NCBI GenBank assembly: GCA_005893305.1
Contig: VBOZ01000001.1
Location: forward strand, 6,584 to 70,583
Reading direction: 5' to 3'
Length of the DNA: 64,000 bases
From: Candidatus Eisenbacteria bacterium
GTDB taxonomy: Bacteria > Eisenbacteria > RBG-16-71-46 > SZUA-252
Part shown: one piece after another, positions 1-64,000 of the stretch
Numbering within the stretch: the stretch's first letter is position 1
Layout of the letters: every line of letters starts with the position of its first letter
Notes under the pieces: generated by a model
Databases searched by the model: none
Told to the model about the DNA's origin: nothing
Seen by the model: the letters and a program-made list of their open reading frames with translations, nothing else
Program-made: the position numbers and the translations under genes

Positions 1-501
1 GTCGTGATCGACCGTCGCCGTGGATACGCGGCCGTTCAAGAGATGGTTCGCGTACTGGAAATAAGTGTAGGTGAGTCGAAGATCGAGGTTCGCGAGCGCC
101 TGTGCCGGGGGCGCCTCCGAGAGAAGGCCGTTCCGGTCCAGCCTCTTGATCCGGACCTCGAGCGTGTCGACGTCGTAGTCCTTTGGATTCAAGCCCTCCA
201 GGGTGGCCGCGCGAAGGGCCTCCGCCAGCTCGTAGCTCTGCCGGTCCGGACCGCGGCCATCGCTCCACGCTGGCCGATAGGACCTCTTCCTATAAAATTC
301 CGCTACGAGCGCCCAGTTGCGCGCCCGCTCGGATCCGTCCGACTTCGAAAATGAGAGCTCCCTCCGGTGCACGCGCTCCCGAATGAGATTGGCGACTTGG
401 CCGAGCGGTGCCTGAGCTTCCCGGATTTTCAGCACGATCAGCGCGCAGATCCCGACGAGCAAAAGCGCCGCCACGAGCGACAGGACCGGTCGCTTCATCA
501 T
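1..501 (-). CDS. L,D-transpeptidase, YcbB/LdtD-like (N-terminal part, runs off left edge)
   Basis: An open frame without a stop runs from ATG at 501 to the window edge (167 codons). It begins MMKRPVLSL, followed by a single hydrophobic segment (about residues 5-23), as for an inner-membrane anchor. Residues about 60-165 match the scaffold domain that precedes the YkuD catalytic domain in YcbB-type L,D-transpeptidases: EFYRKRSYRPAWSDG, then EGLNPKDYDVDTLE, then YFQYANHLLNGRVS. Such enzymes make 3-3 cross-links in peptidoglycan. The catalytic Cys domain would lie outside the window, so activity cannot be judged. The start overlaps the permease stop (ATGA, 501-498), so the two are probably co-translated, and the pairing with an AmpG-like permease fits cell-wall metabolism. 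The tandem ATGATG leaves the exact start open by one codon. Confidence 0.78.
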   Translation of the reverse strand, partial: MMKRPVLSLVAALLLVGICALIVLKIREAQAPLGQVANLIRERVHRRELSFSKSDGSERARNWALVAEFYRKRSYRPAWSDGRGPDRQSYELAEALRAATLEGLNPKDYDVDTLEVRIKRLDRNGLLSEAPPAQALANLDLRLTYTYFQYANHLLNGRVSTATVDHD

Positions 502-1823
502 GTTGCTCCCGTGGCATCCGCCCTGCGGGGTCGCCCCATCAGCGGAAGAAGGGCCAGGCAGACCAGTCCGAACGCCGCATCAAGGGCCAGGGTCACCGGG
601 TAGCCCCAGCGCTGCAACGAGTGCCCCTGCCATGTGGACGTGTACGAGTAGACCAGGTTGCACATGGCCATGTAGGCGGTGAATTGGGTCGCGGCGACGG
701 CTGGTGTGGTGACGTCCATGTAGATCGCGGTTCCCACTCCGTACATCAACCCCAGGAACACCGAATACGTCAGCGTCAGCGCCCAGAATACCGACACGAG
801 ATCCGCGGGCACGATCGGGCGGTGCGGCGCCTGCGGGCTGATCGGCATGATCCAGTGGAAGCGCTGCATCATGAACGCCATGACGAACGTCGCCACGGAC
901 ATGCCGGTGATGAACAGGGCGAGCGTGCGGCGGCGGCCGAATCGATCGGAGAGCCAGCCTCCGAGAATACAGAAACCCGCCGCCAGGGAGGAGCTGCAGA
1001 GGCCGAGCACCCCGATCTGTCTGTCGGTGAGGCCCAGCTCGACCGCGAGATTGGACTGGAGCGAGAGCGAGAGCGCGTATCCGCCCATCGGGAGGAGAGC
1101 CAGGAAAATGGCGACGAACGCCGCGCGGCTCCCCGTGAAGGCGCGGCCCGTGTCGCGCACGAAGCGGCCGAGCTCGCTCCTGATGGCGGCGATGCGCGGA
1201 CCGGTACGAACGGCCCGCGGCGGTCCGGGGGGTTCCCGCATGGGGACGGGCACGAGCAGGGTGACGAGCGCGATCGCCGCCGCGACGACGAGGAACGTGG
1301 TTCGAAACCCGATCAGAGGGGTGAGGAGCAGAACACCGGAGCCGCCGAGCGCGATGCCGACGTAGTTCCCCCCGTACATGAGCCCGTTGGCGAGGCCCCG
1401 CTCCTCGGCGCTGAGAACGTTCACGGCGAGCGCGTCGATGGCCACGTCCTGCGTCGCGCTAAACACGTTGTGGATCAGAATGACCGCGGTGAAGAGCCAG
1501 AGGTTGTTCTGAAAGCTCACCGGCATCGCCGCGAGAATGGTCACGACCATCATGGTCTGAGTCAGGAGGATCCACATGCGCCTCCGGCCCCATCGGTCGC
1601 TCGACAGCACGTCCACGAACGGACCGAACGCCCACTTGATCGCCCAGGGAATGTAGAGAATCCCGATGAACGACCCGATGGCGGCGGGCTCGAGCCCTTG
1701 GCGGCGCATCTGGGTCGCGACGGCAGTCCCCGTGAACCCGGAGGGCAGCCCCTCGGTGAGGTAGAGCAGGAAGAACGCGGCCAACCGTCCGCGCCGGGAT
1801 GCCAAGAGATCGGGAAGGCGCAT
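498..1823 (-). CDS. MFS permease, AmpG/SLC33-like
   Basis: A 441-residue protein with about 12 hydrophobic segments. The N-terminus FLLYLTEGLPSGFTGTAV and the following PWAIKWAFGPFVD, then DRWGRRRMWILLTQ, resemble the AmpG/acetyl-CoA-transporter branch of the major facilitator superfamily, including the acidic/basic loop between helices 2 and 3. AmpG imports anhydro-muropeptides for peptidoglycan recycling. The overlapping downstream L,D-transpeptidase and the NagZ-like gene at 5509 make that substrate plausible, but it is inferred from context. No strong Shine-Dalgarno precedes the ATG at 1823. It lies 94 nt downstream of the TPR gene and is probably in the same transcript. Confidence 0.75.
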   Translation of the reverse strand: MRLPDLLASRRGRLAAFFLLYLTEGLPSGFTGTAVATQMRRQGLEPAAIGSFIGILYIPWAIKWAFGPFVDVLSSDRWGRRRMWILLTQTMMVVTILAAMPVSFQNNLWLFTAVILIHNVFSATQDVAIDALAVNVLSAEERGLANGLMYGGNYVGIALGGSGVLLLTPLIGFRTTFLVVAAAIALVTLLVPVPMREPPGPPRAVRTGPRIAAIRSELGRFVRDTGRAFTGSRAAFVAIFLALLPMGGYALSLSLQSNLAVELGLTDRQIGVLGLCSSSLAAGFCILGGWLSDRFGRRRTLALFITGMSVATFVMAFMMQRFHWIMPISPQAPHRPIVPADLVSVFWALTLTYSVFLGLMYGVGTAIYMDVTTPAVAATQFTAYMAMCNLVYSYTSTWQGHSLQRWGYPVTLALDAAFGLVCLALLPLMGRPRRADATGAT

Positions 1824-1917
1824 GGACCGCGAAACTGCGGGCCGTGCGGGGGGAAGTCAAGAGTGCGAGCTGCGGCGAAGGGACTAGATCAGCAGAGCGA
1901 GAGGCGCGGCTGCCAGC

Positions 1918-2703
1918 TTAGGAACCCTTCTTCAGCATCTCGATTTGCGCCCGCACGGCACCGGCGTGCTCACCCTGGGGGTCGAGCTCCAGGTAGCGCT
2001 CCCATGCCCGAATCGCGCCGGCGTTGTCCCCCAGAGTCGCGGCCACGACGCCGAGATTGAGCCACGCGTTCAGGTGGGTGGGCTTCTCGCGCGTCACGCG
2101 CTCCAGCTCCTTTCGCGCGATGTCATCCTGCCCGAGGCTGTGGATCGCGACCGCCATGTCGACGCGGACGTCCGCGTCCCCGGGCGATTTCTTGAGCGCG
2201 CGCTGGTAGTGGTCGATCGCCTTCTGCCACTGGCCGGAATCGAAGAGCAGATTGCCGAACCCGATATTCGCTTCGAGATCGTCGGGGTCCCTCGCGAGGG
2301 CCTGACGGTATTTCTGGACCATGGCGACCACTTGCGGCGGCATTTGTGGCGGCATCTGCCCGCCGCCCATCGCGGCGCCTCTCATGACATCGGACGGGCC
2401 CTTCGGCATTCCGCCTTGATCGCGTGGGCCGACCGCGCCATGGAGCGCGTAACCGACCGCCCCGCCGCAGGCGAGCCCGATCACGAGGAAGAGCCATGAC
2501 GGGCCCGGCGACCCGCCCGGGGCCGTCTTTCGCGCACCGGGCAGCGCGCCGCCTCTCGTACCCTCGGGGCGCGATGAGGACGGCCCCGCCGCCGCAGGGG
2601 CGGCGACCAGATACGCTCCGCAGGCGTCACAGCGCGAAAATCCCGCGGGCAAACTCTCGCCGCAGCGGGGACAGGAAAACGTGTCCATCGAGGCAGGTGT
2701 CAT
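1918..2703 (-). CDS. Zinc-ribbon, single-TM, TPR protein
   Basis: 261 residues. The N-terminus carries a zinc ribbon with two CxxC pairs (CPRCG and CDACG, about residues 11-30). A Pro/Ala/Gly-rich linker follows, then one transmembrane helix (about 70-90, SWLFLVIGLACGGAVGYAL), a Met/Pro-rich stretch and at least three TPR units (about 130-250, e.g. ANIGFGNLLFDSGQWQKAI). The likely topology is a cytoplasmic zinc ribbon with periplasmic TPRs acting as a scaffold. ATG codons at 2703 and 2688 are both possible starts and neither has a clear ribosome-binding site. It sits 31 nt after the thioredoxin-like gene on the same strand. No specific function is recognisable. Confidence 0.7.
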   Translation of the reverse strand: MTPASMDTFSCPRCGESLPAGFSRCDACGAYLVAAPAAAGPSSSRPEGTRGGALPGARKTAPGGSPGPSWLFLVIGLACGGAVGYALHGAVGPRDQGGMPKGPSDVMRGAAMGGGQMPPQMPPQVVAMVQKYRQALARDPDDLEANIGFGNLLFDSGQWQKAIDHYQRALKKSPGDADVRVDMAVAIHSLGQDDIARKELERVTREKPTHLNAWLNLGVVAATLGDNAGAIRAWERYLELDPQGEHAGAVRAQIEMLKKGS

Positions 2704-2734
2704 GGGGCGGAGTCTACGCGCGCGCGGGGTCGAG

Positions 2735-3337
2735 TCAATACTTGACGCTGCATCCGTACGGTTGCGTCGCCGCGGTTTCGACCTTCTTCCCGGACATGGC
2801 CGAGTCCAGAGCCGCGACCAGATAGTTCTTAGCGGTGGCGATGTCGGCCTTGTCGGTCGACGGCGTATCGTCGATCGCCCCGTTGTAGACGATCGTTCCC
2901 TCCGGATCGATCACGAACATGTGGGGCGTGGTCTTCGCCCCGTACGCTTTTCCGGCGCTCCCCTTCGGGTCGAGCAGGAAGCGGGTCGGCGCCGCGCCCT
3001 TTGCCTCCAACAGCGTGTTGGCCTCCTGCCCGGTCACATACCCTTGCTTGCCCTGGGCCGAGGAGCAGATCGAGAGCCACACGACTCCCTTCTGGGTATA
3101 GGCCTTCTGCAGCTTCTGCATGTTTCCGCTGCCGTAGTGCTTGCCCACGAACGGACACTGGAAGTTCACCCATTCCAAAACGACGAACTTGCCCTTGAAC
3201 GCCTCGAGCCGAACTACCTTGCCGTTGGAATCCTTCAGCTCGATCGGCGGCGCCTGCTTTCCGACGATCGCGGCTGCGTTCGCCGCGGAGGCCGACGCGA
3301 GAAGCACGATGCAGGCGAACGTTGCGAATCGAATCAT
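2735..3337 (-). CDS. Thioredoxin-fold redoxin (AhpC/TSA-like), secreted
   Basis: 200 residues starting at ATG 3337 with a good Shine-Dalgarno (AGGAGAGAG). A signal peptide (MIRFATFACIVLLASASAANA) is followed by a redoxin domain. The motif EWVNFQCPFVGKHY holds the peroxidatic-type Cys in the position seen in a family of secreted thioredoxin-like proteins annotated AhpC/TSA. Further landmarks are RFLLDPKGSAGKAYGAKTTP, with the cis-Pro typical of thioredoxin folds, and HMFVIDPEGTIVYNGAIDD. It probably acts as a periplasmic peroxidase or thiol oxidoreductase. The upstream DsbD-domain gene (94 nt away) supports a thiol-redox role. An upstream in-frame extension to 3568 exists but lacks a ribosome-binding site and would bury the signal peptide. 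Confidence 0.8.
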   Translation of the reverse strand: MIRFATFACIVLLASASAANAAAIVGKQAPPIELKDSNGKVVRLEAFKGKFVVLEWVNFQCPFVGKHYGSGNMQKLQKAYTQKGVVWLSICSSAQGKQGYVTGQEANTLLEAKGAAPTRFLLDPKGSAGKAYGAKTTPHMFVIDPEGTIVYNGAIDDTPSTDKADIATAKNYLVAALDSAMSGKKVETAATQPYGCSVKY

Positions 3338-3431
3338 GGACTCTCTCCTGTCTGATGAAGGTCCGGTGGAGCGGCGCCTGTGGTGCCCATATACCCCCGG
3401 GTCGTCCCCGGCGGTTCCTGCCCGGTACGAC

Positions 3432-4433
3432 TCATGCCCGACGGAGCCTTGCCGCGATGCGCCAAAGGAGCACCAGGCCGACGCCCAGAAGGGCAAGCAT
3501 CGCGACGTAGTAGGTCCTCGGGAGCGACCTTCGCTGCGGCTGCTTCGGTGCTGGTGCCGGGTCGCCAAGACTCACCGGGACGTCGACGCTCAGCGCGGTC
3601 CGCCGCGCCCTCGCCCCCACGCGATTGTCGAAGACAAGAACGCCGGTCAGGCGCTGCGGCGGCCGCTGCGCATTGGGGTCGGGCGTCATGGTGATCCGGC
3701 ATCCGCCCGGGAAATGCTCGAAGCCATGGGGAGCCGCGAGGTCCACGACGAGCGGCTGGTCGACAAAGAAGTACGCCCCGCGTGACGAGAATCCGGCCGG
3801 CGTCCGAACCGAGAGAGAGATCGCGCGCGGCCCGGCCTCGGCGGAAAACGACCAGTCCGATAAGGTCCGAGACATTCGAGATCGGGTCTCGGCGAACAGG
3901 GACGCCGCGCGGCCGGGCCGCGGCGACCCCGACCGCACAGGGAGCGTGAGGTCGAGCTCCGCCGAGCCGGGGAGGCAGACGTCACTGCACTCGAGCCAGT
4001 CGAAGGTGCCCGCGATGGTGACGGAATCCGCGGCGATCCGGCTTGGCGGCGTAATGAGAATCGGGAGGAGAACCTCTCCCTCGTAGCCGTAGCTCATGAC
4101 GGGTCCCGCCGGAATTCGCTCGGGTACCGGCCACTGGATCGGTCCCGCCGAAAAGCCGTCGGGCAGCCTCCACTTGATCCGGGGCGGCAGCCCGGCGTCG
4201 CCGGGATTCTTCCAGTACGTGTGCCAGCCCGCCCGCATCCTCATGACAAGGCCGACCGAGAACGGCCTGCCCGGCTGGATGTCGACCTCTTCGGACACGA
4301 GGACCACCTTGACGTTCCGGCTCGCGCCGGTCGGGCCGCCCCGCGCTGAAACCGCCACCGCGACCGCCACCGCGACCGCGACCGCGAGCAACCCGGCCAC
4401 GAGGGCTCTCGACATCCATCGTGTCGATTTCAA
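3432..4433 (-). CDS. DsbD N-terminal-domain protein with C-terminal membrane anchor
   Basis: 333 residues. After a signal segment made of alternating Val-Ala, residues about 45-180 match the periplasmic N-terminal domain of DsbD: AGWHTYWKNPGDAGLPPRI, then WPVPERIPAGPVMSYGYEG, then FDWLECSDVCLPG with the Cys pair. The eight-helix membrane domain and C-terminal thioredoxin domain of full DsbD are absent. The chain ends with one hydrophobic helix (YYVAMLALLGVGLVLLW) and a basic tail, so the domain is probably tethered to the inner membrane. The chosen start is TTG 4433, which has a GAGG ribosome-binding site about 8 nt upstream; ATG 4415 has none. The adjacent redoxin gene is a likely redox partner. 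Confidence 0.75.
   Translation of the reverse strand: MKSTRWMSRALVAGLLAVAVAVAVAVAVSARGGPTGASRNVKVVLVSEEVDIQPGRPFSVGLVMRMRAGWHTYWKNPGDAGLPPRIKWRLPDGFSAGPIQWPVPERIPAGPVMSYGYEGEVLLPILITPPSRIAADSVTIAGTFDWLECSDVCLPGSAELDLTLPVRSGSPRPGRAASLFAETRSRMSRTLSDWSFSAEAGPRAISLSVRTPAGFSSRGAYFFVDQPLVVDLAAPHGFEHFPGGCRITMTPDPNAQRPPQRLTGVLVFDNRVGARARRTALSVDVPVSLGDPAPAPKQPQRRSLPRTYYVAMLALLGVGLVLLWRIAARLRRA
4351..4386. repeat. Hexanucleotide tandem repeat (6 units of ACCGCS)
   Basis: Six consecutive 6-bp units, ACCGCC or ACCGCG, without interruption. They encode the alternating Val-Ala hydrophobic core of the signal segment of the DsbD-domain protein. Gain or loss of a unit would keep the frame and change the hydrophobic length by two residues. 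Confidence 0.9.
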
Positions 4434-4464
4434 GGGCGGGACCTCTTTCCGATCGCCATGCGCC

Positions 4465-4479
4465 GTGATGGTACATCAC
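4465..4479. promoter_or_regulatory. 15-bp perfect palindrome, possible operator
   Basis: GTGATG-GTA-CATCAC, with 6-bp arms and a 3-bp centre, lies 31 bp upstream of the TTG start of the DsbD-domain gene, in the 212-bp region shared with the divergent rsgA. Size and position suit a dimeric repressor site, but no regulator is identified. Confidence 0.3.
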
Positions 4480-4645
4480 TGTCGCCGCTCCTCGCCCGGG
4501 CGCGCCGCGGGCAACCCCCATGAGCCACTACCCACGCCCGAACCGTCTTGCCGCGCTGACGCCGCTCGGCTAAACTTCGCGCATCGTCGACCAATCGCCA
4601 CCCTTCCCTTCAAGCTGGATCGTCGCGCAGGTCTATGGCGCAAAC

Positions 4646-5512
4646 GTGGAGCTCTGGGACGGGCACGCGATTCATGAGGCGATCCTGGCTCGCCACCTCA
4701 AGTCCGAGGCGGGGAGCCGGCACGCCAATCCGCTCGCGGTCGGCGATGAGGTCGAGGTCGAGCCGGGTGAGCCCGGCGGCCCCATGCGCGTTGTCTCGAT
4801 CGCTCCCCGCCGTACGTTCCTGGAGCGCTCCACGGGCGATTCGCGGGGACGTACCCAGATTATCGCCGCCAACGCGACGCAGGCGGTGATCATCTCCTCG
4901 CTCGCCGAGCCGCCGTTTCGCCCGGGCCTGGTCGACCGCTGGGGGCTCTTGGCTCGCCGCGGAGGGCTCGTCCCGGTCCTCTGCCTCAACAAGGTCGACC
5001 TCGGCACCCACGAGGAGGCCGAGCGTGCGATCGCAGAGGCGGCGATCCCGCTCGAGGCGGTGACGGTGAGCGCGGAGAACGGCTCCGGGGTGGACCGGCT
5101 CTTGGAGCTCACGGCGGGGCGCGTATCGGTGTTCGTGGGGCATTCGGGGGTCGGGAAATCGTCGCTCTTGCGGCGTCTCATCCCGAACGCAGACGCCCTC
5201 GTCGGTACAGTCAGCGCGAAGAATCTGAAGGGACGGCACACGACGACCAGCTCGCGACTCTACCCGCTCCCGGGAGGCGGCATCGTGATCGATACGCCGG
5301 GCGTGCGGAGCGTTCAGCTCGGGCAAACCGACGTGGCCGAAGTGGCGGCGGTCTTCGACGAGATCGCGGAGGCGCCGCCGTGTCGCTTCCGGACCTGCAC
5401 CCACCGCACGGAGCCCGGGTGCTCGATCCTGGCAGGCGTCCAGTCGGGCGTCGTTCCGAGCGCGATCTACGCGCGCTATCGAAAACTTCTCGAGGAGGCC
5501 GAGGTAAAGTGA
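4646..5512 (+). CDS. rsgA: Ribosome small-subunit-dependent GTPase A
   Basis: 288 residues. RsgA is a circularly permuted GTPase that helps mature the 30S subunit. The order is an OB-fold region (about 1-70), then G4 NKVD, then G1 GHSGVGKSSL, then the switch-region GRHTTTSS, then G3 DTPG, and finally the zinc finger with Cys/His ligands CRFRTCTHRTEPGC. All motifs are intact. The first usable start in this frame is GTG 4646, giving MELWDG. However, the in-frame codons just upstream (IVAQVYGAN) look like the first OB strand, and the frame is open back to the TAA at 4571 without ATG, GTG or TTG. The gene may therefore use a rare start or carry a sequence error upstream. The stop overlaps the next gene (GTGA). 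Confidence 0.92.
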   Translation: MELWDGHAIHEAILARHLKSEAGSRHANPLAVGDEVEVEPGEPGGPMRVVSIAPRRTFLERSTGDSRGRTQIIAANATQAVIISSLAEPPFRPGLVDRWGLLARRGGLVPVLCLNKVDLGTHEEAERAIAEAAIPLEAVTVSAENGSGVDRLLELTAGRVSVFVGHSGVGKSSLLRRLIPNADALVGTVSAKNLKGRHTTTSSRLYPLPGGGIVIDTPGVRSVQLGQTDVAEVAAVFDEIAEAPPCRFRTCTHRTEPGCSILAGVQSGVVPSAIYARYRKLLEEAEVK

Positions 5513-7011
5513 CGGACGTTGCCGACATCGAATCGCATCTTGGCGAGCTGATGATGGTGGGGCTGCCGGGCACCGAGTTGACATCGGAGCTCGCGGCGGA
5601 CCTGCGCCGGATCCAGCCCTCCGGAGTGATCTTCTTCGCCCCCAACTTCCCCGACGCGGGCACGGCGGCGCGCTTCACAAGGGAAGTTCACGCGCGCGTC
5701 GGATCGGCGGACCTCCCGGCGCTCGTCGGCGTCGACGAAGAGGGCGGCATGGTTTCCCAGATTTCCGGCTTCTGGGAAGTTCCTCCGAGCGCCCGCGCGG
5801 TCGCGGCCTCGGGTGGGCCGCCGCTCGTCAAGGATCTCGCGCACCGCACGGCGCGCCGGCTTCTCGCGCTGGGCGTGAATCTGAATTTCGCCCCGGTCCT
5901 CGACATCCACTCCAACTCCGCGAATCCGGTGATCGGGATCCGCTCCTTCGGCACGACCGCATCGCAGGTGACCGCGTGCGGCCGGGCCGCGGTCGAGGGC
6001 ATGCAGGCGGCGGGCGTCATCCCGGTCGTGAAGCACTTCCCCGGCCATGGGGACACGTCGGTCGATTCCCACATCGATCTGCCGCGGGTCGAGGTGCCGA
6101 TCGCGACGCTCGCCCTTCGCGAGCTTCGCCCGTTCGAAGCCGCGATCCAGGCGAGCGTGCCGGTTGTGATGACCTGCCACGTCGTCGTCCCGGCGCTCGA
6201 CCCGGATCCGGACCGGCCGGCGACGCTCTCGCGGCCCATCGTGACCGGGCTCCTCCGCGAGAAGATGGGGTTCGCGGGCGTCGTGGTCACGGACGCGCTG
6301 GAAATGGCGGCCGTCACCTCGCGAGGATCCTTCGGCGAGGTCGCGGTGCAGGCGATCGAGGCAGGATGTGACCTTCTTCTCTACTCCAAGCTCGCGCCGG
6401 GCCCCGACGAGGCGCTTCAGGCGATCCAAGCGGCGCTCGGCTCGGGACGGCTCACGCCGGAGCGGATCGGCGCCTCGATCGCGCGCATCCGTCGCCTCCG
6501 GTCGGGGGGCGCCGCGCGCCCGCGCGAGTGGAGCTCCGCTCTCGAGCGCGAGGCGCGCAATCTGATTCCCGAAGACGAATTGGAACGGGTCGCCGAGGGG
6601 GCGCTCCGGGTGCTTCGCCAGGGCGCGGGCGGTGTGCCGCTTCGCCCCCCGATCGACGTGCTCGAAGTGAACCGGCCCGAGTCGCGCGCCCCGATCGCCG
6701 ACCTGATCCGCGCGCACGGCGTCACCGCGAAGGAATGGGGACCGGATCCGGCGACCTGGCCCCGGCGGATCGTGGGAAGCTCGCTCCTCACGGTGGCGGC
6801 CCGCGGTTCCTTGAGCGCGGAGCATGAGGATCTGGCGCGGAAGTGGCTTCAGCGCTTTCCCGAGACGGTAACCGTCGCTTCCCTGAACCCGCACGCGACG
6901 GACGGGTGGCCCGAGGCGCGGACGCTCCTCGTCACCTTCGACAACACGCTCGCCAGCCGTCGCGCGCTCGCGAAGCGCCTCTCCGTCTCCGCGGTGCCCG
7001 CGCGGAAATGA
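5509..7011 (+). CDS. nagZ: Glycoside hydrolase family 3, beta-N-acetylhexosaminidase (NagZ-type)
   Basis: 500 residues. The GTG start at 5509 overlaps the rsgA stop and is preceded by GAGGAGG. The catalytic barrel carries the GH3 NagZ signature KHFPGHGDTSVDSHIDLP, with the loop Asp-His dyad that acts as acid/base, and the nucleophile Asp in VVTDALEM. NagZ removes N-acetylglucosamine from muropeptides in cytoplasmic cell-wall recycling. No signal peptide is evident, in keeping with a cytoplasmic enzyme. Residues about 370-500 form an extra C-terminal domain beyond the size of compact NagZ enzymes (about 340 residues), as in longer GH3 members. The AmpG-like permease at 498 would supply substrate. 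Confidence 0.85.
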   Translation: MTDVADIESHLGELMMVGLPGTELTSELAADLRRIQPSGVIFFAPNFPDAGTAARFTREVHARVGSADLPALVGVDEEGGMVSQISGFWEVPPSARAVAASGGPPLVKDLAHRTARRLLALGVNLNFAPVLDIHSNSANPVIGIRSFGTTASQVTACGRAAVEGMQAAGVIPVVKHFPGHGDTSVDSHIDLPRVEVPIATLALRELRPFEAAIQASVPVVMTCHVVVPALDPDPDRPATLSRPIVTGLLREKMGFAGVVVTDALEMAAVTSRGSFGEVAVQAIEAGCDLLLYSKLAPGPDEALQAIQAALGSGRLTPERIGASIARIRRLRSGGAARPREWSSALEREARNLIPEDELERVAEGALRVLRQGAGGVPLRPPIDVLEVNRPESRAPIADLIRAHGVTAKEWGPDPATWPRRIVGSSLLTVAARGSLSAEHEDLARKWLQRFPETVTVASLNPHATDGWPEARTLLVTFDNTLASRRALAKRLSVSAVPARK

Positions 7012-7014
7012 ATC

Positions 7015-7040
7015 GGGCCCCCCGGCTTCCCGGGAGGCCC
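7015..7040 (+). terminator. Strong hairpin between convergent genes
   Basis: The arms 7015-7025 and 7030-7040 pair over 11 positions with one mismatch around a CTTC tetraloop, just after the nagZ stop and before the convergent HMA gene. There is no T-tract, so it may end transcription from either side with Rho or simply protect the 3' ends. Confidence 0.55.
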
Positions 7041-7089
7041 GTCTCGCTGTAACCGCGGATGCCGCCGATCGCGGCGCGCGGAGTCTTCC

Positions 7090-7578
7090 TTAGACCTTGT
7101 CCTTGCCCTTCGCGCAGCAGGCAACGCCCTTGTCGCCGGCGGCGATCGCCTTCGCGAACTGCGCCTGAACCTTGCTGCCCTCGCCCTTGTACGTGTTCTT
7201 GAATCCCGCCGCCGCGATCGCCTTGGCGATTTCCTTCTGGCTGACGTTCTTGTCGGCGATGATGTACGCGGTGTGGGTCGTGAGATCGACGTGCGCGCAA
7301 GCGACGCCGGCGTGTGCCATCGCGGCCTTCTGGACGCCCTCGATGCAGGCCTCGCAATGGGCCGTCGGCACCGCATAGCTGTAGATCGCCTGGTTCGCCT
7401 TCACGCCGCATTCCTTCGCGGCCGTGGCGTTCGTGTTCGTGTCCTTCGCGCTGCAGTGCGAGCCCGCGGAGGCGGACTTGGCGCCCTCCGACGAGCAGCT
7501 CTTTCCGCCGGCCCACGATGTGGCCGCGAGGCAGACGGCGAGGAGCGATAGGACGCTGATCTTGGCAAGGGTCTTCAT
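7090..7578 (-). CDS. Secreted HMA-like (heavy-metal-associated) domain protein
   Basis: 162 residues. A signal peptide (MKTLAKISVLSLLAVCLAATSWA) is followed by a Ser/Lys/Cys-rich linker with three Cys and then a ferredoxin-like HMA fold. It contains VPTAHCEACIEGVQKAAM, where HCEAC replaces the usual MxCxxC copper-binding loop, and VDLTTHTAYIIADKNVS. The C-terminus adds a CC pair (VACCAKGKDKV). The role is probably periplasmic metal or thiol chemistry; the metal is unknown. A clear AAGGAGAG precedes the ATG. Confidence 0.7.
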   Translation of the reverse strand: MKTLAKISVLSLLAVCLAATSWAGGKSCSSEGAKSASAGSHCSAKDTNTNATAAKECGVKANQAIYSYAVPTAHCEACIEGVQKAAMAHAGVACAHVDLTTHTAYIIADKNVSQKEIAKAIAAAGFKNTYKGEGSKVQAQFAKAIAAGDKGVACCAKGKDKV

Positions 7579-7662
7579 GTCTTCATCTCTCCTTGTGCGG
7601 GTTCAACTGCGGTGTTGTCCGGCTGGCAAAAGGATACCCCGGCTCCGGCCTCCGGTGTCCAA

Positions 7663-8895
7663 TCAATTCGAGTTCGCGCGGAGATGCTGGTTCTTATAAG
7701 TCTCGATGCCGTTGGCGAGTAGCTCGGCGAACTTGGCCTGGAACTGCGCGTCCCTGAGGATCGCGGCCTCCCGGGGGTTCGTGACGAACGCAGTCTCCAC
7801 GAGCACCGAGGGAATCTCGGGCGCCTTGAGGACCACGAACCCGGCCTGCTTCACGCCGCGCGTCACGAGCCTCGAGTCGGCTCCCACCGCGTCGATCAGG
7901 ACCTCCGCCAGCTCGCTGCTTCGCCGAATGGTGTCGTTCTGCCTCAGGTCGAAGAGAATCGAGAGGAGGTCGTCTCCCGTGTCGGGAGAGACGCCGCCCA
8001 CGAGGTCGGCCGCGTTTTCCTTCTCCGCCACGTTGCGCGCCGCCTCGTCGGTCGCGCCGGTCAGGGAGAGGAAGTAGATCTCGGTACCCGTCGCGTCCCG
8101 ATCCCGGCTCGCGTTGCAGTGGATGCTGATGAGGAGATCGGCCTGGTACCGGCGGGCGAGGTCGACGCGATTTCGAAGCGGGATGAAGTAGTCGCCGGAG
8201 CGCGTCAGGACGGCGCTCACGCCGGGCATGAGGTCGAGCTGGGCCTTGAGCTTCTTGGCGATCGAGAGGGTGATGTCGGCTTCCTGGAGCCTTCGGTGGC
8301 CGATGGCCCCGGGATCTTCGCCCCCATGCCCCGCGTCGATCGCGACGATCAACTTCTTCGACTGCTTGAGCTCCGTCACGCGCCGCGTGATCGCTTGCTC
8401 CACTTCCGGATTGACCGGCGCGGGAACGTCGATCACCAGCCGGTCGGGATTCCCGTCCACCGCGGCGAGGAAGAAGCCCAGCGGGGTCGTGGCGCGCTGG
8501 AGCCGGATCCGGATGGCGCAGCCCGAGTCCGAGACCGCCGGAAAGATGTCGGCCACGAGGCTATCGCCGACGAACTCGGTCGAGACGGCCGGCGATTTCC
8601 GGGTCATCGGGAGGTAGACCTCGAACGTCAGGGAATCGGCAAAGCGGTAGCGCGGTCCCCCGGCCGGGGGACCGGTCAGGTCGAAGACGAGCCGGGTGTG
8701 GTCGGGCGCGGTCCAGTAGCGTATCCGGGCCAGCTCCGGCGCCGGCCCCGACGGCTTCGAGGTCGTGGCGGCACGCCGGACCGGCGCGCTCGGCGCCAGC
8801 ACGGCCGCGGCCACGATGCCCAAAACGATGAGGCCCGCCCGGGCCCCCGCCCGGCGGGGACCCGATCCGGGCCTCGGAGTTCGTTGCTCGCGCAT
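7663..8895 (-). CDS. N-acetylmuramoyl-L-alanine amidase (AMIN plus Amidase_3)
   Basis: About 410 residues. The N-terminal signal/anchor helix is followed by an AMIN-type domain (about 55-165, e.g. RIRYWTAPDHTRLVFDLTG), which usually targets the enzyme to peptidoglycan or the division site. The zinc amidase domain follows (about 185-400). Its zinc ligands and catalytic Glu are present: His in AIDAGHGGEDPGA, Glu in RLQEADI, His in ISIHCNAS and Glu in SVLVETAFVTN. The product would cleave stem peptides from glycan strands in the periplasm. ATG 8895 is preferred here; a TTG at 8904 is an alternative. It follows the HtrA-like gene by about 20 nt and is likely co-transcribed with it. Confidence 0.9.
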   Translation of the reverse strand: MREQRTPRPGSGPRRAGARAGLIVLGIVAAAVLAPSAPVRRAATTSKPSGPAPELARIRYWTAPDHTRLVFDLTGPPAGGPRYRFADSLTFEVYLPMTRKSPAVSTEFVGDSLVADIFPAVSDSGCAIRIRLQRATTPLGFFLAAVDGNPDRLVIDVPAPVNPEVEQAITRRVTELKQSKKLIVAIDAGHGGEDPGAIGHRRLQEADITLSIAKKLKAQLDLMPGVSAVLTRSGDYFIPLRNRVDLARRYQADLLISIHCNASRDRDATGTEIYFLSLTGATDEAARNVAEKENAADLVGGVSPDTGDDLLSILFDLRQNDTIRRSSELAEVLIDAVGADSRLVTRGVKQAGFVVLKAPEIPSVLVETAFVTNPREAAILRDAQFQAKFAELLANGIETYKNQHLRANSN

Positions 8896-8914
8896 GCCGC
8901 TCAACGGCGAGAGC

Positions 8915-10426
8915 TCATTCCTCAGGCTGAACCGCGATGAACTGGGTGCTGTCGCCCCGCTTGATCAGCAGGACGACCGGCTTCTTCGCGTTCTTGGTCC
9001 GGGCCTGCTCGAGCGCGTCATTGTATTCGAACACGTCCTTGACGGCCTTGTCGTTCACTTCCTTGATCACGTCGCCGCGCTGGAGCCCGGCGTCGTCGGC
9101 CCCGCTCCCGGGCGCCACCTCGACCACGACGACACCCTCCTTCTCACGGAGGTTGTTCTCCTTGGCGAAGTCGCCGTCCACGGGCTCGACGGCCATCCCG
9201 AGCCAGGTCGCAGGCGTCACTTCCTGCTTCCGCAGCACGTCATCGCCGGGCCGCTCGGCGAGCGTGACGTAGAGCTCGCGCGGCTGGCCGGCGCGGAGGA
9301 TGTCGACTTTCACTCTCTTCTTCACGGGCGTGTCCGCGACGAGGAAGCGGAAGCGCTGCACGTCGTCCACGCGCTTGCCGTCGAAGGCGGTGATGACGTC
9401 CTTCACCTTGAAGCCCGCCTGCGAGGCCGGCGTGTCGTTCGAGACGCTGCCGACGAGAATGCCCTTCGAGTCCTTGATTCCCCACGTCTCCGCGAGCTCG
9501 GGCGTCAGCTCCTGCGGCATGATGCCGAGGTAGCCGCGGGTGACCTTGCCGCTCGCGATGAGCTGCTGCGAGATGTTCTTCGCCAGGTTGATCGGAATGG
9601 CGAACCCGATCCCCTCACCCGACGGGTTGATGGCGGTGTTGATCCCGATCGCCTCGCCCCGGATGTTGAGGAGCGGACCACCGCTGTTTCCGAAGTTGAT
9701 CGATGCGTCGGTCTGGATGAAGTACTGATACGCGGGCGATCCGCCCACGATGGAGAGATTGCTGCGGCCCTTCGCGCTGATCACGCCCACCGTGAGGGTG
9801 CCGTCCAGCTCGCCCAGCGCGTTCCCGATCGCGATCGCCCAGTCGCCGATCCGGATCTCATCGGAGTCGCCCAGCGGGACCGAGGGCAGGGCGCCGGCGC
9901 CGTCGATCTTGATGATCGCGACGTCGGTGCTCGGATCGGCGCCGACGACCTTCGCCTTGAATTTGCGATGGTCGCTCAACGTGACCATGATATCGGACGC
10001 GTCGCGCACGACATGGTTGTTCGTGAGGATGTGCCCTTCCTTATCGATGATGAAGCCCGAGCCGCTGCTGGGGATCTTCATCTGCTGCGGCGCCTGCTGC
10101 TGTCCCCGCGGACCTTGAGGGGTCTCCGGGAAGAGGCGGCGGAAGAAGTCGCCGTACGGCCCCTCGAACTGATTTCCCTGGCCGGTTCCCGCGTCGACCC
10201 TCCGTTTGCTCTCGATGCTCACGACGCCAGGAAGCGTCCGGTCCGCGATCTGGGTGAACGGGCTTTCGAGCGCGGTGACGGCCTGCGTGCCGTTCTCCTT
10301 CGCGTTCGACTGGGGCGAGAGGTTCAGCTGGCCGGACAGGATGAATCCGACGACGATACCGACGATCAAGAGGCTCCCGGCCAGAAGCAGAACCTTGGCC
10401 GCACGTATTGTTTCCTTTGATTCCAT
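8915..10426 (-). CDS. HtrA/Do-family periplasmic serine protease with two PDZ domains
   Basis: 503 residues. An N-terminal membrane anchor (VLLLAGSLLIVGIVVGFIL) is followed by a trypsin-like domain with a complete triad: His in LTNNHVV (about 136), Asp in STDVAII (about 170) and Ser in FGNSGGPL (about 248). Two PDZ domains follow (about 300-390 and 410-500, with RGYLGI and ATWLGMAVE at their starts). Do proteases degrade or chaperone misfolded envelope proteins. ATG 10426 is chosen because GGAGGGAAG lies directly upstream; the GTG at 10438 would sit on that ribosome-binding site. A family difference is INFGNSGGPL in place of the common INPGNSGGPL. Confidence 0.92.
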   Translation of the reverse strand: MESKETIRAAKVLLLAGSLLIVGIVVGFILSGQLNLSPQSNAKENGTQAVTALESPFTQIADRTLPGVVSIESKRRVDAGTGQGNQFEGPYGDFFRRLFPETPQGPRGQQQAPQQMKIPSSGSGFIIDKEGHILTNNHVVRDASDIMVTLSDHRKFKAKVVGADPSTDVAIIKIDGAGALPSVPLGDSDEIRIGDWAIAIGNALGELDGTLTVGVISAKGRSNLSIVGGSPAYQYFIQTDASINFGNSGGPLLNIRGEAIGINTAINPSGEGIGFAIPINLAKNISQQLIASGKVTRGYLGIMPQELTPELAETWGIKDSKGILVGSVSNDTPASQAGFKVKDVITAFDGKRVDDVQRFRFLVADTPVKKRVKVDILRAGQPRELYVTLAERPGDDVLRKQEVTPATWLGMAVEPVDGDFAKENNLREKEGVVVVEVAPGSGADDAGLQRGDVIKEVNDKAVKDVFEYNDALEQARTKNAKKPVVLLIKRGDSTQFIAVQPEE

Positions 10427-10469
10427 TCTTCCCTCCACGAAATTCCACGGCGCCCCGACGTTACGGGGC

Positions 10470-10832
10470 CTATAAATCGATTGAGGCTGGCGTCCTTTGA
10501 TCCGGGGCGGGGGCTTCCGCCGCTCCGCCTTGGCGCAGTCGCGCGAGCTCGGCTCGCTTCGTTTCGATCGCTTCCTCGACCGCGTCGATCCGGGTGCGGA
10601 GTCGAAGCGCCTCTTCGTCGGATTCGATCTCGGCCGCCGCGCTATTTCTCCAGAGCGTCAGGGCTCGCTCGCCGAGGCTGGCGAGCGCTTGGGATCGATC
10701 GCGACGCAGCGATATCAGATCGACGCGAATGACGCCGATCTGGACCGCGCGCTTGGCTCCCCGGCGCGTGCGATCGGAGACCGTGCGAACCTCGTCGGTC
10801 ACCTTCGCCCAGAATCCGCTAGGACCAGCCAT
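10470..10832 (-). CDS. Small coiled-coil protein, function unknown
   Basis: 120 residues from ATG 10832, which has GAGGG four bases upstream. There is no signal peptide or membrane helix. The sequence is rich in Arg, Ala and Glu, with a predicted long helix from about 15 to 100 (e.g. SDEEALRLRTRIDAVEEAIE), consistent with a coiled coil, and a disordered Pro-rich tail. It lies upstream of and on the same strand as the HtrA-like gene, so an envelope-related role is possible but unproven. Confidence 0.55.
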   Translation of the reverse strand: MAGPSGFWAKVTDEVRTVSDRTRRGAKRAVQIGVIRVDLISLRRDRSQALASLGERALTLWRNSAAAEIESDEEALRLRTRIDAVEEAIETKRAELARLRQGGAAEAPAPDQRTPASIDL

Positions 10833-10895
10833 AAACCCTCGTCTGACAGGCACTTGTTGGAACCACTCTAGGAACCGCTCTTCAGGCCTGTCAAG

Positions 10896-10908
10896 CGGGT
10901 ATTACCCG
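10896..10908. repeat. Short inverted repeat in divergent intergenic region
   Basis: CGGGT-ATT-ACCCG lies between the divergent coiled-coil gene (starts at 10832) and lpxH (starts at 10988). It could be a small operator or hairpin; nothing else supports it. Confidence 0.25.
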
Positions 10909-10987
10909 TTGATTCGAAGCAGGGTTCCGCGTGCTCCCGGCGGCCACTGTCTTGCGGCGGAGCCGAGCCCCCCTATACTGACGCTTC

Positions 10988-11731
10988 ATGCCCCAACCAG
11001 GGTGCGCCTATTTCATCGCCGATGCTCATCTCGGCCAAGGGTCCGCAGACTCTAACCGAGCGCGAGAGCGCGACCTGCTGGCATTTTTCGACCGGGTGGC
11101 GTCGGAGCGGGCGGCCCTCTACGTGAACGGCGACCTGTTCGACTTCTGGTTCGAGTACGGCCACGCCATCCCGAAGCGCTTCGTGCGGGTGCTCCAGGCG
11201 TTGGGGGAGCTGCGGCGCCGGGCGGTCCCTGTTACGTATGTCGGCGGAAATCACGACTTCTGGATCGGGAACTACCTGGAGCGCGAGCTTGACGTCACGT
11301 TCGCCGACGAAGCGCTGACGCTGGAGCTCCAGGGACGCAGGATCTTCCTCGCCCACGGGGACGGCCTGGGTCCGGGCGACCACGGCTACAAGCTCTTGAA
11401 GCGCTTGCTTCGAAACCGGCTCGCCCGCGGCCTCTTCCGCTGGATCCACCCGGACGTGGGAATCCCTCTCGCCACCACCATATCGCACACGAGCCGCCAC
11501 CACGCGCCCCGCGCCGCACAGACCGAGGCAGCGCTCGTGGAGCGGCTGGCGCGGCCCTGGTTCGGCCAGGGGTACGACGCGGTCGTCATGGGGCACTTTC
11601 ACGTGCCGCTGCACCATCGGGGAGCCGACGGCGAATTTCTGATCCTGGGCGACTGGCTGGAGCGGAGGAGCTACGCCCGGCTCGAGGAGGGGAAGTTCTC
11701 TCTCTTAGAGTTCAAAGGGAGCGGCGCCTAG
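10988..11731 (+). CDS. lpxH: UDP-2,3-diacylglucosamine diphosphatase (LpxH-like)
   Basis: 247 residues, close to the usual 240. It is a calcineurin-type metallophosphoesterase with the full metal-site series: DAHL, NGDLFDFW, GGNHDFW, LAHGD and GHFHVP. The NGDLFDFWFEYG segment and the HTSRHHAP region are typical of LpxH, which hydrolyses UDP-2,3-diacylglucosamine in lipid A synthesis at the inner membrane. This implies a lipopolysaccharide-bearing outer membrane. The gene stands alone between divergent and convergent neighbours. Confidence 0.85.
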   Translation: MPQPGCAYFIADAHLGQGSADSNRARERDLLAFFDRVASERAALYVNGDLFDFWFEYGHAIPKRFVRVLQALGELRRRAVPVTYVGGNHDFWIGNYLERELDVTFADEALTLELQGRRIFLAHGDGLGPGDHGYKLLKRLLRNRLARGLFRWIHPDVGIPLATTISHTSRHHAPRAAQTEAALVERLARPWFGQGYDAVVMGHFHVPLHHRGADGEFLILGDWLERRSYARLEEGKFSLLEFKGSGA

Positions 11732-11759
11732 CGGGAGCGCGCGCTTCGGACGGCGCGGT

Positions 11760-12674
11760 CTAAAAGACGCCCGTGAGGGAGAAGAAGTGCGTCGTGCCGA
11801 GGTCGGAAGAGAGCGGCACGAGCGCGTAGTCGAAGTGGATCCAATCCTTCACGAGGCCGAGCCCGAAGCTCACGCTCTCGTCGTCGTAGCCGAACTTCCC
11901 CCCGACGCGAAGGGCCAAGCGATCGCGGTACGAGTACTCCGCCCCGGCGTGAACGTGGGTCTTGTCGTCCCTGGCCTTCCGGATCTCCGTGGTCAGGGTG
12001 CCGCGCCCCTGGAGGCTGGGAAGCTGTCGGCTCACCGCCGCGCCGGCCCGCCACGTGAGCGGGATCGGGAACGTCACCGAGATGAATTTCGCGTCGCTCC
12101 CAAGATTTTGTACCGCCGCGCCGAAGGAGACGCCCGTCTCGCCCAGCCGATACCTCGCTCCGACGTCGCCGGTGACCGCGGTGGCGTCCCACTGGTCGAT
12201 CATCTCGCGGATATAGCGGACCGCCACGCCGGCATCGAGGCCCTCGTAGACGCGGGCGCCGTAGGCGCCGGTGACCGCGATGTCGTTGAATCCGTAGTGC
12301 CCCGTCAGGACCCCCGTGTCGTCGCGCCTCTCGAACTCGCTCGAGTAGAAGCCGGACATTCCCACCCCCAGTGCCCCCGGACCTAAGTGCCCCCCCACCG
12401 CCACGAATTCCTGGCGGAAGTCCTGGATCCACTCGTTGTGCATCGCCGTAACCTGGGTTCCCGAGATCGCGGCGAGGCCGGCCGGATTCCAATAGATCGC
12501 GGTCGGATCGTCTGCGAGGGCGACGTAGGCGCTCCCGAGCCCCATGGCGCGGGCTCCCACCCCGAGCTTTAGGAACGCAAATCCGGTCTCTCCCGGCGCC
12601 GCGAGCGCCGTTCCCGGCAGGGCAAGGATGAGGAGGGTTAGGGCGACCGCGGGCTCACGACGGCATCGGCGCAT
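11760..12674 (-). CDS. PorV/PorQ-family outer-membrane protein
   Basis: 304 residues from ATG 12674, preceded by AAGGAGAG. A signal peptide (ending about ALAAPGE) is followed by the family hallmark GVGARAMGLGSAYVALADD and TAIYWNPAGLA, then an FadL-like beta-barrel of alternating hydrophobic strands ending with aromatic Phe (SLTGVF). In Bacteroidetes, PorV carries secreted proteins with C-terminal sorting domains through the type IX pathway. Here it directly follows the M6 peptidase gene, whose product ends in a FlgD-like C-terminal domain, so a shuttle role is a fair inference. A long in-frame upstream extension (to 13148) overlaps the M6 gene and is rejected. Confidence 0.85.
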   Translation of the reverse strand: MRRCRREPAVALTLLILALPGTALAAPGETGFAFLKLGVGARAMGLGSAYVALADDPTAIYWNPAGLAAISGTQVTAMHNEWIQDFRQEFVAVGGHLGPGALGVGMSGFYSSEFERRDDTGVLTGHYGFNDIAVTGAYGARVYEGLDAGVAVRYIREMIDQWDATAVTGDVGARYRLGETGVSFGAAVQNLGSDAKFISVTFPIPLTWRAGAAVSRQLPSLQGRGTLTTEIRKARDDKTHVHAGAEYSYRDRLALRVGGKFGYDDESVSFGLGLVKDWIHFDYALVPLSSDLGTTHFFSLTGVF

Positions 12675-12694
12675 GAATCTCTCCTTGGGGCCGC

Positions 12695-15600
12695 TCATCG
12701 AACGACGGCCAGGCTCGCGAATTGGATTTCGGTTCCCTTGCTCGACCGCACTTCCACGCGGCAGAGGTACACACCGCTCGCGGCCGACCGGTGATCCCAG
12801 GGTACCGCGTGTTCGGCCGATCCGGCGAGATTTCCGGCGCCCACCGGCAACTCGGCGACCGTGGATCCCGTGGGGTCGAGGATGCGGATCGAGACCGACG
12901 TCGCCGCCTCGGCGAGCCGGTAGTGGATGGTCGTGGTCCCCGAGAGAGAGGGGTTTGGGTAACCGTACACCGCCGTTAGGTTTTGGGTCCCGCCGCCGGG
13001 GCCTGCCGGGCCCGTGGCCAGCACCGCATTCCGGGTCGCGGAGTTCCGGTACTGACTCCAGGCGAGCGCGGAGGCGGGGATCGCGATCGGGGTGTCCCGC
13101 ACGGTAATCGTTGTTTGGGTCGGAGAGGCGTCGAACGACTCCATCCACTCCGCCGTTCCGTTCCCGTCGAGGTCGAGGAGCATCGGGGGCGAGCTCGCGC
13201 CGGTACTCCCCAGCTCCACGAACTCGCGGATCGGGGACCCGTCCGCGCGAAACGCGGGGCGGCGGCCGTCCGGGAGGATCGCGATCACGTCGCGGATCCC
13301 GTCGCCGTCCACGTCCGCGACGAGCGGCGGCCAGAATCCCGCGGTGTCGGCGGAGGCGAACGGAGCCGCGGCGCGCACCGGATACCCGGATCGAGGCGAG
13401 CCGCTGTAGTGGATTGCCGCGACACGGACATCATCCCCGGTCTGGAGCAGCTCCGGATAGCCGTCCTTCTCCAGGTCGCCGAGGGAGATCTCGGAGATCC
13501 GTCCCGATCCCTTGGGCGGCGTCGGCCACCCCGCGATCTCGGCGAAGCGGACATAGTCGGTCGGCGGATCGCCCGGACCGTGGGGGAGGAGGGTGAGCTG
13601 GATCGCGTGGAACGAGCCCAAACGATCGGCGAGCATGATCTCGAACTTGCCGTCCCGGTTCACGTCGGCGAGCACGGGAGCCGAGAGCGCGACTCCCGTA
13701 TAGATCATGTAGTAGACGAAGTCATCCGGGGTCTTCGGCAGAGCGCTATCGTTCAGGATCTCCCAGTTCGCGATCGAGAGGCCGCTGGCCGCCCGGTCGC
13801 CGGAGCCAGTCGCGACGTTCGTGACGATCACCTCGGGGAGGCCATCCCCGTTCATATCGACGGCGGCCGGAGGTCCATCGGTCGAGCCGCCCATTGGGAG
13901 CGTGAATACCTGGCGAGAGCCGCCCGACACTTTGACCGCCCTTAGTGTGGACCCTCCCAATTGCGAAGGCGACGCCGTGGAGCCGGTCACGATTTCCATC
14001 GGGCCGTCGCCGTCCAGATCGACCAGGATCGGCTGGGCGCGCGTCGAGATCAGGGCGGACCCTGCGACGAGGATCCCGGTCGTGAGCGGGTCGCTGTCGC
14101 CGTCCATCACCTCAGTGCCGTTCGCGTGAAAGGCGTAGATCGCCCCGTTCAGTGTCTGGAACACGATCTCCGGACCGGCCACGCCGTCGATGTCCCCGAC
14201 GCAGGGACTGGATGTCGGCGCGGACGCGGTCGTTGCGAACGCGGTCGGGATCGCGTCGCCGTCCAGGAAGTCGGTGCCGTCGGGCTCGAATACATAAATC
14301 GCCCCGGTATTGTTGAGGCGCTGCACCGGGACGATCAGCTCGAGCGTCCCGTTCCCGTCCAGATCGGCCGCGACGGTGGGCAGATTTCGGATGAGCGCGT
14401 TGCTCAGCGTCTTGGGCCATCCCGCCCGCGTATGGTCGAATGAAACGTTCAGCGTCATCACGCTATCGGGCACGCTGATCCCGGTAATGGAAATCCCCGT
14501 TCGCGCGTTGCCGTAGGCCGCGGTCGATGGCGTCGTGCTCGGTGTGACGTGATCCCGCCAGCCGGCACGCCACACATCGTCGGGGCTTCCCCCGCTCAGG
14601 CTCGTCGGCGGCACATCGAGATCCTCGATCCCGTCCGCCTCCACGACGTCGATTCCCTTCCGCTGCGTGTCGCCTTCCACGACATTGTCCGCGAGGCCGG
14701 CCTCGATCTTGGCGTCGTCGACGTGATAGATCAGGATGCCCGAGCCGCTCTGGTAGGTTCCGGCGTCGCACCCGGCGCCGCTCGGCGCCGTCATGTTCGC
14801 TGGGGTGAAGAAGTCGAACTCCGCGCCCGCGTAGCTGTCGGTGTAGAAGTCGAAACAGCCGTCCTGGTTCACGTCATCGAACGTAAACTTCCCGTTCTTG
14901 TCCGGATCGTGCTGGCGATTCTCGAGGAGGAAGTACTCGGACTGGGTGATCGGGATCTGCAAGATTCGCGGATCGCCTGTCACCGGGCGCTCCACCTCGC
15001 AGAGGGTCTGCGTTCCGTTGGCGGTCACCGGGGTCGGAGCGAGGAAGCCGAGCCAGAGTCGAGTCCACGCGCTGATCCCAGCCGGCACGAACCCGTTCGC
15101 GTTCCACACTCCGCCCGCCATGATGTCCCACGAGCCCAGCCCCTGCGAGTAGCCGCCTTCGTCGGGAGTGGTGTCGTAGAGATCCGGCATCGAGGATTGG
15201 CCCACGAGCCGGCCGAGCTGGTGGCCGAACTCATGGCAGAGAACGCCCGTCATCCCGAATGAGTATCCGTCCTGGCTCTCGGATTCGGGCACTTCCACCG
15301 CCTCCTTCAGCCGGTAGAAGACGCCGGGGCTGGTCGGGTCATTCGTCTTGATCCCGACCGCGCCGGTCGAATCGGGGAGGATCTGCTGGAAATCATCAGG
15401 CGTCACGAAGGCCGACCAGACCTGGGCCCGGCTGTTGTCGAGGACGTCCGCCTCCTGCCCCTGACCGCCATGGAAGATCACGACGGCCTGGTAGGGGCGG
15501 AAGTCGACGGTCGAGTCGGCCGCCGCGACCATGTCGCGAACCATGAAGACCAGCCGCTCCTGAAAGCGGTCGTCGTCCCCGTAGTAGCTCATCGGGTGCG

Positions 15601-15985
15601 GAAGCGTGAAGACCGAATCCCACAGGGTCGGCGTGATCGTGACCTGGCCATCCGACATCTGGTTCCAGTACTGATTCAGGAAGAAGAGCAGGCGGTCGTA
15701 GTAGGCGGTCGAGGAATCGATCGGCGTGTCCGTGAACGCCACGCGGATGGCCAGGACGTTGTAGCTCGCGGCGCCCAGGAGAGGCGCGCGGCTTTGGAGG
15801 GTCCGAAAGGTGGGCGGCGTCTGGCCGGCAGCGGTGGTGCTTGTGCGTCCGTAGCGAGGAGCTTGAGGGCCCTTCTTCCCCGGGACGGGCGGCGATGCGG
15901 CAACCGCGGAGGGCCCCATGAGAATAAGAAGAAGTAGGATGAGGGCCGGACGGAACGGAGGGCGCCGCGGCGGGGCCTGTCGCAC
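12695..15985 (-). CDS. Secreted M6-family metallopeptidase with FG-GAP/VCBS-type repeats and FlgD-like C-terminus
   Basis: 1,096 residues starting at GTG 15985. A signal peptide (ALILLLLILMGPSAVAA) is followed by an M6 (immune-inhibitor-A-like) catalytic domain with the zinc motif HEFGHQLGRL at about residue 250, then MPDLYD. In most family members that Asp follows the motif directly (HEFGHxLGxxDLYD); here it is displaced by a short insertion. A long region of Asp/Gly repeats follows (about 540-930, e.g. VAADLDGNGTLELI, VDLDGDGPMEIV, ADVDGDGIRDVI), as in calcium-binding FG-GAP/VCBS propellers. The end (about 1005-1096, AVYGYPNPSLSGTT to YLCRVEV) is the FlgD-like Ig fold used as a sorting-type tail. 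Together with the adjacent PorV-like gene it suggests an exported, surface-attached protease. Confidence 0.88.
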   Translation of the reverse strand: MRQAPPRRPPFRPALILLLLILMGPSAVAASPPVPGKKGPQAPRYGRTSTTAAGQTPPTFRTLQSRAPLLGAASYNVLAIRVAFTDTPIDSSTAYYDRLLFFLNQYWNQMSDGQVTITPTLWDSVFTLPHPMSYYGDDDRFQERLVFMVRDMVAAADSTVDFRPYQAVVIFHGGQGQEADVLDNSRAQVWSAFVTPDDFQQILPDSTGAVGIKTNDPTSPGVFYRLKEAVEVPESESQDGYSFGMTGVLCHEFGHQLGRLVGQSSMPDLYDTTPDEGGYSQGLGSWDIMAGGVWNANGFVPAGISAWTRLWLGFLAPTPVTANGTQTLCEVERPVTGDPRILQIPITQSEYFLLENRQHDPDKNGKFTFDDVNQDGCFDFYTDSYAGAEFDFFTPANMTAPSGAGCDAGTYQSGSGILIYHVDDAKIEAGLADNVVEGDTQRKGIDVVEADGIEDLDVPPTSLSGGSPDDVWRAGWRDHVTPSTTPSTAAYGNARTGISITGISVPDSVMTLNVSFDHTRAGWPKTLSNALIRNLPTVAADLDGNGTLELIVPVQRLNNTGAIYVFEPDGTDFLDGDAIPTAFATTASAPTSSPCVGDIDGVAGPEIVFQTLNGAIYAFHANGTEVMDGDSDPLTTGILVAGSALISTRAQPILVDLDGDGPMEIVTGSTASPSQLGGSTLRAVKVSGGSRQVFTLPMGGSTDGPPAAVDMNGDGLPEVIVTNVATGSGDRAASGLSIANWEILNDSALPKTPDDFVYYMIYTGVALSAPVLADVNRDGKFEIMLADRLGSFHAIQLTLLPHGPGDPPTDYVRFAEIAGWPTPPKGSGRISEISLGDLEKDGYPELLQTGDDVRVAAIHYSGSPRSGYPVRAAAPFASADTAGFWPPLVADVDGDGIRDVIAILPDGRRPAFRADGSPIREFVELGSTGASSPPMLLDLDGNGTAEWMESFDASPTQTTITVRDTPIAIPASALAWSQYRNSATRNAVLATGPAGPGGGTQNLTAVYGYPNPSLSGTTTIHYRLAEAATSVSIRILDPTGSTVAELPVGAGNLAGSAEHAVPWDHRSAASGVYLCRVEVRSSKGTEIQFASLAVVR

Positions 15986-16031
15986 CGGCTGAGTCTACCG
16001 GTCCCAGAGCGGAGCGGTCAACGAGAGCCGG

Positions 16032-17450
16032 TCAGCGTCCCCGATCTCTCCATCCGCCTTGATCCCTCTGCGAATTCCCCTGGTCCTGGCGATCCTGTCC
16101 GCGGTCCCGGCGATCCTGGCCGCTGTCCTGCTGATCCTGCCCGCGGTCCCGCTGTCCCCTGTCTCGGTCCTGTCCTTTGTCGCGCTCCTGCGGCTGCGGT
16201 CGTTCCCTTTCCTGTGGCCGGTCGCGCTCCTTGCCACGGTCCTGACCTTGGCCCCGGTCGCGACCCTGACCCTGATCTTGGCCCTGATCGCGTCCCTGCC
16301 CCCGATCCCGGTTCGGGCCCCTGCCGGGCTCCTGGGTTCTCCCGCGGTCCTTCTCTCCGCCGCGATCTTGCGGCTGCTCTCGCCCAACCCGAGCACGGTC
16401 TTTGCCGTCGCGCCGATCGGCGCCGGACGAAGGCCTTCCGCCACCCTCGCGCCGTTCCTTCTCCCACAACCTGAGCACCTCGTCCCTGCCCTGCCAGAGC
16501 CGGCCGGGGCGGCTGCGCCTCAGATCGCGGAACTCAGGCGGCTCGCGGCGATTCTTCATGTCGCGCGTTCGCACGGAACGCTGGCTCCGCTCGACGACGA
16601 ACCGCGAGCGAAGGGTCGCTCCACCGTCGATCGATGACCAACGCTCCTTCCAGGCACGGTAGCGATTCGGCGCGGTGGGCCGGACCCAGTAGTAGTACCG
16701 CGGCCGGGCCGTCCTGACGCGCACGGGCGCGTACCGCACCCACGTGGCGTCGATCCGGATGTCGATCACGGGGCAAACGCTCAGATAGGGGTCGAAGCCG
16801 AACGCCGAGTAGTGGCAGTCGGCGCAGACGTAGCGCGGGTACTCCACGCGCCGGTCGATGTAGAAGTAGGTCTCGTTGGCGTCGGAATCGCCCTCGTTCT
16901 GTGAGGGAAGGATTCGCCGGTTGAGCCGCTCCATCCCGACGTACGGATCGCCGACGATGACCCCCGATTCCAGCTCGTCGTCCTGATCGCCGCGGTCGGC
17001 CGGCTCCGATTCGGGCGCGCCGCTCGTCAAATACCAGGGCAAATCCTGAAACGGGAACCTGCTCGCGACCGCGACAACGAATTCCATCCCAGGTGGCCCG
17101 TCGGCCACCAGGTCGTACGGGTCGTGCCGCTGCGGAATGATGTACGTGCGGCCCGCCTCGACGCGCATCGGATCGGCGGGCCCGTACGGGTAGACGAGGT
17201 GGATGTATCCCTCGGTGTCGATGTTGTAGACCAGTACGTAGGCATCCGCGTTGCTTCGGAAAAAGACGCGCATGCTCTCGCCCGGACGATAAACGCCGCC
17301 CTCTTCCTTGTTGATCCAGACGTCCGCCGTGAGTCCTTGGCCGCCTCCCGTCGCGCCACCTTCCGGCACGCGCGTCACGGCGCGCGCCGTCCCCGCCGGG
17401 ACGAGCGCGAGGACGAGAAGAGCGAGGACGAACGCGCGCGGCCGCGTCAC
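16032..17450 (-). CDS. Secreted DUF4384-type protein with Arg/Asp/Gln/Gly repeat tail
   Basis: 472 residues. The GTG start at 17450 overlaps the lipoprotein stop (GTGA). A signal peptide precedes a DUF4384-like domain (about 40-140): ADVWINKEEGGVYRPGE, VFFRSNADAYVLVYNIDTEG, HLVYPYGPADP. A central region holds a CxxC pair (YVCADCHY) and a Tyr/Arg-rich stretch. The last 120 or so residues are almost only R, D, Q, G, E and K in RDRGQ/DQGQ-like repeats, predicted to be disordered and strongly hydrophilic. DUF4384 domains are usually extracellular beta-sandwich modules of unknown function. The gene is co-transcribed with the lipoprotein upstream and the M6 peptidase downstream. Confidence 0.75.
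   Translation of the reverse strand: MTRPRAFVLALLVLALVPAGTARAVTRVPEGGATGGGQGLTADVWINKEEGGVYRPGESMRVFFRSNADAYVLVYNIDTEGYIHLVYPYGPADPMRVEAGRTYIIPQRHDPYDLVADGPPGMEFVVAVASRFPFQDLPWYLTSGAPESEPADRGDQDDELESGVIVGDPYVGMERLNRRILPSQNEGDSDANETYFYIDRRVEYPRYVCADCHYSAFGFDPYLSVCPVIDIRIDATWVRYAPVRVRTARPRYYYWVRPTAPNRYRAWKERWSSIDGGATLRSRFVVERSQRSVRTRDMKNRREPPEFRDLRRSRPGRLWQGRDEVLRLWEKERREGGGRPSSGADRRDGKDRARVGREQPQDRGGEKDRGRTQEPGRGPNRDRGQGRDQGQDQGQGRDRGQGQDRGKERDRPQERERPQPQERDKGQDRDRGQRDRGQDQQDSGQDRRDRGQDRQDQGNSQRDQGGWRDRGR
16035..16410. repeat. Degenerate coding repeat (RDRGQ/DQGQ units)
   Basis: About 375 bp made of degenerate 6-15-bp units. They encode the Arg/Asp/Gln/Gly tail of the DUF4384 protein and read as a hydrophobic Leu/Val/Pro-rich open frame on the opposite strand. 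Such low-complexity DNA is prone to slippage and assembly error. Confidence 0.8.
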
Positions 17451-18214
17451 GGGGCCTTCCTCACGAGCTCGGGATTGTTCGGATCGATCTGGTACGCCCA
17501 GTCCATGTTCATGAGACTCGTGCTGCGCGAGACGACCTCGAACTTCGCGTAGTGGTTGTCCCTGGTCAGCACGATGTAGCTGTGCCCGGGAATGGCCTCC
17601 ACGACGCCGTCCGCCGACCAGCCCGAAGGCGGCGCGAAGTCGACGTCCACGAGGGCGACGAACCCTGTGTCCTGAATCCTGGTGTCGGTAGGGACGTAGA
17701 CGAGGAAGTGGCCGTTCGCCGCCGCGTAGTACATGTCGGTGCGCGTATCGGTGGACGGGCGCCGCGAGTAGGCTGAGAAGTCCCAGCCGCTCACCGTGCT
17801 GTCCGCGTTGTCGTTCGTAAGGTTGACGTTCACTCCTTCGGGCCGAGGCGTGTCGAATACGTTCTCGAAGCTAAGCTCCGGGCTCTCCTGGCCCGACCGA
17901 TCCACTGCCGCGACGGCGTAGTAATACGTCGTCCCATTGATGACGCTTCTATCCTCGAAATGCGTGTCGCCGGTTGTGCCGATGAGCGTGAAGGTACCGG
18001 TCGGCGCGAAGTTCCGATAGACCTTGTAGTGGTCGATGTCCGATTCCTGATTGGCACGCCAGTACACGGTCACCAGCCCGTCGCCGGTCACGCTGTACAC
18101 GCCGTCCACGCGGAACGGCGGCGAATCGGGCGCCACGAGCGTGTCGTTGCTGTGGCACCCCGCGGCTCCCAAAAGCCCCGCGATCGCGAGCACTTTACCC
18201 CAGGTTCCAACCAC
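17447..18214 (-). CDS. Fibronectin-III-type lipoprotein
   Basis: 255 residues. GTG 18214 is chosen because GAAGGAGGTG lies six bases upstream and the product then begins with a lipoprotein signal peptide ending in the lipobox LGAAGC. Residues about 40-125 form a fibronectin type III domain (VTVYWRANQESDIDHYKVYR, TTYYYAVAAVDRSGQES). The rest is a beta-rich domain with no clear family (ADSTVSGWDFSAYSRR, PTDTRIQDTGFVALVDVDF). The earlier in-frame codons to 18490 lack a start context. It is the first gene of the minus-strand operon that continues to the DUF4384, M6 and PorV-like genes. A sigma-54-type promoter lies about 85 bp upstream. Confidence 0.75.
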   Translation of the reverse strand: MVGTWGKVLAIAGLLGAAGCHSNDTLVAPDSPPFRVDGVYSVTGDGLVTVYWRANQESDIDHYKVYRNFAPTGTFTLIGTTGDTHFEDRSVINGTTYYYAVAAVDRSGQESPELSFENVFDTPRPEGVNVNLTNDNADSTVSGWDFSAYSRRPSTDTRTDMYYAAANGHFLVYVPTDTRIQDTGFVALVDVDFAPPSGWSADGVVEAIPGHSYIVLTRDNHYAKFEVVSRSTSLMNMDWAYQIDPNNPELVRKAP

Positions 18215-18577
18215 GAAGCCCACCTCCTTCGAGTCCGTCACTTCGTTCGATTCAAGTCCCCGCCGGCTGCAAGGCCCGACGGCGCACGACCTAGACCGCA
18301 AGCCGTGTGCCAAGGGTGGCGGCCCTGGAAGCATGGGCGTAAGTAGTTGCAAACAAATATCTTGATGGAGTGTTGCTTTGCGGCCGACCGGGGGCGGAAG
18401 AGGGCGTCGCCGAGACACTGTGACTAGGGCGCTACAGGGTCCTTGACGGCGCTTGAGCCCTCCCGCGGCGGCCACGGCCGAAGATGTCAATAGGTGTTCC
18501 GGGGCTCAAGGCGACCACCTTGCTTACCGATATATGGGGAAGTCATTTGCGAGGGGATTAGGAGGCGAAATCCGTCC
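18215..18577. other. 363-bp divergent intergenic region between two surface-protein operons
   Basis: This region separates the minus-strand lipoprotein operon from the plus-strand giant repeat-protein operon. Besides the sigma-54-type site at 18298-18312, it holds the ribosome-binding site AGGAGG (18560-18565) of the giant gene. No convincing plus-strand promoter was found; TGGGCG...TTGCA at 18334-18351 has the wrong spacing for sigma-54. The local sequence is less GC-rich around 18340-18380 and 18525-18550. No RNA gene was recognised. Confidence 0.6.
18298..18312 (-). promoter_or_regulatory. Sigma-54-type promoter for the lipoprotein-DUF4384-M6-PorV operon
   Basis: On the minus strand TGGCAC-ACGGC-TTGC has the -24 GG and -12 GC in the strict sigma-54 spacing. 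The predicted start near 18287 leaves a leader of about 70 nt before GTG 18214. Only the base after TTGC (G) departs from the common A/T. Confidence 0.6.
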
Positions 18578-21500
18578 ATGAAGCGAATAATCCGAACACT
18601 CCTACCCTTGGCATGTCTCGCCTCGATTCTCCTCGCTGCTCCCGCCGAAGCGCAGATCGGGCTGACGGCGTCGGCGTCGCAGAGCCCGGCGACCGTACGT
18701 CCGGGACAAGCGAACGTCGCCTACTTCAGGCTTCAGATCAGCACCTCGGTAGGGAGTGGCACGCTCACCTCCCTCACGCTAACGAACGCTACGACCGGCC
18801 CCGGAGACCAGACGCAGCGCGACTCGGAGCTAGGGAGTCTCCGCCTCTACATCGATGACGGGGACCGAAATCCGGACCCGACCAAAGACACCCTCGTCCC
18901 AGTCGCGCCGACCGTCGTGGCGGGGAAGATCCGATTCGCTGGGTTGAACGTCCCGATTCAGGACGGAATATTCGGGGCCACCAACTACTTCCACGTGGTA
19001 GGGAACGTGCCGCTGCTCGTTAGAGACGGCGACGCACTGGACCTCATGATCCAGGCCGCGTCGGACATGACATTCCAGTCCGGGAACACCGCGGGGGGCA
19101 CGTACCCTCTGAATCCGGCGGGCAACTTCCCGATCGACGGGATGGTCGCGGCCCAAATGACGGTCAACCCGGTCCCGGCCGGCACCGTCCTCGCGGGAAC
19201 CCAGAACGCTCGCGTGCTCGAGCTGGTCCTGCCCGCTAACGGATACGAGGCGGACCAACTTCAAGACCTGAGGCTGCTCAATGAAGGGACTGCCGCGGCG
19301 GGCTCCGACATCACGAGCCTCCGCGCCTGGGTCGACGGCGGCGACGGCATCTTCGACCCCCAATCGGATCGGCTGCTTGGGTCCCTCGCATTCTCGAGCG
19401 GCCTCTGGCGCCTGACCGGGCTCACCGAGCCGGTTCCCGCAGGCGGGATCCGGCTCTTTTTCGGCGTCGATATCGGAGATCTGGCCTCGGAGGGTAGGAC
19501 GATCCGGCTCAGCCTCCCGGCAACCAGTCCCTTCGGCGTCGGCATGATCAGCGCCAATGACGGGCCGATCGACGCGGTGGTCCGAAACCCCAACTTCCAA
19601 ACGATCAGCGCTGCGGACCGCGTCACGCTCACGACGAGCGCCGTGGGAGCGTCGGTCGTCAATCCGGGCGATACCAAGGTCCAAATCCTGCATGTCCTCG
19701 CCAAGAACACCTACTCGACGGCCAAGACCCTCTCGACACTCACGGTCACGAACACCACATCCGGCTCCGGATCTCAGGATGATCGAGACGGGGAGATGAG
19801 CGTCACCCTGCGCGGCGACGGGAACAATAACGGGGTCCTCAACAACAGTCCGAGCCAAGACCCCATCCTCGCGACCGCTGTTTTTCATAACGGTAAGGCC
19901 ACCTTCAGCGGGTTCGCATGGCCGTGGACCCCCGGCCAGACGCGGCACCTCTTCGTGACCGCCGACGTCTCCATGACGGGCGCGAAGGACCCGGACGTGC
20001 TGTCCCTCAACGTCTCGGGATCTCTTGACGTCGATTTCGGCGAGCCGACGCGCGTCGTGGCGGTCTGGCCACTTGATTCGGGCGCGCGCCTGACGGTCGA
20101 CGGAATGCTCGCCGCCCAGGTAACCAATGTCGGGGCTCCGGTCGCGACGGTGGGGCCGGGCGACGGGCCAATTCTCGTGCTCGACGTGAAAGTGCCGCGG
20201 AACGGCTACGCCTTGGATCTCCTGGACAGCTTGATCGTGGAAAACCGCGGCGACGCGGTCACGAGCGACATCGCCGCGCTCCGGCTCTGGCGCGACGGGG
20301 GCGACGGCACCTTCTCGGCCGGATCTGGCGACGACCGGGACCTCGGCCCCCTGACGTTCTCCGGCGGCCGGTGGCGGAGCGCGCTCCTCGCCGATACGCT
20401 CGCGGGAGTCGACCCATCGGCCAGCCACTATTTCGTTGGCCTCACCGTCTCTGCGTCCCCCCGGGATTCCGCAACCGTCCGCCTCGCGATCCCGGTCGGC
20501 GGCATCGTGGTTCGCTCAACCAACGACGGACCCATCGACGCCCGGATCACGAATCCCCAAACCATTACGATCAGCAACGCTCCCATCCTCGTGACAATGC
20601 AGATCGATCCGGCTGCTAGCACGGTCGGGCAGCAGGTGGGCGTGCTCATGGTCGCGCGCAACGTCGGCGGCGAGTCGGTGAACGGCGTCGTGCCGACCGC
20701 GCTCGCCGCCTCCGGCGCCGGCGCGCTCACGCTCGCGAGCGGCCCGAGCCCCGCGTCCTTCAGCCTCGCTCCGGCCGCGTCGGACACGTTCCGTTGGACC
20801 TACACGGCTTCGGGCCCGGGCGACGTGATGCTCACCGGACACGCGCAGGGGATCGGAGCTACAAGCGGACTCGTCCGCCGATCCGTCGACGCGACGTCCA
20901 ATACGCACCAGGTTTTCCAGAGCGTCTCGAGCATCGATTACACGGCCACCTCCTCGATGCCCGCGACGGTCAGCCGCGGCCAGACCGACGTGATTCCGCT
21001 GAGCCTGACGTTCACCAACAACGGTGGCGCGCAGGCGGCGTCAGTCCGATTGTCCGCGCTTCGGATTCGGGTCGAGGACGGGACCGGGGCCGGCATCGTC
21101 CCCTCCGATCTCTTGACCGCGGTCACCGTGGGCATGGGAACCACCGTCCTGCTCCGGAAAACCACGCTCGAGAATGCCGGCGCGGAAGTGCAGCTCACCC
21201 TCGCCTCACCGGTCACGGTGGATGCGGCTCAGAGCGCCACGTTGAGCCTGCGACTCGACATTTCCTCGTCGGCCACAGCGTCCGACTTTCGCGTGGTGAT
21301 CTCGGACAGCACGTGGTTCGCGGCCAGCGACGTCAACAGCGGTGCGCCGGTGAACGCTCGGCTCCAAGGATCGACCTATCCGGTCCGGTCCGGGCTGGCG
21401 CGGCTGGTAAGCCCGGCGCTGAACCTGGACGTGGCGGCGGTGCCGGCCCCTCCCGCGCGAGTGGGACGCGGCCAGGCCGGCGTCCCGCTTCTGACCCTCC

Positions 21501-23203
21501 GTGTCGAGAACCCTGGGCAGACCGGGTTCACCTCGGACGTCCGGATCTCATCATTTGAGGTCACGGTGAGCGATACGAACGGCGTGGCCGTACCGCGGGC
21601 GTCGGACTACCTGGGTCGAATCCGCGTCAGAACCGCCCTGCAGACCCTTCTTAGTGACCGGATCGTCTATGCGACCGACGGCTCCACGCTTACGCTGGTC
21701 CTGAGCCCACCCCTTACCGTCCCGGTGAACACGCCCCTCGACGTCTTCTTGACCGGCGACGTCGCGACCAGCGCCCAATTGGGCGCGTTTCAGATCCTGC
21801 TCGGCGACTCCGCGACGTTCGCCGTCACCGACGCGAGCACCGGCGAGAGGGTACCGGCCCTTTACGCCACGCCTACGATCGTCGGGCCGACGATCACGGT
21901 CGAAGCCGCGGCCGACACGCTCGCGGCAAGCGGGACGCCTCGATTCCCGCCGCAGGTCACCGTCGGGAAACCCGATGTCGCGGCGCTCACGGCGAAGCTC
22001 CGTCATCCGGATGCTCCGGGCGCGGCGCGTATCCGCGTCGACTCGCTCTACGTGCAGTGCCGCGACGAGCTGCGGCGGCCGTTGACCCCGTCCGCCTATC
22101 TGGACGCGTTGCGGGTCCTATGGAACGGAGTCCAGATCGCCAGCGTTCCGAATCCACCCTCGACCGGCGGAACCGTGGGCGTGGCGCTCCCCAGCCCCGT
22201 GCTGGAGCCGGGCGACACCGACTCCCTGGACATCCGCGTCGACATCTCGGCGGCAGCGCCCGCCGGTTATATAGAGCTGGCTGTGTTCGCGGGCGGGATT
22301 CGCGCGGCGGACGCGAACACGGGCGTGGCGACGGCGGTCGTGCCCGAATCCGGCACGGAATTCCCGCTCACCTCAGGCTTGACGCATCTCGTAGCCCCGG
22401 CGCGCGACCTCGTCGTGGGCCTGGAAAGCCGCATGCCCGCGACGCTGGCAGCGGACGGCGACACCATCACGGTCGGAAGGCTCACGCTCCGCAACGTGGC
22501 GGCGGCAAGCTCCGACTCGATCTTCCTGGATCACCTGACCCTTCGCGCGGGCGATCGGGACTTCGGCACGGTCGCGTTCGGCGCGGCCGCCTCCGGCGCC
22601 GTCGCCTATGTCTCCGGCGTCCCTTGGGCGCAGAGCGCCGCGCTCACGGCGGATTCCACGCAGGCGACGCTCGTGGCCGGATCCCCGATCGGGGTTCCGC
22701 CGAGCGGGAGCGTCGTCGTGGAATTGCGCACGGTGCTCCGTCCAGGCGCCACGCCCCCGACGTTCCGCGTCGGCTGCGACGCCGCCGGGATCGGCGTGGT
22801 TCAGCCGTCCAGCGCCCTCCTCCAAGTCCAGGTTCAGCCCGCCCCCGGCTCAACCTTCCCGATGTGGACGGAGGCGGGTAGCTTCGGCGGGCTCACCCTA
22901 GGCGAGAGCTACTCGAACTACCCGAACCCGTTCGCGGGCGGCCGGCAATCGACCACCTTCGCCTTCTACCTGCGCCAGGCCGGCCGCGTGACGCTCCGGA
23001 TCGTCACGCCGAGCGGCGACGGGGTGGCCACGCTCCTCGATAACGCGGCGCGTCCATCGGGAATGAACCAGAGCGACCTTTGGGATGGACGGAACGGTGT
23101 CGGGCGCGTGGTCCGAAACGGCGTCTACATCGCCGAGCTGACCGTCAAGTTCGACAGCGGCTCCCACGACCGGGTAATCCGAAAGGTCGCGGTCGTCCGA
23201 TGA
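18578..23203 (+). CDS. Giant secreted repeat protein with FlgD-like C-terminal domain
   Basis: 1,541 residues from ATG 18578 (AGGAGG 12 nt upstream), starting with a signal peptide that ends ILLAAPAEAQ. Three repeat families are visible. A-type: about 26-220 and 348-540, with LTLTNATTG and LTVTNTTSG followed by GDG/DDGD turns. B-type: from about 220 and 542, with NGYEADQLQDL and NGYALDLLDSL, then DGGDGIF/TF and NDGPIDA. C-type: starting about 785, 950, 1106 and 1277, with patterns such as MPATVSRGQTDV and PARVGRGQAGV. A CARDB-like segment lies at about 668-780. The end (from about 1442, SNYPNPFAGG to VYIAELTV) is the FlgD-like Ig fold. No catalytic motif was found. It is probably a cell-surface or extracellular structural protein exported with the help of the co-translated PorV-TPR protein. 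Confidence 0.85.
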   Translation: MKRIIRTLLPLACLASILLAAPAEAQIGLTASASQSPATVRPGQANVAYFRLQISTSVGSGTLTSLTLTNATTGPGDQTQRDSELGSLRLYIDDGDRNPDPTKDTLVPVAPTVVAGKIRFAGLNVPIQDGIFGATNYFHVVGNVPLLVRDGDALDLMIQAASDMTFQSGNTAGGTYPLNPAGNFPIDGMVAAQMTVNPVPAGTVLAGTQNARVLELVLPANGYEADQLQDLRLLNEGTAAAGSDITSLRAWVDGGDGIFDPQSDRLLGSLAFSSGLWRLTGLTEPVPAGGIRLFFGVDIGDLASEGRTIRLSLPATSPFGVGMISANDGPIDAVVRNPNFQTISAADRVTLTTSAVGASVVNPGDTKVQILHVLAKNTYSTAKTLSTLTVTNTTSGSGSQDDRDGEMSVTLRGDGNNNGVLNNSPSQDPILATAVFHNGKATFSGFAWPWTPGQTRHLFVTADVSMTGAKDPDVLSLNVSGSLDVDFGEPTRVVAVWPLDSGARLTVDGMLAAQVTNVGAPVATVGPGDGPILVLDVKVPRNGYALDLLDSLIVENRGDAVTSDIAALRLWRDGGDGTFSAGSGDDRDLGPLTFSGGRWRSALLADTLAGVDPSASHYFVGLTVSASPRDSATVRLAIPVGGIVVRSTNDGPIDARITNPQTITISNAPILVTMQIDPAASTVGQQVGVLMVARNVGGESVNGVVPTALAASGAGALTLASGPSPASFSLAPAASDTFRWTYTASGPGDVMLTGHAQGIGATSGLVRRSVDATSNTHQVFQSVSSIDYTATSSMPATVSRGQTDVIPLSLTFTNNGGAQAASVRLSALRIRVEDGTGAGIVPSDLLTAVTVGMGTTVLLRKTTLENAGAEVQLTLASPVTVDAAQSATLSLRLDISSSATASDFRVVISDSTWFAASDVNSGAPVNARLQGSTYPVRSGLARLVSPALNLDVAAVPAPPARVGRGQAGVPLLTLRVENPGQTGFTSDVRISSFEVTVSDTNGVAVPRASDYLGRIRVRTALQTLLSDRIVYATDGSTLTLVLSPPLTVPVNTPLDVFLTGDVATSAQLGAFQILLGDSATFAVTDASTGERVPALYATPTIVGPTITVEAAADTLAASGTPRFPPQVTVGKPDVAALTAKLRHPDAPGAARIRVDSLYVQCRDELRRPLTPSAYLDALRVLWNGVQIASVPNPPSTGGTVGVALPSPVLEPGDTDSLDIRVDISAAAPAGYIELAVFAGGIRAADANTGVATAVVPESGTEFPLTSGLTHLVAPARDLVVGLESRMPATLAADGDTITVGRLTLRNVAAASSDSIFLDHLTLRAGDRDFGTVAFGAAASGAVAYVSGVPWAQSAALTADSTQATLVAGSPIGVPPSGSVVVELRTVLRPGATPPTFRVGCDAAGIGVVQPSSALLQVQVQPAPGSTFPMWTEAGSFGGLTLGESYSNYPNPFAGGRQSTTFAFYLRQAGRVTLRIVTPSGDGVATLLDNAARPSGMNQSDLWDGRNGVGRVVRNGVYIAELTVKFDSGSHDRVIRKVAVVR

Positions 23204-25200
23204 TGTCCGCCCGACCGTCAGCCGCCCTCATCTGCGCCCTGGCGCTCATCGCGTGCGTCTCCCCCGCCCACGCCGCGGACGACGGCGGAACCCGATCGGT
23301 GTTCGCATCGGGCGCGGGCAATCGCGCCCTCGCCTTGGGAGGCGCGTTCGTCGGCCTCGCGGACGACGCGAGCGCGATGATCTGGAATCCGGCCGGCCTC
23401 GGCATCCGCCAAAGATTCGAGATCCTGGCCACCCACGCCGAGTACGCGGACCTGGGATCGCAGCAGGATTTCGTCGCTGTCGTGCTCCCGAACTGGCGCT
23501 GGGGCACGGCGGGCATCTCGATCCTCCACTTCGGCATCGGGGGCGTCGAGCAGCGCGACGATCGGAACCTCCTCCTCGACGGCGGCCTCTCCGATTCGCA
23601 GACCGAGATCGCGCTCGGCTTCGGACGCTCTCTGGGCGACGCCGTGAGCGTCGGGGGAACGGTGAAGCTCCAGCGTCAGAGCCTGGCGGGATTCAGCGGC
23701 AGCGGTCTGGGTCTCGACGCCGGCGTTCTCCTGCGCGCGGGCGCGCTGCTTCGCACCAACGCCGATTGGGCGAGTCGCCTGACGTGGGGACTCTCGGTGC
23801 GCAACCTGATCCCTCCCTCGATCCGCCTCGACCAGGAGAGCGTGCCCGACCCCGCCGTGCTCCGATCCGGAATCGGCTTTCGCGCGCCGGCCCCTGGCGG
23901 GCGGTCCGCGCTTGTCCTCCTCGACTTCGAGAAGTCCGCGGGCGTGGCGACGAAGCTTCATGCGGGGATGGAATTGCAGCTCCACCCGCTTCTCGGCATT
24001 CGCGGCGGGTTCAATTCGGGCCGGCTCACCGCGGGCACGGCCGTCGCCTGGCGCGGCTTCTCCGTGGACTACACCTACGAGGACGGCGACATCACGGGCG
24101 TCCATCGATTCGGAATCTCCCGGGCCCTGGGCATGACGGTGTCCGAGCAGCGGGAGGCGGCCTCGCAAGCGAAGGAAAAAGACCTCCAGGCAAGGCTCGA
24201 CGATGCGTTCCAGAAACGGCAGGCGAAGCAGGTCGAGGATCTCCTGGCTCGCGTGCAAGCCTCCGAGGCCCGCGGCGAGTACGAGTCGGCGCTCGACCTG
24301 CTCGGGACGGTCGACCTTCTCTATCCCAATCATCCCCAGGCAGCGGCGCTCCAGGCGGCCGCCCTGCGCGGTCGAGGAAAGCAGCTCGAGGACGCGTCCG
24401 ATTACGCCGCGGCCGCGCTCGTCTACGGTCGGGCTCTCGCGATCGCCCCAGGGGACTCCGCCGCGACCGCCGGCCAGCGCCGCTGCCGCGAGGCGGGCGA
24501 CCGTCGGGCTGCTCGCACCGAGAGCATCCGCCGGAAGTTCGCCGAAGCTTCCGACGCGTTCGCGGCGGACTCGCTTCCGGCGGCGCGGATCGGCTTCGCC
24601 GGCATCCTTGCGGTCGACCCGAAGGACGCGGACGCCGCCCTCATGCTCCGCCGAACCGAGCAGGCGATCGCCCGCCGGGCTGCGAGCCTCATCAAGCAGG
24701 CACGGCAGAGTATCGAGGCCCAGCTTCCTGACGAGGCCGAGGGGCCCCTGGCCGAGGCGAGAAATCTGGATCCGCAGGCCGACGGGCTCCGAGACGCCGC
24801 CGCGGCGCTGGCACGTGCTAGGGCAGCCGCGGCCGGGGTCGCCGCGGTCGTGAAAACGGAGAAACCGCAGCCGCCCAGCCCGGAACAGGACCGCGAGGTG
24901 GAGGCCCTCTATCGGGGCGGCCAGACCGCGATGCAGGAGCGCCGGCTCGACGACGCGCTCCGCTACTGGGAGCTCGTCTGGTCCATCCGGCCCGGGTACA
25001 AGCGCGTCGACGAATACTTGAAGCGCGAGTACCTGATGCGCGGCATGGAATTCTTCGCGTCGGGAAAACTGGATGAAGCGGTGAGCTGCTGGCAGCGGGT
25101 GCTCCAGGTCGACCCCAAGGATTCACGCGCGGCCGGGTACATCGCGCGCGCCCGCACGCAGCAGGCCCGGACCCGAGAGATCCTGGGAGAGGGTCGATGA
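23200..25200 (+). CDS. PorV-like outer-membrane protein fused to TPR domain
   Basis: 666 residues. The ATG overlaps the giant gene's stop (ATGA). A signal peptide (to about HAADDGG) is followed by a PorV-type barrel (about 25-320) with the family hallmarks GAGNRALALGGAFVGLADD and SAMIWNPAGLG. From about 330 a helical region begins with a charged segment (REAASQAKEKDLQARLDD), then several TPR units to the end, including LRYWELVWSIRPGYKRV and VSCWQRVLQVDPKDSRAAG. Known PorV proteins end with the barrel, so the TPR half is an addition, presumably in the periplasm and binding partners there. Its own stop overlaps the phosphatase start (ATGA), which links membrane protein and signalling in one message. 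Confidence 0.82.
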   Translation: MMSARPSAALICALALIACVSPAHAADDGGTRSVFASGAGNRALALGGAFVGLADDASAMIWNPAGLGIRQRFEILATHAEYADLGSQQDFVAVVLPNWRWGTAGISILHFGIGGVEQRDDRNLLLDGGLSDSQTEIALGFGRSLGDAVSVGGTVKLQRQSLAGFSGSGLGLDAGVLLRAGALLRTNADWASRLTWGLSVRNLIPPSIRLDQESVPDPAVLRSGIGFRAPAPGGRSALVLLDFEKSAGVATKLHAGMELQLHPLLGIRGGFNSGRLTAGTAVAWRGFSVDYTYEDGDITGVHRFGISRALGMTVSEQREAASQAKEKDLQARLDDAFQKRQAKQVEDLLARVQASEARGEYESALDLLGTVDLLYPNHPQAAALQAAALRGRGKQLEDASDYAAAALVYGRALAIAPGDSAATAGQRRCREAGDRRAARTESIRRKFAEASDAFAADSLPAARIGFAGILAVDPKDADAALMLRRTEQAIARRAASLIKQARQSIEAQLPDEAEGPLAEARNLDPQADGLRDAAAALARARAAAAGVAAVVKTEKPQPPSPEQDREVEALYRGGQTAMQERRLDDALRYWELVWSIRPGYKRVDEYLKREYLMRGMEFFASGKLDEAVSCWQRVLQVDPKDSRAAGYIARARTQQARTREILGEGR

Positions 25201-27284
25201 CGCCGATTCTTCCGCGCCGGACGGTTTGGAGCATCCGCTGGATCGTCGCGTGCGCCGCGGTCGTGCTCACGACGCTCATCGTGCTCGGCGTGACCTCGTT
25301 CATGGAGAAGAGGACGCGAAACGTCCTCGCGCGGGAGATCGAGAGCCGCCTGATGCTCCAGGCTCGGAACCTCGCCCTCACGAGCTCGGGCGCCATCGTG
25401 ACCGATTACCCCGAGCTGACCCTGGCGCCGCTCGCCCGGGAGATGCAGGCGCGCCAGCCCGAGCTGGCCCTCGTGGTGGTCCTGGACCGCCACGGCAACA
25501 TCCAGGGCCACCCGGACGTCCGCCTCTTGAGCGGCCCCTACACACCGCCCCCGGGGCTCGTCCCCGTCCCGACCACGGCGCCCCTCGGGCCGCACGAATC
25601 GATCACGGGGAACCGGCAGATGCTGGTGGCGTCGGCTCCGATTCTCAATTCGCGCGGCGAGATCCTCGGCAGCGCCCTCGTGGGTCTCAACCGGGCCTAC
25701 GTCGAGCAGGCGATGGGGCAGATCCGCAGGCAGCAGTTCCTGATCCTGGGAGCGTTTCTCCTCGCCGGGGCCGCGCTGTCGTTCGGGCTGATGTCGCTCC
25801 TCCTCCGGCCCATCGGAGCGCTCCGCACCGGCATCGAGCGGATCGGGCGCGGGGATCTGAGCACGCCGATTCGGCTCGCGAATCGGACCGAGTTCGGTCT
25901 CTTGGCGGAAGAGGTCAACAGCATGGCCTCCGCGCTGATGAAGGCGCAGACCGAGATGGTGGAGCGCGAGCGTCTCGCCCGCGAGATGGAGCTGGCGCAG
26001 CAGATCCAGCGCTCGATCCTTCCCTCGGGCCAGACCGTCGCCGGCGAGTTCGTGGTTCACGGCGGGCACTGGGCGGCGGCCGAGGTCGGAGGCGACTACT
26101 ACGACGTGATCCCCCTCCCCGACGGGAAGATCGCGCTGGCCGTCGCGGACGTCTCGGGGAAGGGCCTCGCGGGCTGCCTCATCACGGCGATGATCTTCTC
26201 GCTCCTCCGGGCCCTGCGCTCGATCCATCACTCCCCGGCCGAGCTTCTCGCCGTCCTCGACGAGCGTCTCGGCGAGACGCTCCAGCGGGGAAGCTTCGTC
26301 ACGATGTTCTACGGCGAGCTCGATTCCAAGACCGGACGATTGGTCTACTCCTCCGCGGGACACAATCCGATTCTGGTCTACCGGGGACAAACGCGCCGCA
26401 CGGAGTGGCACCGGTCGAAGGGAATCCCGCTCGGAGCGATCCGGGGCGGAGCGATCCGCCGGACCCTCGAGGACCAAGTCATCGACCTCGCCCCGGGCGA
26501 CTCCCTCGTCCAATTCACGGACGGGATCAACGAGACGAGCGATCCTCTCGGGCAGGAATTCGGATTCGACCGGATGGAGACGATCGTTTCGGTCGCGGGA
26601 CCGTCGGGCGCGCGAGGGATTCTCGACCAGCTCCACCACGCGGTCGAGAAGTGGCGGGGCGACGGATTGCCCATGGACGACGAAACGGTGCTCGTCGTCA
26701 GCCGGGACCCCGGCGCCCGACCCGGCCCCGGAGCGTTCTCCGTGGACGGATCCACCCTCGCCCTTCCCGACGCGGAGCGTTTCGAGGCCGCGCGGAAGCG
26801 CGGCACGAGCATCCAGCTTCCCGCGACCCTGGACTCCCTCGTGGGGATCCGCGAGTGGCTGGACCGATCGGGCGCGGCGCGAGGTCTCTCGAGCGGCGGG
26901 GCCGACATGCTCGATCTGGTCCTCTACGAGGTGTGCGCGAACGTCGTGGAGCACGGATACGGAAAGGACCCTGCGCGGACGCTCGAGCTCTGGTGGCTGC
27001 CCGGCGCGGGTCTCGCGGCCGGTCCGGGTTCCGCGGCCGGTCCGGCCACGCGGGGTTGCTTCGTCCTCCGGGATGAGGGGCGCCCGTTCCGGCCCGACCG
27101 GGCGAAGAAGACGGACTACGAGGACCCCGCGGTTCGGAAACGCGGGCGTGGGTTCGGGCTCGACATCATCTACAGGACGATGAGCGCGGTCGTCTATCAC
27201 CCCGGGACAAACGTGGGAAACATCACGGTCCTCGAGTGGGACCCGCTGAAGCTCGAGCAGCAGGACGAGGTGCCGAATGCGTAA
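25197..27284 (+). CDS. Membrane sensor with HAMP, SpoIIE/PP2C phosphatase and RsbW-like HATPase
   Basis: 695 residues. Two transmembrane helices (about 12-32 and 175-200) flank an extracytoplasmic sensor region. Then come HAMP (about 200-255), a coiled linker and a SpoIIE-type phosphatase (about 270-500) with the metal-binding motifs VGGDYYDV, ADVSGKG, SSAGHNP and FTDGINE. Residues about 535-690 form an anti-sigma-type ATPase: N-box YEVCANVVEHGYG and G2 box RGRGFGLDII. In partner switching the phosphatase (RsbU) and the kinase (RsbW) act in opposite directions on a STAS protein and are normally separate chains; here they share one. The STAS target is probably the domain encoded at 28613. Confidence 0.88.
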   Translation: MTPILPRRTVWSIRWIVACAAVVLTTLIVLGVTSFMEKRTRNVLAREIESRLMLQARNLALTSSGAIVTDYPELTLAPLAREMQARQPELALVVVLDRHGNIQGHPDVRLLSGPYTPPPGLVPVPTTAPLGPHESITGNRQMLVASAPILNSRGEILGSALVGLNRAYVEQAMGQIRRQQFLILGAFLLAGAALSFGLMSLLLRPIGALRTGIERIGRGDLSTPIRLANRTEFGLLAEEVNSMASALMKAQTEMVERERLAREMELAQQIQRSILPSGQTVAGEFVVHGGHWAAAEVGGDYYDVIPLPDGKIALAVADVSGKGLAGCLITAMIFSLLRALRSIHHSPAELLAVLDERLGETLQRGSFVTMFYGELDSKTGRLVYSSAGHNPILVYRGQTRRTEWHRSKGIPLGAIRGGAIRRTLEDQVIDLAPGDSLVQFTDGINETSDPLGQEFGFDRMETIVSVAGPSGARGILDQLHHAVEKWRGDGLPMDDETVLVVSRDPGARPGPGAFSVDGSTLALPDAERFEAARKRGTSIQLPATLDSLVGIREWLDRSGAARGLSSGGADMLDLVLYEVCANVVEHGYGKDPARTLELWWLPGAGLAAGPGSAAGPATRGCFVLRDEGRPFRPDRAKKTDYEDPAVRKRGRGFGLDIIYRTMSAVVYHPGTNVGNITVLEWDPLKLEQQDEVPNA

Positions 27285-27403
27285 TCCGCTCAAGGCCCTC
27301 AAACAAGCGATCGCGGCGCCGGCGGCGCCGGCGGTAGACCCATCCGACGTCACGGTTCGCGCCTTCATGGAAATGAGCCACCTGCTCACGCTGCGTCAAC
27401 CTC
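27277..27403 (+). pseudogene. N-terminal fragment of GAF histidine kinase (frame broken)
   Basis: ATG 27277 overlaps the phosphatase stop by 8 bp and has a GAGG ribosome-binding site, as expected for the true start of the kinase. The frame gives about 40 plausible residues, ending FMEMSHLLTL, and then loses sense. The downstream frame continues with VNLMGQLKTT, which looks like the same GAF-domain helix. A lesion near 27385-27400, probably a loss of about 3n+1 bases, separates the two parts. Confidence 0.6.
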
Positions 27404-28963
27404 ATGGGGCAATTGAAGACCACTCGGGCCTGCCTCTGGCTGGTTCCGGAGGGAGGCGCCAGCTTCCCGGTGCTCGTCAAGTCTCACGGGGTGGACGAGG
27501 CGCAGGCACGGCTTGTGATCGAGCAGGGCGCCGCGACGCTGATGGAGCGATCCCGCGCGAGGCCGAACCCGCTCGTGGTCGCGGACCTGGCTGCGGGGAC
27601 GGACGGATCGATGCGAGACGTCGCCGACCGGGCTGGGCTCCGATTCTTCGCCCCGATCTGGGTTCGAGGAGAGATGCTCGGCATCCTCGCGCTCGGGGCG
27701 CGCTCGGACGGGGCCCCCTATTCCGACCACGACATCCGGGCCCTGCAGGCATCCCTCGCCATCGCCGGCGTCGCGATGCAGAACGAGAGGTTCTACGGGC
27801 GGCTCCTGGAGCGAAACCGCGAGCTCCGAATGGCCAACAATCGACTCAAAGAGTTGGATCGGTTGAAGTCCGAGTTCATCGCAAACGTGAACCACGAGCT
27901 TCGAACGCCCCTGACGGCCATCATCGCCTCCCTGGACTGCGTCGCCCGCGCCGAAGAGAGTGGCGTGACCGACGGCAACGCTTCCGGGCGCCAGCTGCTC
28001 CACTACGCCGGCAACCAATCGCGGAAACTGCTGTCGATGATCGAGAACCTGCTCACGTTCTCGGAGGCGGAGCAGGATTCCCTTCGCCCCGATTTCGTGA
28101 CCGGAGACGTGGTCGCCGCGGTTTCCGACTACTACCTCGAGCGCGTCCCGGGCGTTTCGTCGGAATTGAGGGAATTCACCTGCGTGCGCGAAGCGAACGT
28201 ATTGCAGGGGAAATTCGACGAGCAGCTCCTGAGGCAGATCCTGGACACCCTGATCGACAACGCGGTGAAGTTCACCGCGGCGGGCGCGCGGATCCAGCTC
28301 CGCGTGCGCCGGGTCGCGCAGGACGGTGGGGAGTGGATCGGGATCGACGTCGTCGATGACGGGCCCGGCATCCCGGCGGACCGGCTCTCCGCTCTCTTCG
28401 AGCCGTTCCAGCAGCTGGACGGCTCCATGACCCGTCTCGTCGGCGGCATGGGCTTGGGGCTTTCCCTCGCCCGGCGGCTCGCCGAGGGGCTCGGCGGTCA
28501 CCTGACCGCAACGAGCGAGCCGGGCAAGGGTTGCATCTTCACGTTGCTACTGCCTGCGGTCGTACAGCTCGACGGCAATTCTGCCGATAGTCCAGATGGG
28601 AGGAGGCTCGCCATGACCAACGAATTGGAGATCTCGAAACCGGAGGATCGCGGTGAAGCGGTGCTTCTGCGGGTCAAGGGCCGCCTCGACGTCAAGACGT
28701 CTCCCATCCTGTTGCAGCGGGTCGCCGAGATCCAGGCTAACGGTCAGAATCTGGTGCTGAACCTGTCCGAGGTCTCGTTCATGGGCTCGAGCGGCATCGG
28801 CGCTTTGCTGGTGTTGGTGGAGCAGTTTCAGGAACAGGGCGGGAGCGTGCGGTTCGCCTCTCTCTCGCCCGCGGTCGACTCGGTCGTCAAGCTCTTGAAC
28901 CTCGACCGGTTCTTGAGCATCGACGCGACCGAGACCGCATCGTTCGCGGCGCTCGGAGCCTGA
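27404..28963 (+). CDS. GAF histidine kinase with in-frame C-terminal STAS domain
   Basis: 519 codons as read from ATG 27404. A GAF-like domain lies at about 1-130. The kinase core follows, with H-box NVNHELRTPLTAI, N-box DTLIDNAVKFT, G1 DDGPGIP and G2 GMGLGLSLA. After a short linker the frame continues into a STAS domain (about 404-519). ATG 27404 is unlikely to be the natural start: it has no ribosome-binding site and the true N-terminus seems to be the fragment at 27277, now out of frame. The enzyme probably senses a cytoplasmic signal through GAF and phosphorylates a response regulator such as the one at 30276. The STAS part may also be made separately. Confidence 0.82.
   Translation: MGQLKTTRACLWLVPEGGASFPVLVKSHGVDEAQARLVIEQGAATLMERSRARPNPLVVADLAAGTDGSMRDVADRAGLRFFAPIWVRGEMLGILALGARSDGAPYSDHDIRALQASLAIAGVAMQNERFYGRLLERNRELRMANNRLKELDRLKSEFIANVNHELRTPLTAIIASLDCVARAEESGVTDGNASGRQLLHYAGNQSRKLLSMIENLLTFSEAEQDSLRPDFVTGDVVAAVSDYYLERVPGVSSELREFTCVREANVLQGKFDEQLLRQILDTLIDNAVKFTAAGARIQLRVRRVAQDGGEWIGIDVVDDGPGIPADRLSALFEPFQQLDGSMTRLVGGMGLGLSLARRLAEGLGGHLTATSEPGKGCIFTLLLPAVVQLDGNSADSPDGRRLAMTNELEISKPEDRGEAVLLRVKGRLDVKTSPILLQRVAEIQANGQNLVLNLSEVSFMGSSGIGALLVLVEQFQEQGGSVRFASLSPAVDSVVKLLNLDRFLSIDATETASFAALGA
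28613..28963 (+). CDS. STAS domain (RsbV/SpoIIAA-like) with its own internal start
   Basis: ATG 28613 lies inside the kinase frame, six bases after GGGAGGAGG, the best ribosome-binding site in the cluster. Translation from it yields a free 116-residue STAS protein: RLDVKTSPILLQRV, then LNLSEVSFMGSSGIGALL. The motif around the usual phospho-acceptor Ser is GSSG instead of the common DSSG. STAS proteins are the switch partner of the RsbW-type kinase and SpoIIE phosphatase, both encoded at 25197. It may be a separate gene whose upstream stop was lost, or a true fusion with internal initiation. Confidence 0.6.
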   Translation: MTNELEISKPEDRGEAVLLRVKGRLDVKTSPILLQRVAEIQANGQNLVLNLSEVSFMGSSGIGALLVLVEQFQEQGGSVRFASLSPAVDSVVKLLNLDRFLSIDATETASFAALGA

Positions 28964-28976
28964 GCGGAGACGATCC

Positions 28977-30260
28977 ATGAGCACCGGAAATCGACAGATC
29001 GATTCGGGCACCCGCGCTCCGCGCGCCTCCACCAAGGGCGCGGAGGCGGCCTCGCGGCTCGCCGCGATTCAGGATCTCTCCGACGACGCGATCGTGGCCA
29101 TCGACCTGGATGGAATCATCACCGGCTGGAGCCGCGGCGCCGAGCGGATCTACGGATATCCCGCGGAAGTGATCCTCGGCAATTCGATCTCCGTTCTGGT
29201 CCCGATGGACCGGCGCGACGAATGGCCCCAGATGATCACGAGCATCAAGCTTGGGGACCAGGTCCACCACCTGGAGACCGTCCGGCTCCGAAGCGACGGC
29301 GCTCCGATCGACGTGTCCCTCTCGGTCGCTCCCACGCGCGACGACGCGGGGCGCGTGACCGGCGGCGTGGCGATCGCGCGTGACATCACGGCGGTCCAGC
29401 AAGCGCTGGATCAGGCTGAGCGGAGCAGCGAGAAATTGAGCGAGCGGGAAAAGGCGCTCCGCCAGGCGCTGGCGGCGCTCCGCAAGTCGCACGAAGAGGT
29501 CAAGACCGCCCAGCTCCAGCTGGTCCAGGCGGCGAAGCTCGAATCGATCGGGCGTCTCGCCGCCGGGGTCGCCCACGAGGTGAAAAATCCGCTCGCGATC
29601 ATCCTCTCGGCGGTGGAGTTCCTCTCGCAGGCGGTTCCGAACCCCGACCCCGACGTCACGATGGCCATGGCCGACGTGCAAGAGGCCGTGCGGCGCGCGG
29701 ACCACGTCATACGCGGTTTGCTCGATTTTTCGCACGCCACCGAGTTCTCGCTGGAGGACGGAAATCTGAACGAGATCCTCAAGAAGTCGGCCGGTCTGGT
29801 CCGCCACTCGCTCTCCAAGGCCCACGTCACGCTGGTCAATGAGTTGGGGAGCGACCTCCCGAACATCATGCTGGACGCCTCGAAGATCGAGCAGGTCTTC
29901 GTGAACCTCATGATCAACGCGATCGACGCGATGCCCTCGGGCGGCACGTTGACCGTGAGGACCTCGCGGCGACGAATGACGGTGGGGCCGCACGTCGGAA
30001 TCCGACGGACGGACCAATTCCGTATCGGGCAGAGCGTCCTCGTCGTCGAGATCGAGGACACGGGCACCGGCGTCGACGAAGCAACCCGGATCAGGCTCTT
30101 CGATCCGTTCTTCACCACCAAGCCGACCGGCAAGGGAACGGGGCTCGGCCTCGCGATGAGCAAGACGATCATCGCGCTCCACGGCGGCACGATTCAAATC
30201 GCCAACCGTGAGAACGGCGGTGCCCGCGCCACCGTCGTCTTCCACATTCAGAGCTCTTAA
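28977..30260 (+). CDS. PAS-domain histidine kinase
   Basis: 427 residues, with no membrane segment. A PAS domain lies at about 25-145 (DDAIVAIDLDGIITGWSRGA, VAIARDITAVQQ), followed by a coiled-coil linker (145-190) and a kinase core: H-box GVAHEVKNPLAI, N-box NLMINAIDAMP, G1 DTGTGVDE and the F/G2 region FFTTKPTGKGTGLGL. It resembles NtrB/AtoS-type soluble kinases. It starts 13 nt after the STAS stop and ends 15 nt before the response regulator, so it is part of the same operon. Confidence 0.9.
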   Translation: MSTGNRQIDSGTRAPRASTKGAEAASRLAAIQDLSDDAIVAIDLDGIITGWSRGAERIYGYPAEVILGNSISVLVPMDRRDEWPQMITSIKLGDQVHHLETVRLRSDGAPIDVSLSVAPTRDDAGRVTGGVAIARDITAVQQALDQAERSSEKLSEREKALRQALAALRKSHEEVKTAQLQLVQAAKLESIGRLAAGVAHEVKNPLAIILSAVEFLSQAVPNPDPDVTMAMADVQEAVRRADHVIRGLLDFSHATEFSLEDGNLNEILKKSAGLVRHSLSKAHVTLVNELGSDLPNIMLDASKIEQVFVNLMINAIDAMPSGGTLTVRTSRRRMTVGPHVGIRRTDQFRIGQSVLVVEIEDTGTGVDEATRIRLFDPFFTTKPTGKGTGLGLAMSKTIIALHGGTIQIANRENGGARATVVFHIQSS

Positions 30261-30275
30261 GGGAGGGATGCTCCA

Positions 30276-30482
30276 ATGGAAAAGATTCGCATACTCCTGA
30301 TTGACGATGAGCCGAGCTTCACGCGGATGCTGAAGCTGAACCTCGAGCGGACCGGTGCGTTCAAGGTCCACTGCGAGAACAAGTGTTCTTGGACGTCATC
30401 ATGCCTGACGTCGACGGGGGCGAGGTCGCGGCGCAGATCCATGCCGACCCCAACCTCAAGGACACGCCGATCGTGTTTCTGA
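30276..30482 (+). CDS. Response regulator, N-terminal fragment (frameshifted)
   Basis: The frame starts with a good ribosome-binding site (GGGAGG) and gives the first strand and helix of a CheY-like receiver: KIRILLIDDEPSFTRMLKLN with the acidic DD pair. After VHCENK (near 30381) the frame turns to non-receiver sequence. The rest of the receiver resumes in another frame at 30383. Compared with the family, about 17 residues (helix 2 and the start of strand 3) are missing, which fits a loss of about 3n+1 bases. Confidence 0.6.
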   Translation: MEKIRILLIDDEPSFTRMLKLNLERTGAFKVHCENKCSWTSSCLTSTGARSRRRSMPTPTSRTRRSCF

Positions 30483-30643
30483 CCGCAGGCGTCTCGAAGG
30501 AGACGACGCGCGCGAAGCCGGTCATCGGCGGGCGAACGTTCCTCGCGAAGCCCGTGAGCACGGATGAAGTGCTCCGCTGCATCGAGAAGCAGCTCGGCAG
30601 GAAGGTCGGGGATTCGTCTGGAACCTCAACGGCCGGCGCCTAG
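30383..30643 (+). CDS. Response regulator, C-terminal fragment (frameshifted)
   Basis: This continues the receiver in a different frame: FLDVIMPDVDGGEVAAQI contains the phospho-acceptor Asp, then PIVFLTAGVSKE and the conserved Lys in FLAKPVSTDEVL. No output domain follows, so the intact protein would be a single-domain CheY-like regulator. Its GTG 'start' at 30383 lies on the lesion and is probably not used. Its 3' end overlaps the convergent regulator gene by 18 bp. Confidence 0.6.
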   Translation: MFLDVIMPDVDGGEVAAQIHADPNLKDTPIVFLTAGVSKETTRAKPVIGGRTFLAKPVSTDEVLRCIEKQLGRKVGDSSGTSTAGA

Positions 30644-31054
30644 TCCTCGGACATTGTGGCTGAGCAGGGTCTCGACGGTGCGGAGAAGCTCGCCCGAGGT
30701 GACCGGCTTGGTCAGATAGGCGTCCGCGCCGTGCCCGAAGCCGAGCAGGCGGTGCTTCGGTGAGTTGAGCGCTGTGAGCATCAAGACCGGCAGGTGCCAC
30801 GGGCGGTAGAGACGTCGAAGCTCGGTGCAGACTTCGTATCCGCTGATATCCGGCAGGATCAGATCGAGGAGCACCAGGTCCGGCCAATGCTCCGCGACAA
30901 CCACCAGCCCCGCCTTCCCGGTGTGCTCCATTCGAACTTCGTAGCCCGCCCGCTGCAGATGGCATCTCAGGTGTCTCGCCAGCGCCTCCTCATCTTCCAC
31001 AATGAGGATTCGTCCGTGGCTCGCTGCCGCCTTCCCTGCTTCGCTGTCGGCCAA
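30626..31054 (-). CDS. Single-domain response regulator
   Basis: 142 residues from TTG 31054, with GGAGAG about 8 nt upstream. A complete CheY-like receiver is present: RILIVEDEEALARHL with the acidic pair, phospho-acceptor Asp in LVLLDLILPDISGYEV, Thr in VLMLTALN and Lys in YLTKPVTSGELL. No DNA-binding domain follows. It converges on the broken receiver of the plus-strand operon with an 18-bp overlap. A sigma-54-like site lies about 310 bp upstream, which would give a long leader. Confidence 0.85.
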   Translation of the reverse strand: MADSEAGKAAASHGRILIVEDEEALARHLRCHLQRAGYEVRMEHTGKAGLVVVAEHWPDLVLLDLILPDISGYEVCTELRRLYRPWHLPVLMLTALNSPKHRLLGFGHGADAYLTKPVTSGELLRTVETLLSHNVRGLGAGR

Positions 31055-31570
31055 CGACGGGCTCTCCGAACGGGACCGGCTCTACCCAAGGGCGGAGGCG
31101 CAAGCGCGCGAGCCTGTCCGGGTTGATGCCGCTTGGAAGATATCGGCCGATTCGGGAAAACGATGAGCGAGAGGCGGGCGTGTAACCGCTTACGCGGGTG
31201 AGGATTGCGGAAGGATAAAAAAATTGAGCCCCGGCCTTGCCAGCTCTCTTCGGGTTACGCCGCTTCTTCCGAGGCCGGTGCTCGAATTGGCGGCTAACCC
31301 ATGGTCTAACGCTGGCTAGGCCTGCGGGCTCTTTGGAGGTCCCCCCCTCCGGGCACTTTGCATTGCATCCCGCGTGCCAAGATTTTGCAGGTCCGAAACA
31401 AGTGAACTCGCGAGCGCGTAACAGGATGTTAATTTGATGGTTAGCTCATTGTTTGAATCGTCGCCGATGGGTAGCTTGGAGGGTTGGGGCACGCCGGAAG
31501 TGGGGTCTAATTTGACAGTGAAACCAAGCGGAGTCGGAAGTTGGTTTATTCACATATACTTACGACTATT
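31055..31570. other. About 515-bp non-coding stretch, AT-richer than its surroundings
   Basis: No credible gene was found. Read on the minus strand, it could be the promoter and leader of the response regulator at 30626-31054. It holds the sigma-54-like site at 31364-31379, a stem of CCGGCCT/AGGCCGG (31231-31237 with 31272-31278) and a run of A (31217-31223). The part from 31380 to 31570 is markedly lower in GC. Small frames such as 31434-31730 on the plus strand run into the antisense of the activator gene and are not supported. Confidence 0.55.
31364..31379 (-). promoter_or_regulatory. Sigma-54-like promoter upstream of response regulator
   Basis: On the minus strand TGGCACG-CGGG-ATGCA matches the -24 element perfectly and the -12 element with one change (A for the first T of TTGCA), at the correct spacing. 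Transcription would start near 31353 and read towards 31054. Confidence 0.4.
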
Positions 31571-34500
31571 AAGTAGTTTAATAACTACTTTTAAGCCTTT
31601 TGACGACTTGGGATCCTTCGATCGAGGCGGAAGAGCTTTATCTTCTGCAATAGCGTCGGGTAGGAGAGCGAGAGCTCCTTGGCGGCCTGAAGCTTGTTCC
31701 AATTGTGACGCTCGAGAGCCTGCGAGATGAGCCGGCGCTCCACCTTGGCAACCTCGGCCCGGAGCGTGGACGGCGAATCGCCGTTCTCCTCCTCTTGCTT
31801 GAGAAGGTCGCGGGGCAACAGCTCGATCGACAGCGTGTCCCCGTCGTTGGCCATGACGACGAGGCGCTTCACGACCTTCTCCAGCTCGCGCACATTCCCC
31901 CGCCATGGAAGGCCGGCCAGGAGGGAAATCAATTCCTGGTCCGCGCCGCGGATCTCTTTCCCCATCTCGGTCGCGAAGCGCCGGCAGTAGTGCTCGACCA
32001 AGGGCGGCACGTCCTCCGGCCGCTCGCGGAGCGGCGGGACGCGGAAGCAGATGTCGTTCAGCCGGTAGTAGAGGTCCTCGAGAAATTCGCCGCGCGCGAT
32101 CCGCGCGTTGAGATTCACGATTCACGTTGGTGGCGCAGACGACGCGGACATCCACCTTCGTCGACTTGTTCCCGCCCACCGGACGCACTTCGCGGTTGTC
32201 AAGGACCTGTAGGAGTTTCCCCTGGATCGTGATCGTCGTTTTGTCCACCTCGTCGAGGAAGAGGGTCCCGCCGTTCGCCTCGACGAAGAGGCCCACCTTT
32301 TCCCGCACGGCGCCGGTGAAGGCGCCCTGCACGTGGCCGAACAACTCGCTCTCGAGCAGCTGCTCGGGGAGGGCCGCGCAGTTGACCTGGATGAGCGGCT
32401 TCGTCGCGCGGGCGCTGGACGCGTGGATCGCGCGCGCCAGGAGGCCCTTGCCGCTCCCCGTCTCGCCCTCGATCAGGATCGTCGCGTCGCTCGGGCCGAC
32501 CCGCTCCAGCAGGGAGAGAATCTCGAGCAGCTCGGGGCTTCGCGTGACGATGCCGTGGTCGTTGGCCGATCCCATGAGGCGCCCCCGGAGCGCGGAATTC
32601 TCGCGCGCGAGCCGTTGGCGCGATAGCTCGAGGATCGCCACGGCGACATGGTTCGCGAGCATGGCGATCAGATTGATCTCCCGCTGCTTGAAGGCGCCAA
32701 GCGCGCTCTCCTCCGGGCGGTCCAGGTAGAGGTAGCCCGGAAGCCCCGACGGGAGCGAGAGCGGCATGATCGCGATGCTTGTGCGCGGGCTCAAGTGGGT
32801 GGTGCCCGGCATGTCGCGGAAGCGTGCATCGGCGCCCGCCCGGCTCGAGACCACGGGGGCCGAGGCGAGGCGCGCCGCCCCGATCCGGCGCTCGAGCTCG
32901 CTCAGGAGATCCTGCGCGACGCGATACGACATTCCCACCGACGCGACGATCTCGATCCCGCCGTGGACGGCGGGCGCGGCCACGCAGCCGCGCGCGGCGG
33001 TCACGCGGCGCGCGGTAACGGCCAGCACATCCTGAACCGCCGACTCGGCGTCGACGCCCCGGAGCACGCTCCGGATTTCCTCGAATGCCGAGAACTCGTT
33101 GCTCTGGGCGGAAGTCCCTTCGATCAAACCCTGCTCGATCTCGGCGCGGAACTCCTCGATCTCGCGCGCGAGGGCCGGGTCGTCTTCCGGCGAGAGCAAC
33201 GAGGAGGCGTGATCCAAATGAAGCACCGCCTCGTCGACCTGGCCCCGCATCAGCTCGCTCCGCGACAGCTCGAGCAGGGCACGCGCCGTCAACGTGGGCA
33301 GCGCCAGGCTCTCGTATGCCGCCACCGCGCGGCGGAGGAACCCGATCGATTCGTCGAGAATGCCCCGAGACTTGCCCTTCCGCGCTCGCCGCCGCCACGC
33401 AAGGCCGGCGCCGAGGTTCAAGCGCGCGAGCTCGTAGCGCTTGCCGATCGAGAGGAGAATGCGGCTCGCCTCGCCAAGGCGCTCCTGAGCCGACGGCAGA
33501 TCGCCCGCCTCGGCAGCCGTCAGGCCGAGGAGCCGGAGCGAGCAGGCCTCCTCGATGCGGTCACCCAGGCGGCGCGCGATCGCAAGTGCCCTCTCGCCGC
33601 TCCGCTTCGCGCCCTCGATCTCGCCCATCCGAAGCTGCGCGTCCCCGAGGCGGCGGACCAGCTCGACGGTGAGGTCGGAATCGGGGGCGATCTGGTCGGC
33701 CATCGCGAGGCCGGTTTCGTACTCGGCCCGCGCTTCGGGGAGCATGTCGCGGTCGGCGTAGAGATCGCCGAGCGTCTCTCGCGAAAGAATCGTCTCCCGT
33801 GGGAACCCTCGCTCGACCGACAGGGCGAGCGCCTGCCGGATCAGGTTCTCGGCGGTGGCGAAGTCGCGGCGCTTGCGGCGCAAATTGCCCAGGCAGAAGA
33901 GGGCCCGCGCCTTCCCAACGGGGTTTCCCACCTCGGTGTTCATCTGGAGCCCGCGGCGGTAGTGATCCTCGGCTAGGTCCCATTCGCCCATCTTCTCGTG
34001 CACGATGCCGAGGTTGTGGACGTAGGTCGCCGAGTCGTGAAAGAGACCCGAGCGCTCGCCGATCCGGAGCGCCTGCTCGAGGAACCGCGCCGCCTCCTTG
34101 AAGCGGCAGTGGTTCTTGTGAAGGAGGCCGAGGCTGTTGTACGCCGAGGCCATCCCCGCGTCGTATCCGGCGCGCCGGTAGGTCGCGATCGCGCTCTCGA
34201 AATACTCGCGGGCCGCGTTCCAGTCCCCGGTGCGGAGGGCGATGACCCCGAAAATCATCTCGGTGCGCCCGATATCGAGGTTCAGGGTCGTGTCGCGGAG
34301 GAGGCGATACGCGAGGGTCGCCGCGCGCTGCGCGGGGCGATACCGGCCACGCTCGAAGAGGAGCAGCGCGAGGCTGGCCGCGAGGCGCCCCGCCTGCTCG
34401 CGAGTGACATGCGGGCGGAGGCGGCGGTGTAGATCGTGGAGCGAGTCGACGGCTTCGTTCAGGTCGCCGCGATGCCGCAGACACTCGACGATTTGCGTCC

Positions 34501-34735
34501 CGATCCGGAGCAGATCGTCGCCATTTTGTGGACTGCCGTTTTTCGGATCCGCCTCTAGAGCTCGGCGGTAGTACTCGAGCGCGACGACGTAGTTATCCGC
34601 CGCGAAGTAGAGATCTCCGAGCTCCTGAGCCTTGTGCTCCCCGTACGACCCCGCGTCTGTCGACGCTCGAGCCGGCGAGGCGCCAGAGGTTCGGTGCGGA
34701 ATGTCCGATCGGTCTTTGGGGACAAGTCCGTCCAT
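31550..34735 (-). CDS. TPR-GAF-sigma-54 activator, N-terminal part (frameshifted at 32112-32125)
   Basis: The frame from ATG 34735 (GAGGG upstream) gives about 870 meaningful codons. TPR repeats run from about 30 to 530 (e.g. LGDLYFAADNYVVALEYYRR), then a GAF domain (about 565-720), then the first two thirds of a sigma-54 AAA+ domain. The latter has Walker A GETGSGKG, the sigma-54 contact loop GAFTGA, Walker B GGTLFLDEVD and VRVVCATNVN. There the frame is broken by a tandem duplication of 7 bp and the remaining codons to 31550 are nonsense. The 3' third of the domain and the helix-turn-helix are encoded in the next frame (31591-32118). Deleting one copy of the repeat restores a 1,045-residue protein. 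Such proteins activate sigma-54 promoters from enhancer sites. Confidence 0.75.
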   Translation of the reverse strand: MDGLVPKDRSDIPHRTSGASPARASTDAGSYGEHKAQELGDLYFAADNYVVALEYYRRALEADPKNGSPQNGDDLLRIGTQIVECLRHRGDLNEAVDSLHDLHRRLRPHVTREQAGRLAASLALLLFERGRYRPAQRAATLAYRLLRDTTLNLDIGRTEMIFGVIALRTGDWNAAREYFESAIATYRRAGYDAGMASAYNSLGLLHKNHCRFKEAARFLEQALRIGERSGLFHDSATYVHNLGIVHEKMGEWDLAEDHYRRGLQMNTEVGNPVGKARALFCLGNLRRKRRDFATAENLIRQALALSVERGFPRETILSRETLGDLYADRDMLPEARAEYETGLAMADQIAPDSDLTVELVRRLGDAQLRMGEIEGAKRSGERALAIARRLGDRIEEACSLRLLGLTAAEAGDLPSAQERLGEASRILLSIGKRYELARLNLGAGLAWRRRARKGKSRGILDESIGFLRRAVAAYESLALPTLTARALLELSRSELMRGQVDEAVLHLDHASSLLSPEDDPALAREIEEFRAEIEQGLIEGTSAQSNEFSAFEEIRSVLRGVDAESAVQDVLAVTARRVTAARGCVAAPAVHGGIEIVASVGMSYRVAQDLLSELERRIGAARLASAPVVSSRAGADARFRDMPGTTHLSPRTSIAIMPLSLPSGLPGYLYLDRPEESALGAFKQREINLIAMLANHVAVAILELSRQRLARENSALRGRLMGSANDHGIVTRSPELLEILSLLERVGPSDATILIEGETGSGKGLLARAIHASSARATKPLIQVNCAALPEQLLESELFGHVQGAFTGAVREKVGLFVEANGGTLFLDEVDKTTITIQGKLLQVLDNREVRPVGGNKSTKVDVRVVCATNVNRESQRADRARRISRGPLLPAERHLLPRPAAPRAAGGRAALGRALLPALRDRDGERDPRRGPGIDFPPGRPSMAGECARAGEGREAPRRHGQRRGHAVDRAVAPRPSQARGGERRFAVHAPGRGCQGGAPAHLAGSRASQLEQASGRQGALALLPDAIAEDKALPPRSKDPKSSKGLKVVIKLLNSRKYM
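31571..31590 (-). terminator. AT-rich hairpin directly after activator stop codon
   Basis: AAGTAGTT-TAAT-AACTACTT is a perfect 8-bp inverted repeat abutting the TAA stop of the sigma-54 activator (31591). It lacks a T-tract in the minus direction, so termination is possible rather than sure. Confidence 0.4.
31591..32118 (-). CDS. Sigma-54 activator, C-terminal part with Fis-type HTH (frameshifted)
   Basis: 175 codons that continue the AAA+ domain exactly where the upstream frame fails: LNARIARGEFLEDLYYRLND, then PPLRERPEDVPPL, then LPWRGNVRELEKVV with the sensor-2 Arg region. A Fis-type helix-turn-helix ends the protein (LISQALERHNWNKLQAAKEL). The GTG at 32118 lies within the duplicated 7-mer and is unlikely to be a real start. 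Alone, the fragment lacks the ATPase core and could only bind DNA. Confidence 0.7.
   Translation of the reverse strand: MNLNARIARGEFLEDLYYRLNDICFRVPPLRERPEDVPPLVEHYCRRFATEMGKEIRGADQELISLLAGLPWRGNVRELEKVVKRLVVMANDGDTLSIELLPRDLLKQEEENGDSPSTLRAEVAKVERRLISQALERHNWNKLQAAKELSLSYPTLLQKIKLFRLDRRIPSRQKA
32112..32125. repeat. Tandem 7-bp duplication GATTCAC x2 causing frameshift
   Basis: GATTCAC at 32112-32118 is repeated at 32119-32125. With one copy the activator reads ...CATNVNLNARIA..., the standard family sequence. With two copies the frame is lost. Confidence 0.9.
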
Positions 34736-34816
34736 TCCGGCCCTCGAATTCTTCCATACTACGGAGCGCGGTCAGGCTTTTGACCTGGCCACGCATCGCC
34801 CGCGCCGCGGGAGATG

Positions 34817-35116
34817 CTACCAATACCAGCGCAGGCCGTAGCCCATGCGAATCAGCCGGAGGTAGTTCCTGACGGTACTTCCGACCGACAACCGATGACC
34901 ACTCGTTACCGTCGCGTAGGAGATGCCAATCTGCATGGTGGCACCCTTCACGATCGTTCCATCACCGTCGCCCTTGGGTGGGGGCGGATTTTCATCCCCC
35001 AAATCTTTGAACGGTCTGGGAAGGGCGAACGCGGATGGCGAGATGGCCGGAGTCAGGCAGAGCACGGCGAGGAGAACACCTAACCGGATGAAACGGCGTG
35101 GAACCAGGACCCTCAT
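34817..35116 (-). CDS. Small secreted protein, function unknown
   Basis: 99 residues from ATG 35116, with GAGGAG about 9 nt upstream. A clear signal peptide (LGVLLAVLCLTPAISPSAFA) is followed by a Pro/Asp/Gly-rich linker and a short region with alternating hydrophobic residues (ATMQIGISYATVTSGH, YLRLIRMGYGLRWYW), perhaps two or three beta strands. No family is recognised. It lies 81 nt upstream of the sigma-54 activator on the same strand. Confidence 0.5.
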   Translation of the reverse strand: MRVLVPRRFIRLGVLLAVLCLTPAISPSAFALPRPFKDLGDENPPPPKGDGDGTIVKGATMQIGISYATVTSGHRLSVGSTVRNYLRLIRMGYGLRWYW

Positions 35117-35398
35117 TCCCTTGCTCCTCGAAGGTGAAGCGGCACCCGGCGCATCAGCCACTTCCCTTGACTGTTTCGGGCAGCTCGTCAGTGAGCGTCT
35201 TAGCCGCGATCGCCTTACCGCTGGCCGAGAGGGATGCCCCCGCGCAGGAGGCAGGCACCCTCTGACGAACACTACCTCTAACTAATGAAGATAACTTCGT
35301 ATGGCGGCGTGGTCAAGCGATTTGTCGCGCGGAACGCACTTTGCGGTCGAAGGTCAGCTGATTTTGGGGAAACCGGAGCGACTCCCGGAAAGGGGCAG
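35117..35398. other. 282-bp intergenic region, no gene found
   Basis: This is the 3' flank of the Ppx-like gene and upstream of the small secreted gene. No promoter with good elements, hairpin or RNA gene was recognised. The AT-richer part lies around 35275-35310. Confidence 0.5.
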
Positions 35399-36454
35399 CT
35401 AGGCCCGGGCCGACTGGCCGGCGCCTCGGACCGCTTTCCGAGCCTCGCTCAGGACCAAACCGTAGCGAAGTCCCCTGGTCGATACGGAAACGCCGTTCAC
35501 CGCGAATCGCGCCACGAATTCGCAGAGGATGATCGCCCCCGCTGGGATGATGTCGGCGCGCCCGCGGCTCACGCCCGCGAGGTCCCGTCTCTGGGAGAGT
35601 GGGATCGCGCATAATTGCTTCCCGATGCTCGAGATGCGCTCGCGGGTCAGGTGGTGATTCTCGATCCTGGAGGGATCGTACTTGACGAGGCCAAGGTCCA
35701 GCGCGCCGAACGCCGTCACGGTACCACCCACGCCGATCGCGCGCTCGATTCCATTGACGTCGAACGCCCCAAGCTTCTCCGCGAACACGTCCAGGACGTG
35801 GCCCCTGATCTTCTCGAGCTCCGCCTCCGATGGGGGGTCGCTGCGGACCATCCGCTCGGTCAGCCGGACGCAGCCTAATTCCAGGCTTATCACCTGGGTG
35901 CCGGTCTCACCCTCACCGCTGATGATCTCCGTGCTCCCACCCCCGATGTCGACGACGATGGAGTGGCCGCGGGAGTGATTGAGCCCGCTCAGGACCGCGA
36001 GGAAGACCAGCCGAGCCTCTTCCTCGCCGGATAGGATCTCGACCGGATACCCAATTCGCTCGGAGAAACGCGCGGCCAGCTCGGGACCATTTCGGGCGAC
36101 GCGGAAGGCGTTGGTACCGGCGACTCGGATGCGGCTCGCGCCGCTGTACTCGGCCTCGTGGACGAAGCGCTCGAGGCACTCGAGAGTGCGCGCGGCCGCG
36201 CCATCGTCAATGGCGCCGGTGCGATCGAGGCCCTCGCCCAGCCGGGAGATTTCGCCCATTCGATGGGCGGTGCGCAGGCGCTCCCTCTCATCGACGTCGG
36301 CGACAAGCAGCCGGACGGAATTGGTGCCGATATCGACGGCACCGATCCTAACGGTGGACTCGGTCGAGGTTAGAACGGGACCCTCGGAAAAGCGACGGAC
36401 GGTTGCGCGGCATGCCCCCTTCGGTTGACTCCGCGATCCAATCGACCGTACCAT
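35399..36454 (-). CDS. Ppx/GppA-family exopolyphosphatase / guanosine pentaphosphatase
   Basis: 351 residues as read from ATG 36454. The ASKHA fold signature is complete: phosphate-1 motif VDIGTNSVRLLVAD, then ILSGEEEARLVFLAV, phosphate-2 motif VVDIGGGSTEII, then AIGVGGTVTAFGAL. The length of the catalytic part (about 315 residues) fits the short two-domain form. Members hydrolyse polyphosphate or pppGpp. The start is uncertain: the conserved part begins only at about residue 35, no other ATG, GTG or TTG lies between, and ATG 36454 is only 8 bp from the divergent rlmN start. Confidence 0.88.
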   Translation of the reverse strand: MVRSIGSRSQPKGACRATVRRFSEGPVLTSTESTVRIGAVDIGTNSVRLLVADVDERERLRTAHRMGEISRLGEGLDRTGAIDDGAAARTLECLERFVHEAEYSGASRIRVAGTNAFRVARNGPELAARFSERIGYPVEILSGEEEARLVFLAVLSGLNHSRGHSIVVDIGGGSTEIISGEGETGTQVISLELGCVRLTERMVRSDPPSEAELEKIRGHVLDVFAEKLGAFDVNGIERAIGVGGTVTAFGALDLGLVKYDPSRIENHHLTRERISSIGKQLCAIPLSQRRDLAGVSRGRADIIPAGAIILCEFVARFAVNGVSVSTRGLRYGLVLSEARKAVRGAGQSARA

Positions 36455-36462
36455 ATGTAACT

Positions 36463-37569
36463 ATGGTTGTAAAGACGGAAACCGTTATCAGACCACAAAA
36501 TGGCCGCATCACTCCGCCACGGGACGGGCGCGAGAGTCTCCTCGGGCTGACCCATGAGGAGCTGGCGCGGGTTCTCATTGCCATGGGCGAGAAGCCGTTC
36601 CGGGGCCGTCAGATCGCGGAATGGATCTATGCCCGCGGTGCGTCGGATTTCGCAGCCATGACCAACCTTCCGGCGAAGCTGCGGGAGCGCCTGAATGAGG
36701 AGTTCCGCATCGGAACGCTGGCCGAGCAGGGACGGCGGGAGACGGCGGACCGCCGCACCCGCAAGGTGGCCCTCTCACTCGAGGACCGCGGCGTCATCGA
36801 ATCGGTCTACATGTCCACGCCGCGGCGCGTGACCTTCTGCCTTTCCTCGCAGCACGGCTGCGGCTTCGCCTGCCGCTTCTGCGCCACGGGCCGCATGGGA
36901 CGCGGCAGGAACCTTTCGACGGGCGAAATCCTGGAACAAGCCATCCGCCTCCGGCGCGAGCTGCCCGAGGGAGAACACGATTTCAATGTCGTCATGATGG
37001 GGATGGGCGAGCCGCTGGAGAACTACGACGCGGTGTTGGGAGCGCTGGGAATCTTGACCGACCCGAACGGGATGGGCGTTCCGTCCAAGCGGATCACGAT
37101 CTCCACGGTCGGCCTCGTGCCCCAGGTCCTCCGCCTGGCCGACGAGGGGCGGCGCTACCGGCTGGCGGTCTCGCTGCACGCCGCGAGCGACGAGCTTCGC
37201 TCGAAGCTCATGCCGGTGAACCGGCGCTACCCGCTCGAGCAGCTCATGCGCGCCGTCCGGATCCACATCGAGAAGGTTCGGCAGCGGGTCACGTTCGAGT
37301 ACATCCTGATCGAGGAGATCAATGACACGATGGCCGAGGCGGCGCGGCTCGTCCGCCTGGTGGGGCAGCTCCCGTGCCGGGTGAATCTGATTCCCTACAA
37401 TCCGATCGGCCCGGGCCGCTTCCGCCGTCCTTCCGCCGAGCGGATCCAGCGGTTCGTCGACTACCTGGCGCCCCGCGTCGCCGCGGTGACCGTGCGGTAC
37501 AGCCAGGGCGTGGAGATCGGCGCGGCGTGCGGCCAGCTGGCGGGCGAAGCGGAAGGCGCGCTCCCCTGA
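36463..37569 (+). CDS. rlmN: 23S rRNA (adenine-2503-C2)-methyltransferase
   Basis: 368 residues, the usual length. It is a radical-SAM enzyme with HGCGFACRFCATG holding the CxxxCxxC cluster site (about residue 132). Conserved segments include GEKPFRGRQIAEWIY, MTNLPAKLRERL, MMGMGEPLENYDAV, TISTVGLVP and LAVSLHAASDELR. The C-terminal Cys that forms the methyl-carrying thiol is present near the end (GAACGQLAG). It methylates A2503 of 23S rRNA and often A37 of some tRNAs. ATG 36463 is chosen; a more upstream in-frame start at 36403 would overlap the Ppx-like gene. Confidence 0.93.
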   Translation: MVVKTETVIRPQNGRITPPRDGRESLLGLTHEELARVLIAMGEKPFRGRQIAEWIYARGASDFAAMTNLPAKLRERLNEEFRIGTLAEQGRRETADRRTRKVALSLEDRGVIESVYMSTPRRVTFCLSSQHGCGFACRFCATGRMGRGRNLSTGEILEQAIRLRRELPEGEHDFNVVMMGMGEPLENYDAVLGALGILTDPNGMGVPSKRITISTVGLVPQVLRLADEGRRYRLAVSLHAASDELRSKLMPVNRRYPLEQLMRAVRIHIEKVRQRVTFEYILIEEINDTMAEAARLVRLVGQLPCRVNLIPYNPIGPGRFRRPSAERIQRFVDYLAPRVAAVTVRYSQGVEIGAACGQLAGEAEGALP

Positions 37570-37591
37570 CGCGGCGGAGCGGCGGCGGGAA

Positions 37592-39151
37592 ATGATCGGC
37601 ACGCTTCGAGGGCGACTCCTGGCCCTCTTTTTTCTGGTCTCCCTCATCCCCTCGCTGGGGCTCACTTTCTTCGTCACACAGTATCTGGCGCGGAGCCTGG
37701 CGGCGCTCAAGAACCCGGAGACGGAGCGTGCGCTCACCCAGTCGCTCGAGGTCATTCGCGGCGGCATCGAGCGCTTGGCCAGCGACGCGCGCCAGCATGC
37801 CGAGGCGATGGTGCAGGAACCGGAGGCGGCGGCGCTCCTCCCCGCCAATCGGAGCGGCGACCTGGAGCGCTTCCTCCGTGACGAAGCGAGAAGCCGTGGC
37901 CTCGACTATGTCTGTCTCTACCGGATTCGTGGCGGCGTCGAGCGCGTATTCGGCGCGCGGCTCGGCCCCCGCATCACCCTTCCCCAACCGGACCGGGAGT
38001 CGATCCTCGACGCGCTCCAGCACGGGGGGCTCGTCTCGGGAGACGACGCGCCCCGGCAGGTGAGCGGCATCGCCGCGGTCGGGAGCGACAGGGCGATCCT
38101 GACCGGGTACCAGCTCGATCCCGAGATCTCCTCGGAGATCGTGGCGCTGCAGAGGAACCTCTCGATGTACAAGCGCCTCGGCGTCTACACGTGGCTCTCG
38201 CAGCGGAGCCTCTGGATCTTCGCCGGCCTCTGGAGCCTGGTGCTCGGGGCCGTGAGCTTCGGCCTCGCCTACCTCGTATCGAAGGGGATCGCGAAGCCGA
38301 TCGTCGCGCTCCGCGAGGGCATGGCGCAGGCCTCGCAGGGAGATCTGTCCCATCGCGTGAAGCCGTCCGGAACGAGCGAGGTCCGCTTCCTCGCCGCATC
38401 GTTCAACCGGATGGTGGAGGAGATTCAATCGTCGCGTCGCGCGCTCCTCCGGGCGGAGCGCCTCGCCGCGTGGCGCGAGGTCGCGCGCGCGGTCGCGCAC
38501 GAGATCCGAAATCCCCTCACGCCGATCCAGTTCGCGCTCCAGAGACTCCGGGACGAGGCGCGGCGCGGCGAGCCACCCCGCGCGGAGGTGGTCGCGGAGA
38601 ACACCGAGGCGATCCTGCGCGAGGTCCACTCGCTCCAGGAGTTCGCGACGGCATTCTCCGCGGTCGCCCAGCTTCCCGAGCCGAAGTTCGCGCCGTGCGA
38701 CCTCGCCGCTCTCGTCGAGGACGCGGCGAAGCTCTACGACGGCTCCTCTCCGGTCGAGTTCCGCGTTGAGGTGGAGCGTCCCGTTCCCTTAGCCTGGGCG
38801 GATGCGGGCCAAATCCAGCGGGTCATCGTGAATCTGATCAAGAACGCGACCGACGTCGTGGGAGATCGCGGCGTCGTCACGCTGCGCGTTCGCCGCGAGT
38901 CGAATGGCGGCGGCGGGGTCGCGCTGGAATGCGAGGACAACGGCCCGGGCATGGACGCGGCCACCCTCGAGCGGGCGACGCACCCCGGATTCACCACGAA
39001 ATCGACCGGGAGCGGCCTCGGGCTCACCTTGGTCCAGCGGATCGTGGAGCAGCACGGGGGAAGATTCGGCCTCGATTCGAGCCCCGGCGTCGGAACGCGG
39101 GCGTGGCTCACGGTGCCGGCCGCTTCGGGTTCCCACGAGGAAACCGGGTGA
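37592..39151 (+). CDS. Membrane histidine kinase, NtrY-like
   Basis: 519 residues. Two transmembrane segments (about 7-28 and 205-228) enclose a periplasmic sensor domain. HAMP (about 230-280) follows, then the kinase core: H-box AVAHEIRNPLTPIQFA, N-box NLIKNATDVV, G1 DNGPGMD and G2 GSGLGLTLV. The HEIRNPLTPIQ form is typical of NtrY kinases. The stop overlaps the response regulator start (GTGA), so the two form a pair that probably controls sigma-54 promoters. Confidence 0.9.
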   Translation: MIGTLRGRLLALFFLVSLIPSLGLTFFVTQYLARSLAALKNPETERALTQSLEVIRGGIERLASDARQHAEAMVQEPEAAALLPANRSGDLERFLRDEARSRGLDYVCLYRIRGGVERVFGARLGPRITLPQPDRESILDALQHGGLVSGDDAPRQVSGIAAVGSDRAILTGYQLDPEISSEIVALQRNLSMYKRLGVYTWLSQRSLWIFAGLWSLVLGAVSFGLAYLVSKGIAKPIVALREGMAQASQGDLSHRVKPSGTSEVRFLAASFNRMVEEIQSSRRALLRAERLAAWREVARAVAHEIRNPLTPIQFALQRLRDEARRGEPPRAEVVAENTEAILREVHSLQEFATAFSAVAQLPEPKFAPCDLAALVEDAAKLYDGSSPVEFRVEVERPVPLAWADAGQIQRVIVNLIKNATDVVGDRGVVTLRVRRESNGGGGVALECEDNGPGMDAATLERATHPGFTTKSTGSGLGLTLVQRIVEQHGGRFGLDSSPGVGTRAWLTVPAASGSHEETG

Positions 39152-40515
39152 GCCCCGCGGCCGGATCGAAGACCCGCATCCTGATCGTCGACGACGAGCC
39201 GTCGGTCCTCCTCGAGACCGCGGCGAGCCTGAAGCGCCACTACGACCCGGTGACCGCGCCGAGCGCCGAAGAGGCGGAGCGGATCCTGTCCCTTGAGCGC
39301 GTCGATCTCCTTCTGACCGACCTGAAGCTCCCAGGCAAGGACGGCCTCGCCCTCCTGGAGATCGCCAAGGCGGCGAACCCCGATCTCCCCGTCGTGGTGA
39401 TGTCGGGCCATGGGTCGATCGAGGACGCGGTGAAGGCGATTCGCCTCGGCGCCGCCGATTTCGTCGAGAAGCCGTTCGGGCCCGACCGCCTCCACCTCAC
39501 GGTCGAGCGCGCCCTCGAGATCCGCGCGCTTCAGCGGGAGAACGAGCGGCTGCGCGCGATGACCGGCGCGGGCGACCAGATGGTCGGCAAGAGCGCCGGC
39601 CTGGAACAAATTCGCGCCGAGATCGCGAAGGTCGCGCGCACGGACGCGAAGGTCCTGATCACCGGCGAGAGCGGCACGGGCAAGGAGCTGGTCGCGCGCG
39701 CGATCCACAAGGCGAGCGCCCGGGCGCGGGGGCCGTTCGAGAAGCTCAATTGCGCGGCGCTCCCCAAGGACCTCGTCGAGAGCGAGCTCTTCGGATACGA
39801 GAAGGGCGCCTTCACGGGCGCGACCCAGATGAAGCGCGGCCGCCTCGAAGCCGCCGACGAGGGCACGCTCTTCTTGGACGAGGTCGGCGACATGAGCCTG
39901 GATACCCAGGCCAAGTTCCTGCGCGCGATCGAGACCGGCGAGATCGAGCGCCTCGGAGGAACCCGCACGATTTCGGTCGACACCCGGATCGTGGCGGCGA
40001 CGAACAAGGATCTTCCCGCGGAGATCCAGGCGGGACGATTCCGGGAGGATCTCTTCTATCGCTTGAACGTCGTCCCCATCGATCTTCCGTCACTTCGCCA
40101 GCGGCGCGAGGACATCCCGCTCCTGCTCGCCCACTTCGTCGCTCAGCTCGGGGCGGAGCACGGACGCCCACCGCGCGCCTTCTCGAAGGAGGCCATCGAT
40201 CGTCTCACCAAGTACTCCTGGCCCGGGAACATCCGCGAGCTTCGGAATCTGATCGAGCGGATCCTCATCATGACCGACGGTGAGACCGTGGGCCTCGGCG
40301 AGGTCGAGGAGGTGCTCCCCTCCGAATCCGACGACGACCCGCCGAGCGAGATCAAGGCCGCGCGCGACAAGGCGGAGCGCGACACCATTCTCTCGACGTT
40401 GAAGCAGTGCCAGTGGAACGTGACGGAGGCGTCGCGGCGCCTGGGGATGGATCGCGGCTATCTCCACCGGAAGATCAAGCGGTATGGGCTGGCGCGCGAG
40501 ACCGCCGGCTCTTAG
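39148..40515 (+). CDS. Sigma-54-dependent response regulator, NtrC/NtrX family
   Basis: 455 residues from GTG 39148. Receiver (about 8-125): ILIVDDEPSVL and phospho-acceptor Asp in LLLTDLKLPGKDG. AAA+ domain (about 145-375): Walker A GESGTGKE, the sigma-54 contact loop GAFTGA, Walker B GTLFLDEVGD, YRLNVVPIDLPSLRQR and SWPGNIRELRNL. The Fis-type HTH is at the C-terminus (WNVTEASRRLGMDRGYLHRK). All motifs are intact, so unlike the activator at 31591-34735 it should be functional. It is a candidate regulator of the sigma-54-type promoters at 18298 and 58883. Confidence 0.93.
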   Translation: MSPAAGSKTRILIVDDEPSVLLETAASLKRHYDPVTAPSAEEAERILSLERVDLLLTDLKLPGKDGLALLEIAKAANPDLPVVVMSGHGSIEDAVKAIRLGAADFVEKPFGPDRLHLTVERALEIRALQRENERLRAMTGAGDQMVGKSAGLEQIRAEIAKVARTDAKVLITGESGTGKELVARAIHKASARARGPFEKLNCAALPKDLVESELFGYEKGAFTGATQMKRGRLEAADEGTLFLDEVGDMSLDTQAKFLRAIETGEIERLGGTRTISVDTRIVAATNKDLPAEIQAGRFREDLFYRLNVVPIDLPSLRQRREDIPLLLAHFVAQLGAEHGRPPRAFSKEAIDRLTKYSWPGNIRELRNLIERILIMTDGETVGLGEVEEVLPSESDDDPPSEIKAARDKAERDTILSTLKQCQWNVTEASRRLGMDRGYLHRKIKRYGLARETAGS

Positions 40516-41695
40516 CGCGGCATCCGCGATCGCGGCGGCCGGGATGGCCGCGGTGGCCGCGGCGTGGCTGCTTTCGGGGGCGCCTGCTCTAGCTGGGACG
40601 GCGGCTCCCGCCGATTCCGCGGCCCCGGCGCCCGGATTCCGTCCGGCGGATTGGGAGACCCTATACACCGGCCTTCCCGAGGCCACGCACTTAACCCCGC
40701 TCGTCCGCATTCGGTACAACCGCGTGGACGGCCCGGCCCTCCACCTGGGCGGCGCGGTCGTGAACGAGCGGGAGCTCCGCCCTCTCCTCTACGCGGCGGT
40801 CGGATACGCGTTCTCCCGCGAGGGATTCCTCTACGACGTAGGATTCGACGCTCCCCTCGGCGATCGAAGGCGCTTTCGCATCAATGGTTCGGCCTACCGG
40901 CGCACCGCGACCGAGGACGGATGGATCGTGGACGAGACCGAGAACACGTTCTTCGCGCTCTTCGCGCGGACCGATTACCGGGATCTCTACGAGGCGGAGG
41001 GAATCGACGGATCCGTGCGCTGGGAGCCGGGCCGGGACTTCGCCCTCGGCGTCGGCGCCGTCACGGAGGACGTGCGATCGCTCGCCAACGAGACGAAATT
41101 CTCGATCTTCGGGAAGGACGACGAATTTCGCCCCAATCCCCCCATCCAAGACGGGAAGGAAGGCGTCCTCTCGATCTTCGGGCGGATAGGCCCTTCGCCG
41201 CTCCCGTTCACCGGAGGAACCAACGGAGAGCTCACGTATGAACGCGCGGGGTCGCCCATCGACGGGGACTCGGAGTATGGGCGGCTTCGGGGCGCGGCCC
41301 ACACGCGCCTCCGGCTGAGCCCCCGCCAGGAAGCCCGCATCCGGGCGATCGGCGGCTCGACCATCGACGGCGATCTCCCCCCGCAGAAGCTATGGCACGT
41401 CGGCGGGATCGGGACGCTGCGCGGGCACGAATACAAACGATTCGGCGGCGACCAGCTCCTCCTCGCGAACGCGGAGTACTACCTCCTGGCGAGGAAGAAC
41501 GTCTGGACGTTCGCGTTTCTCGACTGGGGCGCCGCCTGGTCCGGCCGCGACAACCTCCCCCGCCAGCATTTCGCTCTCGACGGGGGACTCGGGATCCGGT
41601 TGGGCGAGGGACCGGTCGCCGTCACGGCCGCGCGGAATCTTCAGCGCTCGGACGCTCCCGTCCTGGTCGGCGTCCGCCTCGGCGGGAGCTTCTAG
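40484..41695 (+). CDS. Outer-membrane beta-barrel protein (BamA/TamA barrel-like, no POTRA)
   Basis: 403 residues. The start overlaps the regulator gene by 32 bp; a later in-frame ATG at 40544 is an alternative. A long signal peptide (to about APALAG) is followed by alternating beta strands. Near the C-terminus is the Omp85-type loop signature GGIGTLRGHEYKRFGGD, followed by LLLANAEYYL, and the chain ends with the terminal Phe of barrel proteins (VRLGGSF). POTRA domains are absent, so it resembles barrel-only surface-antigen proteins. The transported substrate or role is unknown. Confidence 0.72.
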   Translation: MGWRARPPALSAASAIAAAGMAAVAAAWLLSGAPALAGTAAPADSAAPAPGFRPADWETLYTGLPEATHLTPLVRIRYNRVDGPALHLGGAVVNERELRPLLYAAVGYAFSREGFLYDVGFDAPLGDRRRFRINGSAYRRTATEDGWIVDETENTFFALFARTDYRDLYEAEGIDGSVRWEPGRDFALGVGAVTEDVRSLANETKFSIFGKDDEFRPNPPIQDGKEGVLSIFGRIGPSPLPFTGGTNGELTYERAGSPIDGDSEYGRLRGAAHTRLRLSPRQEARIRAIGGSTIDGDLPPQKLWHVGGIGTLRGHEYKRFGGDQLLLANAEYYLLARKNVWTFAFLDWGAAWSGRDNLPRQHFALDGGLGIRLGEGPVAVTAARNLQRSDAPVLVGVRLGGSF

Positions 41696-41703
41696 GAGCG
41701 ACG

Positions 41704-42387
41704 ATGAGATCCCGGTACCGCTCGGCGGTTCTCCTTGCTGCGGCGGCGATCCTCGCGGCCATCGCACCCGATGCGGTCTTCGCCGACGACGACATGGATC
41801 TCCGGGTCGGGCCCATCGAGTCGATCTCGGGCGCGATCTGCGTGAGCTACGAGGTCGGCAGTCCGTTCACGCCGCGACTGGAGGAAACGCTTCTCCAGGG
41901 GATGCCGGCCACGGTGTCCTTCGAGGTCGGGCTTTGGAAGCGGCGCTCGTTCTGGTTCGACAAGCTCGTGCTCGCCTTGAGGAGCGAACACAAGATCGTC
42001 TACGACGATTGGGCCAAGTCGTTCCGGATCCGCTCGGGGCAGAGCCCGCCGCAGAATCGCACGGCGCACGGCCTCGATTCGCTCCGGAATTTGCTCTTTT
42101 CCGCGCGGCGAATTCCGATCGCCGCGGGGGCGATGCTCGACTCGACGGGGTCGTACTACGTTTCGGTTCGGGTGACGATCCGTCCCGTTGCGGTCGAGGA
42201 CCTGGGTGAGATCGAAAGCTGGCTGGCCGGCGAATCGCCTGGCCCCGATCGGGCCCAGGGAGGCATCCCGCGCTACCTGCTCGGCCTCGCGGTCAACCTC
42301 TCGGGCCTCGGGGATAGAACCGCCATCAGGAAGAGCGAGCGGTTCGCTCCGGCTCGTCTGGAGGGGGCAAGCGGCGCGTCACGGTAG
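41704..42387 (+). CDS. DUF4390 secreted protein
   Basis: 227 residues from ATG 41704, eight bases after the barrel gene stop. A signal peptide (to about VFADDDM) is followed by a domain resembling DUF4390: SYEVGSPFTPRLEETLLQG, VSFEVGLWKRRSFWFDKLV and YDDWAKSFRIR. Such proteins are small periplasmic beta-rich proteins often found next to NtrY-like kinases. Coupling to the upstream barrel protein and the NtrY/NtrX-like pair suggests one envelope-related operon. Confidence 0.7.
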   Translation: MRSRYRSAVLLAAAAILAAIAPDAVFADDDMDLRVGPIESISGAICVSYEVGSPFTPRLEETLLQGMPATVSFEVGLWKRRSFWFDKLVLALRSEHKIVYDDWAKSFRIRSGQSPPQNRTAHGLDSLRNLLFSARRIPIAAGAMLDSTGSYYVSVRVTIRPVAVEDLGEIESWLAGESPGPDRAQGGIPRYLLGLAVNLSGLGDRTAIRKSERFAPARLEGASGASR

Positions 42388-42439
42388 CCGGCCAGACGGG
42401 TAGCCGGCGACACGGGATCGCCGCTGCGGCTGCGCGCCG

Positions 42440-43825
42440 TTACGGCGCGTCCGAGCTGCCCCCGGCCGGCGGCGCGGCCGTCGGAGCCGCGGGAGCGGCG
42501 GGAGCGGCGGGACCACTCGACGAAGGCCACCACTGCGAGCCCACGGCACCCGCCCCGCGCGGTCCGATGCCGAAGCGGGTCAGGAGCATCGCTCCGAATC
42601 CCGAGGTCGTCACGATCGCGGCGAGCGCCCCGGCCGCGATGCCCAACGCGATCGAGAACGGGTGGAAGAACAGGAGCCCGATCAGCTGCAACAGCTCGCC
42701 GGCCAGGCGGAGCACGAAGAGGAGCACGAGGCCGACCAGGACCGCCACGATCGGCTTGCCCGCGCGCGCCGCGTTCTTGGCCAGGATGCGACGACCCAGG
42801 TACATCGCGCCGTTCAGGAATCCCACGAACACCGCGACCAGCGCGCCCACGCAGATGCCGACGATCCCGATCACCAGCGCGACCGCGAGCAGGATCGCCA
42901 GGGGAATGCCGATGATCGTGATCGCGAGGATGGCGATCGCGATGACGCCGACGAGGACCAGAAGGACGATCCCGGCGGGAATCGCGACGACCATCGCCGC
43001 CCAGCCGAGGAGTCCCCATAGGAACGACTTCCCGAACCGCTGGCTCATCACGTCGACCGCATGGGTCATGCGGTTGCCTATGAAGAGGAGCGCGAGCCAC
43101 GCGAAGAATCCCGTGAGCAGGAGCTTGACGATGCTCGTCACGATTCCCAAGATGCCGGTCCCGACCGCTCCGAATAGTCCGAGCATCGGCCAGGGGCAGG
43201 AGCCCATGTGGAAGCCCCCGAGGGAGACGTTGCTGCCGGCCACGGTGCCCGAGTCGCTCGTCGTGACGCCGCCCCCCATCGAGACGGCGTCCCCTTCCAC
43301 GATGCCCTTGCCCTTGATGTGAACGGTGCCGCCGATCGCGGTGACGTCCCCTTTCACGCGGCCAAGGACCGTCACCGATCCGCCGATCGCCACGACGTTG
43401 CCGTCGATCACCTTGTCCTCGGGGATCGTGATGTCCTCCCCGAATCGGACGACGTCGTTGTCGCTGTTGTCGAACTTGATGTGCTCCGGAACGTCCGGTT
43501 TATCCGGTTGATCGGGCGGCTCGGGAGGTACCGGGACCCGCGAGGCGCGCGCTTCCGCGCGGGCGCGTCGCGCCTCTTCCTTGGCCCGCTCGAGCGCGTA
43601 TCGCGCGGCCTCGACCTTGGAGGTGCCTCCCTCTTCCCGAACCCGCACCCTGAATCCGCCGTCGGTCGCCGTGGAATCCGACGCCGCGGTCTTCGCGGTG
43701 GGCGTGGCTCCCGATGCCGGACTCCAATAAAGAGCCAGGGCGAACCAGAAGGCGACGAACGTCAATGGAATCCAGATCCGTACCGCCACGGTCAGCGCCC
43801 GTGTCCTAGAGCGAGAGGCATGCAT
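42440..43825 (-). CDS. Bactofilin-like domain fused to polytopic membrane domain
   Basis: 461 residues from ATG 43825, seven bases after GGAGGT. One transmembrane helix (about 15-35) is followed by an Arg/Ala/Glu-rich coiled segment (65-95) and a Pro/Asp linker. A short right-handed beta-helix-like repeat (about 110-190) follows, with VIDGNVVAIGGSVTVLGRV and GDVTAIGGTVHIKGKG, typical of bactofilin-type polymer-forming proteins. Five or six transmembrane segments (about 205-430) and an Ala/Pro-rich tail complete it. It overlaps the anti-sigma gene by 20 bp and is probably a target or effector of the sigma/anti-sigma pair in envelope stress. Confidence 0.75.
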   Translation of the reverse strand: MHASRSRTRALTVAVRIWIPLTFVAFWFALALYWSPASGATPTAKTAASDSTATDGGFRVRVREEGGTSKVEAARYALERAKEEARRARAEARASRVPVPPEPPDQPDKPDVPEHIKFDNSDNDVVRFGEDITIPEDKVIDGNVVAIGGSVTVLGRVKGDVTAIGGTVHIKGKGIVEGDAVSMGGGVTTSDSGTVAGSNVSLGGFHMGSCPWPMLGLFGAVGTGILGIVTSIVKLLLTGFFAWLALLFIGNRMTHAVDVMSQRFGKSFLWGLLGWAAMVVAIPAGIVLLVLVGVIAIAILAITIIGIPLAILLAVALVIGIVGICVGALVAVFVGFLNGAMYLGRRILAKNAARAGKPIVAVLVGLVLLFVLRLAGELLQLIGLLFFHPFSIALGIAAGALAAIVTTSGFGAMLLTRFGIGPRGAGAVGSQWWPSSSGPAAPAAPAAPTAAPPAGGSSDAP

Positions 43826-44440
43826 GGCCGATACCTCCTTCACGGGTGCGGGACGGGCGGAGGGCCAGGAAGAGCGCGACCCCCAGCGAAATCGTGACAG
43901 CGACCATGAATTGCGCTTCCGGCGTGCGAAGCGCGAGCAGCGCCACCCGGGGAAGCGTCTCCAGCGCGGAGACCGCGACCCACAGCTTCCGCGCGAGCGG
44001 CTCGTAGAACGCCGCGTCGCCCGCAAGGCGCTTCGCCACCGAAATGACTCCATCCAGAGCGGTCCGAAGCCCCACAACCGGCCAGGTCGCCGGATCGGGA
44101 AGCCCCCACTGGCGCGCGAGCGCGGGCAGATGGGCGATGAGGCCGACCGTGGCGGCGAACGAGAGGGCTGCCGCCGCGGCGAATCCGCGCGACCAGAATC
44201 GGCGCGCCCGCGCCCTTCCAGTGATCGAGTCGAGAACGCGCTTCTCGATCCACGCGGGCGCCGCGATTTCGGGCAGCTCGGCGAGACGAGACGAGATTTC
44301 GCGATAGGCCTCGAGACGCGCGCCGCACCGGGCACACGATTCGACGTGGGACTCGAGCGCGCGCGCGATCGCCGGATGGAGCGCGCCGTCCAGATAGGCG
44401 CAGAGCTCCAGCTCGCAGGTCCCGCACGTCAGGTTCGTCT

Positions 44441-44444
<4 letters not shown>
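43806..44444 (-). CDS. Anti-sigma factor with zinc-binding N-terminus
   Basis: 212 residues from GTG 44444, which overlaps the sigma factor stop (GTGA). The N-terminus carries a zinc anti-sigma motif with preceding CGTCELELCAYLDG and the HxxxCxxC core HVESCARC. One transmembrane helix follows (about 95-115, FAAAAALSFAATVGLIAHL) and a second hydrophobic segment lies near the C-terminus (about 180-200). Such proteins hold the ECF sigma factor at the membrane until an envelope signal releases it. Confidence 0.88.
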
Positions 44445-46886
<2,442 letters not shown>

Positions 46887-46912
46887 AAAACAGTCGCCGG
46901 TCCGCGCCCCCG

Positions 46913-49192
46913 CTAGTCGACCAGCTTCATCCGGCGCAGAAGATCGGTAAACCGCGGATCGGTCCGTAGCGGATCGAGGCGGGGAGCCACCTTGATCCAC
47001 GCCATCCCCCGGTCCCGCTCGCGGAACGCGTCCTCGAGAAGCTCAAACGCCCGCTCGTGCTCTCCGAGCCCGACGTGGACGGCCGCGAGCGAGTACGACG
47101 ATACGAAGCGCTGGCCCTGCTGGTCGGTGAGCTCCCGGAGCAGACGCCGCGCCTCGTCCCGGTTCCCGGAGACCGCGAAGGCGTGGGCAAGCAGACCCTT
47201 CGCCGACACGTCCTGCGGCGAGTGCACCATCGCCTTCTGGTACGCCTCGATCGCCTCCGCGTACATCCCCTTCTCCTCGTATGCGCCGCCCAGATTCCGA
47301 AGCGCGGGCGGGAAGTTCGGATCGAACTCGAGGGTCCCCCGCTGCTGCGCGATCGTGTCGTCGTAACGGCGGGCGTAGAAGAGGCAGGTGCCGATGCTCA
47401 TGTTGATCGTCAGCGACAGGGGCTCGAGCGCATGGGCGCGCTGGATGGCCGCCAGCGCCTCCTCCGGCCGGCCCATCGCGGAGAGAAGGTCGCTATACCA
47501 GTGGTACGTGTCCGGATAATTCGGATCGAGAGCGAGCGCTTGGCGGTACTCCGACTCCGCCCCCTTCCAGTCCCAATCGTGCGTGAATCGGACGCCGCCC
47601 AGCGCCGTGTGCGCCTCCGGCAGCGACGCGTCCAGCTCGAGAGCCCGGTTCGCCGCCGCGGCGGCTTTCGCGAAGGCCTCCGAGGGAGGAAGGAAGTTGT
47701 AGGTGCCGAGCGTGTCGTACGCGCGCGAGAGGCCGGCGTACGCCTGGGCGTACAGCGGGTCCTTGGCGATCGCCTGCTGGAAGTATTCGATCCCCTTTCG
47801 AATCTCGGCGTCCGTACGCCGATTCCAGTGGTGGCGGCCGCGCAGGTAGGCCTCGTAGGCCTCGGGGTCGACGCGGCGGAGCGGCGCCATGCGGGCGCGC
47901 TCCTCCTGGCTCACCTGGACCTTGATCTCGTCCGCGATCGCCCGCGCGACCTCCCCCTGCAGCGCCATAACGTCGCTCATGTCGCGCTCGTAGCTCCGCG
48001 CCCAGAGGTGGCGATCGCTCGACGCCTCGATCAGCTGCGCCGTGATCCGCACGCGGTTTCCGAACCGGGCGACGGTCCCCTCCACGACGGCGTCCACGCG
48101 GAGCTCGCGCGCGATCTGGGGGAGCGGCTTCCGCGCGCCCTTGTACTGCATCGCCGAGGTCCGCGACACGACGCGCAGCGCTTGGATCTGCGCCAGGGTG
48201 GTGATGAGCGCCTCGGTCATCCCGTCGGCGAAGAACTCCTGGTCGGGATCGCGAGACAGGTTCTCGAGCGGCAGCACGGCGATCGACTCGACACCGCGAG
48301 GCGCGAACACCGCGGTCTCGACCTCAACCGAGCGGGAGGGAGGGGCCCCTTGGCCCTTCGCCCCCGTCTGGATCGCCCGCAGCGCGGCCTCCACCCGGGC
48401 GGCCGATCCGGGACGCCGCGTGGGGTCCTTCTCGAGCAGGGAGACCAGAAGGGCATCGAACGTCGGGGAGACCCGGACGCCGAGCGTGCCGGAGCGCGGC
48501 GCCGGCAGGTGAAGGATCTCGTTCACGAGCGCCGTATTGAGCGTGGCGCCGAACGGGAGCTTTCCGGTCGCCATTTCGTAGAGCAGAACGCCGAGCGAGT
48601 AGAGATCGCTCCGCTCGTCGCTCTCCTTTCCGAGGAGCTGCTCCGGGGACATGTAGGCGAGCGTGCCGACGACCTGTCCGAGATCGGTCAGGCTCCGCGT
48701 CTCGGGCGATGAGTCGCCGCCCGTGCAGAGGAGCGCGAGCCCGAAGTCGAGAAGCTTGACCTGCCCTTTCGGCGTGACGATGACGTTTCCCGGCTTCAGG
48801 TCGCGGTGGATGATCCCCTGCTCGTGCGCGGCGGCCAGCGCGGCGGCGATCTGCGCGCCGATCTCCGCGACCTCAATCTCCGGGATGGGGCCCGCCCGGA
48901 GGCGGTCTTGGAGCTTCTCACCTTCGACGAATTCCATTGCCATGAAGTCGATTCCGTCGTCGGAATCGAAGTCGAACACAGTGCTGATCGAGGGGTGGCT
49001 CAGCAGGGAAAGGGCGCGCGCCTCCCGGCGGAACCGCTTTCGGGCCGATTCGTCCATCCGGGCGCTCGAGCGGAGAATCTTGACCGCCACGTCGCGACCC
49101 AGATGCTCGTCGCGCGCGCGGTAGACGACGCCGATGCCGCCCCGGCCGACCTCCTCGAGGAGGCGATAGCGTGAAATCCGCTCCCGCATCAC
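46913..49192 (-). CDS. Ser/Thr protein kinase with TolB-like and TPR domains
   Basis: 759 residues from GTG 49192 or ATG 49189. The N-terminal kinase (about 8-265) is complete: glycine loop VGRGGIGVVYRARD, Lys in DVAVKIL, catalytic loop HRDLKPGNVIV and metal loop LLDFGLAL. No transmembrane helix is visible. Residues about 290-425 form a TolB/FlgO-like domain (VLPLENLSRDPDQEFFADGM, VVSRTSAMQYKGARK), and the rest to the end is a TPR array. This three-part layout is common in soluble kinases of several environmental phyla. It converges on the FtsB-like gene; targets are unknown. Confidence 0.9.
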   Translation of the reverse strand: MMRERISRYRLLEEVGRGGIGVVYRARDEHLGRDVAVKILRSSARMDESARKRFRREARALSLLSHPSISTVFDFDSDDGIDFMAMEFVEGEKLQDRLRAGPIPEIEVAEIGAQIAAALAAAHEQGIIHRDLKPGNVIVTPKGQVKLLDFGLALLCTGGDSSPETRSLTDLGQVVGTLAYMSPEQLLGKESDERSDLYSLGVLLYEMATGKLPFGATLNTALVNEILHLPAPRSGTLGVRVSPTFDALLVSLLEKDPTRRPGSAARVEAALRAIQTGAKGQGAPPSRSVEVETAVFAPRGVESIAVLPLENLSRDPDQEFFADGMTEALITTLAQIQALRVVSRTSAMQYKGARKPLPQIARELRVDAVVEGTVARFGNRVRITAQLIEASSDRHLWARSYERDMSDVMALQGEVARAIADEIKVQVSQEERARMAPLRRVDPEAYEAYLRGRHHWNRRTDAEIRKGIEYFQQAIAKDPLYAQAYAGLSRAYDTLGTYNFLPPSEAFAKAAAAANRALELDASLPEAHTALGGVRFTHDWDWKGAESEYRQALALDPNYPDTYHWYSDLLSAMGRPEEALAAIQRAHALEPLSLTINMSIGTCLFYARRYDDTIAQQRGTLEFDPNFPPALRNLGGAYEEKGMYAEAIEAYQKAMVHSPQDVSAKGLLAHAFAVSGNRDEARRLLRELTDQQGQRFVSSYSLAAVHVGLGEHERAFELLEDAFRERDRGMAWIKVAPRLDPLRTDPRFTDLLRRMKLVD

Positions 49193-49271
49193 GACGTGGC
49201 TCCCCCGCGCGCGAGGCGTCCTGTTAGCTCCATTCGGCTCATCCTCTTATGATGCGCGGCGAGGGATCTTG

Positions 49272-49310
49272 GCGGCCTGCATTTTCGGGCGCGGCCGGAC
49301 CGCAGGCCGC
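49272..49310. repeat. 9-bp inverted repeat in divergent intergenic region
   Basis: GCGGCCTGC (49272-49280) pairs with GCAGGCCGC (49302-49310) around a GC-rich 21-nt loop, between the kinase gene and the tRNA. It may end antisense transcripts or be a regulatory hairpin. Confidence 0.4.
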
Positions 49311-49323
49311 TACCAGAAAGCCC

Positions 49324-49352
49324 TTTACAGATCGGGAGTCTTCGCAGAATAT
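49324..49352 (+). promoter_or_regulatory. Likely tRNA promoter
   Basis: TTTACA and GAATAT are separated by 17 bp and end five bases before the tRNA, so transcription would begin at or next to the first tRNA base. The -10 match is modest. Confidence 0.4.
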
Positions 49353-49357
49353 CACGG

Positions 49358-49434
<77 letters not shown>

Positions 49435-49443
49435 ATGAAAGCC

Positions 49444-49476
49444 AAGGGGTCAGGGAGTGTTCCCTGACCCCTTTTT
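49444..49476 (+). terminator. Rho-independent terminator of tRNA-fMet
   Basis: The arms 49444-49456 and 49461-49473 form a perfect 13-bp stem (core GGGGTCAGGGA) with loop GTGT, followed by a T-run (49472-49476). It lies ten bases after the tRNA. Confidence 0.9.
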
Positions 49477-49530
49477 CGCGACCCTGCGTCGGACCGGGCG
49501 CACCGCAGCCGTGGCTGCGTCGCGTGCTTC

Positions 49531-52182
49531 CTATCGAAGCGCGCCGCTTCCCTCGCCTGAGCCGGCCAGCTGGTTCAGATAGCGCCGGACCAGCTCCCCT
49601 TCGCGCTCCCGCAGGCCGATGCAGTCGTTTCCGGCTTCGAGCACGCGGGCAAGCTCCGCCTCGGCGCCCGGCGGGCTGTGCTCCGGCATCGAGAAGAACG
49701 CGTTGGTCTTCTGGAGCTGCTCCTCGTCACAGCCCACGCCGGAATACGGGATGTAGACCGCATAGGCCGGTGGCATCTTCTTCGCGTAGGCGTCGTAATT
49801 CTTCGTCACCCACGCGTAGACCTGCTTCCGGAATTCGAGCGTCCCGGCCATCGTCTGCGGAATCGTGAAGAGCTCCTGGGGCCGCAGCGGTCCGTCGAGC
49901 ACGTAGGCGAGCGCCGCCTCGCGGAGCTTTGTCTCGCGGAAGTTTCCCAGAGCCGAAAGGAGCGGCATGCGATCGGTCGGCGCCGTGGCCGCCTCGAAGC
50001 GCTTCTTGTATTCCTCGAAGAGCGCCGCGTCGCCTCGGACCGCGGACAGAACGAGCACCTGGCTCACAAGCGAGGGATCGATCGACCCGCGGTCGGCGAG
50101 GAACGACTTGGCGAGCTGCTCCGCGTGGGTGAGCGCCTCCTGGTCCCGCCCCTCGTCCGCAAGCCAGCCCAGGAGCTGGGGCCGGAAAATCGAGACCCCA
50201 TCCTCCTCGCCGGGCGCCCGGTCGAGGCCAAAGCGCTTCTTGGAAGGGCCCAGGAGGCGTCGGACGTAGACCGCGAACGGCGTCTCGAGATCCTCGGTGA
50301 CGAAGAACTCCTTGGCGCTCTGCAGGGATTCCAGTAGCACGCCCGCCACTTCCGGACGCGGCTCGTCCGCGAAGCCGGCGATGAGCTTCAGATACTGGTC
50401 GCCGTGGATGTCGCCCGCCGCGAGGAGCGCGTCGAGATTCTGGAGAAAGCCGATCCGCTGGTCTGCGGAGAGCACCTTGGGCGCTGCCTCGGCGAGCTTG
50501 GTGAGCGTCGCGGGGTCCACGCTCCAGCGGTAGTAGCCGCTCGCGCCGTTCGGGTGAACCCATGCGGGCGGCTTGCCCGCCAGCCCCGGGAGCGTCACCG
50601 TGGCCGTCGACTCGCTCAAGAGCAGCTGATGGCTCATCACCTTCGTCCCGTCGGAGTACTTGAGCGTTACCGGGACCTGCCAGAGAAGCCGCATGGGCGG
50701 CGTTACGCCGTAATGGAGGTACCGCTTCTGCGTGAGCCACACGCGGCCGTCCTTCAGGACGTCGGCGTGCACGAGCGGAACGCCGGGCTGATCCAGGAAC
50801 GTGGACATCGGAGCGCGAAGGTCGCGGCCCGCCGCCTTGGAGAGCGCGCTCCAGAGATCGTCGGCCGTGGCGTTCCCCCACTCGTGCTGCTTGAGATAGG
50901 CAAGCACACCTTGGCGGAACGTCTCCGGCCCGATCCACTGCTCGAACATCGCGAGGGTCGCGTGCCCTTTGCTGTAGGCGAGCGGGTCCGCGGATTCGAG
51001 CAGGTTCGACATACTTTCAATCGGCTGGCGGATGACGCGCGTGGAGAGCTGCGCGTCCATTTTCATCGCCCGCTGCACCCCATCGAGCGCGTCCGCCTGC
51101 AGTTGGAGGTTGGGGTACACCTCCCCGGCTATCTTGAATCCGATCCAATCTGCGAACGATTCGTTGAGCCAGAGATCGTCCCACCACTTCATCGTCACGA
51201 GATCCCCGAACCACATATGGGCGATCTCGTGGGCGGTGAAATGGGCGAAGGTCCGCCGCTGCGACGTGCTCATCGTCTTGGGGTCGAAGAGGAGGTACCG
51301 GTCGCCGTACGTGATCGCGCCTGGGTTCTCCATCGCGCCGGGCGAGAACTCGGGCACGGCGATCAAGTCGAGCTTCTCGTAGGGATAGCGTCTCCCGAAG
51401 TACTTCTCGAGCGCCGCCATGATCGGCGGCGTCATCGTGACGGCGACCTGGGCGAGTGCCTTGCTTCCCTGCGGCACGACGACGCGGCCCGGGATCGACA
51501 TGCCGGGGATCGGCACGAATTCCAGCGGTCCGGTGGCGATCGCGAGGAGGTAGGAGGGGAGCGGCTTGGTGCGGCGGAAGACGACGGTCTTCATGCCGTC
51601 CTTCACGGTCTGGCGCTCGACCGGGGTATTGGAGACGGCCTCGTGGGCTTGCGGAACGACCACGGTGATCTGGTACGGAAACTTGAACGCCGGCTCGTCC
51701 CAGCAGGGGAAGGCCAAACGCGCGTCCACCGCCTCGAACTGCGTGAAGGTGTAGGCGTGCCCCCCCGTTACAAGCCGGTAGAGGCTGGTCGCGCGCTGGT
51801 CGAACTCGTTCGAGAACGAGACGTCGAGCGCGTAGGGGCCGGGCGCGATCTCCGCCGCCGCCGTGGCGGTCACGAGGCCCTCCACGCCCTCCTGGGGCGT
51901 GAGCTCGCGGGAACCGCCCTTTCCAACGAGGACGACCCTGCCAAGCTTCATCTCCTGGGCGTGAAACAAGATCGACTTTGTCGGGTTCAGAATCTTGAGC
52001 TCCACGCGGACCGAGCCCGAGTAGTCCATCTTGTCCGCATCGAGGTTTAGCCGGATCGCCTCGAACGTGGGGATGATGTCGGTGGGCAGGCGCCCCACCG
52101 CGGCGCAGACAGGATCGGGCGCGGGCCCTACAAGGAGACCTGCCGTCGCCAGCGTGGCCAGAAGGAAGTGTCTGAGCGTCAT
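49531..52182 (-). CDS. M1-family aminopeptidase, secreted
   Basis: 883 residues from ATG 52182, which has AGGAGA upstream. A signal peptide (LLATLATAGLLVGPAPDPVCA) is followed by the M1 peptidase fold. The exopeptidase motif GAMENPG lies at about 282, the zinc motif HEIAHMWFGD at about 318 and the third ligand Glu in LNESFADW about 19 residues later. An ERAP1-like helical C-terminal domain (about 545-860) completes it. The enzyme would release N-terminal amino acids from peptides in the periplasm or outside. An upstream in-frame extension to 52365 is rejected because it hides the signal peptide. Confidence 0.95.
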   Translation of the reverse strand: MTLRHFLLATLATAGLLVGPAPDPVCAAVGRLPTDIIPTFEAIRLNLDADKMDYSGSVRVELKILNPTKSILFHAQEMKLGRVVLVGKGGSRELTPQEGVEGLVTATAAAEIAPGPYALDVSFSNEFDQRATSLYRLVTGGHAYTFTQFEAVDARLAFPCWDEPAFKFPYQITVVVPQAHEAVSNTPVERQTVKDGMKTVVFRRTKPLPSYLLAIATGPLEFVPIPGMSIPGRVVVPQGSKALAQVAVTMTPPIMAALEKYFGRRYPYEKLDLIAVPEFSPGAMENPGAITYGDRYLLFDPKTMSTSQRRTFAHFTAHEIAHMWFGDLVTMKWWDDLWLNESFADWIGFKIAGEVYPNLQLQADALDGVQRAMKMDAQLSTRVIRQPIESMSNLLESADPLAYSKGHATLAMFEQWIGPETFRQGVLAYLKQHEWGNATADDLWSALSKAAGRDLRAPMSTFLDQPGVPLVHADVLKDGRVWLTQKRYLHYGVTPPMRLLWQVPVTLKYSDGTKVMSHQLLLSESTATVTLPGLAGKPPAWVHPNGASGYYRWSVDPATLTKLAEAAPKVLSADQRIGFLQNLDALLAAGDIHGDQYLKLIAGFADEPRPEVAGVLLESLQSAKEFFVTEDLETPFAVYVRRLLGPSKKRFGLDRAPGEEDGVSIFRPQLLGWLADEGRDQEALTHAEQLAKSFLADRGSIDPSLVSQVLVLSAVRGDAALFEEYKKRFEAATAPTDRMPLLSALGNFRETKLREAALAYVLDGPLRPQELFTIPQTMAGTLEFRKQVYAWVTKNYDAYAKKMPPAYAVYIPYSGVGCDEEQLQKTNAFFSMPEHSPPGAEAELARVLEAGNDCIGLREREGELVRRYLNQLAGSGEGSGALR

Positions 52183-52239
52183 GGATTCTCCTGGTGCCTC
52201 GTGGGTCAGCGAACGCCCAGGGGGCGGGATAAAAAATCG

Positions 52240-52258
52240 GATATCTGAGTTAGATATC
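52240..52258. promoter_or_regulatory. 7-bp inverted repeat in M1/lipoprotein intergenic region
   Basis: GATATCT-GAGTT-AGATATC is a perfect inverted repeat about 58 bp upstream of the aminopeptidase ATG, in an AT-rich patch. This is consistent with an operator; the regulator is unknown. Confidence 0.35.
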
Positions 52259-52318
52259 TTATGAATTGCCCTAGTTGGAGTTTTTCCGGCAGAATTCCGT
52301 CCACGGGGGACGGTCGGC

Positions 52319-52340
52319 AAGAGTGTGCCATAACACTCTT
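52319..52340. promoter_or_regulatory. 8-bp inverted repeat upstream of lipoprotein gene
   Basis: AAGAGTGT-GCCATA-ACACTCTT is a perfect inverted repeat about 98 bp before the lipoprotein start. The word TGAGTTAG occurs both within the repeat at 52240-52258 and next to this one (from 52340), which hints at one regulatory region. Confidence 0.35.
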
Positions 52341-52437
52341 GAGTTAGCACGTCCGAGCCCGGCAAGAGCTGAATCCCCCGCAGACCTGCCGCAACCAGAC
52401 GTGGCCGAGAACGACATCGAGAAGGAGGACAAAGGCC

Positions 52438-53289
52438 ATGTTCCGCATCGATTTAGCAGTCGCCTCTTTCAGTTCGCCCAGAACTTTCCTCGCGGGCGCG
52501 ATTCTCCTGGCCGCAGCCGCCGGATGCAGCACGAACAAGGTGACCGGCCCTGCGAAGCCGGTCCCCCTGACCATCCAGGCGATTGGGGTGGGCGGGGCGA
52601 ACCGAGCCGGCTCACCCTCCGCGGCCCTCGCGGCGGCCGTGGACGACACGGTGGACTTCACGAAGGCGCTCCTCGTGGTGCGCGACGTGCGGTTCAAGCT
52701 CACCGAAGGCGCGGAAGCCGACTCCACGGACGAGTCCGGCGACCTCGGCGACGCGGACGATCCGAGCGACTCCACAGGGGTGCACGACGGTGATGATGAT
52801 GGGGAAGAGGGCGACGGCGCGGTGCTCTTCCGCGGCCCGTTCGTGATCGATCTCCTCGCGCAGAGCGCGGAGAGCCTCGACACCGAGATGGTTCCTCCGG
52901 GCGACTACCGGCGCGTCCAGGGCCACCTGCGGCCGCTTCTCGCCGGCGACTGGAACGCCTCCAAGTTCGACTTCCTGGTCGGGAGCACGGTGTACCTGGC
53001 CGGAACGGTCAAGGGAGACGGTGGCGGTCCGTTTACGTACCAGGCGCGAATCGACAACGAGTTCCAGATCCGCGGCAAGTTCACGGTGCATACCGGCACG
53101 CCAGCCACCGCGTTCATCGTCTTCGACCTCGCCCGCTGGCTTCGCGGGAGGGACGGAGCGTTCCTTGATCCCCGTCTCCCCGAGAACGACCAGGCGATCC
53201 GGTCCGCGATCCGCCACTCGATCAAGGTCGGGATGGACCGGGACCACGACGGCGAAATTGACGACGACATGCACGCCGAGGGGAGCTAG
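52438..53289 (+). CDS. Lipoprotein with DUF4382-like features and acidic Asp-rich loops
   Basis: 283 residues. A lipoprotein signal ends in LAAAAGC (lipobox). The body begins with a conserved-looking strand pattern (PLTIQAIGVGG, FTKALLVVRDVRFKL) that recalls DUF4382 proteins. It contains a strongly acidic loop (Asp/Glu run near residues 115-122) and closes with a calcium-loop-like DRDHDGEIDDD. The ribosome-binding site AAGGAGGA is strong. The family assignment is tentative. A terminator separates it from the dockerin gene downstream. Confidence 0.6.
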   Translation: MFRIDLAVASFSSPRTFLAGAILLAAAAGCSTNKVTGPAKPVPLTIQAIGVGGANRAGSPSAALAAAVDDTVDFTKALLVVRDVRFKLTEGAEADSTDESGDLGDADDPSDSTGVHDGDDDGEEGDGAVLFRGPFVIDLLAQSAESLDTEMVPPGDYRRVQGHLRPLLAGDWNASKFDFLVGSTVYLAGTVKGDGGGPFTYQARIDNEFQIRGKFTVHTGTPATAFIVFDLARWLRGRDGAFLDPRLPENDQAIRSAIRHSIKVGMDRDHDGEIDDDMHAEGS

Positions 53290-53303
53290 GCTTTAGTTAG
53301 TCT

Positions 53304-53329
53304 GGGGGCGGCGAACCCCCGCCGCCCCC
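53304..53329 (+). terminator. GC hairpin after lipoprotein gene
   Basis: GGGGGCGGC (53304-53312) pairs perfectly with GCCGCCCCC (53321-53329), 15 bp after the lipoprotein stop. Only two T follow, so it is a weak intrinsic or Rho-assisted terminator. Confidence 0.55.
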
Positions 53330-53371
53330 CTTACCGCGCTACAGCCGGGTCCTCTGAGGGAGGAGCAGCAT

Positions 53372-54358
53372 ATGACCCCTCGAGCTACGATGCTGCGTTC
53401 ACGCTTCGGCCTCCTTCGATTCATAGCGGCCGCATTCCTGGTGCTCGCCGGCGTCGTCCAACCCAGCGTGGGGTCCGCGACGCTGGGCTCGATCACGACG
53501 CGGCCCGGGGCCCCCACGACGTGCGATTCGGTCGGTCTCATCGTGGCGGGCACGATGCCGAGCACCTGCTACGAGCTGATCGGCGCGGTGCTCGAGGGAC
53601 CGAGGATGCTCCCGACGATGGGGCCGCTACCGACGTTCGAGTTCCTCGTCCGGATGACCGTTCAGGAGCCAAACCCACTCCTCGAGAGGCCGTGCGCGGT
53701 GCTTCCGCCCTACGAGCGGGGCTTCCGAATGGGCTCGCTCCCGGCCGGCCGTTACCTCGTCCGGGGCGTTGAATATCTGGTCCCATACTCGCCCGACTCG
53801 ACCGCGGCAGCGATCGACTCGAGCAAGCTGGATGCCGCGTTCGACGTGAGCTTCGTCTCGCCGTGCCCGCCAAAGGGCTGCGCCCTGCTCTCCTTCGGAC
53901 CGGGCGATTCGACCCGGCTGGCCCGCTGCGACGCGACGGCGAAACCCGGATTTAACGCCTGCTTCGACGTGGTCCTCATGAACGACGTCCCGGTCGGAGG
54001 CCTCCAGACCGAGATCACCGTGACCGGCCCCAACAACAGCGCGGAGATGCCGGGGGAGCTGTTCCACCCGGTATCGGTTCTCGTCGCGCCCCACGCCGCC
54101 GGTTTCCAGGTGGCATGGTCCGCCGACGGCTCGCGCGCGAAGATCCTTCTCTTCTCCTCGACGAACTCATCGATCCCTGGGGCGCGGAACGATCCTCCAC
54201 GTCTGCTATGCGGTGGCGCCGGAGGTTTCCGAGGGGCGCTACACGCTTCGCTACGCCAACACGGTCATCGCGGACCCGGCCGGTGGGGAGATTCCTCTCT
54301 GCCCGACGGTCGCCGAGATCGTGGGCTCCATCTGCGTTGCCATGACCGACGGCTGTGA
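53372..54358 (+). CDS. Secreted dockerin protein, N-terminal part (frameshifted near 54180)
   Basis: The ATG at 53372 follows GGGAGGAG. A signal peptide (FIAAAFLVLAGVVQPSVGSA) leads into a beta-rich region of about 225 residues with paired Cys (CDSVGLIVAGTMPSTC, SFVSPCPPKGC). The frame makes sense to about 54180 (KILLFSSTNSSIP). The codons after that, to the stop at 54358, do not match the rest of the protein, which continues in the +1 frame. A run GGGG at 54179-54182 is the likely lesion: with three G the two parts join as ...SIPGRGTILHVCY... Confidence 0.65.
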   Translation: MTPRATMLRSRFGLLRFIAAAFLVLAGVVQPSVGSATLGSITTRPGAPTTCDSVGLIVAGTMPSTCYELIGAVLEGPRMLPTMGPLPTFEFLVRMTVQEPNPLLERPCAVLPPYERGFRMGSLPAGRYLVRGVEYLVPYSPDSTAAAIDSSKLDAAFDVSFVSPCPPKGCALLSFGPGDSTRLARCDATAKPGFNACFDVVLMNDVPVGGLQTEITVTGPNNSAEMPGELFHPVSVLVAPHAAGFQVAWSADGSRAKILLFSSTNSSIPGARNDPPRLLCGGAGGFRGALHASLRQHGHRGPGRWGDSSLPDGRRDRGLHLRCHDRRL

Positions 54359-55316
54359 CCTGAACGGCGACGGCGCGTCGGACATCGTCGACATCATTCA
54401 GCTCGTGCGCTGCGCGCTGGCCGGACCCGGAGGCGCAAGCGACGCCTGCCCCGACAGCGTGAGAGCGAAGGCCGACTGCAACAGCGACGGCTTGGTCAAC
54501 ATCCGTGACGTGATCTGCTGCGTGCGGAAGGTCTTGGATGGCGGCGGATTCGGATCGGGCGGGGGCGCACCGGCCGACACGTCGGGCACGACGCAGATCG
54601 GATTTACAGGGCCGGTGCAATGGATCAGCCCGACCGAGGGCCGGGCGACGATCGAGATAACCCCCGGGACCGACTTCGCGGGGATCCAGTTCGGAATCGA
54701 CGGAAGCACCTCGAGGGCGCGGATCCGGGACTTGAGCCTCTTCGATCCGACGGGCGCGTATCACCTCGAGACGAGCGTGGATCCCGGCGGCGGCAACGCG
54801 CGCGCCATGCTCTACCAGACGATGTACTTCCGGACCGGTCCAGGTTCCGGCCCGGTGCCCCGCTCCTCCCTCGCGGCGGTCCCGCCCTTCCGGATCGACG
54901 TGATTCTGGAGGCGGCGTCGGGCTCGACCGGCACCGGCGGGCTGGAGCTTGTCGGCCCGAGGAGCGCGAGCTTCTCCGCTCGGGCGATCGCTACGAAATC
55001 GATCGCGCCCACGGCGGAGGTTCCACAGAGCCCGGCGGCGGTGCCATCTCTGAGCGTGCCGGCGCCCAACCCGTTCGCGGTGGGAACGGAGATCGCGTAC
55101 ACGGTCCCGACCCAAAGGCGCGTGACGCTCCGGGTCTACAGCGTTTCCGGGCGCCTGATCCGGACGCTCGTCGACGCGTCGGTGCCCGCGGGCCTCCACC
55201 GCGCGCGGTGGGACGGCCGCGACTCCGAGGGCCGCGAGGCGCGCTCCGGGATCTACTTCTTCAAGTTCACGGCTGGGGACGTGGAACGGACCGCGCGGGT
55301 GATGAGGCTGCGGTAG
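54213..55316 (+). CDS. Dockerin and FlgD-like C-terminal part of the same secreted protein
   Basis: It continues the protein above in another frame; sense begins near 54180, so the GTG at 54213 is only the first start-like codon. A dockerin-type module has two calcium-loop repeats: CDLNGDGASDIVDIIQLV and CNSDGLVNIRDVICCV. A cohesin-like beta region (about 130-260) follows, and the end is the FlgD-like Ig fold (PAPNPFAVGTEIAYTV to GIYFFKFTAGD). Dockerins bind cohesin domains to assemble extracellular complexes. No separate cohesin gene is visible here. The tail resembles those of the giant repeat protein and the M6 peptidase. Confidence 0.75.
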   Translation: MAPEVSEGRYTLRYANTVIADPAGGEIPLCPTVAEIVGSICVAMTDGCDLNGDGASDIVDIIQLVRCALAGPGGASDACPDSVRAKADCNSDGLVNIRDVICCVRKVLDGGGFGSGGGAPADTSGTTQIGFTGPVQWISPTEGRATIEITPGTDFAGIQFGIDGSTSRARIRDLSLFDPTGAYHLETSVDPGGGNARAMLYQTMYFRTGPGSGPVPRSSLAAVPPFRIDVILEAASGSTGTGGLELVGPRSASFSARAIATKSIAPTAEVPQSPAAVPSLSVPAPNPFAVGTEIAYTVPTQRRVTLRVYSVSGRLIRTLVDASVPAGLHRARWDGRDSEGREARSGIYFFKFTAGDVERTARVMRLR

Positions 55317-55371
55317 ACGGAGTCCGGGGCGGCTGGGTGCCGCGCCGTCGGCATGTTGTAAGATCGGGGCG

Positions 55372-55452
55372 ATGGACCCTCACGACCCGGTCGTACTGTT
55401 CATCATTTTCGTGCTGCTCCTGCTCGCGCCGCTCTGGATGCTCGGCTGTTAG
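55372..55452 (+). CDS. Possible 26-residue single-helix membrane peptide
   Basis: A short frame MDPHDPVVLFIIFVLLLLAP... ends with Cys and TAG. Most of it is one hydrophobic helix after an acidic N-terminus. The nearest ribosome-binding-like sequence is only GGGG before the ATG. It lies alone between a plus-strand gene and the minus-strand oxidoreductase. It could be a small membrane protein or chance. Confidence 0.25.
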   Translation: MDPHDPVVLFIIFVLLLLAPLWMLGC

Positions 55453-55518
55453 GCCGGGATCCGGGCGGCCCCGAGCGGGAGAGCCGGTGTCCGTCGGTCG
55501 CTACCGCCCGAGCCGGGG

Positions 55519-56583
55519 TCATTCTTCCAGATCGACCCACGTCCCCGTCTGATCGCTCTTCCGCGCCGCGTCCAACACCTTCTGAACCTCGAGAGCCTCG
55601 GCGAAGCTCGGGGTCGCGGCGGCGCCGTTCAGGATCGCCTCGCGCAGCATCGCGACCTTGACGCGGAACGGCGCCAGGAGCGGGATCTCGGGCGTCGGCT
55701 TTAGCTGGAGATCCTCGGGAATGGGTAGGTCGTCGAAGCCCCCCTTTTCATTCGGGCGCCCGATCCGATCGCCGTTCAGGACGACGAACGCGTCGTCGGA
55801 CCCGAACGCCTCGTAACGTTCCTGGCGAACGCGCGATCCTCCGAAGGTGTCCACCAGACCCGTGGCGCCATTCGCGAACTCGATGAAGATCGTGTAGCAG
55901 TCCTCGGCGGAGATCGCCCGGTGGGCGGCGGTCACGCCCGGCGCGGTGGGGGCCAAGAGGCGGAGCCGGCAAAAGACCCGCCGAATCGGCCCACCCCAGA
56001 GGAGCAGCTGGTCCACGTCGTGGGAGCCAAGGGCGCCGAGGAACCCACCGCCCCGCTCCTTCTCCGTGAGCCAGGTCAGACGGCGGTTGGGATCGCGGCC
56101 CCACCCCGGCAGCCGCGTGCGCATCACGAGATGCTCGATCCGACCCAGCCGTCCCTCCTCGATCCAGCGCGTCAGCGTGGCGCGCCCGGGCTGGTGGCGG
56201 AACTCGTGGTTCACGACGGCGACCACGCCACGCGACTTCGCCAGGGCCGCGAGCTCCTTCGCCTGCGCGGCGTTGAGCGCGAACGGTTTCTCGAGGAGGA
56301 CGTGCCTGTCCCGCTCCAGCGCCGCGCGCGCCATCGGATAGTGGAGGTCGACGGGAGTGGAGATCGAGACGAGGTCGGCCTCGACGTCGTCGAGGAGCTT
56401 CTTCCAATCGTCGGTCGCGTGGGGGATCGCGTGGGCGTCGGCGACCTTTTTGGCGTTTTCCAGGTGTCCGCTCGCGACACCCACGAGCCGAAATGCAGGG
56501 TCGGATGCGAATCCGGGCGCGTGGACCTTACTTCCGAAGCCGGTGCCGACGAGGAGGACGCGGATAGGACCCTGTACCGGCAT
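55519..56583 (-). CDS. Gfo/Idh/MocA-family oxidoreductase
   Basis: 354 residues from ATG 56583. A Rossmann NAD(P)-binding domain begins IRVLLVGTGFGSKVHAPGF. The family sugar-binding region follows, with HVLLEKPFALNAAQAKEL (the EKP motif with the catalytic Lys), AVVNHEFRHQPG and GALGSHDVDQLLLWGG, the last carrying the conserved His. Members oxidise sugars, inositols or related polyols in the cytoplasm; the substrate cannot be read from sequence. It follows the DUF72 gene by 14 nt on the same strand. A longer frame to 57231 overlaps DUF72 and is rejected. Confidence 0.9.
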   Translation of the reverse strand: MPVQGPIRVLLVGTGFGSKVHAPGFASDPAFRLVGVASGHLENAKKVADAHAIPHATDDWKKLLDDVEADLVSISTPVDLHYPMARAALERDRHVLLEKPFALNAAQAKELAALAKSRGVVAVVNHEFRHQPGRATLTRWIEEGRLGRIEHLVMRTRLPGWGRDPNRRLTWLTEKERGGGFLGALGSHDVDQLLLWGGPIRRVFCRLRLLAPTAPGVTAAHRAISAEDCYTIFIEFANGATGLVDTFGGSRVRQERYEAFGSDDAFVVLNGDRIGRPNEKGGFDDLPIPEDLQLKPTPEIPLLAPFRVKVAMLREAILNGAAATPSFAEALEVQKVLDAARKSDQTGTWVDLEE

Positions 56584-56597
56584 AGCGGCGGATCCTA

Positions 56598-57449
56598 TCA
56601 GGATTGGAGCTTCCGGCGCCAGACCTCGCGCAAAAGCTCGATGGAGCCGGGTGCGTGGCCGGCGTAGTGATTGTTGAAGTAGCCGTAGACGTCGACGTTC
56701 CGCTCGAGGATGGAGGCGAGGGCCGGAACCCAACGCTCCATTTCGGGCGTGCGGTCGACGATCACCCTGTCCCAGCGGTCGGTTTTCATCTCGATCCCCT
56801 TCCGATCCCCCAGCCAGCGCGCGTAGACGAAATCGGCCGTCACGACGTCGTGCTTTCGAACCAGCGCGTCTACCATCGGCATCCACGGAAGATCGATCAG
56901 CGCGAAGGCCACGCGGTGCCGGCGAAGGGCGGACAGGAGGGCATCTCCGACCCACGCCTTGTTTCTCACCTCGAGCGCGAAGGCGCGTTCCGAAGGAAGC
57001 GTCTCCAAAAACGGCTCCAGCCTGGTTAGGAACGCGGATGCCGAGGCGAACACGTCGGGGCGGAAATACGGGAACTGGATTAGGAGCGGTCCCAGCTTGT
57101 CCCCCAGCTCCTCCATCGAGCCCAGAAACTCCTTCAAGTCGTCCCCGGTGTCGACCAGGACCTTCTCGTGGGTGATCAGTTGGGGCACCTTCGCCGCGAC
57201 CTTGAATCCGGCCGGCACCTTCGCCGCCCAACTTCGAGCTTGCGCGGCGGTGGGAATGCGGTAAAAGGTGGCGTCGATCTCGACCGTGTCGAACCGGCGC
57301 GCGTAGAGGCTCAGGAAATTCGCGGACTTCGCGCCGGCGGGGTAAAACGTACCGACCCAGCTTTCGTCGCTGAAGCTCGACGTGCCGATGTGAAGCCGGG
57401 GATGAATCGGATCCCAGGCGGTCCCTGCAGTCTCTTCAAAGGAGAACAT
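56598..57449 (-). CDS. DUF72 family protein (YecE-like)
   Basis: 283 residues from ATG 57449. Typical DUF72 TIM-barrel features: LHIGTSSFSDESWVGTFYPAG, FDTVEIDATFYRIPTA, LLIQFPYFR, AFALEVRNKAWVGD, VYARWLGDRKG and VDVYGYFNNHYAGHAPGS. The biochemical function of DUF72 is not established. The start codon overlaps the divergent GH1 start on the other strand. A longer in-frame start at 57539 would lie fully inside the GH1 gene, so 57449 is preferred although its ribosome-binding site is weak. Confidence 0.88.
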   Translation of the reverse strand: MFSFEETAGTAWDPIHPRLHIGTSSFSDESWVGTFYPAGAKSANFLSLYARRFDTVEIDATFYRIPTAAQARSWAAKVPAGFKVAAKVPQLITHEKVLVDTGDDLKEFLGSMEELGDKLGPLLIQFPYFRPDVFASASAFLTRLEPFLETLPSERAFALEVRNKAWVGDALLSALRRHRVAFALIDLPWMPMVDALVRKHDVVTADFVYARWLGDRKGIEMKTDRWDRVIVDRTPEMERWVPALASILERNVDVYGYFNNHYAGHAPGSIELLREVWRRKLQS

Positions 57450-58776
57450 GGCCGCAGACGTTACCCCCGCGACTTCGAGCGGACAAGAGCCGGGCCCCGC
57501 GGCGCGCCGTCCGAATCGGTTTCTTTGGGGCGCCGCCACGTCGGCGCACCAGACCGAAGGCGGGAACGACCGGAACGATTGGTGGGCCTGGGAAGCGATT
57601 CCCCGAAAGATCGCGGACGGAACCCGCTCGGGAGCGGCCTGTCTGAGCTGGGAGCGATGGGAGGAGGATCTCGACCTCGTCCGCGGGCTCGGCTTGAACG
57701 CCTATCGCTTCTCGATCGAATGGAGCCGCGTCGAGCCCGAGGTGGGGCGGTACGATGAGGCCGCGCTCGGACACTACCGCGCCGTGCTCGAAGGATGCAG
57801 GGTTCGCGGGATCACGCCGCTGGTCACGCTCCACCACTTCACCAACCCGGCCTGGTTCGCCGCGCTCGGCGGCTGGGAAGACGCGAAGAACCTTCCCCAT
57901 TTCGTGCGCTACGCGCGCCTCATGGGCGAGCGGTACGGAGATCTCGTCGACCGCTGGATCACGGTGAACGAGCCCGAAGTGCTCGGGTTCTACGCCTATG
58001 ACTCCGGCAGTTTTCCGCCCGGCGTCAAGGACCGTTCGCGCGCGCTCGTCGTCATCGCGAACCTGCTCGAGGCGCACGGCCTCGCCGCCCATGCGCTCAA
58101 GGAAACCGACCGGGTCGACGCCGACGGCGATGGCGTGGCCGCACTCACGGGCGCCGCGAAGCACTGGGCCCTGCTGGAGCCGCGCTCCCGGTGGTCGCCG
58201 CTCGACCGGTTCGTCGCCTCGGCGCAGCACCGGGTCTTCAACGTCGCGGTCGCCCGCGCGCTCGCGGGAGGCCCGATCGAGTTTTCCATCCCGGGCGCGC
58301 GGGCGGTGCGCCGCCAGGTGGGGGCGCTCCAGGGCTCATCCGATTTTCTGGGCGTGAACTACTACACGCAGTGGATGGTCTCGCTCCTGGGAAAGGAGCC
58401 CCGCTCGGTACGGCGCGGCGCGCCCATGAACGATCTCGGCTGGGAGATCTATCCCGAGGGGCTGGAGCGCGCGCTCCACGAATGCGCCGCGTTCGGGCTC
58501 CCGATGCTCGTGACCGAGAACGGCATCGCCGACGCCGTGGACCGATGGCGGCCGGACTTCATCCGCGCTTCGCTGGAGGCGCTCAACCGCGCCCGGGCCG
58601 CCGGGCTCGATATCCGCGGATATTTCCACTGGTCGCTCATGGATAACTTCGAGTGGGCGGACGGCCATCTCGGCCGATTCGGCCTCTACGAGACGGACTT
58701 CGAGCACCCGGAAGGGCCCCGCGTGAAGCGCCCGAGTGCGGCGGTCTACGCGCAGGAGGTCGCCGCCCGCGGATGA
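57448..58776 (+). CDS. Glycoside hydrolase family 1 (beta-glucosidase-like)
   Basis: 442 residues from ATG 57448, preceded by AAAGGAGAA. GH1 landmarks: FLWGAATSAHQTEGG at the start of the barrel, YRFSIEWSRVEP, acid/base Glu in WITVNEPEV, nucleophile Glu in MLVTENGIAD, and YFHWSLMDNFEWADG near the end. There is no signal peptide, so it acts on imported or cytoplasmic beta-glycosides. The short N-terminal lead (about 25 residues) is Ala/Pro-rich. The divergent DUF72 and oxidoreductase genes may belong to the same carbohydrate-related locus. Confidence 0.93.
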   Translation: MAADVTPATSSGQEPGPAARRPNRFLWGAATSAHQTEGGNDRNDWWAWEAIPRKIADGTRSGAACLSWERWEEDLDLVRGLGLNAYRFSIEWSRVEPEVGRYDEAALGHYRAVLEGCRVRGITPLVTLHHFTNPAWFAALGGWEDAKNLPHFVRYARLMGERYGDLVDRWITVNEPEVLGFYAYDSGSFPPGVKDRSRALVVIANLLEAHGLAAHALKETDRVDADGDGVAALTGAAKHWALLEPRSRWSPLDRFVASAQHRVFNVAVARALAGGPIEFSIPGARAVRRQVGALQGSSDFLGVNYYTQWMVSLLGKEPRSVRRGAPMNDLGWEIYPEGLERALHECAAFGLPMLVTENGIADAVDRWRPDFIRASLEALNRARAAGLDIRGYFHWSLMDNFEWADGHLGRFGLYETDFEHPEGPRVKRPSAAVYAQEVAARG

Positions 58777-58882
58777 CGCAACGACATTGCAATGCGCCCA
58801 CTCCGCACGGGCCAGCCGACCACGACTGACCTATAACTGATTGATTTGCAATAGATTAGCCGCTCAAAATCCGCTCTCCCGC

Positions 58883-58898
58883 TGGCACTCCCGTTGCA
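58883..58898 (+). promoter_or_regulatory. Consensus sigma-54 promoter
   Basis: TGGCAC-TCCCG-TTGCA matches the sigma-54 -24/-12 consensus at every key base with exact spacing. The predicted start near 58910 gives a leader of about 54 nt for the gene at 58964. The leader contains a GGCCCC...GGGGCC hairpin (about 58921-58942). Confidence 0.8.
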
Positions 58899-58963
58899 GT
58901 TCTTGGGCTTACGAAGACACGGCCCCGGCGCATTCGGGGGCCTTCGTTCGGGAGGGAGCCGGA

Positions 58964-59383
58964 ATGAGAAGGGTAGCTTTGGGGATCGCGCTGCTCGCAG
59001 CGGCCGCCGTCTGCGCGGCCGCGCCGCAATCAGGAGGCTCGAAGCGGGCGGGCATGACGATACGGGTCGGGGAACCTTATCCCGGCGCCGCTCTGGATTT
59101 TCAAGAAGAGCCAGCCGTGTCGCTGGTGCCCGACACGAAGGTGTATTACGTCCGCGATCGGGAGTGCGACCTCTACCGCTACGGGCTCTACTGGTATTTT
59201 TTGGAGGACAGCCTCTGGTTCCGCGCGCGGAACTGGCAAGGGCCGTTCTTGCACCTGCAATCGTCCTCCGTTCCCCGCTCGGTAAAAACCGTGCCGCTCA
59301 ACTACCGGCGCCACTGGCCCGGTCCGCAGCCTCCCGCGCTGGTTCAGGGCGACTATAAGAAGAGGCCGCCGAAGGAGAAGTAG
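58964..59383 (+). CDS. Small secreted protein, function unknown, under sigma-54 promoter
   Basis: 139 residues from ATG 58964, preceded by GGGAGGGAG. A signal peptide (MRRVALGIALLAAAAVCAAA) is followed by a Tyr/Trp-rich domain: VPDTKVYYVRDRECDLYRY, YWYFLEDSLWFRARNWQG and SSSVPRSVKTVPLNYR. The alternating aromatic pattern suggests a small beta-sheet protein of the envelope. Similar Tyr/Trp-rich secreted proteins are often left unnamed, and I cannot assign a family. Its 3' end overlaps the convergent PAP2 gene by 86 bp. The sigma-54 promoter upstream suggests induction through one of the local activators. Confidence 0.65.
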   Translation: MRRVALGIALLAAAAVCAAAPQSGGSKRAGMTIRVGEPYPGAALDFQEEPAVSLVPDTKVYYVRDRECDLYRYGLYWYFLEDSLWFRARNWQGPFLHLQSSSVPRSVKTVPLNYRRHWPGPQPPALVQGDYKKRPPKEK

Positions 59384-60305
59384 ACGGCCCCAGAGCACGC
59401 GCCGAGCGCTCGGACAATCGAGCCCACGCTTCCTCGATCAACGGTCCCACCCAGAACGCCACGAATGTCAGCACGAAGCCCGCCAGGATGTCGACCACCC
59501 AGTGATGACGTAGGTAAACGGTCCCGACGATCAACCCGACTCCGAAGGGGAGCTGAAGCCAGAAATTCCAACGGAGATGCTTCCACGCGAGGAGCAGCGC
59601 CAGGAGCGCGACCGCGCAGTGGAGCGACGGGAACGCGCCGCGCGCGGTGAGAGGGATCGCGGCGGTCGCCGCGCGGGTGGAGTCGAGAAAGGCCGATCCG
59701 CCGCGGAGCGCCACGGTGAACGCCTCCGGGATCGCGAGCCGCGGGGCCGACGCGGGCCACGCGACGTACCCGATGTAGCCCAAGTAGAGACAGAGGACCA
59801 GGCTCACCATCGTGTAGCGAAACGCCTTCCAGTCTTTCCGAATATAGAGAAGGAGGCCCAGAAGCGGACCGCAAATGTAGAAGCTCCAGTAGCAGAACGT
59901 GAAGTAATCGGTCAGGAACGGGTGAATGAACCGCTCGGCCCAGATGGCCGGCTCGACGCCGAAGAGCTTGAGGTCCCAGCGATAGAGGTCGGCGGTGATG
60001 TCCTTCGCCCCGTAAAAACGGATCAGATCGTCGAGGTTCACGTAGACGTTCGCGCAGAAGACGAACGGCATCGCGTCGCGAAGGAGCCCCCACTGGGGGC
60101 GAAACCGCACGAGCCAGAGGAAGAACGCCGTCGCCGCGACGAGGGCGACGAGGCGCGCCAGGGATCCGGGGTAGCCCGCCGCGGGACCGTCCGCGATTGT
60201 CGGGACGGTGCTCATGCGCGCGAGCGTGTAGGCCATCGGCACGAAGAAGACGAGGGTGATCGCCTCCTCGACCCGGAGTCGGAGGAAAAACGAGCGGAGG
60301 CTCAA
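59298..60305 (-). CDS. PAP2-superfamily membrane phosphatase
   Basis: 335 residues from TTG 60305, which overlaps the acyl-CoA synthetase stop (TTGA). About six transmembrane helices are present. The PAP2 motifs are GAFPSLHCAVA (motif 2) and TVYLRHHWVVDILAG (motif 3 with the catalytic His and Asp). The layout resembles the inositol phosphorylceramide synthase/AUR1-like branch, with PSLHCA rather than PSGHT. It probably acts on lipid phosphates at the membrane. The last 35 or so residues are Ser/Ala/Arg-rich and antisense to the end of the gene at 58964. Confidence 0.82.
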   Translation of the reverse strand: MSLRSFFLRLRVEEAITLVFFVPMAYTLARMSTVPTIADGPAAGYPGSLARLVALVAATAFFLWLVRFRPQWGLLRDAMPFVFCANVYVNLDDLIRFYGAKDITADLYRWDLKLFGVEPAIWAERFIHPFLTDYFTFCYWSFYICGPLLGLLLYIRKDWKAFRYTMVSLVLCLYLGYIGYVAWPASAPRLAIPEAFTVALRGGSAFLDSTRAATAAIPLTARGAFPSLHCAVALLALLLAWKHLRWNFWLQLPFGVGLIVGTVYLRHHWVVDILAGFVLTFVAFWVGPLIEEAWARLSERSARALGPSTSPSAASSYSRPEPAREAADRASGAGS

Positions 60306-62521
60306 CGCCGGCGGGGCGAGGACGGGGCGGGCGACTCAGCTTCGGCCGCGCCCGCGGCCGCGCCGGCGAGCTCGGCTTCGGGCTCCGGAGCCGAGTCGAC
60401 CCGCCCGATCTTGATCCGAACGTCGAGGGCGATGCAGGAGGCGGTGCCGGGGAACACGAGGACCGGATTCAGATCCATCTCGAGAATCCGAGGATGGTCG
60501 GTCGCCATGTGCGAGACCCGGTGGAGGAGATCGATGAGCGACGCCGTGTTCGAGGGCGGAGATCCGCGGTAGCCCTCGAGGAGCGGGTAGCTCCGGATAC
60601 TGCGAATCATCTCGTCCGCATCGCGGTCGGTGAGGGGCGCCACCCGAACCGACACGTCCCGGAGCAGCTCGACCGCGACGCCGCCGAGCCCGAAGAGGAG
60701 CACCGGTCCGAAGAGGGGATCCCGGGTCATGCCCACGATCGTCTCGATTCCTCCGGTCACCATCCGCTCGAGCGTCACGCCCTCGAAGCGGGCGCTCGGC
60801 TTCGTTCTGGCGAGCGACGTCCGGATCTCGTCGAAGGCGCGCGCAGCTTCCTCCTCGGTCCGAAGCCCCAGCTTGACGCCGCCGACGTCCGTCTTGTGGA
60901 TGACGTCGGCGGACCGGATCTTCATCACGACCGGGAACCCAAGGCTCTTCGCGACGACCGCCGCCTCGCCCCGATTGGTGGCGGTGCGCGCCGCGGGCGT
61001 GCGGATTCCGTACGCGGCGAGGATCTTCGCGATGGAGTCGGAATCAAGCCACTGCGTGGACGTCTTGGAGTCTCCTGCGAGCGCCGCCTCGATGGCAGCT
61101 CGAGCGCGGTCGGGATCGATTCCCGCGAGCTCGGGCACTTTCCCGACCGGTGCGCTCCGCCACGCTCCGTACTTCACGACGCGGGCGAGCGTGCGCGCCG
61201 CCGCCTCCGGGAAGGCGTAGGAAGGGATGTGCCCCTCGTTGAGCGATTGGAGGCTCTCGGGAAGACCGTGCGACCCCATGAAGCAGGAGAGGATCGGCTT
61301 CTTCGATCCCGCCGCGCCCGTGAGGATCGCGCGCGCCACTTCGGGCGCGCCGGTCGCGAGCGGCGGGACGAAGATGACGATCACGGCGTCGACGTTCTGA
61401 TCGGCGATCAGGAGACGGAGAGCCTGCTCGTACGACGGCGCGGTGGCCGAAGCGATCATGTCGACCGGATTCTTGACGCTCGCCTCGGGCGCGAGAAATC
61501 CCCGCAGCGCCTTCATCGTCTTGGGCTGTAGCGACGGGAGCGTCAGACCCGCCGATTCGCAGGCATCGGCCGCCATGATTCCCGGTCCCCCAGCGTTCGT
61601 GAGAATCGCCACCCGGTCTCCGGAAGGGACGGGCTGATAGGCGAGGAGGAGCGCCGTGTCGAAGAGCTCCTCGATCGTATCGGTCCGGATGACGCCGCTC
61701 TGATGGAAGAGGGCGTCCACCGCGACGTCCGAGCCGGCCAGCGCGCCGGTGTGCGACGACGCGGCCCGCGCGCCGCTCTTCGAGCGGCCGCCCTTCACCG
61801 CCACGATCGGCTTTTTCCGCGCGACGCGGCGGGCGATCTGCGTGAACTTCCCCGGGTTGCCGAACGATTCGAGGTAGAGAAGAATGAGATCGATCCCCTT
61901 GTCTCGCTCCCAAAACTCGATCAGGTCGTTCCCCGACACGTCGGCCTTGTTCCCCACGCTTACGAACTGGGAGATGCCGAGGGCGAGCCTTCGCGCGTAA
62001 TCGAGAATCGCGAGGCCCAGCGCCCCGCTCTGCGAGGAGAACGCGACCCGGCCGGGAAGCGCGTCCACCGGCGCGAAGGTCGCGTTCAGGGAGACGTTGG
62101 GATCGGTGTTGAGGAGCCCAAGGCAGTTCGGCCCGACGAGGCGCATGCCGTGACGGCGCGCCGCTTCCAAAAGCTCCCGCTCCCGCTCGGCTCCCTCGGG
62201 ACCGATCTCCCTGAAGCCCGCCGAGATGACGATGAGGGCCTGGACGCCCTTCCGGCCGCATGCCTCGACGGCCTCGAGCACGTGCGCCGCGGGGATCACG
62301 ATGACCGCGAGATCGACGTCGCCGGGGATCGACTCGACGTCGGGGTAGGCGGGGACCGACTGGACGTGGCCCGTGTTCGGATTGACCGGGTAGACCGGTC
62401 CCTGGAAGCCCGCCTCGAGCAGGTTGTGGAGGATCGCACCGCCGAGGGATTCGCGGCTCCGCGATGCGCCGATCACCGCTACCGAGCGCGGCCGAAGGAG
62501 CGGATCGAGCGAGTCGGGCAC
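60302..62521 (-). CDS. ADP-forming acetate/acyl-CoA synthetase (fused alpha and beta subunits)
   Basis: 739 residues from GTG 62521. The alpha part (about 1-460) has SVAVIGASRSRESLGG (CoA-binding Rossmann), LVGPNCLGLLN, the Gly-rich AFSSQSGALGLAILDYA and the phospho-His loop SSHTGALAGSD. The ATP-grasp beta part (about 490-710) has FPVVMKIRSADVIHKTDVGGV, LERMVTGGIETIVGM and LEMDLNPVLVFP. The enzyme interconverts acyl-CoA, ADP and phosphate with acid, CoA and ATP, a fermentation-type energy step. The C-terminal 35 residues are an Ala/Glu/Pro-rich tail. Pterin dehydratase lies 7 nt upstream. Confidence 0.93.
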   Translation of the reverse strand: MPDSLDPLLRPRSVAVIGASRSRESLGGAILHNLLEAGFQGPVYPVNPNTGHVQSVPAYPDVESIPGDVDLAVIVIPAAHVLEAVEACGRKGVQALIVISAGFREIGPEGAERERELLEAARRHGMRLVGPNCLGLLNTDPNVSLNATFAPVDALPGRVAFSSQSGALGLAILDYARRLALGISQFVSVGNKADVSGNDLIEFWERDKGIDLILLYLESFGNPGKFTQIARRVARKKPIVAVKGGRSKSGARAASSHTGALAGSDVAVDALFHQSGVIRTDTIEELFDTALLLAYQPVPSGDRVAILTNAGGPGIMAADACESAGLTLPSLQPKTMKALRGFLAPEASVKNPVDMIASATAPSYEQALRLLIADQNVDAVIVIFVPPLATGAPEVARAILTGAAGSKKPILSCFMGSHGLPESLQSLNEGHIPSYAFPEAAARTLARVVKYGAWRSAPVGKVPELAGIDPDRARAAIEAALAGDSKTSTQWLDSDSIAKILAAYGIRTPAARTATNRGEAAVVAKSLGFPVVMKIRSADVIHKTDVGGVKLGLRTEEEAARAFDEIRTSLARTKPSARFEGVTLERMVTGGIETIVGMTRDPLFGPVLLFGLGGVAVELLRDVSVRVAPLTDRDADEMIRSIRSYPLLEGYRGSPPSNTASLIDLLHRVSHMATDHPRILEMDLNPVLVFPGTASCIALDVRIKIGRVDSAPEPEAELAGAAAGAAEAESPAPSSPRRR

Positions 62522-62528
62522 GATTCAG

Positions 62529-62828
62529 CTACGCCAGGACGCCGGCTTTCTTGCGGATCGCTTCGACCTGCTTCGCGAGCGCGGCATCCTTCTGCGTGAT
62601 CCCTCCCTGGTCATGCGTCACGAGCGAAAGCGTGATGTTGGAATAGCGTACGTCGATATCGGGATGATGGTTCGCCAGCTCCGCCAGGTGGGCCACCGCG
62701 TTGACGAACACGATCGCTTCGGGAAAGGAGGCGTGGCTGAAGGTCTTGGTCAATTTGCCGTCCTGGTTCACCCAACCGGGCAACTCTTGGAGGGCCGCTT
62801 TGATTTCGGCTTCGGTCAGCTTGGCCAT
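62529..62828 (-). CDS. phhB: 4a-hydroxytetrahydrobiopterin dehydratase
   Basis: 99 residues, the family length. The active-site signature is complete: ELANHHPDIDVRY, then the third His in SLVTHDQGG and the following Asp in ITQKD. It recycles hydroxylated pterin to quinonoid dihydropterin. No aromatic amino acid hydroxylase is visible in the window; related proteins without that partner have been linked to molybdopterin metabolism. ATG 62828 is preceded by AGGAGG. It sits in a tight minus-strand row with the SUF genes. Confidence 0.93.
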   Translation of the reverse strand: MAKLTEAEIKAALQELPGWVNQDGKLTKTFSHASFPEAIVFVNAVAHLAELANHHPDIDVRYSNITLSLVTHDQGGITQKDAALAKQVEAIRKKAGVLA

Positions 62829-62837
62829 GATTTCCTC

Positions 62838-63125
62838 CTACCAGCGTCCGAGCAGGCCCGGATCCGGCATCATTTCCGGGGTCCACTGCTCGGCCAAAAT
62901 CTCCACATCGGTCGGCTTCCCCGTGACGCGGGTCACGACTTCCTTCACCTGCGCCATGATCTGCGGCGCGTACGGGCAGAAAGGGGTCGTGAGTAGCATC
63001 CGCACCATGAAGGGCTCGACGCTCTGGTCGATTTCGCGGACCAGTCCCAACTCTATGATGCTGAGGTGGATTTCGGGATCGACCACCTCTTCCAGCGCGG
63101 TTCGGATTTCGGCTTCGGTCGCCAT
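62838..63125 (-). CDS. MIP18/DUF59-family iron-sulfur assembly factor (SufT-like)
   Basis: 95 residues. DUF59 features: ALEEVVDPEIHLSIIELGLVRE, the metal-site region MLLTTPFCPYAPQIMAQV with the conserved Cys, and the C-terminal EILAEQWTPEMM with the family Trp-x-Pro-x-Met pattern. SufT-like proteins help mature [4Fe-4S] proteins. It lies 40 nt downstream of the Rieske gene and 10 nt before phhB. Confidence 0.88.
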   Translation of the reverse strand: MATEAEIRTALEEVVDPEIHLSIIELGLVREIDQSVEPFMVRMLLTTPFCPYAPQIMAQVKEVVTRVTGKPTDVEILAEQWTPEMMPDPGLLGRW

Positions 63126-63165
63126 GATGGTTCCTCGTGGTTGCTCGGGGCGCGCGGCCCCGGCC

Positions 63166-63492
63166 TCAGTCCGCGATGCCGACGAGAAGATCTTCCCCGT
63201 CGACGCGCACGGGATAGGTCTGGACGGGCGTGATCGCCGGGAACGTGAGCGCGGCTCCGCTCTTGATGCTGAATCGCGCGCCGTGTCTCGGGCAGATCAC
63301 CTGATCCCCCTCCACCTCTCCCTCGGCGAGGGGTCCGCCGTCGTGGGTGCAGATGTCATCGATCGCGTAGAACCCGTCGTCCAGACGATAGATCGCGATC
63401 CGCCGCTCCTCCACGTCGAAGACCTCGGCCCGATCCGGAGGCACGTCGCTGACCTTCCCCACGCGGACGAATCGCGCCGTTTGCTCGCTCAA
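63166..63492 (-). CDS. Rieske-type [2Fe-2S] ferredoxin (SUF-linked)
   Basis: 108 residues from TTG 63492, which overlaps the sufU stop (TTGA) and follows GGGGGGACGGA. The Rieske cluster ligands are in CTHDGGPL and CPRHGARF (CxH...CxxH), set in a NirD-like fold. Such small Rieske proteins commonly sit in SUF operons as electron carriers for iron-sulfur assembly. There is no signal peptide, so it is cytoplasmic. Confidence 0.9.
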   Translation of the reverse strand: MSEQTARFVRVGKVSDVPPDRAEVFDVEERRIAIYRLDDGFYAIDDICTHDGGPLAEGEVEGDQVICPRHGARFSIKSGAALTFPAITPVQTYPVRVDGEDLLVGIAD

Positions 63493-63893
63493 TCCGTCCC
63501 CCCATCCTCGCCGGGCCAGCCCCGGATGCCATAGACTCCCACTTTCAGCGTCTTGAGCGCAAGCAGCGCGCACTTGAGCCGGACCGGCCCCAGCTCGATG
63601 CCCAGCATCTCGAGCACCTCGTCTTTCCCGATCCGCTTCACTTCCTCGAGCGACTTGCCGCGGATCTCCTCGGTGAGCATCGAGGCCGCGGCGCGGCTGA
63701 TCGAGCAACCCTTCCCGCTGAACCGGACGTCCGCGACCTTCCCGTCCTCGATCTTCAGATCCATCCGGATCACGTCGCCGCAGAGCGGGTTCGAATCCTC
63801 GGCGCTGATGTCCGGATGCTCGAGGGTGCCGAAATTCCGGGGGCTCTGGTAGTGGTCGAGAATGTTCTGGCGAAAGAGGTCGTCGAAGCTCAT
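63489..63893 (-). CDS. sufU: Iron-sulfur scaffold / sulfur-transfer protein SufU
   Basis: 134 residues. The NifU-N/IscU fold has the three Cys of SufU: SNPLCGDVIRM, FSGKGCSISRAAASML and VRLKCALLALKTL, plus the Asp of LCGD that completes the zinc site. In SUF systems with SufS, SufU takes the persulfide from SufS. The N-terminus MSFDDLFRQNILDHYQSPRNFG is typical. The start overlaps the sufS stop (ATGA). Confidence 0.94.
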   Translation of the reverse strand: MSFDDLFRQNILDHYQSPRNFGTLEHPDISAEDSNPLCGDVIRMDLKIEDGKVADVRFSGKGCSISRAAASMLTEEIRGKSLEEVKRIGKDEVLEMLGIELGPVRLKCALLALKTLKVGVYGIRGWPGEDGGTD

Positions 63894-64000
63894 CGGTGGA
63901 AGACTTGCTTGGCCTTTCGCACGCCTTCTCCGAGGCGCTCGACGTCCGAGATCAGGTTGTAGACGTAGAAGCTCGCGCGGGTCGTCGCGGCCAGGCCGAG
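63890..64000 (-). CDS. sufS: Cysteine desulfurase SufS, C-terminal end (runs off right edge)
   Basis: The frame runs from the window edge to a TGA at 63892-63890 and gives 36 residues. ATTRASFYVYNLISDVERL is the end of the SufS-type desulfurase fold (the TxRASFYxYN pattern), followed by the last helix. SufS takes sulfur from cysteine and passes it to SufU, whose gene overlaps by four bases. The PLP-binding and catalytic Cys regions lie beyond the window. Confidence 0.85.
   Translation of the reverse strand, partial: LGLAATTRASFYVYNLISDVERLGEGVRKAKQVFHR

Follow-up and report, generated by a model that had tools for sequence, protein, structure and literature searches.

A STAS domain with its own strong ribosome-binding site in the reading frame of a histidine kinase from Candidatus Eisenbacteria

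STAS-domain antagonists of the RsbV/SpoIIAA type are small proteins with a serine-containing loop, encoded next to a gene for a PP2C phosphatase/HATPase kinase. According to the published passages cited here, both kinase and phosphatase activities act on the STAS protein in the SypE–SypA pair of Vibrio fischeri (PMC12826045, PMC8256260), and SiaA of the Pseudomonas aeruginosa SiaABCD system is likewise a kinase/phosphatase acting on STAS (PMC9239204). The excerpt on Mycobacterium tuberculosis Rv1364c describes a multidomain PAS–PP2C–kinase–STAS protein (PMC10950880). A precedent for two products from one gene comes from SctQ/Spa33, where initiation at an internal in-frame codon additionally yields the C-terminal domain by itself, both products having been shown experimentally in the cited account (PMC8211105).

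The locus described here, part of a stress-signalling operon, shares the STAS fold, the serine loop and the adjoining phosphatase/kinase gene with RsbV/SpoIIAA-type antagonists, and places the antagonist in the frame of a histidine kinase. We favour, with a probability of about 0.6, a reading in which the free STAS start and its Shine-Dalgarno (SD) sequence are ancestral, a kinase gene came to abut them and runs through 19 codons into STAS, and free STAS is the main product.

Architecture of the kinase–STAS frame

The window, that is, the whole stretch of 64,000 nucleotides analysed, was compared with 47 genomes of the phylum, nine of them from the family of the window; the class and phylum searches covered this identical set. 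Three genomes recur below: G007, from another genus of the same family, and G003 and G006, from the genus of G007. The region comprises the following features.

25197–27284, plus strand: RsbU-like protein with sCache_3_2, HAMP, SpoIIE (PP2C) phosphatase and HATPase_c_2 (RsbW-like serine kinase) domains (Pfam, orthologues)
27277–27388, plus strand: natural start and N-terminal part of the GAF kinase, in a frame different from that of the remainder (sequence, ORF list, relatives)
27404–28612, plus strand: GAF–HisKA–HATPase_c histidine kinase body, its frame open into STAS (ORF list, Pfam)
28556–28612, plus strand: 19-codon linker from the normal kinase end (..LLLP) to the STAS start (comparison with G007, homologues, codon-position counts)
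28598–28606, plus strand: Shine-Dalgarno sequence GGGAGGAGG, 6 nt upstream of ATG 28613 (sequence, SD energy)
28613–28963, plus strand: STAS domain of the anti-sigma-factor-antagonist type with an FMGSSG phosphosite loop (Pfam, TIGR00377, solved-structure match, homologue alignment)
28977–30260, plus strand: PAS–HisKA–HATPase_c histidine kinase, the next operon gene (Pfam, relatives)
30276–30643, plus strand: response regulator with a break near 30380, where 46 nt are missing by comparison with G003, G006 and G007 (Pfam, relatives)
30626–31054, minus strand: second receiver-domain protein, convergent, a neighbour conserved in G003, G006 and G007 (profile match, relatives)

The 519-residue ORF at 27404–28963 (plus strand) matches the Pfam families GAF, HisKA, HATPase_c (residues 272–385) and STAS (residues 416–510), and includes ATG 28613 in frame. 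HATPase_c and STAS lie in the same frame with no stop codon between them, which bears out the sequence-only reading on the open kinase frame. That reading had also placed a strong ribosome-binding site six bases before the ATG of a full STAS domain, and a TGA in the +1 frame overlapping this ATG. Both are found exactly: GGGAGGAGG is followed by CTCGCC and then by ATG 28613–28615, and the TGA occupies 28614–28616. An internal start with its own SD inside a longer frame, the arrangement of SctQ-type dual products, is thus present at 28613.

Computed against a generic anti-SD tail, the SD duplex energy at ATG 28613 is −12.1 kcal/mol. This strength is reached at 0 of the 38 predicted ORF starts compared in the window (ORFs of codon score 40 or higher, taken from 46 listed) and at 1 of its 275 other internal in-frame ATGs. 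An internal in-frame ATG at 43825 on the minus strand, with an SD of −13.0, exceeds the STAS start and may reflect a wrongly called start or another internal start.

Translation from ATG 28613 gives 116 residues that form a complete STAS domain, scoring 67.1 bits against PF01740 (cut-off 22.6) and 65.2 bits against TIGR00377 (curated cut-off 53.45), with SpoIIAA (1th8) as its best solved match and 74–77% identity to its G007 and G003 counterparts. A PP2C phosphatase and a HATPase kinase are encoded beside it, as in partner-switching modules, by the SpoIIE and HATPase_c_2 domains at 25197–27284; the HAMP–PP2C part of this protein resembles SiaA, by a weak model match below the cut-off. The STAS region is likely a SpoIIAA/RsbV-like phospho-switch protein on which the RsbU-like phosphatase/serine kinase encoded upstream probably acts, the domains and gene order being observed and the enzymatic activity inferred. 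No sigma factor was identified beside STAS among the proteins scanned by profile.

The sequence-only reading had singled out GSSG in place of DSSG at the phosphosite. GSSG is present, and we dropped it as a special feature since [GAS]SSG, with both serines kept, is the norm in 11 of the 11 homologues read, none of which has aspartate. The residue before SSG is glycine in the window, G007, G003 and G006, alanine in G004, G012, G039, G014 and G011, and serine in G028 and G023. Judged from this alignment, the absence of the aspartate is the norm of the lineage.

Recurrence of the junction in related genomes

Kinase matches at E ≤ 1e-50 were found in 8 of the 47 genomes, counting that of the window. 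Kinase and STAS share one open frame only in the window and in G007, which repeats the stop-free junction with a linker of identical length; the rarity of the fusion (2 of 47 genomes) counts against our preferred reading. The two frames are 58% identical over 509 residues, and the kinases alone 54%. In the kinase tree, the window and G007 form one clade with the G003 kinase outside the pair (support 96/96 and 100/98). Two stand-alone GAF kinases are encoded elsewhere in the G003 genome; one entered the tree, and the second, cut by a contig end, was left out.

STAS has its own stop-delimited frame in G003 and in seven other genomes. G004 (same family as the window), G028, G012, G039 and G014 encode the RsbU-like protein, STAS and the GAF kinase in this order as separate genes, while in G011 and G023 STAS directly follows the RsbU-like gene and the stretch read holds no full GAF kinase match. 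Beyond the genera g1 and g2, STAS was found in seven genomes, and in 7 of these 7 it is a stand-alone gene with a homologous start, right after the RsbU-like gene. Its SD energies are −12.1 (G004), −11.4 (G028), −3.3 (G012), −8.0 (G039), −12.7 (G014), −7.7 (G011) and −10.0 (G023), a clear SD in six of the seven. The separate kinases of the non-fused genomes terminate at most about 18 residues past the last HATPase strand.

In G003 and G006 the order is RsbU-like protein, STAS, PAS kinase, response regulator and second receiver protein, and the GAF kinase is absent. The STAS start and SD are kept there without an adjoining kinase (−11.7 in G003, −11.3 in G006). The DNA upstream of STAS in both genomes resembles the 3' end of the kinase genes in the window and G007 (a GTTCARTTTG-like stretch, CCGATGA and the SD), and in G003 a ATGCGTAA overlap like that at the kinase start of the window persists after the RsbU-like gene. 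Because of this kinase-like leader and overlap remnant, we read G003 and G006 as having lost a kinase by deletion rather than as having lacked one from the outset; the opposite course, insertion of a kinase before a pre-existing leader, is possible as well.

Short ORFs stand in place of the kinase in G003 (L041, 7048–7142) and G006 (L042, about 7456–7330), with a TGA that overlaps the STAS ATG, and possibly keep translational coupling. We rejected them as conserved leader peptides, such open lengths being judged common by chance. The G006 STAS lacks about 30 N-terminal residues and shifts frame (L042, about 7320–7310) beside a GAGATC motif; the window has this motif too, at the other edge.

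G001 and G002, the two other genomes from the genus of the window, yielded no close relative of the RsbU-like protein, the kinase–STAS protein or the PAS kinase, which leaves the comparison to other genera. A scan of genome contigs returned five distant kinases only. A query made of the kinase end and STAS matched 805 of 72,556 plasmid records; none covered 80% of the query and the fusion was not found.

The linker comprises 19 codons in the window and in G007, differing at 25 of 57 nt with no net indel. These differences fall 10/6/9 on the three codon positions, with no third-position excess, as compared with 18/9/40 in STAS (300 nt) and 29/17/46 in the 300 nt of kinase sequence that end where the linker begins. 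At that substitution count, the chance of a stop-free linker is about 0.74. From these two observations, the linker appears to behave as a tolerated spacer, and lends no support to selection on the fusion as a protein.

The alternative that best survives is one in which the DNA is fused at the junction but the fusion is biologically idle, the stop having been lost at no cost, free STAS doing all the work and the fusion being a tolerated by-product. The unbiased linker and the odds of its being stop-free by chance favour it, as do the two genomes that manage with STAS alone, G003 and G006, and the seven others in which STAS is separate. Two genera whose kinases are 54% identical have nevertheless retained the same phase and length, and we regard idleness as possible, if rather doubtful.

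Reality of the open frame and predicted products

The sequence-only reading had offered a second explanation, that an upstream stop was lost. In its artefactual form, an assembly or sequencing indel conceals a true kinase end at TGA 28614–28616, overlapping the STAS start as ATGA. In the window linker, codon usage is slightly better in the ATGA frame (+0.66 versus −2.82 for the fused frame), which counts against our preferred reading, whereas in the G007 linker the fused frame scores better (−0.47 versus −4.50). The window, G007 and the G006 leader agree in the phase from the VQ..AD motif to the STAS ATG; in G003 the leader has 1 nt fewer and the frame closes at the TGA of ATGA.

Three further frame breaks in the surroundings speak for such an error. 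About 35 nt present in G007 and G003 are missing from the window kinase after about 27388 (27388–27404), causing a frameshift; the response regulator carries its 46-nt gap; and a sigma-54 AAA protein changes frame. These three breaks in the surrounding 11.7 kb amount to one per about 3.9 kb. In the response regulator (break at window 30370–30385), the receiver domain stays in frame over its C-terminal half only, and the frame of the TPR/sigma-54-activator protein (window 31550–32118, minus strand) changes between the AAA domain and the lid/HTH. In G007 the kinase N-terminus is intact, and the STAS end shifts frame into the PAS kinase, with a gap at L022 about 2327. Neither the window nor G007 is clean across the entire operon, and we count this against the preferred reading as well.

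At three breaks per 11.7 kb, we estimate a chance of about 1.5% that one falls in the 57-nt linker, and a second, matching break would be needed in G007, an independent genome. Since G007 shares the stop-free junction and the 19-codon linker, a chance indel in the window assembly is possible but improbable. The junction looks like a genuine, if small, case of gene fusion in which the internal start was inherited, sequencing error being unlikely.

The proposal that the cell could make both a fusion and a free STAS protein held in part. The junction is real and recurs in G007, and the STAS start and SD are conserved even without an adjoining kinase, which makes a kinase–STAS fusion plus free STAS the natural prediction; against it, the linker is unconstrained and the kinase start of the window is frameshifted. 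The natural kinase start, ATG 27277 (SD −7.2), overlaps the RsbU-like stop (ATGCGTAA), and its frame closes at 28359. As assembled, translation of the fusion would begin at ATG 27404 or further in; this earliest ATG of the fused frame, 27404, lacks an SD (+1.2 versus −12.1 at 28613).

The gap of about 35 nt in the kinase N-terminus is either a real mutation or an assembly gap. If the assembly is right, the cell would make mainly free STAS, because the out-of-frame gap cuts off the natural kinase start; were the gap an artefact, the fusion and free STAS would both be made. Two products from one frame are plausible. That the fusion is the sole product, ATG 28613 and its SD being silent relics, is very improbable: the domains do lack a separating stop, yet the SD surpasses all 38 ORF starts tested and is kept in G007 and the kinase-less relatives, and the natural kinase start of the window is out of frame, with no SD at ATG 27404.

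A model of the locus and its relation to known systems

In our preferred model, STAS would formerly have been a stand-alone gene after the phosphatase gene, already equipped with this start codon and strong SD. A gene for a GAF histidine kinase would have come between the two in the lineage that includes the window and G007, and its frame, lacking a stop, continues into STAS over the 19 codons of the linker. Ribosomes starting at ATG 28613 would make free STAS as the main product, and, judging from the open frame, each ribosome translating the kinase body would yield a kinase–STAS fusion. The RsbU-like protein, with its PP2C and RsbW-like domains, probably both dephosphorylates and phosphorylates STAS, by analogy with partner-switching systems as described in published passages (PMC8256260, PMC12826045, PMC10950880).

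We speculate that kinase-bound STAS could bring the RsbU-like enzyme to the histidine kinase dimer. One frame might then supply two antagonists, one diffusible and one anchored to the kinase dimer, so that the sensor recruits or titrates the phosphatase/kinase and couples both signalling systems; we advance this only tentatively and consider it unlikely. If both products are made, the locus would be a compact tie between a histidine-kinase sensor and a partner-switching module, and a gene fusion caught mid-step, the downstream gene retaining its own start. Annotators would call a single 519-residue gene and overlook free STAS.

Among titles and the beginnings of abstracts, we found no histidine kinase–STAS fusion, which is not proof of absence. 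RsbV/SpoIIAA-type antagonists differ from this one in standing outside a histidine kinase frame and in their DSSG loop. SypE–SypA and SiaA act on free STAS, and the cited passages mention no fused sensor histidine kinase (PMC12826045, PMC8256260, PMC9239204). Rv1364c is similar in that its STAS belongs to a signalling protein of several domains, a GHKL kinase domain among them; in the excerpt, its phosphatase, serine kinase and STAS form one chain (PMC10950880), whereas here STAS sits on a HisKA histidine kinase, and the phosphatase and serine kinase are a separate protein. SctQ/Spa33, as described in the cited account (PMC8211105), is an unrelated protein, and the two products, shown by experiment there, are only predicted in our case. 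Dual products at this locus would be a variant of known biology.
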